Shown: positions 1 through 23,219 of the stretch, in pieces | Layout of the letters: the number at the start of each line of letters is the position of its first letter | Position numbering within the stretch: position 1 is the stretch's first letter | From: a virus | Reading direction: 5' to 3' (one strand) | IMG/VR virus record: IMGVR_UViG_3300043331_000131 | Span: 1 to 23,219 of that record | DNA length: 23,219 nucleotides | Made by a program: the position numbers and the translations under genes | Notes under the pieces: generated by a model | Database searches by the model: none | Told to the model about the DNA's origin: nothing | What the model saw: only the letters and a program-made list of their open reading frames with translations

Positions 1-502
1 CTAACGTGGTAATGGTGGGTGAGGTGTTCTCGTCTTGAAAGTCACCGCTTGCTAGTGATACGTCCCCTATAGTTGATGCACTAAACGCCGAGTTTCCACC
101 TGCTGACTTCTGAAATCTTGCTGTGGTGGTAGCTGTACCCGCTACCTCCATACGCACTACAAGCCTGGTAATGGTGAACTCCACAGTTGCACCGTCAACG
201 AAGGGAACCATGAGAACTACAAGCCAGCCAGTTTGGGGGTACGGGCCAACCCAAACAGGAGCGATGGCTCTAGGACCTCCACTCCCCACAGGAACCCATG
301 CTGCATTAACATAAACATAGAGGTTTTCATCTTCTGCTACTACTAAATCGCCGGTGCCTGCATCTGTAGGAAGGGTGGCCGCGCTGCGTAATGGCAGAGT
401 TACTACCTTGCGGTTGTGATATTGCTTTAACTGCCTTCGGAGAACATTTACTTGTTCGGTTAGCGAGTCGATGGAATCATCGTTAACACGTCTAGTGGTC
501 AT
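1..502 (-). CDS. Tail-tip / minor tail protein, 3' end cut by window edge
   Basis: The first 167 codons are present and the frame is still open at base 1. The ATG (500-502) overlaps the TGA of the upstream tail gene in an ATGA junction, so the two are probably translationally coupled. Residues about 8-28 are a short heptad-like helix (DSIDSLTEQVNVLRRQLKQY). Next comes a short segment (around LPTDAGTGDLVVAEDENLYV) typical of phage tail-tip and fibre N-termini, then beta-rich sequence without Cys that could be a jelly-roll. Its place directly after the gp37/Tal-like gene fits a tail-tip or receptor-binding component. I do not recognise the family; the structural role rests on context and beta-rich composition. 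Confidence 0.7.
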   Translation of the reverse strand, partial: MTTRRVNDDSIDSLTEQVNVLRRQLKQYHNRKVVTLPLRSAATLPTDAGTGDLVVAEDENLYVYVNAAWVPVGSGGPRAIAPVWVGPYPQTGWLVVLMVPFVDGATVEFTITRLVVRMEVAGTATTTARFQKSAGGNSAFSASTIGDVSLASGDFQDENTSPTITTL

Positions 503-1650
503 GACAAAGTCTCTGCCCCATAGATTTGATTCAGCTTCAAGGTGACCAATTCGTTGCCTTCATTATCAATGGAGCAATTCATCGTTACGACTTCTTGGGC
601 CGATTGAATGTCCCAACCCTCTAAATCCGCATAAAGCCAAATACCGATACCAGGCTTAAAACGTGTCCAGAAGTTGCTGATTTGTTCTGTGACCACTTCG
701 ATGGTTATCTCGTGAACAGGGTTGAGTCCGAACAACATCTTCTTTCGGGTGAGTCGTGAGACGCTGGTTGAATCTGATACATCACCGAACGACGTATGAC
801 CTTCTAACAGTCTGAACTGTTCTGAGCCTGGAATGTACTCACGGCGGCTTACACGTTCGATGGCCTGAGAAACCCCTTGTCCGTACAAGCGCGTCTGTTC
901 TGGGCCTGTGTTGGTAAACCTCACGTTGTTCAAACCAGTATCCAGGTCGCTAGCCTCAAAGATGTGCTCAGCCTCAGTGTCATCGTCTACGATGGCTAAG
1001 TCGTATATACGAGGATTAGCTCTCTGAAACTGCTTAGCATTGGTGATCCAGAAGTCGAAATCACCTGGGTCACGTTGAGCCAGAGATTGAATTTTGCTCA
1101 AGATGTTTTCTGTGTCTATAAGGTCAATCGTGTAGATGTCAACTGTCTCACCAATGTTAGTTAGTGAGTAAGTGATGGCAAGGCTCTCAGGTTCTGCTAA
1201 GACCTCATCCAGGATATCAGCGATAATCTGCATTGGGTCAAGATCAAATTCTTTGTAAGCAAACCCCTCACCTGGGTCATCAGGAGTAGGCGAACCAGTG
1301 TGCTTAACCTTATGAGCATCTGGATCATTAGGATCAAAAGGCCAAAAGCGTCTCTCGAGATAGTGCAGCCAGCCCTTGCCGCCTATTTTACAATGTTCTT
1401 CGTCACTGTTGACAGAAAACATTGTGTGCATCCCGGCCAGAATTAAGTCGGTATCTCGATACAGTTCAAAGTCCGTAACATAAGGACGCACAAACAGGGG
1501 TGCCACGTTATCGGCTGAGCGACTTATTTCGTAATTAATCGTGTGTGGGCCGTTTTCGCCTTTTTCTAGGTTAAACTGCAAGTTCTCTGGATGGAAGGTA
1601 TCAATCTCAACCTCATCGTGGTCAAGATGAACAATAGTCCATTCAGCCAT
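499..1650 (-). CDS. Tail protein, ReqiPepy6 gp37-like / Tal-like hub
   Basis: A protein of 383 residues at the tail-hub position, immediately after the distal-tail-like gene. The pattern resembles the Siphovirus ReqiPepy6 gp37-like family: an N-terminal beta domain (WTIVHLDHDEVEIDTF, then YEISRSADNVAPLFVRPYVTDFELYRD), a 'GKGWLHYLERRFWPF' stretch near residues 90-105, and a helical insert (MQIIADILDEVL). A C-terminal beta domain (FKPGIGIWLYADLEGWDIQ) follows. Such proteins form the ring or hub closing the tail tube and often carry the adsorption apparatus. The ATG directly follows the TAG of the upstream gene (no intergenic base), so it is probably translated by reinitiation; no clear Shine-Dalgarno is seen. 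Homology is judged by eye; no peptidase motif is visible. Confidence 0.72.
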   Translation of the reverse strand: MAEWTIVHLDHDEVEIDTFHPENLQFNLEKGENGPHTINYEISRSADNVAPLFVRPYVTDFELYRDTDLILAGMHTMFSVNSDEEHCKIGGKGWLHYLERRFWPFDPNDPDAHKVKHTGSPTPDDPGEGFAYKEFDLDPMQIIADILDEVLAEPESLAITYSLTNIGETVDIYTIDLIDTENILSKIQSLAQRDPGDFDFWITNAKQFQRANPRIYDLAIVDDDTEAEHIFEASDLDTGLNNVRFTNTGPEQTRLYGQGVSQAIERVSRREYIPGSEQFRLLEGHTSFGDVSDSTSVSRLTRKKMLFGLNPVHEITIEVVTEQISNFWTRFKPGIGIWLYADLEGWDIQSAQEVVTMNCSIDNEGNELVTLKLNQIYGAETLS

Positions 1651-2139
1651 CTACGTAACCCAAAAGAAGTTTGTACTGGTCAAACCTTGGAAGTATGGTC
1701 TAAAAGCCTTTAACACAATTCTGAGGTCGCTGGCACTAGGAGCCTTGTCGGCAGATTGCGGCATCAAGAGGGTTTGAACCACCACGGGGACACTGTAGTC
1801 CTCACTGAGTCCCAGCAGCCTGATAACGAACGAACCGTGTGTGCGTGTCGTCTGTAAGACAGCAGCCGAAGGTAACATTTTCTGAATCATATCTTGTTTA
1901 AAAGTATTGAAGTCCTCAGGTGTGGCCGCTATCACATCGCCTTCAAGTTCGATGATTAGGTTCTGGTAATACATAAAAGTAGCCCAAGAACCGTTCGCTT
2001 CCATCTTAGGCCGGTCAACAGTTCTCTCACCTAAGTTGTAGGAAGCTTGCTTGATAGCCACGAAACCCGTTGAGGCAACCGAGCCTAACAGGTTAACGGT
2101 CTGAGCCGAGTTGTTGGTGAATTCCATCTTTGAATACAT
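1651..2139 (-). CDS. Distal tail (Dit)-like protein
   Basis: A protein of 162 residues between the tape measure and the gp37-like hub, the usual place of the distal tail protein. Sequence is beta-rich with short strands (IIELEGDVIAATPEDF, SFVIRLLGLSEDY, VVVQTLLMPQ) and no membrane segment. The pattern 'ELEGDVIA.TPEDFN.FKQDMI..ML' resembles the N-terminal part of small Dit-type proteins, which begin by describing offsets and lengths on a beta-sandwich. The ATG sits 3 bases after the tape-measure stop, and a GGAG about 6 bases upstream, inside the end of the tape-measure gene, supports this start. Function is inferred mainly from gene order; no carbohydrate-binding insertion is seen at this size. 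Confidence 0.6.
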   Translation of the reverse strand: MYSKMEFTNNSAQTVNLLGSVASTGFVAIKQASYNLGERTVDRPKMEANGSWATFMYYQNLIIELEGDVIAATPEDFNTFKQDMIQKMLPSAAVLQTTRTHGSFVIRLLGLSEDYSVPVVVQTLLMPQSADKAPSASDLRIVLKAFRPYFQGLTSTNFFWVT

Positions 2140-2142
2140 GGT

Positions 2143-5100
2143 CTACTCCAACGGAGCCTTTGTGCGGTACGCGAATAGCCCATTCTTCATTTGAGTGGCG
2201 ATTTCTTCCTTACCTAAGACCTGCCCATTCCAAGTGAAGTTAACAGTCTTAGGCTGTGGTGCAGTTTGTGGTGTAGCGCCTGCTTGACTTGCAAGACCTG
2301 GGAACATACGTAATATCATGTTGCGTAGTTCAGTCTCGAGAGCTACGTTCTCACTACGAACACCTCTAGCAATAGCGAGTGCCACTTGCTTACCGAACCG
2401 CGCCCACTTATCTAATTGGGCTTGTAAGTCCTGACGTGCGGCAGCCTCGGCCTCCGTTTGACCACGCTTGAAAGCTTTAACATAGTTGGCAAACATGCCA
2501 GGACTCATCCTAAGCAGCGTGTCAATGTTCTTTTGGGACTCAGGGCCAAGTTCCTTGAGTTGACTGATTAGCTCCTCAGGAGCACCCTTAGCTGCGAGCC
2601 TGTCCAGAGAGCTTCTAAAAGTGACGAAGTTTTGGGCAGCTTCTCTAACGTCCCTGAGCAGGTCAGTAGGTCTGGCCCGGAAACCGAACCTGAGCCTATC
2701 AGCCATCTGGCCTGATTGCATGAACGGCCCGCCGAACAATTCCCCGAGTTGCGAACGATTGCGTTGAAGTGCAGACTCATAGATGCCCATGATGTTATCA
2801 GTCATGGACTTAATCGCTTCTTTGGCGTTCTCGGCGTTCCTCTTGCGCTGAGCCGCTTCTTCCTTAAGTCTGTCAAGCTCCTTCTGATGCAACTCATCTA
2901 AATACTGATCCCGTTGTTCTGCGGCTTGCATCATGAAAGACTCACTATGGGCTGACAAATCCTCTTGGGCTTTTTGGAACTTGCGTATATCTTCAATGTT
3001 GTGCGTCTTTTCCGCAAGTTTCTTAAGCTGTTGGACCCGCTTGTATTCCTTATCAAACGCAGCTTGACTGAGCTTGGCTTCCTCAGTCGTTGCACTCGAA
3101 ACAGTTTCAATAGCAGCTAATTGTTCAGAGGTGGCTTTGGCACGCAAGTCTGCTTCCATCTTCGCGGCACGCTTAGCTGTAGCAAAGTCGCCACTCTTTT
3201 CGGCAGCCTGTTTAAGTGCTTGAATCTGTGACCACCGACTTCTGAAGTTTGCATCACTAATAGTACCCGTCTGCTGGAACGTAGCAAGTACCTCATTCAT
3301 GGTTTGCTTCTGCAAATCAGTCAATTTAGCATTAGCTGCATTAACAGCCTTCGCGTATGCTTGCCATTTTACGCGGGCGTCCTCTGGAGTAGTTGCCGCC
3401 CTAGCTGCCGCTTCCAACTCTGATATGTGTTTAAGAGTTGCAAGATATTGCTTGGCGCTTAAGTTGCCCTGCGACCACTTGCGAGCATCAGCAAGTTCTC
3501 CTACCCCAACAGGCCCGCCGACTAACTGTTTACCTACAGCCGCAATTTCAGCCTGTCTAGCTTGCCACTTACGAATAAAATCAGGCACCATTTCATCTAC
3601 TGCATCACCCATTTCCCCTATGGCACGACGCATGATGGTACTAGGCGACTGACCGCTCGCAAATAAGGTTTTTTCCAAAATCTCAACGAATTTCTCAGTA
3701 CCAAATCTCTTTCGTAACTTGTCGCTTTGTCCCATTATATCTTCTAAGTCAAGTTTGTCTGGACCAAGACCTAATGCGCCAAAAACTCTGTCGCCGAGTG
3801 CTTCAATCTTGTCAAGATTAAGTAGAACTTCAAGGACAATGGTAGCTATGAATGGGCCGCGCAACAATTTTAACTTACCAAGCAAGGCTCCTACAGCGAA
3901 GCCTGCCGCAGTTGCACTCCTAGTCATAGTCCCGAACGTGGCAACCAGCTTCAACACCCTTGTGAGCGCCGCGCTAAGAGCAAAACCACCCAACAGGATA
4001 AGTATAGCCTTTAATGCACCCTCTAGTCCCTGTGCGCCTGTAGTAAGTTGTAACAATTGGTCCCTGAACTTCACTAACACGGGAATACCAGTAAGCAGGG
4101 TAGCCATAAGGCCAATCATACCGATCCTGGTATAGCCCGTCTCTCTTGCAAGATTCTTAAAAGCAGCAGCGCCGACGACGGCTCCAGAGGCTACCTTCTC
4201 TATTCCTGCACCACCACCAGACCAACGTCTAAGCGTTCTAAAGTGAGCAATTAATGTAATGATGCCTCCGGCAAGGGCGACGACCGGCCCCAGTACTAAA
4301 GCCCCCACAGAGGCGTAAACCAATAGACTCGCAATTGCTTGTTTAGTCGCAGGCGAGAGACTGTTGAACGCATGAAGCAAGTCACCTAATGGGCGAAGCA
4401 AGTTTGTGAAGGCGGGGATCGCATCACGACCTATCGTGAGGGCTACAGACTTTAGCTGATTGATCATAATGTCCCATTGGACACCAGGAGTCTTACTCAT
4501 GGCATCGAAGTCTTTAATGAACTGGTCGTTGTCTCGATGGATAAGACCAGAGACTTGATGATATTCGTCCATGTTCTGAATCAAGAACGCGAACGTGCGT
4601 CTAGCCTGAGCGGTGCCCTGTAAACCTACTGAACCTTCGCCAGCACCACCAACACGAGAGACCTCTTTGAAGAAGTTGAGAAGCTCAGGACCAGGTCTGA
4701 ACTTACCAGTCTTAACTAGGCGTTCATTGATATCGGTGAGAACATCCATTAGTGGGCGCATCTTGCCTGTACGTAAGTCCTGTACCTCAACACCCATCTT
4801 ATGTAGACCGGCAACAACCTCAGGACGTGACAAAAGCTCGATTTGCCTGAAAAGGCCGGTCGCGTCACGACTAGTGAACCTGCCGCCCGTAGCGCGAGTA
4901 AGCACGGCCATCGCGTCTGCTACGTCTCTAAACTGTAGGCCAGCCTGTTTAGCGAACGGGACAACGTTAGCTAACGAGTTGGCGAACTGTGGAACTGTTG
5001 TCCTACCGAACCTAACAGCGGCCAGGAAGTCGTTGAGCATGATTTCAAGTTGCTCTGTGCGGTTAGCACCCTCAGTGAAGTTGTTGAACAATGTCAAAGC

Positions 5101-6144
5101 AGCATCGGTCATGGTACCCAAATCGACCGTACCAGCTACGGCAGCCATGTTAAACAACTCAACTAGCCTAGTTGCCTCTTTAACACTTTGGACGTTTGTT
5201 CCTGAGAAAATCTCGTAAAACGAGTTAGCCATTTCTTCACTGGTGGCAGGAAAACGTTGCATCTGCTGAAGAACAGTGTCCATGACCCGATTAGCAATCC
5301 TGGCGGTAGCCTCAGCAGGCTGACCGATTTGTCTAGCTTGAGTAGCCGCTCTATTGGCCTGAGTAGAGAAGTCAGCAGCACTCTTAGAAGCAAGCCCAAG
5401 TGAGGCAGTAGCAATTAATCCTGTAGTCGCAAGAATTCGACCAAAATGGCTAGCAATACGTGAGCCTTGTTCGAGACTAGTCCACTTTAAGGCACGTTGA
5501 GCTTCCGCGTTTTGGCGCAAGCGTTCCGTTGTACGTGCGACCTCATTACCAATAACACGTTGTTTCTCTGCCGCAAGGCCGGCATCACGTCCAAGACGCC
5601 TGTAAGCGTTAGCGGCAGCAGTTACAGCTGCCTCTCGTGATGTGATATCACTTCTACGCCCGGCTAACTGCGGGCCTACGATAGCAGCTTGTTCAGCTCT
5701 GAGCCTAGATTGAGTAAGCATCAATCTAGACTGTTGAGCTTCTATCATTCTACGTCTATTCGCATCAAGATCGGCGTCTTTGAGACGCTGTGCGTTTCTT
5801 GTTAATTGAATAGAAGTCTGTAACTGTCGTTCTAGATTAAGAACGCCATCACGCGCTAGTTTAACTTGTGCCGCACGGGCACGGGTTAAAGCAGTTTCGG
5901 CGTTGCGTAAAGCGTTCGCCCGTTCAAGCTGCTTTGTACCGTTTCTAAAGGATTCAACCTCGGCGGCTGCGTTCTTCTGAGAGATTAACAGCTTTTCACG
6001 CTGAATGGAAAGATCTTTAGCCCTGTTACGCAGGTTCGTGATGTTGTCGAGTGAGCCTAAGTCACGAGCAACACGACGAAACGTTCTAGACGCCTCGTTA
6101 CGAGCCGTTAAGATCATTCTTATTTCTGAGAACCTGAATGCCAT
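2143..6144 (-). CDS. Tail tape measure protein (TP901-type)
   Basis: This is the longest gene of the window (1333 residues). Residues about 15-240 are rich in charged, helical, coiled-coil-like sequence (repeated Arg/Ala/Glu heptads). Residues about 245-460 match the phage TP901-type tape-measure core (ADFSTQANRAATQARQ; SVKEATRLVELFNMAAVAG; AAVRFGRTTVPQFANSLANV; ATGGRFTSRDATGLFRQI). Hydrophobic helices occur near 600-635 (LLVYASVGALVLGPVVALAG), 672-692 and 710-730, as expected for the part that inserts into the host membrane during DNA ejection. Residues about 880-1140 are long charged helices. The protein sets tail length; at roughly 1.5 angstrom per residue an all-helical span suggests a tail near 200 nm (inference). 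It overlaps the end of the GT frame by 25 bases. No lysozyme or peptidase motif was noticed. Confidence 0.93.
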   Translation of the reverse strand: MAFRFSEIRMILTARNEASRTFRRVARDLGSLDNITNLRNRAKDLSIQREKLLISQKNAAAEVESFRNGTKQLERANALRNAETALTRARAAQVKLARDGVLNLERQLQTSIQLTRNAQRLKDADLDANRRRMIEAQQSRLMLTQSRLRAEQAAIVGPQLAGRRSDITSREAAVTAAANAYRRLGRDAGLAAEKQRVIGNEVARTTERLRQNAEAQRALKWTSLEQGSRIASHFGRILATTGLIATASLGLASKSAADFSTQANRAATQARQIGQPAEATARIANRVMDTVLQQMQRFPATSEEMANSFYEIFSGTNVQSVKEATRLVELFNMAAVAGTVDLGTMTDAALTLFNNFTEGANRTEQLEIMLNDFLAAVRFGRTTVPQFANSLANVVPFAKQAGLQFRDVADAMAVLTRATGGRFTSRDATGLFRQIELLSRPEVVAGLHKMGVEVQDLRTGKMRPLMDVLTDINERLVKTGKFRPGPELLNFFKEVSRVGGAGEGSVGLQGTAQARRTFAFLIQNMDEYHQVSGLIHRDNDQFIKDFDAMSKTPGVQWDIMINQLKSVALTIGRDAIPAFTNLLRPLGDLLHAFNSLSPATKQAIASLLVYASVGALVLGPVVALAGGIITLIAHFRTLRRWSGGGAGIEKVASGAVVGAAAFKNLARETGYTRIGMIGLMATLLTGIPVLVKFRDQLLQLTTGAQGLEGALKAILILLGGFALSAALTRVLKLVATFGTMTRSATAAGFAVGALLGKLKLLRGPFIATIVLEVLLNLDKIEALGDRVFGALGLGPDKLDLEDIMGQSDKLRKRFGTEKFVEILEKTLFASGQSPSTIMRRAIGEMGDAVDEMVPDFIRKWQARQAEIAAVGKQLVGGPVGVGELADARKWSQGNLSAKQYLATLKHISELEAAARAATTPEDARVKWQAYAKAVNAANAKLTDLQKQTMNEVLATFQQTGTISDANFRSRWSQIQALKQAAEKSGDFATAKRAAKMEADLRAKATSEQLAAIETVSSATTEEAKLSQAAFDKEYKRVQQLKKLAEKTHNIEDIRKFQKAQEDLSAHSESFMMQAAEQRDQYLDELHQKELDRLKEEAAQRKRNAENAKEAIKSMTDNIMGIYESALQRNRSQLGELFGGPFMQSGQMADRLRFGFRARPTDLLRDVREAAQNFVTFRSSLDRLAAKGAPEELISQLKELGPESQKNIDTLLRMSPGMFANYVKAFKRGQTEAEAAARQDLQAQLDKWARFGKQVALAIARGVRSENVALETELRNMILRMFPGLASQAGATPQTAPQPKTVNFTWNGQVLGKEEIATQMKNGLFAYRTKAPLE

Positions 6145-6401
6145 TTCTGTTTCCAGGCTGTTATGCCTTGTGTCTCCTTCTCATGTTCTGCTTTAGCATG
6201 AAGAATTGCATCCATCTTCTTTAGATGCACTTCATCTTGATCTAACAGACCACCAGCCTTAGGCAGAACGTGAAACTGCTCACAAAGCAGAGTAATGCGA
6301 ATCCAGTTAGCTACGTCCTTAATTACAGGACTAGGAATTCTAGTGGCTAATCTGTCTGTTCTCCCGCGGAAGATGATACGAGCGACTGAGGAAAAGTTTC
6401 C
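6120..6401 (-). CDS. GT tail assembly chaperone, -1 frame C-terminal part
   Basis: This is a 93-codon open stretch in the -1 frame relative to the upstream chaperone gene. It opens at 6401, runs past the zero-frame stop (6347-6349) and ends with TAA at 6120-6122, inside the tape-measure start. The coding-like part reads ATRIPSPVIKDVANWIRI, then CEQFHVLPKAGGLLDQDEVH, then a Lys/Glu/His-rich helix ending in WKQKWHSGSQK. No good independent start exists, and the arrangement G, -1 shifted GT, tape measure is the classic tail-chaperone architecture (lambda gpG/gpGT). Ribosomes slipping -1 in the overlap would make a fusion. T-domains bind the tail tube subunit while the G-part binds the tape measure. 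The shift site itself is inferred (see the slippery-site entry). Confidence 0.85.
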   Translation of the reverse strand, partial: GNFSSVARIIFRGRTDRLATRIPSPVIKDVANWIRITLLCEQFHVLPKAGGLLDQDEVHLKKMDAILHAKAEHEKETQGITAWKQKWHSGSQK

Positions 6402-6796
6402 TCATCAACTTCTTCATCCTCATTATTGATCTCATCGAGGATATTCTCAATCTCTCCGCCGACTTTGGGGTGTAGTGCCTGAATCACTAGCTCACTACTC
6501 AAGTCAAGCGCAACACCATTGTGATCTGTGAGGTTGTGCTCACCAATGCAGTATCTAAAGTCAAACACCCTAGCCCACTTGTTCAAGGTTTCCAACTCAA
6601 AGCGGTTAGTCTCCTTTTCGATCTGCTGACGCGACTTACCGCTTGCGACCTCGGACTCCATGAACATGCGTGTTGCCTTATCACGTCGTTCTAACTTCTT
6701 ACCGTAAGGCAAGGGGCGCACCTTGATGTACGCCCCTTCGAGTGATTTAAGATCCCGATGCTCGTATTCGTTCGGGTCAACGATTGCAACTGGCAT
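6347..6796 (-). CDS. Tail assembly chaperone, G-like (zero frame)
   Basis: Lies between the major tail protein and the tape measure, the fixed position of the G-type chaperone. The product has 149 residues from the chosen ATG and an acidic C-terminal tail (DEINNEDEEVDEETF). It has a mixed alpha/beta front (PNEYEHRDLKSLEGAYIKVR) and a helical middle (RFELETLNKWARVFDFRYCI). I chose the ATG at 6796 rather than the in-frame GTG at 6805, because the Shine-Dalgarno stretch (AAGGAGAGG) ends too close to the GTG and is better spaced for the ATG. A fraction of ribosomes should shift -1 before its stop to give the GT form. Primary sequence of these chaperones is poorly conserved, so the call rests on position plus the overlapping -1 frame. 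Confidence 0.85.
   Translation of the reverse strand: MPVAIVDPNEYEHRDLKSLEGAYIKVRPLPYGKKLERRDKATRMFMESEVASGKSRQQIEKETNRFELETLNKWARVFDFRYCIGEHNLTDHNGVALDLSSELVIQALHPKVGGEIENILDEINNEDEEVDEETFPQSLVSSSAGEQTD
6362..6395 (-). promoter_or_regulatory. Candidate -1 ribosomal frameshift region
   Basis: The -1 frame is open only from 6401 and the zero frame ends at 6347, so slipping must occur in this 50-base stretch. Two candidates are visible. At 6392-6395 the zero-frame codons ACT TTT CCT allow the Phe tRNA to re-pair perfectly on TTT after moving back one base. At 6362-6365 the codons GCG GGA allow a Gly tRNA to move to GGG. Neither is a canonical X_XXY_YYZ heptamer such as lambda GGGAAAG. The first would keep only a short -1 leader and is preferred. 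Confidence 0.45.
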
Positions 6797-6822
6797 ATTA
6801 GCCACCTCTCCTTGGTGTCTTA

Positions 6823-7833
6823 CTACGACTGAACTGCTGAAGGTATTACGTCGCTCTTAACCTCAATCTTGTATGGATCGCCGCCAGCGATGATTAAGCC
6901 TCGGCCAGTAGTTTGTGCCATAACAAGATCGGCAAGACCACTGAGCTGGACCGGATACGTGTCATAAGCGGCATTGTAGAACGTGATCTGGACACCTTCG
7001 TCACAGTTAGCAAAGCCCGTACCGCCCTTGAAGCTCACGAACCTGACAGCGATACGATCGTTATCTACGAACTTGTCGTACTCAGAACGATCAAGGAAGT
7101 CAAGCTCGCTATCGAATGTTGCGTCCGTCTTGTGGTACGCAATATATGTAGCAGAACGCTCACCGTTTAGCCTGTTTTCGGCCGTGGCGTTGTGCTCAAA
7201 CGTAGCCGTGAAACCGTTGAATTCCTCGCTAGGAGTGGCAAATGCGGGAGCAAGACCACCAACGTCCACGTACACCGTATGATGAGCGGCCCCAAGCAAG
7301 CTAGGATCAAGCCACGTTGGGCTACCGAGTGCAACAGGCTCTTGTTCACTAAGCCCGAATACGGTGACATTGAACCTAAGCACGCCTTCCTCAATTGTGA
7401 ATTCCATCTGAGGAATAACGCAGCCTGCGTAACCGAAACCGATCCCGTTCCTGACGATGGTGATGCTAGCCGTTCTAGGACCGCCGCCCTGCGTAAATGC
7501 AGCACCAGCAGTTGAAGGCGTGAATGTGTAGAGGTTGGGTGTGCCAGGTGTGGCTGCGATGGTGTGCCTCGAACAATACAACCAGTAGGGAGCATAGTTC
7601 GCATCAAACTCCATACTGATAGGACCTTCAACATGATAGAAGCCCTGAGTCCGCTCGATATCGACAGTCTGCTGCCTAATCTGCTGTGAGTAGTAAGCTT
7701 CTTCTGTATAGGCAACATTCTCATCTAGGATCGGAACCCAAATCGCCCCCGCCGTAGTAGGAGGGAGATAAGTACCCATCGTGTCCTCAAGGACGATACA
7801 TAACCAACCTGCTGCACCAAGACCTGCGGGCAT
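6823..7833 (-). CDS. Major tail (tube) protein
   Basis: A protein of 336 residues with beta-rich sequence throughout (ASITIVRNGIGFGYAGCVIP, MEFTIEEGVLRFNVTVFG, ATFEHNATAENRLNGERSAT, VRFVSFKGGTGFANCDEGVQ). The pattern 'G..I..MEFTIEEGVLRFNVTVFG' then 'F.GFTATFEHNA....LNG.RSATYIAYHKTDATFDSELDF' is typical of siphovirus tube subunits, which stack as hexameric rings around the tape measure. A strong Shine-Dalgarno (GGAGGTGA, 8 bases before the ATG) supports the start and high expression. It lies between the neck genes and the chaperone, as expected. A weaker alternative start is the Met at residue 19. Confidence 0.88.
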   Translation of the reverse strand: MPAGLGAAGWLCIVLEDTMGTYLPPTTAGAIWVPILDENVAYTEEAYYSQQIRQQTVDIERTQGFYHVEGPISMEFDANYAPYWLYCSRHTIAATPGTPNLYTFTPSTAGAAFTQGGGPRTASITIVRNGIGFGYAGCVIPQMEFTIEEGVLRFNVTVFGLSEQEPVALGSPTWLDPSLLGAAHHTVYVDVGGLAPAFATPSEEFNGFTATFEHNATAENRLNGERSATYIAYHKTDATFDSELDFLDRSEYDKFVDNDRIAVRFVSFKGGTGFANCDEGVQITFYNAAYDTYPVQLSGLADLVMAQTTGRGLIIAGGDPYKIEVKSDVIPSAVQS

Positions 7834-7849
7834 AAGCTAATTCACCTCC

Positions 7850-8059
7850 CTATCCTACCTTAATTGACGAAGTACCACTAACAACGAAGTCGTCTCCAAG
7901 CCCTTCGCGCACCCTTCTACCAGTAATCTCTAGAAATCGCCGCTCCTGCTCGGCACTAAGCTCCACAGTTTCACCGTTCTTAAAGGAGCCAAGTCCCACG
8001 ACACTAAAGACCTTTCCATCAGGAAAATTGGGATTCCAGTAAGTAACCTCAAGTGGCAC
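7850..8059 (-). CDS. Small neck/tail-region protein, unknown
   Basis: I do not recognise this gene. From the GTG at 8059 it encodes 69 residues (TYWNPNFPDGKVFSVVGLGS; LSAEQERRFLEITGRRVREGLG; SGTSSIKV). The GTG follows a well-spaced GGGAG and lies just after the stop of the upstream gene, whereas the in-frame ATG at 8104 lies inside that gene and has no ribosome binding site. The middle has an amphipathic 'LSAEQERRFLEITGRRV' helix flanked by short beta-like segments. Many phages carry such a short gene between the tail terminator and the tube protein. A structural or assembly role is inferred from place only. Confidence 0.65.
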   Translation of the reverse strand: MPLEVTYWNPNFPDGKVFSVVGLGSFKNGETVELSAEQERRFLEITGRRVREGLGDDFVVSGTSSIKVG

Positions 8060-8065
8060 GTTTGA

Positions 8066-8070
8066 CTCCC
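8066..8070 (-). promoter_or_regulatory. Ribosome binding site deciding a GTG start
   Basis: GGGAG followed by six bases and then GTG at 8059-8057, directly after the TAA stop at 8071-8073. It argues for the GTG start over the upstream ATG at 8104, which has no such site. Confidence 0.6.
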
Positions 8071-8529
8071 TTATCTGAACCGTTGCTGCGACAGAGCTAC
8101 CCATGATAGGCGTGTACCTACGACTAGATCGCTTTTCTCGCCCCTAGGTTGAAACATACCAGGCTCAATAGAATCGACGTAACTGGAGATAAACCTTTCA
8201 CCCCACGTAAGGTCTTCTTCTAGATAAGCCTCTATAGCCTCGGTAAGTTCAATATCGGCTTCACTACGCGCAGCATGGGACTCGTCGATCCTTGCGTGAA
8301 AAGCCCATACAGTACACTCAAGCCTGATGTTGAACGTGTGAGTGCCATGAAACTCTTTTGCCTTACCTCCCGCTGAAACCACCACAGCAGGATATTGCGG
8401 CAAACGTCTTTCGTTGTCTCGACCTATATAACCAAGGCCAAGGTCGTCGCGGTGTTCTTCGAGACGTTCGACGATTAAGTCTCGACAAACACGAGTGCTC
8501 GTAACGTAGGTGAGAGTTGCAATAGGCAT
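8071..8529 (-). CDS. Tail terminator / head-tail completion protein
   Basis: A protein of 152 residues between the gpG-like morphogenesis gene and the tail tube gene, the usual slot of the tail terminator. Features are an N-terminal helix (CRDLIVERLEEHRDDLGLGY), a 'RLPQYPAVVVSAGGKAKEF' beta hairpin, a central strand block (HTFNIRLECTVWAFHARID), a helix (SEADIELTEAIEAYLEEDL) and a terminal strand block (LVVGTRLSWVALSQQRF). This alternating layout (helix, P.V.V strand, then T...I.LE..V....H, then helix, then strand) fits small tail-terminator proteins (gpU/gp17-like). The ATG is 3 bases after the upstream stop. Distant fold homology is judged by eye only. Confidence 0.7.
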   Translation of the reverse strand: MPIATLTYVTSTRVCRDLIVERLEEHRDDLGLGYIGRDNERRLPQYPAVVVSAGGKAKEFHGTHTFNIRLECTVWAFHARIDESHAARSEADIELTEAIEAYLEEDLTWGERFISSYVDSIEPGMFQPRGEKSDLVVGTRLSWVALSQQRFR

Positions 8530-8532
8530 GGG

Positions 8533-9219
8533 CTAGGTTAAGTTGAACTTACCACCAATACGGCCGCCAGGCCCACGACGCTGTAAAACGCCAGCCCCAG
8601 TAACAACAAGTTTCGTGCCCTCAGCGGCCCACAAGTCAAAGACGTTGAAGATGACTTCCTCAGCCTCGGCGCTCACACCGATGTAAGGACGCGCTGGAAT
8701 GTTCTTACCACGACCCGCGCCCCTACCACCGACACGCCTAGCAACTGTTTCATCTTGTACGGCTGCGATTCCTGCTATTTGTTCGGCACGCGCGGCAGAA
8801 CGTGTACCAGACTGATGGTAGTCCCAATAGTAGGGCAGCCCCGTAGCGTTGTAAAACAAGTTACCACTGTGGGCATCTACCGTAAAACGACTAAAGCTAG
8901 TGGCCGCCTTGTGTAAACCACCCCACAAGCGCAGCTTGCGTGTGTCTCCACCAATAGAGGTCTTGTACTCAAGGTACTCGTCATTGAGTTCTTGCCAAGC
9001 ATCACCGTTAGGTGCAGTTTCGGTAGTAAAGCGTTCCTCAATGTCGTTCTGTATGATGCGGGCACTAGCACGTAGTGGTGGGCCTAGGTCCTCTAAGTAG
9101 TCTGCGACCTGCACTAGTGCTCTAGCGACTTCATCGGGGTCAGGCTTCCATGTTAAAACCGTTCTAACAGAACCGCCTTTGTCTGCAAACGCTCCTATGA
9201 CGTGTGCTGGTACTGGCAT
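8533..9219 (-). CDS. Phage virion morphogenesis / gpG-like head-tail protein
   Basis: The ATG at 9219 shares its A with the TGA of the upstream mini-gene (TGATG); an in-frame TTG at 9252 is possible but lies inside that gene. The 228 residues contain a helix with LRASARIIQNDIEERF, then 'TAPNGDAWQELNDEYLEYK', 'LRLWGGLHKAATSF', 'YYWDYHQSGTRSA' and the closing 'IPARPYIGVSAEAEEVIFNV'. This set (helix with ERF, G.AW..L...Y, L..G.L, HQ.G, IPARP..G.S) is the signature of the Mu gpG / virion morphogenesis family acting at the head-tail junction. The region around 155-170 carries Arg/Gly-rich sequence (RRVGGRGAGRGKN). In many phages this protein helps join or finish the neck. Confidence 0.82.
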   Translation of the reverse strand: MPVPAHVIGAFADKGGSVRTVLTWKPDPDEVARALVQVADYLEDLGPPLRASARIIQNDIEERFTTETAPNGDAWQELNDEYLEYKTSIGGDTRKLRLWGGLHKAATSFSRFTVDAHSGNLFYNATGLPYYWDYHQSGTRSAARAEQIAGIAAVQDETVARRVGGRGAGRGKNIPARPYIGVSAEAEEVIFNVFDLWAAEGTKLVVTGAGVLQRRGPGGRIGGKFNLT

Positions 9220-9332
9220 CAGCAGCGACACTTCCAGATCGCTTTTAGGCAACCCTTACACCTAATGGTGTAACCGTCCTGATCGTAGTTACCAATATAG
9301 GTAACCCATTTACCGCATTTGCAGCGTGGCAT
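9219..9332 (-). CDS. Cys-rich (zinc-ribbon-like) mini-protein, 37 aa
   Basis: A 38-codon frame in a region that would otherwise be empty (9253-9361). Cysteines are at residues 4, 6, 25, 28, 35 and 37, giving CxC, CxxC and CxC; with Gly7, Trp9 and Trp33 this looks like a small zinc ribbon. The ATG at 9332 lies 29 bases after the upstream connector stop, and the TGA at 9219 shares a base with the next gene's ATG. There is no clear Shine-Dalgarno upstream, which lowers confidence. The six ordered cysteines in one short frame, and the tight junction with the next gene, argue against chance. Possible roles (structural knuckle, assembly factor, nucleic-acid contact) are only guesses. Confidence 0.65.
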   Translation of the reverse strand: MPRCKCGKWVTYIGNYDQDGYTIRCKGCLKAIWKCRC

Positions 9333-9361
9333 GACAACTAGGGCAGGATGAGTAGACACCG

Positions 9362-9814
9362 TTATGCGAACTGTTGATCCATAGTGAACACGGGCGGGTC
9401 TGAGGAATCGTTAGGAAAGAAGTCATCTTCGCTGAGACTAGCCCCTAAAACAGCTATTTCGTTGCCAGATTCGTCTAACAGAACTAACTCGCCAGACCTG
9501 ATTCTGTTAATCATATCCATGCCCTCATTGTAAAGGGCTTGAGCGTACTCACTGATATCAGAGTCCTCAGCATATCTAATTGCGTAATACTTGGCAGCGA
9601 TAATGCGCCCGGCAATACCCCTGATAAGTTCAGGGGTATTATCTGGCTCATCCCACGTCGCCAACGTAGCAGTAGGAACAAAACCAGCAAGCATGGCACG
9701 AACAAACCTAGCTGCGTCGATCTGTAACTTATCTGTGTTGTCATCATTACCCTCGAGTTTATCCTCGGGCAGATGAGTATTGATATCATCGAGGTCAGCG
9801 AGGATTTGCGTCAT
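9362..9814 (-). CDS. Head-tail connector protein (DUF1320/gp36-like)
   Basis: A mostly helical protein of 150 residues. It begins with 'MTQILADLDDINTHLPEDKL', followed by a helix 'NTDKLQIDAARFVRAMLAG', then 'ELIRGIAGRIIAAKYYAIRY' and 'AQALYNEGMDMINRIRSGEL'. This resembles adaptor proteins of the DUF1320/gp36 (Mu) and HK97 gp6 type: helices with RFVRA and a long 'IA.RIIAA.YY' helix, then a beta-rich tail. It would ring the portal beneath the head. Start ATG at 9814 overlaps the TGA of the upstream gene (ATGA, 4 bases), implying coupling. The C-terminus (SEDDFFPNDSSDPPVFTMDQ) is acidic. The fold is inferred from pattern and place. Confidence 0.78.
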   Translation of the reverse strand: MTQILADLDDINTHLPEDKLEGNDDNTDKLQIDAARFVRAMLAGFVPTATLATWDEPDNTPELIRGIAGRIIAAKYYAIRYAEDSDISEYAQALYNEGMDMINRIRSGELVLLDESGNEIAVLGASLSEDDFFPNDSSDPPVFTMDQQFA

Positions 9815-10158
9815 GACTCATCTTCCTCATCACCTGTAACACCTGCTTCTAATTCAGGTGGCAGAGTTGCCCTCATAGCAAAGCCTGTAGAGTAATCCAT
9901 CATTTCCTCTGCTTCCTTAGCTTTCCGCCTAAAGTACTCTACAGGACTCATCAGGCTAGAACCCTTGCGTGGGATAGGAGGATACTCGACAGGTCTAACA
10001 GTCTTAGTCCTGACAAGTTCCTCCCATCCCGCATCGTCCACACCGAGTAATTCTGGCGTAGCAACCTCACCCGCTTGAAGGGTTCTAGGAGCACCGTTAA
10101 CCCTGTAGCGGATATCGGTCCACGCATACATGGTTTCTTTCTTAGTAGCAGTAGCCAT
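9811..10158 (-). CDS. Small post-capsid protein, unknown (head-tail region)
   Basis: I do not recognise this 115-residue protein. It starts with a strong ribosome binding site (AAGGAGAGG, 10163-10171). The N-terminus (YAWTDIRYRVNGAPRTLQAG) looks like a short beta hairpin, followed by a helix (DAGWEELVRTKTVR), a Pro-rich turn (PVEYPPIPRKGSS), a helical segment (VEYFRRKAKEAEEMMDY) and an acidic tail (EAGVTGDEEDES). It lies directly after the major capsid gene and overlaps the connector start by 4 bases, so it is co-expressed with head-completion genes. The 'DIRY.VNGA..TLQAGE' start resembles small phage proteins preceding connectors, but no function is assigned. Confidence 0.6.
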   Translation of the reverse strand: MATATKKETMYAWTDIRYRVNGAPRTLQAGEVATPELLGVDDAGWEELVRTKTVRPVEYPPIPRKGSSLMSPVEYFRRKAKEAEEMMDYSTGFAMRATLPPELEAGVTGDEEDES

Positions 10159-10173
10159 AGTTCCTCTCCTTGT

Positions 10174-10197
10174 GCTACCTGTAGCAACTAGCTAGTA
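10174..10197 (-). repeat. Short inverted repeats in capsid-connector gap
   Basis: In the 41-base gap after the capsid gene stop there is an imperfect inverted repeat (10174-10185, GCTAC and GTAGC arms two bases apart) and a perfect 10-base palindrome ACTAGCTAGT (10188-10197). Both are short and AT-balanced. They could fold weakly in the mRNA or be chance; no T-run follows, so this is not a good intrinsic terminator. Confidence 0.35.
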
Positions 10198-10199
10198 GT

Positions 10200-11237
10200 T
10201 TACGTCTCGAGGTCAGGATCGTTGATCGCGTTGCGGATCAGGTAACCAGCAACGTTTGAGACGATCTTGATATCGTACTTCTGTGAGGTACGAACCAAGT
10301 CGCTCTTACGGGGTTCCTCGCGCCAACGGTCGGTAGGTCGGATCGTTCCGTCCGGGTACAACTGTGAGAATGTCTTACCGAACGTCTTAGTGCGCTGACC
10401 AGGCTGAGGATCAACAATGCCGATCCAAACATCGTAACCCCAAAAACTCACAATGTCCTCGGCAGCGTCGATATTGTTCGCCTGGTTATACTGAGAGTCA
10501 ACGACAAAGACCTCGCCATCAAAACCAGTCAACAGTCTAAAGGCATCAGGCTGTAACAGACTAAACGACTTGAACCTATCAACGATGCGTGGGTGTGTCT
10601 CTAACACGCCGGCTGCATCGAACGGAATCGCCATCCTATTCGGATACCTACCAGTGTCGCGGTAGATGATCCTAATAGCGTTCCTCACGTCCTTGACAGG
10701 ATCGCTGATAGTCTCGTAAGGTGCCAACGGGCTTGCAACCAGAGATGAATCGTTCCACTGGTCATCACCCGTTAAAGTCAACACATGGTCAACAGGGTAG
10801 TTAGCCGGATTCCGTACAGCAGAGGCAACCTTCTGTTCCCACTCAAGCATGATGCTCTGCGTAAGTGCTTCTGTTGCGTCTCTGTGGGGATCAATCTGTA
10901 AATCACCACCAAAGACAGGATCGGCCAAACCGCCCTGAGAACGCAACTCCTGATCTTCTTCGTCAGCAACGGCAGCCTGCAACGAATGTTCTTGAGTGAA
11001 GAACGTGTCCTCAGACCACTTCGCTCCACGGATCTCGTTAGCAACCGTGCCAGGCTCACGCCTAGAAGGGTAGATAAGCCAGCTAGACCTATCAAAGACG
11101 CGGTAACGACCGCTCTGTGTGCGAGTAGGAGTTACAGGGAAGAAGCGGTCTGCGTAGAGCCGCTGATCCTGATAACCAACGCTGAATCCGGTAAGAATCG
11201 GATCAACGTATAGCTCGCCTGGATCGTAGAAAGCCAT
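10200..11237 (-). CDS. Major capsid protein
   Basis: A protein of 345 residues following a scaffold-bearing protease and a decoration gene, the usual order for a head module. It opens with 'DPGELYVDPILTGFSVGY', then the P.T.T motif 'YADRFFPVTPTRTQSGRYRV' and 'REPGTVANEIRGAKWSEDTF'. The mid-part has a long helix (DATEALTQSIMLEWEQKVAS). The C-terminal part (DAEDIVSFWGYDVWIGIVDP; RTKTFGKTFSQLYPDGTIRP) is typical of phage capsid subunits. A strong Shine-Dalgarno (AAGGGGGTGA) 7 bases before the ATG suggests high output. I see no delta domain at the N-terminus, consistent with a separate scaffold. The family resembles E-like capsid proteins with an HK97 fold, judged by eye. Confidence 0.88.
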   Translation of the reverse strand: MAFYDPGELYVDPILTGFSVGYQDQRLYADRFFPVTPTRTQSGRYRVFDRSSWLIYPSRREPGTVANEIRGAKWSEDTFFTQEHSLQAAVADEEDQELRSQGGLADPVFGGDLQIDPHRDATEALTQSIMLEWEQKVASAVRNPANYPVDHVLTLTGDDQWNDSSLVASPLAPYETISDPVKDVRNAIRIIYRDTGRYPNRMAIPFDAAGVLETHPRIVDRFKSFSLLQPDAFRLLTGFDGEVFVVDSQYNQANNIDAAEDIVSFWGYDVWIGIVDPQPGQRTKTFGKTFSQLYPDGTIRPTDRWREEPRKSDLVRTSQKYDIKIVSNVAGYLIRNAINDPDLET

Positions 11238-11254
11238 TAATCATTCACCCCCTT

Positions 11255-11641
11255 CTATGCGTGGATATACTTGGACTGGAACAATTCGACGGCAACACGG
11301 TCACCAGCTTCACCGTCCTGACGTGACCTACCCCATACAGCATCGCCAGCGCCGGCCGGCTCACAAAGCCCATCAGCGTCAGTAGTGACCAGCGCATCCT
11401 TAGTAACGGCAGTACCTACAGTCCACTCACTGATACCAGCAAGTGCAACTGAGGCACCCTTCCCTAAAGCGATTTCGTCAGTAGTAACGCCGAACTGAGC
11501 GATGCCTAAACCGTCCTCACCCTGTACAGTACACTGAGTAACGGCTTCGTCCGCAGTACCGCCCTTCACCGCACTAAACTTGGTGATTGCGCCCTCGGCG
11601 TCATAACCCTTGTCGAGAATGTAGTTGCGATAGCTAGGCAT
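11255..11641 (-). CDS. Head decoration protein (DUF2190-like)
   Basis: A protein of 128 residues between the protease/scaffold and the major capsid gene. It is rich in Gly, Ala, Thr and Val with short beta segments (QCTVQGEDGLGIAQFGVT; ASVALAGISEWTVGTAVTK; DGLCEPAGAGDAVWGRSRQ; VAVELFQSKYIHA). The pattern 'ALAG.SEWTVG.AVTKDALVTTDADG..EPA.AGD.VWGRS.QDG.AGD.VAVEL' closely resembles small capsid decoration proteins of the DUF2190 type (head-stabilising pegs). A near-ideal ribosome binding site (AAGGAGGTG at 11651-11659, 9 bases before the ATG) suggests strong expression, as expected for a stoichiometric capsid part. Two Cys are present. Confidence 0.82.
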   Translation of the reverse strand: MPSYRNYILDKGYDAEGAITKFSAVKGGTADEAVTQCTVQGEDGLGIAQFGVTTDEIALGKGASVALAGISEWTVGTAVTKDALVTTDADGLCEPAGAGDAVWGRSRQDGEAGDRVAVELFQSKYIHA

Positions 11642-11664
11642 TTAGGTTAACACCTCCTTCGCAA

Positions 11665-12309
11665 TTAAGAGCGGTTGTTGGAGTTCTTAGTCATTTCTTC
11701 CTGATAAGCCTGCGCGAGCTTCGGGTGCTGTTTGGTTGCTGTAGCTACAGCGTCACCCCAACTCATCTTTGCAGGTCCACCAGCTTCCTCCTGTACCTTA
11801 CGAACTGCCTCGCTAAACTGATACTTAGCGGTCTTAGAAGGACCACCAGTATCGTTAACCAAGCCGTCGTCGTCTCCACCGCGAGAAGAACCTTCCTCAC
11901 CGTACTCAACACGACCAGCATCGCTCATAACAAGTGCAAGTGTTTCTCCAAACAGTTCGAGTGCGTCGTCGTCCCCTTGCGCGATAGCCTTGTAAGTATC
12001 AGCGACCTTTTCAGTAGCGATTGACGAAAGGCCCTTAGTCGTATTAGCCTTATCCTCACCGACACCCTTGGTGAACCACTTGTTAGCGTCAGCGAACTTC
12101 TCAGCTCTAACAGAGACACGCTCGCTACGAGCCTCTGCGAGTTCCTTCGCCTCTGTTGGGAATTGCTCCGCAAACGTCTTTTCACGCAGATCAGCTGCAC
12201 GCTGCTTCTCAAGTTCACCAAACAGCGCCATCAAGGCAGCATTGATAGCCTCATCCGACGCATCCTCGGAGAGTCCTAAAGCTGCTAGAGCTTCCTTAGT
12301 CAACTTCAT
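11665..12309 (-). CDS. Nested scaffold protein (internal start in protease gene)
   Basis: The scaffold part of the protease gene has its own start: an ATG at 12309 preceded by GGGGAGGAGGA (12317-12327) with a 7-base spacer, one of the strongest ribosome binding sites in the window. It would make a 214-residue product identical to the C-terminal part of the fusion. The sequence is Ala/Glu/Lys-rich and largely helical (LTKEALAALGLSEDASDEAI; ALFGELEKQRAADLREKTFA; AKELAEARSERVSVRAEKFA), ending in a mixed basic tail, as for capsid scaffolds. This matches lambda C/Nu3, where scaffold is an internal in-frame product of the protease gene. Identity as a separate product is inferred from the start signal. 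Confidence 0.75.
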   Translation of the reverse strand: MKLTKEALAALGLSEDASDEAINAALMALFGELEKQRAADLREKTFAEQFPTEAKELAEARSERVSVRAEKFADANKWFTKGVGEDKANTTKGLSSIATEKVADTYKAIAQGDDDALELFGETLALVMSDAGRVEYGEEGSSRGGDDDGLVNDTGGPSKTAKYQFSEAVRKVQEEAGGPAKMSWGDAVATATKQHPKLAQAYQEEMTKNSNNRS

Positions 12310-13470
12310 TTCGTTATCCTCCTCCCCATGCTCAGATGAGGTTCTATTGGTCGTCACAAACGTTGTTGTCGTAAGCGGCACAAACCAAGCACTACTTTGT
12401 GGCTGGTTTTCATCGACAATAGGCGGCGTATCACGCCTAATACCCCTGTTGTCTTTGTCCCCGCTACGGTCGTCCTCTTGATCAGACCCCACAGGGATAG
12501 GTGGGCTTCCGGTGCCAGGTTCGCTATGTTCCCATTCAGCAACCTCAAGCCGGTTACCAATTAAAGTTGCCGCAACAGGCTCACGACCGCCGACAACGAC
12601 CTGCACGCGACGGGGTTGAGAAGCTGTTAACTGACCGATCAGCGAGTCGAATGTCATAATGCCGTCGATCATTCCAACGTCGAGAGCCTTCTTAGGCGTT
12701 AACATGCGACCACCACCGAAGTCTTGTTCGACTTCTTCGGCAGGCTTATTGCGCCCATTGGCCACGGCAGCCTTAAAGTCGTTGTAAAGCTCGTCTACAA
12801 CTTCTTGTCTGTATTGTCTACCCGCTTCTGTAAGGGGTTCGTGTGGGTTTCCTTCTGTCTTGAAGGGACCCGCACTAACGTAAGTAAACCTGTTACCCTC
12901 TTGTGAATCTCTACCGGACTGATCTTGATGGACCGTATATACACCTAAACTCCCAATCGCGCCACTAGGCGTTGAATAAACCCTTGTAGCCTGAGAGGCG
13001 AGCCACAAGCCAGCAGAGCCACTCATCGTGTTAGCTATCGCATAAATAGGCTTGACCCCGCGAGCGGCAAAAATTTCTTCACCTGTTTCCTGTACTAAGT
13101 CACTTGTGCCGCCAGGCGTATCCATATCAAGCACAATTGAGTGAACAGAGTCATCATTGACTAGAGTACGGAAGTCACGCCGAAAACCCTCAAGGCTTGT
13201 AGCGCCACTCAGGCGAGTCATTAGGTTTGCCTTACCAAAGATCGGCCCCGCGATGGGCAGAACACCAACCCCACTTACGATGTTTAGCTCATCATCTCGA
13301 TCACCTGAGCGAACATGAACAGCCTCTAAACGAGCATCAATCGTTTCATCGTCGAGGCGGCCTGTCTTAATACGCTCGTCAACGATGCGTAGCACGACTT
13401 CAAGACTCTCAGGCACCATAAGCCAAGGGGTTTGAACGATCTTAGTGACGATACGCGCGTAATCCTTCAT
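11665..13470 (-). CDS. Capsid maturation protease (S49/SppA-like) fused to scaffold
   Basis: A protein of 601 residues from the ATG at 13470. An AGGAGT with a 3-base spacer (GAT) precedes this ATG at the portal stop; an upstream in-frame ATG at 13500 lies inside the portal gene. Residues about 100-250 are an S49 peptidase: 'SIVLDMDTPGG', 'AIANTMSGSAGLWLAS' with candidate nucleophile Ser152, then 'SPSGAIGSLGVYT' type strand, and 'VSAGPFKTEGNPHEPL' with candidate general base Lys204. This Ser/Lys dyad layout is the lambda gpC type. A Pro/acidic linker follows (about 300-385), then the helical scaffold. The protease trims scaffold and capsid during head maturation. One nested scaffold start is visible (see the 12309 entry). 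Confidence 0.88.
   Translation of the reverse strand: MKDYARIVTKIVQTPWLMVPESLEVVLRIVDERIKTGRLDDETIDARLEAVHVRSGDRDDELNIVSGVGVLPIAGPIFGKANLMTRLSGATSLEGFRRDFRTLVNDDSVHSIVLDMDTPGGTSDLVQETGEEIFAARGVKPIYAIANTMSGSAGLWLASQATRVYSTPSGAIGSLGVYTVHQDQSGRDSQEGNRFTYVSAGPFKTEGNPHEPLTEAGRQYRQEVVDELYNDFKAAVANGRNKPAEEVEQDFGGGRMLTPKKALDVGMIDGIMTFDSLIGQLTASQPRRVQVVVGGREPVAATLIGNRLEVAEWEHSEPGTGSPPIPVGSDQEDDRSGDKDNRGIRRDTPPIVDENQPQSSAWFVPLTTTTFVTTNRTSSEHGEEDNEMKLTKEALAALGLSEDASDEAINAALMALFGELEKQRAADLREKTFAEQFPTEAKELAEARSERVSVRAEKFADANKWFTKGVGEDKANTTKGLSSIATEKVADTYKAIAQGDDDALELFGETLALVMSDAGRVEYGEEGSSRGGDDDGLVNDTGGPSKTAKYQFSEAVRKVQEEAGGPAKMSWGDAVATATKQHPKLAQAYQEEMTKNSNNRS
12317..12327 (-). promoter_or_regulatory. Internal ribosome binding site for nested scaffold
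   Basis: GGGGAGGAGGA followed by TAACGAA and ATG. It lies wholly within the coding sequence for the linker (SSEHGEEDNE), where purine-rich acidic codons (GAG GAG GAT) create the site. It suggests separate scaffold synthesis from the fused gene. Confidence 0.7.
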
Positions 13471-13477
13471 ATCACTC

Positions 13478-14908
13478 CTAAGCACCGCTTGGGGTGCCAT
13501 CGTTTACATTCCCCTGTCCCATACCTTTATCAGTACGAGGCTGGTTTTTGTTCTGACCGCCTGCTCTACCAACTGAACCAGGCTGTAGCTCAGGACGTGG
13601 TTCAAGCTTCTTCGGGAACTGAACTATCTCACGTGCGTAAGCCTCAGTCTCGTCGTCCATCGTGATAACTTCCTCAGCCACTAGACGTGTGACAGCCGTG
13701 GCCCACATCTGCAAGTCTTTAACCTCGCCTATGTTGCGTACCTTCATCGACGGGAACTCATCCGTGTCGAAGTTGTAGGCAACGATACGAGGGATCAAGA
13801 ACTTGTTGAACACTTCACAGATATACTGGCCCATGTACCTAGTGGTCTTGAGGAAAATGTCTGCGGCTGTTGCACTTGAGGCACGATCAGTCAAGTTGGG
13901 CTGCAAGAACTGAATCAAGATGTTCTTCATGATTTCAGTGTCATGATGACTCGCGCTCTCTAACGCATTAACTAGCTGGCCCTTCAACTCTGCGAATCCA
14001 ACAGTGAAGTTAGGTGGGCGAACGATATACGAGTATTCGTTTGTACGCAGGTTACGACCAAGCTGGTGGGCAACAACCCTGTCTTGTTCGGAGAAGCCAA
14101 TAGGCAACTCAATGTCAGGCACGCCGATACCGTGGCGTTCTTTTTGGATGGCGTCAATCTTGTAGAGGTTGTGCTTGTAGAACCAATGCTCGTAAGCACT
14201 CCTAAGCACAGACTGGCCTTCTAAGTCAGAACCCTCACCCTCGAATACGAAGATCAATAGGTTCTCAATAGGAATGTTGACCTGTTCAACCTTGCCATCA
14301 GCGCGAATAGCGTTATGGTCAACTGACTCAGGCCCACCATTGTCGTCGTAATTGATTTTCACAATGGTATTGGCAGGACGATAAGCAAGTTTCTTAAGCA
14401 TCGTGTAGGCTTTACGATTAGGCGTGCCAGAACTACCCTGCGTACCAGTGGACTTACGAATAGTTGGCGCCCATTCTCGTACTTCCCAAATGTCGTTAAG
14501 GACTGAATTGCCGTACTCATACATACGACACACGTCTTGAATGGTTAACAGCCAAGGCGAGCTGGGACAATGAAAGATGTTTCTGCCAACGAACTCGGCT
14601 ATCACACGAGACTGCTCTGTATCGTTGAAGGCGTCAATGTAATAGTCGCCTCCGAATACAGGAGCCTTGCCAGCTCTCAGACTAACACGAACTGAAACAT
14701 CACCCTTAGCCATCCTTGAGTACGTGCGAAGGGCTAACTGCTTGCTAGCCAGTTCAGGTACTACGTCCTGAATCGAGCTACCACGTTGAGAACCTATCTC
14801 ATCATAGATACCTCTAGGCGGCTGTATAGCGGGCTTTGAGGCATAGGACGTGCCAGTGACCCGCTTAGCGGGCGTGGCATCCTTACGTCGTAGAGGTCTA
14901 ACGGCCAT
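13478..14908 (-). CDS. Portal protein (DUF935/Mu gp29-like)
   Basis: A protein of 476 residues between large terminase and protease. An Arg-rich start (MAVRPLRRKDATPAKRVTG) is followed by a helical/beta body. Motifs include 'MYEYGNSVLNDIWEVREWAP', 'MLKKLAYRPANTIVKINYD', 'QVNIPIENLLIFVFEGEGSD', 'GQSVLRSAYEHWFYKHNLYK' and 'RHGIGVPDIELPIGFSEQD'. The 'KLAYRP..TI', 'IP...L.IF..EGEG.D..GQS.LR.AY..W..K' and 'ER.G.G.P' set is the DUF935-type portal signature. The protein forms the dodecameric ring at the unique head vertex for DNA entry and exit. The C-terminus is Gln/Gly/Asn-rich (RAGGQNKNQPRTDKGMGQGN). Its ATG lies just after the terminase stop with no strong Shine-Dalgarno, suggesting coupling. 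Confidence 0.9.
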   Translation of the reverse strand: MAVRPLRRKDATPAKRVTGTSYASKPAIQPPRGIYDEIGSQRGSSIQDVVPELASKQLALRTYSRMAKGDVSVRVSLRAGKAPVFGGDYYIDAFNDTEQSRVIAEFVGRNIFHCPSSPWLLTIQDVCRMYEYGNSVLNDIWEVREWAPTIRKSTGTQGSSGTPNRKAYTMLKKLAYRPANTIVKINYDDNGGPESVDHNAIRADGKVEQVNIPIENLLIFVFEGEGSDLEGQSVLRSAYEHWFYKHNLYKIDAIQKERHGIGVPDIELPIGFSEQDRVVAHQLGRNLRTNEYSYIVRPPNFTVGFAELKGQLVNALESASHHDTEIMKNILIQFLQPNLTDRASSATAADIFLKTTRYMGQYICEVFNKFLIPRIVAYNFDTDEFPSMKVRNIGEVKDLQMWATAVTRLVAEEVITMDDETEAYAREIVQFPKKLEPRPELQPGSVGRAGGQNKNQPRTDKGMGQGNVNDGTPSGA

Positions 14909-14915
14909 GTTTCAG

Positions 14916-16319
14916 CTAGTAACCGAGGTTGTCGTAGTTCCTTAGGTTGTCGAGAATTGTAGAGCTGCCAGCGACGAAGATGCCAGAGTCGTCTTGCGAC
15001 CCGTAGCCACCTGTGCCACCATACACGTCCATTAGACTAAACCTGTTACCCAATACGGCCCACTCATTAAAGAAGTAACGCAAGGCGTCAGGGCCGTGAT
15101 CGTCATAATCACGTTGGCCCTCACGTTCGTTCTGACCTTCTCTTACCTTTGGAGTCTGTAGTTCTTCAATCTGACGAATAAGCTCGGGACAGTACTTACT
15201 AACGAACAGCTTGGGCTTCTTTGTAGACTTGTCAACTTTCAACCACTGGGAAACAGCTTCGATACCTGTAACCCAGGGAACTGGGTTCGCCATTATAGGC
15301 ACACGAAGTATGAGTTGTAGAGTGGCAATTGAATCAGCGCCTCGTGGATCAGCCGCAATTGCATGAACCCTGTAGCTCTGTGGGTTCTCACGATTAAGCA
15401 GAATGTGCCCATGTTCCCAAGTCGTCTTGTGACGAACTTGATACTCACGCCACACATACACATTGTCATTTTCGTCTACTTGAATGTCGTAGCACGCGAA
15501 TGGCGCGGAGAACCCAAAGTCTATAGCGAGCCAATTAGTCCACGAAGGGTTATAGACGTAATCGCTCATTACATGGATCGTGTCATTCCAATCCTTGTAA
15601 ATTTTACCCTCTCGAGCCGTGAACTCTGCTGCGTACTCCTGTAACCAATAATGTTCACTAACCTGATGCCTAATACGTACAAGCTCAGGGTCATCATAAC
15701 CACCAGGGAACATCACTGTGTTGAACCACGTTGGGAACCGCCAGCTATCAAACTCTTTGAGAGACGGATCACGACCCATCAGATACATAGACTTATACCA
15801 GTTATTCCCACGAGGGGTACTAGGAAAGATAGCTGCGCCTCGTTTATCAGATAACGCCGGCTGAATGTACATCTGCCACGTACTCATTAAATGAAGTGCA
15901 GCCTCGCTCATGCAGGCGTAGTCTAAACCCTCACCAACAAGCCCGTCTTGCTTCTCTGCGGAGACAACCTCAACAACTGTATTCCAAGGCAAAACCACTC
16001 GCATGTCACCTTGCTTGACGTTGTAAGACGACTTGAGTTTGGGCACCTTTAGTTTACGTACAAAGTCATCATGAACAACGCGGAACTCTTTTTCACCAAG
16101 TCTATAAGTGGGACCAACTATCCAGATGTAACGGTCTGGACTCATAGCTCGAGCAGTAATCTCGTGACCCGCAGCAATAGACTTGCCGAACCTGCGTCCA
16201 CAACACGGTATCGTGTACCTAGCCTGACTACTATGAATCTGCTGTTGATACTTGTGCGGCGTGTAGTCAAGCATTTTAAACAGCTTGGACTTGTCGATAT
16301 CAACAAGTTGGTAACTCAT
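14916..16319 (-). CDS. Terminase large subunit
   Basis: The packaging motor with ATPase and nuclease, 467 residues from the ATG at 16319, which overlaps the upstream TGA (ATGA). An in-frame ATG at 16331 is a weaker alternative. Walker A is CCGRRFGKS (about residues 39-47). The Walker B region is LDYACMSEAA (about 132-141), where Ser-Glu replaces the usual Asp-Glu. The coupling motif STPRG follows at about 167. The nuclease domain shows AIDFGFSAP (Asp267), AADPRGADS (Asp324) and DYDDHGPDALRYFF (Asp407/Asp411), the expected acidic metal-binding set. Length is typical of the family. The protein cuts concatemers and threads DNA through the portal encoded next. Confidence 0.93.
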   Translation of the reverse strand: MSYQLVDIDKSKLFKMLDYTPHKYQQQIHSSQARYTIPCCGRRFGKSIAAGHEITARAMSPDRYIWIVGPTYRLGEKEFRVVHDDFVRKLKVPKLKSSYNVKQGDMRVVLPWNTVVEVVSAEKQDGLVGEGLDYACMSEAALHLMSTWQMYIQPALSDKRGAAIFPSTPRGNNWYKSMYLMGRDPSLKEFDSWRFPTWFNTVMFPGGYDDPELVRIRHQVSEHYWLQEYAAEFTAREGKIYKDWNDTIHVMSDYVYNPSWTNWLAIDFGFSAPFACYDIQVDENDNVYVWREYQVRHKTTWEHGHILLNRENPQSYRVHAIAADPRGADSIATLQLILRVPIMANPVPWVTGIEAVSQWLKVDKSTKKPKLFVSKYCPELIRQIEELQTPKVREGQNEREGQRDYDDHGPDALRYFFNEWAVLGNRFSLMDVYGGTGGYGSQDDSGIFVAGSSTILDNLRNYDNLGY

Positions 16320-16615
16320 GCAGGCACCCATTTACCTTCCGTGATGAAACCGTGTCTAGACTCAGTGCAGTTCCTACACTGTACTGATGGTTTTAACGTC
16401 AAAGGCGCGCCCTCCTTCGATTCAAGACCCCACAGGGAGCGGCTCTTGTTTCCAGGTAATAACCAGAACACGCTACCGGCGCAAACCGTGCCATCACTGA
16501 GACGATGTGCAATTACTATGCCGCCCTTGACAGGCCAGCCACGCATCCCGTGGCCTAAGTCCATAGGGAACTCTTTTACGAACTCAGTCTCAGTATAAGT
16601 ACCGACGGTGCTCAA
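16316..16615 (-). CDS. DUF6527-like Cys protein
   Basis: A protein of 99 residues. Start is a TTG at 16615 overlapping the TGA of the upstream gene in a TTGA junction; there is no strong Shine-Dalgarno, so the start is uncertain, and Met17 is an alternative. It reads 'GGIVIAHRLSDGTVCAGSVF', 'RSLWGLESKEGAPLTLKPSV' and 'QCRNCTESRHGFITEGKWVP'. A 'W.L......PLTL.PSV.C..C...HGFI..GKW' layout matches my recollection of the DUF6527 family, in which Cys/His likely bind a metal. Its role beside terminase is unknown; similar small proteins occur near packaging genes in phages, and the family has been linked to bacterial ubiquitin-like operons, which need not apply here. Confidence 0.55.
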   Translation of the reverse strand: MSTVGTYTETEFVKEFPMDLGHGMRGWPVKGGIVIAHRLSDGTVCAGSVFWLLPGNKSRSLWGLESKEGAPLTLKPSVQCRNCTESRHGFITEGKWVPA

Positions 16616-16953
16616 GTCTCGTTTGTAGTCTTATCCTTTGAGATGCTCTTGAACAGTTCTTCCCAAGCGTCAGCGGTCTTACCGTTGTCAGCAGCTCTCA
16701 TGGCCTCGGCAAAGACAAACTTGGCTAAGTTGGCTCTTACAGATTCACTGTCACCATGCAAGAGCAAGTAAGCGATGGTTTCACCCGCATCAGGGACAAG
16801 CTCCATAAGCTTGTTACGGGCCATTTTCGCCGTCTTTGGGTCATCAACATCTACGTCCTTGAATTCTTCCTCAAGTGACTTCTTGTAGGCATGGAGCCTA
16901 GCAAGCTCTGCCTGTAGTTCTGCGTTATAACGTTCTTCTGCGGATTCGCTCAT
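16612..16953 (-). CDS. Small helical protein, candidate terminase small subunit
   Basis: A protein of 113 residues. It has a long N-terminal charged helix (EERYNAELQAELARLHAYKK and on to SLEEEFKDV), then 'RNKLMELVPDAGETIAYLLL', 'HGDSESVRANLAKFVFAEAM' and a basic tail (FKSISKDKTTNET). The 'L..LVPDA...I..LL.HG.SE.VR...AKFV...AM' pattern resembles helical modules of small terminase or DNA-recognition proteins, and it lies two genes before the large subunit. No other small-terminase candidate is seen in the window. ATG at 16953 overlaps the upstream TGA (ATGA). DNA-binding or motor-recognition function is inferred and not proven by any decisive motif. Confidence 0.55.
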   Translation of the reverse strand: MSESAEERYNAELQAELARLHAYKKSLEEEFKDVDVDDPKTAKMARNKLMELVPDAGETIAYLLLHGDSESVRANLAKFVFAEAMRAADNGKTADAWEELFKSISKDKTTNET

Positions 16954-17168
16954 TGATTATCAACTCCTACCCATGTCTTGACACTGGCCTGAACCACACT
17001 AATGACTGTCTTGGTGTCATCGCGTGCAAGTCCCACATAAGTTTTAATGTCACCTGCGGATACTGCTTCTATATATAGCTCAGGATCGAACCAGCCGCCA
17101 GGGTGGGCGTGGGGATCGAACCACCCGAGAGGTACTTGTTGCGGGTCGATTAATGCTTTAAGGGCCAT
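16950..17168 (-). CDS. Small protein with GWFDP repeat, unknown
   Basis: A protein of 72 residues. The front half holds a short internal repeat: 'PLGWFDPHAHPGGWFDPELY'. The rest is 'SAGDIKTYVGLARDDTKTVI' and a hydrophobic segment (ISVVQASVKTWVGVDN). The ATG lies 12 bases after the glycosyltransferase stop, and the TGA overlaps the next ATG by 4 bases, so it belongs to the operon. Small 'WFDP' proteins are widespread in phage genomes near fibre or packaging genes, but I know no function. A disordered linker-like or assembly role is possible. Confidence 0.55.
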   Translation of the reverse strand: MALKALIDPQQVPLGWFDPHAHPGGWFDPELYIEAVSAGDIKTYVGLARDDTKTVISVVQASVKTWVGVDNQ

Positions 17169-17180
17169 AGGGCAATATCG

Positions 17181-17780
17181 CTAGTAAAGGTAGTCACCTA
17201 AGTGACCCACAGGAATAGTGGGATCGCACCAAATCTCGATATCGGCTTTAATTGCGGCTTTACAGAAAGCCACGTCCTCACCCACAGGAGGGACACATGG
17301 GAAATACGGCTTCTTTAATTTGTCGAACACTTGCATATTAATAAGCATGAACCCTGTTGGGATAGCAGCACACTTGAACAATTCTTTGGGGACAGCTTCG
17401 TGAGGTACGGTGGCATAGCGACCTTTTGAGTCAGCAAACTTGATTGTATTGAGAGGTGGGACAGAGCCTTTGACGTTATACATAGCACCCACAATATCCT
17501 TGTCATGACCTAATAACTTGTGGATGCCGTCGTGTGGGAATACAACGTCTGTGTCTATGAACATCAGGTGTGACGAGTTAGACTCTAATGCTTCCTGCAC
17601 AAGTGCGTCTCTGTTCCAATGTGTATAAGGACCCTTTCTAGCTGTGAGAGTTATATCGTATGGAGTAGCCTTAACTGCCACAGCCAACGATAAAGCCGTT
17701 TGGACCTTCATCGAGTCGTAGCAGGCAAGCCCTATAGTGATGTTGGTGATAGGTCTGCGGCCGTTTGTTACAAGATTCAC
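17181..17780 (-). CDS. GT-A-type glycosyltransferase
   Basis: A protein of 199 residues with a GTG start overlapping the methyltransferase stop (GTGA); an upstream in-frame start at 17807 would lie inside that gene. It begins 'TNITIGLACYDSMKVQTALS', typical of GT-A type transferases, followed by 'GPYTHWNRDALVQEALE'. The DXD metal motif is FIDTDV (Asp76/Asp78), and 'GAMYNVKG' and 'IPTGFMLI' follow. 'VGEDVAFCKAAI' near the end resembles the acidic 'GEDxxFCxR' acceptor-side motif of such families. It should transfer a sugar from a nucleotide donor in the cytoplasm. The acceptor (fibre protein, DNA or host glycan) cannot be told; coupling to a methyltransferase and fibre genes suggests modification of a surface part. 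Membrane segments are absent. Confidence 0.82.
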   Translation of the reverse strand: MNLVTNGRRPITNITIGLACYDSMKVQTALSLAVAVKATPYDITLTARKGPYTHWNRDALVQEALESNSSHLMFIDTDVVFPHDGIHKLLGHDKDIVGAMYNVKGSVPPLNTIKFADSKGRYATVPHEAVPKELFKCAAIPTGFMLINMQVFDKLKKPYFPCVPPVGEDVAFCKAAIKADIEIWCDPTIPVGHLGDYLY

Positions 17781-18331
17781 AGGAACACCACACCCAAGCC
17801 ACCCCACTTGTGGTGCCCTAGGATAGTTATGGTACGACGGCCTTCTTCGGCGCAGAGATTCTGCCAGAACTTTGGAACGTCTAGATCGCTCTCGATGGGT
17901 AATACGTCATGGAACACAACAACGGCTCCTGGTGCTGCCATGTCTTTATAGGTGAGCCAGTCAGCTAACACGCCAGACTCAGAGTGGTCTCCATCAATGA
18001 AAATCCAATCAAATGGTGCAAGCTGTGAAACGTCATTGACGACCTCAGAATCGTGCGACGAGCCTTCAAACAGATGCAAGTCTGTGTCTGTTTCGTCTGC
18101 CAGCTCTCGCCACTTAAGTGAAAGCGATTCATCAATGTCTTTGTCGATCGCAACCACAAGTCCACCATCAAGCCAGTACGAGAGTGTACCTCCGTGCCAT
18201 ATACCTATTTCTAGTTTGTTCCTGGGCTTGAGTCTATGGTAAATGTTCAGTAGCTCAGCAAACTCCCATGCATGTTGCATTATGTGGAATTGGTTTTGAG
18301 CAAACTCAAATTGGGCTTGTGTAGGCTCCAT
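17777..18331 (-). CDS. SAM-dependent methyltransferase (class I, MTase_24/CmcI-like)
   Basis: A protein of 184 residues. Motif I is 'LEIGIWHGGT' (residues 40-49), followed by 'VVAIDKDID' with Asp63 likely binding the SAM ribose. 'FDWIFIDGDH' (107-115, Asp112/Asp114/His115) and 'GAVVVFHDV' (His141/Asp142) complete the layout typical of the cephalosporin-hydroxylase-like/MTase_24 group, which methylates small sugars and related groups. The ATG overlaps the upstream TAA by one base (TAATG), and the gene end overlaps the glycosyltransferase start by 4 bases, so the two are coupled. The substrate is not determined by sequence; joint action with the glycosyltransferase on sugars or fibre proteins is the leading inference. 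No DNA-methyltransferase motif (such as DPPY) is seen. Confidence 0.8.
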   Translation of the reverse strand: MEPTQAQFEFAQNQFHIMQHAWEFAELLNIYHRLKPRNKLEIGIWHGGTLSYWLDGGLVVAIDKDIDESLSLKWRELADETDTDLHLFEGSSHDSEVVNDVSQLAPFDWIFIDGDHSESGVLADWLTYKDMAAPGAVVVFHDVLPIESDLDVPKFWQNLCAEEGRRTITILGHHKWGGLGVVFL

Positions 18332-19356
18332 TAAACACGCCTGACTATATACTTAGGGAATTTGTGATAACCATAGCGTAAACCAGCCGCAGATTCTTCT
18401 CCTAAATCACCACCTTCCCAAAATAAAACTCCGTTCCCTGGTGCTGCAACATCCTCGAAGATGAAAAAGCCGACGAGGCCACTGGTATGTGAGGAATCCG
18501 TTTGAGGAGTCCCTTCAAGCACATCATCTTCATAGGCACGTAAAGTTGATCCCTCAACCTCAAGACGTAATTTTCCACCACTTACAGAATAACTTGTAAT
18601 AATGGAAAAACCACCGTCTACGAACTTCGCAAGATTAGCGCCAAACTCGAAGTATGCGTACGCATTGAATAGAGTGCCGCCTCCCCCTGCTACGGGGTTC
18701 ATACGTACAACAACAGCCCAATCGTTACTTAGGATTCCAGTCTGATCCGCCTCGGAATACTGATCATCGGTAGAAGCGGCACCGTCATAAAGTGCAAAGT
18801 TATCACCCGTTGGACTAACTAAGCAAACAGCGCCGTCGTCCAGTTTGAAAGCATTGGGGGCAGTTAATCCACTACTACCAGGGGACTTCCATGGACCGTT
18901 CGCAAGCGGGTTCTCATCTGCACGTTCAAAGTTATCCGAAGCTCCGCCCCTAATAATTGGTTCGTGGTAAATGCGCTCGTTTCCTAACCAAATTTCATAA
19001 GCTGGTTGGCCTGTCCGCATACCTACTGGCTTAATTGGATTCCATTTTCCGGTCGGGGGCTGTCGTAACAACCGAGCGACAGTTAACTTAGTGGTTGCTC
19101 GATCAATCGCCGGGTCTAACTTGTTTTTTAGGGAGTTGGTCGTATTACTGGAGATAGACTCATCTTTATGGTCGGAAAGTTTCTCAAGTCTTAAGTCTGA
19201 AACTGGCTGTGGTAGAAATACAATAGTAAAGCCATCAGCCACGGATGCATCGGGACGTAAGTCAATTCCGGTCCATCCAGGTTGGTCCGAGCCAAATGGA
19301 CGAAACGGATCTTTGCGTGTTCCGGTTCCTACATATGTAGTTAGGTAGTAAGGCAT
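18331..19356 (-). CDS. Tail-fibre-type protein with LamG/jelly-roll-like domain
   Basis: A protein of 341 residues. It opens with 'MPYYLTTYVGTGTRKDPFRP', a short N-terminal attachment-type region frequent in phage fibres, and then a linker. From about residue 130 it is beta-rich: 'SDNFERADENPLANGPWKSP' followed by 'LDDGAVCLVSPTGDNFALYD', 'DWAVVVRMNPVAGGGGTLF', 'GKLRLEVEGSTLRAYEDDVL' and 'GLVGFFIFEDVAAPGNGVLF'. This matches concanavalin/LamG-like sugar-binding domains common in phage tail appendages ('FeRaD...L..gW', 'G.V.F'). The ATG is adjacent to the upstream TAA. Its place after the Gly-rich gene and before the transferases fits a receptor-binding part. Fold is inferred. Confidence 0.7.
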   Translation of the reverse strand: MPYYLTTYVGTGTRKDPFRPFGSDQPGWTGIDLRPDASVADGFTIVFLPQPVSDLRLEKLSDHKDESISSNTTNSLKNKLDPAIDRATTKLTVARLLRQPPTGKWNPIKPVGMRTGQPAYEIWLGNERIYHEPIIRGGASDNFERADENPLANGPWKSPGSSGLTAPNAFKLDDGAVCLVSPTGDNFALYDGAASTDDQYSEADQTGILSNDWAVVVRMNPVAGGGGTLFNAYAYFEFGANLAKFVDGGFSIITSYSVSGGKLRLEVEGSTLRAYEDDVLEGTPQTDSSHTSGLVGFFIFEDVAAPGNGVLFWEGGDLGEESAAGLRYGYHKFPKYIVRRV

Positions 19357-20031
19357 TTATGCCTCTTGCGCTTTAAGTCTCATGAACTTGGACAAATAAG
19401 ACCACACGTTTGCTCTTGGTGGGTCTGGATCAAATGACACGATTATTCTTCCTGGTTGCCCTGCTGCGCCTGTACCAGCACCCGCACCACCACCGCCACC
19501 GCCAGAACCAGGAGCAGCACCTTGAGCACCGTTATCACCATTGCCCGCGCCACCAACACCACCTATAGCACCGTTGGTAGTACCAGCAGCACCGGCATTG
19601 TTGCCCGAACCGTTACCGCCGGCAGTAGTATCTCCACCTGAGCCACCCCCGCCACCACCATGCGGGCTGCCGTTACCACCAGTACCACCATTATTCTTAA
19701 CGGTGCCTACACTTCCGCTAGCTAAGCCACCTGCTCCACCGTTACCACCAGTAGTACCATTAGCACCGCCCTTAGCCATTACTGTGCCAGTAGTGCCAAA
19801 CCACGAATCTGCAACTCCACCGCCGGTTCCCACAGTTACAGTGTAATCGGTGCCTGGTGTAACACTTATGGTGGATTCGGCATAAGCACCGCCGCCCCCA
19901 CCGCCTCCACCACCACCAGAACCAGCAGCACCATTACCACCACCGCCCCAACACTTGATGTTGATCGACGTTACAAACTTAGGACACAACCACACACTTG
20001 AGGCATTGAACGTAATTTCAACGGTGGGCAT
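19357..20031 (-). CDS. Glycine-rich tail adhesin
   Basis: A protein of 224 residues, dominated from about residue 31 to 195 by Gly/Ala/Asn repeats. Long Gly runs occur near residues 36-48, 125-131 and 174-180. It starts with a beta segment (TFNASSVWLCPKFVTSINIK) and then 'CWGGGGNGAAGSG', typical of the phage glycine-rich domain ('V.VWGGGG.G'). A strand pair (YAESTISVTPGTDYTVTVGT) precedes more Gly-rich sequence, and the C-terminus (WSYLSKFMRLKAQEA) is different. Tail tips of this composition form polyglycine-II bundles and bind host receptors, as in the phage S16 gp38 adhesin. The direct-strand GGT/GGC repeats may be unstable. Start is the ATG at 20031 with no clear ribosome binding site, so coupling to the upstream gene is likely. 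Confidence 0.82.
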   Translation of the reverse strand: MPTVEITFNASSVWLCPKFVTSINIKCWGGGGNGAAGSGGGGGGGGGGAYAESTISVTPGTDYTVTVGTGGGVADSWFGTTGTVMAKGGANGTTGGNGGAGGLASGSVGTVKNNGGTGGNGSPHGGGGGGSGGDTTAGGNGSGNNAGAAGTTNGAIGGVGGAGNGDNGAQGAAPGSGGGGGGAGAGTGAAGQPGRIIVSFDPDPPRANVWSYLSKFMRLKAQEA

Positions 20032-20037
20032 GGTTAA

Positions 20038-20841
20038 CTACGGCCAAATCTCAAGCTTGCCGAGAGAACCCTGTCTCATGGTAATGGCAGACGTTGTTAC
20101 TTCGGCACCGTACTGCAACTGAATATCACCGTCAGCAGAAGGTACGATGATGCCTTCTAGTTCTCCCATGAAGTCTGTAGTAACAGCGGGTGTTCCTGTT
20201 CCTACAACGCTGTCGCCTGACGATGTTAAATGGCCTCTAAAGATGTTTGCAGTACCGTCCGCGGCAGTAGAGACAGGCAAGTCGGCTGCCCCTGTGAACC
20301 TGGTAAACGCCGGTACTGTCACACCGAGCCTAACGCCGTTGGTAGTCGCAGCAGACTGGTAAATGATGTTGAACTTAAACTTGTAATAGTTACCAGCTAA
20401 CACAGGCAAGTTCATACCAGTGACGTTAGCCATCGTAGTAACCGTGGTGGAGGCTAGATCGGCTGTGAGCTTACAGAACTTGTCTCCCGGTGCTGGCTGA
20501 TATCTAAAGAAGCCGATGCCTTCCACGTAGGATAAAGCTTCGCCGGCTCCCAGTGACTCTTTGTGAAGCTCGAAGTCAGTACCGTTCTGATCAAAGATAA
20601 CTGTGATAGTAACAGCCGCAGAACCCTTATTACGGATATGCAGCGTCTTGATGTTGCGAACCGTGCTAGCCCCCGGTGCAGCAACAACGTCAGTTGTGGT
20701 TGCTGTGGTAATAGCCGTGTTGGTCTTACCAAACGAGACTGTGGTACCTGAAATGTCACCCCAAGATGCATGAACATCAACGTTCTGAGCAGCGTCGGTG
20801 GTGACTTGTAGCTTATCGGTGGTAGCAGCAAGGTTAAGCAT
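20038..20841 (-). CDS. Beta-rich fibre-type virion protein
   Basis: A protein of 267 residues. The N-terminal half ('LQVTTDAAQNVDVHASWGDI', 'TDVVAAPGASTVRNIKTLHI', 'GSAAVTITVIFDQNGTDF', 'EGIGFFRYQPAPG') is a common phage domain in which short strands surround 'NIKTLHIRNKGSAAVTI'. The C-terminal half ('GNYYKFKFNIIYQSAATTNG', 'VRLGVTVPAFTRFTGAADL', 'GELEGIIVPSADGDIQLQYG') is a second beta domain of the type seen in virion trimers. It is built for extracellular structure with no enzyme motifs. The ATG overlaps the end of the regulator gene by 8 bases, and a GAGGA lies about 6 bases upstream. A fibre, decoration or receptor-contact role is inferred. Confidence 0.68.
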   Translation of the reverse strand: MLNLAATTDKLQVTTDAAQNVDVHASWGDISGTTVSFGKTNTAITTATTTDVVAAPGASTVRNIKTLHIRNKGSAAVTITVIFDQNGTDFELHKESLGAGEALSYVEGIGFFRYQPAPGDKFCKLTADLASTTVTTMANVTGMNLPVLAGNYYKFKFNIIYQSAATTNGVRLGVTVPAFTRFTGAADLPVSTAADGTANIFRGHLTSSGDSVVGTGTPAVTTDFMGELEGIIVPSADGDIQLQYGAEVTTSAITMRQGSLGKLEIWP

Positions 20842-21217
20842 GGATATCCTCTTGTCTTATTAGTCCATATTTCATCGCCTTTGCTACAGCTTGAGTGATC
20901 GTGTGAGCACGCAACTTGTTTCTAGCTCGTACCATGTGCGTGTCTAACGTGTATTTGTTCCTACCAGTTACAGACGGTAAATGAGTTTTACGAACCCCGT
21001 TTGCAGAGAGCTTCAACAGACTTAGTTCAAGATAGGTGAGCCTGTCCTCGATGGGAAGCGGGTCAGGCAATTCTCTGTCGGATTCGGCTAGTCTTACTTG
21101 TGTGGTTTTCATGTAAAAATCAATCTCATGTTCTGGAATTACCGGAACACGACCTAGGTCACTTAACAGCCTGCTGATGCCTGAATGACCTTTGAGTGTG
21201 TGCCAGGTGTCATACAT
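20834..21217 (-). CDS. LuxR-type helix-turn-helix DNA-binding protein
   Basis: A protein of 127 residues from the ATG at 21217; longer in-frame starts (21262 ATG, 21274 TTG) lie inside the preceding gene. The N-terminus (MYDTWHTLKGHSGISRLLSD) is short, without a visible PAS, receiver or autoinducer domain. Residues 59-120 match the LuxR-type C-terminal HTH from end to end: 'RLTYLELSLLKLSANGVRKT' then 'HLPSVTGRNKYTLDTHMVRA' then 'RNKLRAHTITQAVAKAMKYG' and LI. Compared with the usual 'LT.RE.EVL.L.A.G.....IA..L..S..TV..H...I..KL.......A' it keeps Leu60, Leu67/Leu70, the T90-x-x-x-H94 pattern and the final A-x-x-A-x-x-x-G-L. No clear Shine-Dalgarno is seen. Confidence 0.72.
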   Translation of the reverse strand: MYDTWHTLKGHSGISRLLSDLGRVPVIPEHEIDFYMKTTQVRLAESDRELPDPLPIEDRLTYLELSLLKLSANGVRKTHLPSVTGRNKYTLDTHMVRARNKLRAHTITQAVAKAMKYGLIRQEDIHA

Positions 21218-21662
21218 GCGTGATGTAAGCGAAGTCGGGTCTGAAGTACATGGTGTCAGCATTAGGATGAGCAATACCCAACACTTGAATTACCTCGTCT
21301 GTGGCATTCGGTTGTGTTTGGGTTAGTCCGCCGGCTGTAGTACTCAAGTATAATAAGCCACCAATGGTCCAAGCCCAGGTGTCGTTCCTGACGTTACCTA
21401 TCAATAAGAACTCGCCAACGGCGTCGGCCGAAATTGCCGCAATAGCCATCGCCACAGCAGGTGCAGTTGCAACTCCAGAGGCATCGGCTTTCCAAGCTTT
21501 ACCATCACTCTTGAAGTAAACGACTTCCCCAAACGCCAGGGCCTCACCAGCGGTCTTTTTAACAATAAGACCAGTGGCCTTAACATTTGCAGGCAAGGTT
21601 TCCACGATCTGAAACCCGTCTTGCGGGAAGTCAAGGCCACTCAGTACCTTAATACGGCTCAT
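21210..21662 (-). CDS. Beta-rich virion/fibre-type protein (DUF2190-like look)
   Basis: A protein of 150 residues. Sequence: 'LSGLDFPQDGFQIVETLPAN', 'TGLIVKKTAGEALAFGEVVY', 'FKSDGKAWKADASGVATAPA', 'GEFLLIGNVRNDTWAWTIGG', 'LLYLSTTAGGLTQTQPNATD', 'VIQVLGIAHPNADTMYF'. The 'T.G.AL.FGEVVYFKSDGKAWKADA...' and 'GG.LYLSTTAG.LTQT.P' pair is a widespread phage virion domain related to decoration or fibre proteins. It starts with ATG at 21662 directly after a three-unit 13-bp tandem repeat, without a ribosome binding site. No enzyme motifs. Function is virion structural by inference. Confidence 0.65.
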   Translation of the reverse strand: MSRIKVLSGLDFPQDGFQIVETLPANVKATGLIVKKTAGEALAFGEVVYFKSDGKAWKADASGVATAPAVAMAIAAISADAVGEFLLIGNVRNDTWAWTIGGLLYLSTTAGGLTQTQPNATDEVIQVLGIAHPNADTMYFRPDFAYITHV

Positions 21663-21700
21663 TAGTTGGTAATGTTAGTTGGTAATGTTAGTTGGTAATG
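21662..21700. repeat. Three perfect 13-bp tandem repeats between fibre genes
   Basis: The plus-strand unit TTAGTTGGTAATG occurs three times without mismatch or gap (21662-21674, 21675-21687, 21688-21700) and fills the gap between the fibre stop (21701-21703) and the next ATG, whose first base lies inside the array. On the coding strand each unit has TAA; because 13 is not a multiple of 3, the three TAA codons fall in three different frames. It may be a strand-slippage expansion, a translational stop block, an mRNA element or a protein-binding array. No Shine-Dalgarno or promoter is visible inside it. Confidence 0.9.
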
Positions 21701-22819
21701 CTAGCCAATAACGACAACGCGGTAGACCTTACCATTGGCAGGTGCTACGGCGAAGTTAATTGTGACGTTGTTTGCGTCGGTTCTAACCACGTCTACGAAA
21801 ACCATTGCATTCGTGGTAGCTTCATACACGCTAACGACAATGTCTGTGGTGTTAAGCGCGTGGTTTACGACGAAGTCAACATCGGCTCCGTCACCTGTGA
21901 TATCTGCGGCGAACCGCGTCATAAAGCCTAGTGACGTTTTTGCGCCGGCCGCCGTATTAGCGTTAGTACCACCGTTGGCGATTGGCAGCACGCCAGTGAC
22001 CTTGGTGGTAAGGTCAATAGAACCTGCCAGCATCGCATTGGTAATACCGAGAGCCTTAACACGCAACGTATCGGCGTTGATCTCAATACTCGAGTTGTCA
22101 ACATTGACACTTAACGTGTTGCCGGTGAGGTCTAGGCCGTTGCCAGCAGTTAGTGATGCAGCAGCTGGGAACTGCGTGAACGTTAAGCCCGTAGTACCAA
22201 CAACGATAGGGTCGTTAGTAGTAAGGAACCAAACGGTATCAAGGTTCGCGGTCCCCTCAGAAACCGCCACAGCGAGGCCAGACGTAACTTCTGCATTGGC
22301 GTCTGCGTCAGTTGAGCGGCCAGCGGCACCAGAGGCGACAACTACGTAAATGCCGTTTTCTTCTGGAGCTGTCTGGTTCTTCAACAACACGCGGTCGCCT
22401 GTAGCAAGTGTTACGCCGTCGAGCGTGTCACCGTCCTCAAGCTCAGTTGCAATAGCAACGTTAGCGGTGCTTGCGGCACGCACACTGGCTTTCCAGTCCA
22501 GACCTGTGAAAACGGTATCGACGTAGTTCTTGTTAGCTGCATCTGTTCCAGTGGCGGGAGACGCCAGGTTAATAATCTTGTTACTGTTGAGGTTTACATC
22601 GGCCGCGGCGATTGTGATTTCGTCTAGTGAGAAAGACTCGTCGTAAATGGTTCTGAAAGCGCCGTTAGCACGTAAGCGCAACACATCTGTGTCTGTGCGA
22701 TACCAGACACGTCCGTCATTAAGTAAGGTGCCTGGGTCCGCTGCCAAGTTCTCCAAAACAGCAGCGATCAGCTGATTACCTACTAAGTCAATGCTTGATA
22801 GGTGTTTCTGTGCAGCCAA
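21701..22819 (-). CDS. Tail fibre protein
   Basis: A protein of 372 residues. The start is TTG (22817-22819) with GGAGGTGG at 22827-22834 upstream. The N-terminus (LSSIDLVGNQLIAAVLENLA) is followed by 'GRVWYRTDTDVLRLRANGAF', 'NKIINLASPATGTDAANKNY', 'VLPIANGGTNANTAAGAKTS' and a C-terminal 'FVVNHALNTTDIVVSVYEAT'. The 'KI.NLA.P..GTDAA.K.YVD' and 'GVLPIANGGTN' motifs are standard in phage tail fibres and long side fibres, and the mid-part (ENGIYVVVASGAAGRSTDAD) is beta-rich. It should bind host surface sugars or proteins. The terminal beta domain is also seen, in shorter form, in the collagen-like gene upstream. No chaperone or peptidase domain is visible. Confidence 0.85.
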   Translation of the reverse strand: MAAQKHLSSIDLVGNQLIAAVLENLAADPGTLLNDGRVWYRTDTDVLRLRANGAFRTIYDESFSLDEITIAAADVNLNSNKIINLASPATGTDAANKNYVDTVFTGLDWKASVRAASTANVAIATELEDGDTLDGVTLATGDRVLLKNQTAPEENGIYVVVASGAAGRSTDADANAEVTSGLAVAVSEGTANLDTVWFLTTNDPIVVGTTGLTFTQFPAAASLTAGNGLDLTGNTLSVNVDNSSIEINADTLRVKALGITNAMLAGSIDLTTKVTGVLPIANGGTNANTAAGAKTSLGFMTRFAADITGDGADVDFVVNHALNTTDIVVSVYEATTNAMVFVDVVRTDANNVTINFAVAPANGKVYRVVVIG

Positions 22820-22821
22820 GC

Positions 22822-23157
22822 TTAAACCACCTCCGCTCTCCCAGCTATCGCTGCTGATAGATGAACCGTTAAGTTGTCGTCGTCAATGTACTCAACTTCA
22901 CCAATGTAATGTGTATCTGCGGTGTCATACACCATCACGCCAGCAGGACGTTTTCCCAAACTATGGTTAATAGACCAGTCAGTTGCAGGAGCGCCTTGAA
23001 TATGTGTGTAAGTCTCCCCTGGAGGTCCTTGATCTCCCTTAGGCCCAGGAGGTCCTTGTTGTACAGTTACAACATCAGTGACCTGTTCAACTATTACAAC
23101 TCGGTCAGGCTCTTGAATTGTAATAGTTGTTTGTGGTTCACTTATGGTTAGTGGCAT
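22822..23157 (-). CDS. Short collagen-like fibre/virion protein
   Basis: A protein of 111 residues. The first 34 residues are Thr/Val/Ile-rich (TISEPQTTITIQEPDRVVIV; TDVVTVQQ). A short collagen segment follows (GPPGPKGDQGPPG, four Gly-X-Y repeats from about residue 35), then a beta domain 'WSINHSLGKRPAGVMVYDTA', 'THYIGEVEYIDDDNLTVHLS', 'AAIAGRAEVV'. The C-terminal domain resembles the closing domain of the neighbouring fibre. Gly-X-Y segments trimerise in phage fibres. The ATG lies 3 bases after the previous stop, and a GAGG about 11 bases upstream is a weak ribosome binding site. It likely belongs to the fibre apparatus. Confidence 0.72.
   Translation of the reverse strand: MPLTISEPQTTITIQEPDRVVIVEQVTDVVTVQQGPPGPKGDQGPPGETYTHIQGAPATDWSINHSLGKRPAGVMVYDTADTHYIGEVEYIDDDNLTVHLSAAIAGRAEVV
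22827..22834 (-). promoter_or_regulatory. Ribosome binding site supporting a TTG start
   Basis: GGAGGTGG lies 7 bases before TTG at 22817-22819, across the stop of the upstream gene. No ATG is suitably placed nearby, so this supports TTG initiation of the fibre gene. Confidence 0.65.
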
Positions 23158-23160
23158 AGA

Positions 23161-23219
23161 TTAAGGAACCTCGACCGCGTTTTTACGTAACACTACCTTA
23201 CCGTGGAAGCATGTAATAA
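23161..23219 (-). CDS. C-terminal end of an upstream gene, partial
   Basis: The last 18 codons of a frame open from the right edge, ending in TAA at 23161-23163: residues ITCFHGKVVLRKNAVEVP. The rest lies beyond the window, so no function can be given. It is on the same strand as all other genes and its stop is 3 bases from the next ATG, so it belongs to the same operon. Confidence 0.5.
   Translation of the reverse strand, partial: ITCFHGKVVLRKNAVEVP

Follow-up and report, generated by a model that had tools for sequence, protein, structure and literature searches.

What does a LuxR-type DNA-binding protein do among the tail-fibre genes of a phage? The question is raised by the gene of a 127-aa protein, P0001, in the virus record IMGVR_UViG_3300043331_000131, whose positions 1 to 23,219 are the whole stretch of DNA that was analysed (hereafter the window). 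The P0001 gene is carried by a soil-type tailed phage, within a tail-fibre gene block. The genes of the window run on the minus strand, and translation places P0001 at 20834-21217 of that strand, with the ATG at 21217 and the stop codon at 20834-20836. The initial annotation had given this ORF without naming a strand; the ORF is real and its limits are exact, and the plus strand of the same interval is closed by many stop codons. As had also been claimed, the gene overlaps its neighbours. It shares 8 nt with the upstream gene (21210-21662, minus strand), which encodes a cement/decoration-like protein (PF09956, Phage_cement_2), and 8 nt with the downstream gene (20038-20841, minus strand), which encodes a 267-aa protein (cluster cl35) related to one encoded in the fibre block of locus L045. 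The HTH gene was found to have no Shine-Dalgarno sequence of its own. The SD-like stretch AAGAGGA before the ATG of 20038-20841 lies inside the final codons of the HTH gene. It is likely that the HTH gene is co-transcribed and translationally coupled with its neighbours. Because of the 8-nt overlaps, the lack of its own SD sequence, and the AAGAGGA in its final codons, co-expression with the late genes is very likely, as judged from this anatomy.

The surroundings are those of a late operon. From the upstream end, the minus strand encodes two fibre-like proteins (22822-23157 and 21701-22819), the cement-like protein, the HTH protein, and the 267-aa protein. These are followed by a glycine-rich domain protein, a 341-aa fibre-like protein, a methyltransferase, a glycosyltransferase-like protein, small genes, and the terminase large subunit gene (TerL; 14916-16331, minus strand), which lies 4.9 kb downstream of the HTH gene in the same direction and served as the synteny anchor. 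Beyond TerL, there are genes for the portal, protease, decoration, capsid, and tape measure proteins, of which the decoration and tape measure proteins are named from position and size only. Thus, with a cement-like protein upstream and the glycine-rich and fibre-like proteins downstream, the location of the HTH gene among virion-type genes proved correct. The glycosyltransferase-like gene (17181-17807) and the methyltransferase gene (17777-18331; Methyltransf_24) are found in the late block between the fibre genes and the terminase, and possibly serve virion or surface modification.

Is P0001 really a LuxR-type protein? A LuxR-type HTH had been proposed at residues 59-120, with a match to the LuxR DNA-binding domain running almost from end to end. 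The four-helix LuxR/GerE DNA-binding domain (20858-21043, minus strand; residues ~59-120 by phrog_3282, TIGR03541, and AlphaFold2) was borne out by a leave-one-out HMM, AlphaFold2, and Foldseek, but the sequence match to Pfam had been overstated. A Pfam hmmscan of P0001 gave no match, and its PF00196 score in its own record was 11.2 bits, which does not reach the curated gathering cut-off of 23.5 bits. Given the profile and fold evidence, this sub-threshold score is read as a limit of sensitivity. The PHROG family phrog_3282 matches residues 60-120 (E 8e-5); it is labelled 'sigma factor' solely on account of the HTH, and its members are in effect phage HTH proteins. The C-terminal HTH part of NCBIfam TIGR03541 matches residues 58-119 (E 8e-5). 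Sequence matches in the PDB were of the LuxR/NarL type only (EsrB, VraR, RhlR, QscR, TraR, and others; E 0.015-1.4). Direct relatives of P0001 were detected neither by tblastn in phages nor by a pattern scan of viral contigs. I aligned P0001 with 12 HTH proteins from related phages (alignment A2) and built an HMM without P0001. When the 11,381 ORFs of the loci were searched, this HMM recovered P0001 with an E-value of 5e-9. P0001 is the lowest-scoring member of the family, yet it stands far above the next ORF; the best ORF outside the family (E 0.004) is itself a sigma factor. Most of the 12 relatives score well above the PF00196 cut-off, reaching 67 bits. At the level of sequence, P0001 is thus a homologue of the GerE/LuxR-type HTH proteins (PF00196 superfamily), with a LuxR domain that is present but diverged.

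The predicted structure agrees with this assignment. AlphaFold2, run on A2, placed helices at residues 62-72, 77-84, 88-101, and 107-116, with a pLDDT of ~96-97 over residues 61-120, and the model has the four-helix GerE fold with its HTH. The best 50 Foldseek matches in the PDB were all LuxR/NarL/GerE proteins (prob 1.00), with no E-value below 0.001 for this 127-residue query; phage VqmA (PDB 7dwm) was among the matches of P0001. The stand-alone DNA-binding domains of VraR, LiaR, and GerE superpose on the P0001 domain at 0.9-1.4 Å (VraR, rmsd 1.3 Å, TMt 0.88; GerE, 1fse, rmsd 0.9 Å, TMt 0.87). The recognition helix (20915-20956, minus strand; residues 88-101) was located by AlphaFold2, comparison within A2, and alignment with VraR. 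At residue 92, P0001 has Asp, whereas ten of the 12 relatives have Lys and the other two Gln; at residue 96, it has Val, whereas most of the 12 have Lys or Arg. The specificity or the DNA binding may therefore be altered. The HTH as a whole is strongly basic (net +9).

Does P0001 sense anything? The N-terminal extension (21044-21217, minus strand; residues 1-58) is net acidic, with 6 K/R and 11 D/E, and was poorly determined by AlphaFold2, which gave two low-confidence helices. It has no match in Pfam, PHROG, or NCBIfam, which bears out the remark in the initial annotation that no sensing domain is visible. With only 58 residues before the HTH, there is no N-terminal autoinducer-binding domain of a quorum-sensing LuxR receptor, and Pfam, PHROG, and NCBIfam revealed no receiver domain of a NarL-type response regulator within these residues. 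A weak local similarity to the N-terminus of a relative in L099 (shuffle p 0.0045) is held to be tentative because it is one of six pairs tested; none of the other N-terminal comparisons with P0001 was significant by shuffling. The GerE/NarL HTH serves many systems unrelated to quorum sensing. The suggestion that P0001 hijacks host quorum or cell-density regulons was not supported, as neither an AHL-binding domain nor evidence for a host regulon was found.

Is such a gene common in related phages? In IMG/VR, relatives of the window's TerL are numerous, and several belong to records of 56-59 kb. When the virus records related by terminase were scanned with PF00196, about one-fifth of them proved to contain GerE-type HTH frames. 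These are mostly short, and most score above the Pfam cut-off; the remaining matches were the window's own 11.2 bits and a bacterial genome (G083). A TerL scan of genome contigs gave one distant bacterial contig, whose LuxR matches were left out as belonging to a bacterial genome. Of the terminase-related loci, 28 extend at least 7 kb upstream of TerL, although some may be near-duplicate records. Nine of the 28 have an HTH gene of the P0001 family on the same strand as TerL. In seven of the nine (L010, L044, L045, L047, L053, L082, and L086), the gene lies 5-7 kb upstream of TerL, as compared with 4.9 kb in the window, and in two (L080 and L084) it lies just before TerL. A relative directly precedes TerL in G067 and G069. 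In G042 and G021, the HTH gene follows the lysis genes at the end of the late operon, and in G051 and G034 it is in the early region. The protein of G021 (L136:3549-4283, minus strand), encoded after the lysis genes, is 244 aa in length and has two tandem LuxR-type HTH domains. Searches via the downstream neighbour or the portal (single-protein pattern scans) gave no relatives, nor did the upstream neighbour in phages.

On the TerL tree, the presence of the HTH gene is scattered. It is absent from most terminase relatives and from 14 relatives found by capsid protein, including two records of ~57 kb (by two scans, one with a positive control and one without its own). How, then, did the gene arrive? 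L010 and L009 are 89% identical in nucleotide sequence over 5 kb and diverge exactly at the stop codon of the gene preceding the HTH gene. Past this point, L010 holds the HTH gene, a hydrolase-like gene, and a lectin-like gene, the latter two named by eye; the hydrolase-like gene has no Pfam match. Compared with L084, L086 has a single gene inserted, the HTH gene. From these two comparisons and the scattered distribution, the HTH gene is accessory and cassette-borne: it comes in either at the head of a fibre cassette that is exchanged or alone, as a single-gene indel. Since many close relatives are without it, the gene is dispensable. Its absence from the 14 capsid relatives and its patchiness on the TerL tree mean that it cannot be a core late switch; a core late-gene activator would be conserved in all close relatives and lie ahead of the late operon, whereas this gene is patchy and lies inside the operon.

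The strongest pointer to function is the company that the gene keeps in some relatives. When 44 records were scanned with PF04542, only three contained sigma70 region 2, and all three have the sigma70-like gene running into the 5′ end of a short LuxR HTH gene. The overlap with the start of the LuxR HTH gene is 133 nt in L097 (926-1689, plus strand), 172 nt in L105 (1013-1689, plus strand), and 85 nt in L104 (1426-2207, minus strand), and the two genes stand in the same relative frame every time. A programmed frameshift fusing the sigma and LuxR frames was considered and rejected; no slippery heptamer was apparent by eye, and each of the three overlaps contains an ATG. This pairing hints that the short LuxR protein accompanies transcription machinery. 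PF04542 had no match in the window record, so that P0001 itself is not a sigma70 factor and no sigma gene was found in these 23 kb, although the record, which ends at 23219, may be a fragment.

Are there known systems of this kind? The closest functional analogue of P0001, also by the Foldseek results, is the stand-alone GerE of Bacillus subtilis, likewise a small effector-only protein that is almost entirely LuxR HTH. GerE works at a late stage and targets structural genes, those of the spore coat. P0001 differs from it in being a phage protein, in its ~22% identity, in the extra N-terminus of ~58 aa, and in the Asp at position 92. The NarL/FixJ-type response regulators (VraR, LiaR, DegU, and EsrB) share the fold of the DNA-binding domain, with ~25-31% identity to those of VraR and DegU; P0001 lacks their receiver domain. 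In the literature, 'LuxR solo' denotes a full receptor without LuxI, and the term is therefore unsuitable for P0001. Similar short LuxR-type HTH proteins occur among the phrog_3282 proteins and in cultured phages, several of them near the terminase or portal or upstream of the late region. Vibrio phages BT-1011 and V039C have proteins of ~70-100 aa near the terminase and portal, Rhizobium phage RHph_Y1_10 has one beside a GcrA-like regulator upstream of the terminase, and RHph_N2 is a further Rhizobium case. These proteins are annotated as hypothetical or LuxR. In contrast to P0001, they are encoded between TerL and the portal or upstream of TerL and not in a fibre block, and by the searches made, these Vibrio and Rhizobium phages are not relatives of the window phage. 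Phage-encoded LuxR receptors are known from Aeromonas phage ARM81ld (PMC6456758). Like P0001, these receptors and phage VqmA (PDB 7dwm) have a LuxR-type DNA-binding domain, but they also have ligand-binding sensor domains, of which P0001 has none. A report on roseophages describes LuxR genes and proposes quorum sensing for them, without a test (PMC11288001). It is common for phage LuxR genes to be taken for quorum sensors; the P0001 family comprises sensor-less forms inside virion operons, which move with fibre cassettes and sometimes overlap a sigma-factor gene.

What is the likely role of P0001? Because related phages carry similar proteins only occasionally, its most probable role is that of an optional regulator acting on late or fibre genes, and not that of a quorum sensor. 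The best explanation, to which I give an even chance of being right, is that P0001 is an accessory GerE-like transcription factor from the late operon, without a sensor and constitutively active, that acts on late or fibre-cassette promoters. It would be made from the late (virion) operon of the tailed phage and, having no phosphorylation or ligand switch, would be active once made. It may dimerise, probably via the last helix of the HTH and/or the short N-terminus, and may bind phage DNA at late or fibre-cassette promoters. By contacting the host RNA polymerase, it could tune, in one direction or the other, the transcription of the co-travelling fibre genes. In some relatives, the HTH protein may work with the phage sigma70-like protein from the overlapping upstream gene. 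Control of late genes, which the initial annotation had put forward as one option, is partly supported in that it would fit both the position of P0001 and its company, namely the sigma70-like partners in three relatives and the terminase and GcrA-like neighbours in cultured phages. No target site or promoter for P0001 was identified, and a promoter and terminator scan gave fewer sites than shuffled sequences.

Alternatively, P0001 may be moron-like cargo, a regulator of host promoters (those of stress, surface, or density regulons) that travels with fibre cassettes because it changes the state or surface of the host and not phage transcription. I regard this as rather unlikely, but as the most serious of the alternatives. 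The patchy, cassette-borne distribution and the single-gene indel would suit such cargo, as would the occurrence of the relatives' HTH genes in several genome regions and the presence of other accessory genes in the block (the glycosyltransferase-like and methyltransferase genes). The textbook bacterial-type HTHs of the relatives, with PF00196 scores of up to 67 bits, are compatible with capture from host regulators. However, no host targets were seen, expression from the late virion operon would leave little time for reprogramming the host, and the pairing with sigma factors suggests that the transcribing polymerase is phage-directed.

A bolder proposal, which at present seems unlikely, is that, when phages of the ~57-kb group swap receptor-binding cassettes, each fibre cassette brings a stand-alone LuxR effector of its own as the regulator that switches it on, accompanied in some cases by a sigma70-like factor from an overlapping frame. 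P0001 would be a sigma-less, diverged form of such a control unit. The association with the fibre cassette and with sigma is the part worth following. If each HTH protein does drive the cassette with which it travels, transcription control would be built into host-range modules; if not, the case warns usefully against labels such as quorum or lysogeny regulator for genes of this kind.

Might P0001 instead be a diverged HTH without a role in transcription, either a structural or DNA-packaging accessory or a decaying passenger? Asp92 and Val96 in the recognition helix and the lack of its own SD sequence would be in keeping with this, but the four-helix core is intact (pLDDT ~97, net +9), and so is the reading frame, which fits tightly to both neighbours and supplies at its 3′ end the SD-like stretch for the next gene. 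The relatives directly before TerL in G067 and G069 occupy a place where a small terminase is also plausible; in the window, a separate candidate small terminase gene (cluster cl18) lies at 16612-16953. A non-regulatory P0001 is quite improbable. Least probable is a role in host quorum sensing as a receptor without a sensor or as a decoy, P0001 forming heterodimers with host LuxR proteins or competing with them: the LuxR-type receptors QscR and RhlR are nearest by Foldseek E-value and phage LuxR receptors are known (PMC6456758), but P0001 has no AHL-binding domain, its residues 1-58 match nothing known, and its fold is equally common to NarL-type response regulators (VraR and LiaR) and GerE.

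Ahead of the cement-like gene, there is a 13-bp direct repeat, CATTACCAACTAA on the minus strand, in 3.3 copies (21662-21704). The array adjoins the operon and takes up the whole gap in front of the ATG of 21210-21662, a place in which one would expect an SD sequence. It is possibly a regulatory site. A scan of other viral contigs did not find even the two-copy form of the repeat, and no dyad was seen by eye; the array was therefore rejected as a shared operator. The suggested link between P0001 and this array is likewise unsupported, the array being a direct repeat seen in no other viral contig.

Two further observations concern the virion genes beyond the terminase. The portal protein (13478-14908) matches both the Mu portal model (PF06074) and the Thermus phage P23-45 portal model (PF21919). 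Downstream of the ORF at 6347-6805, which precedes the tape measure gene, the -1 frame stays open for a stretch (RIPSPVIKDVANWIRITLLCEQFHVLPKAGG...; region 6144-6805); a tail assembly chaperone gene that uses a programmed frameshift would be expected to look like this.
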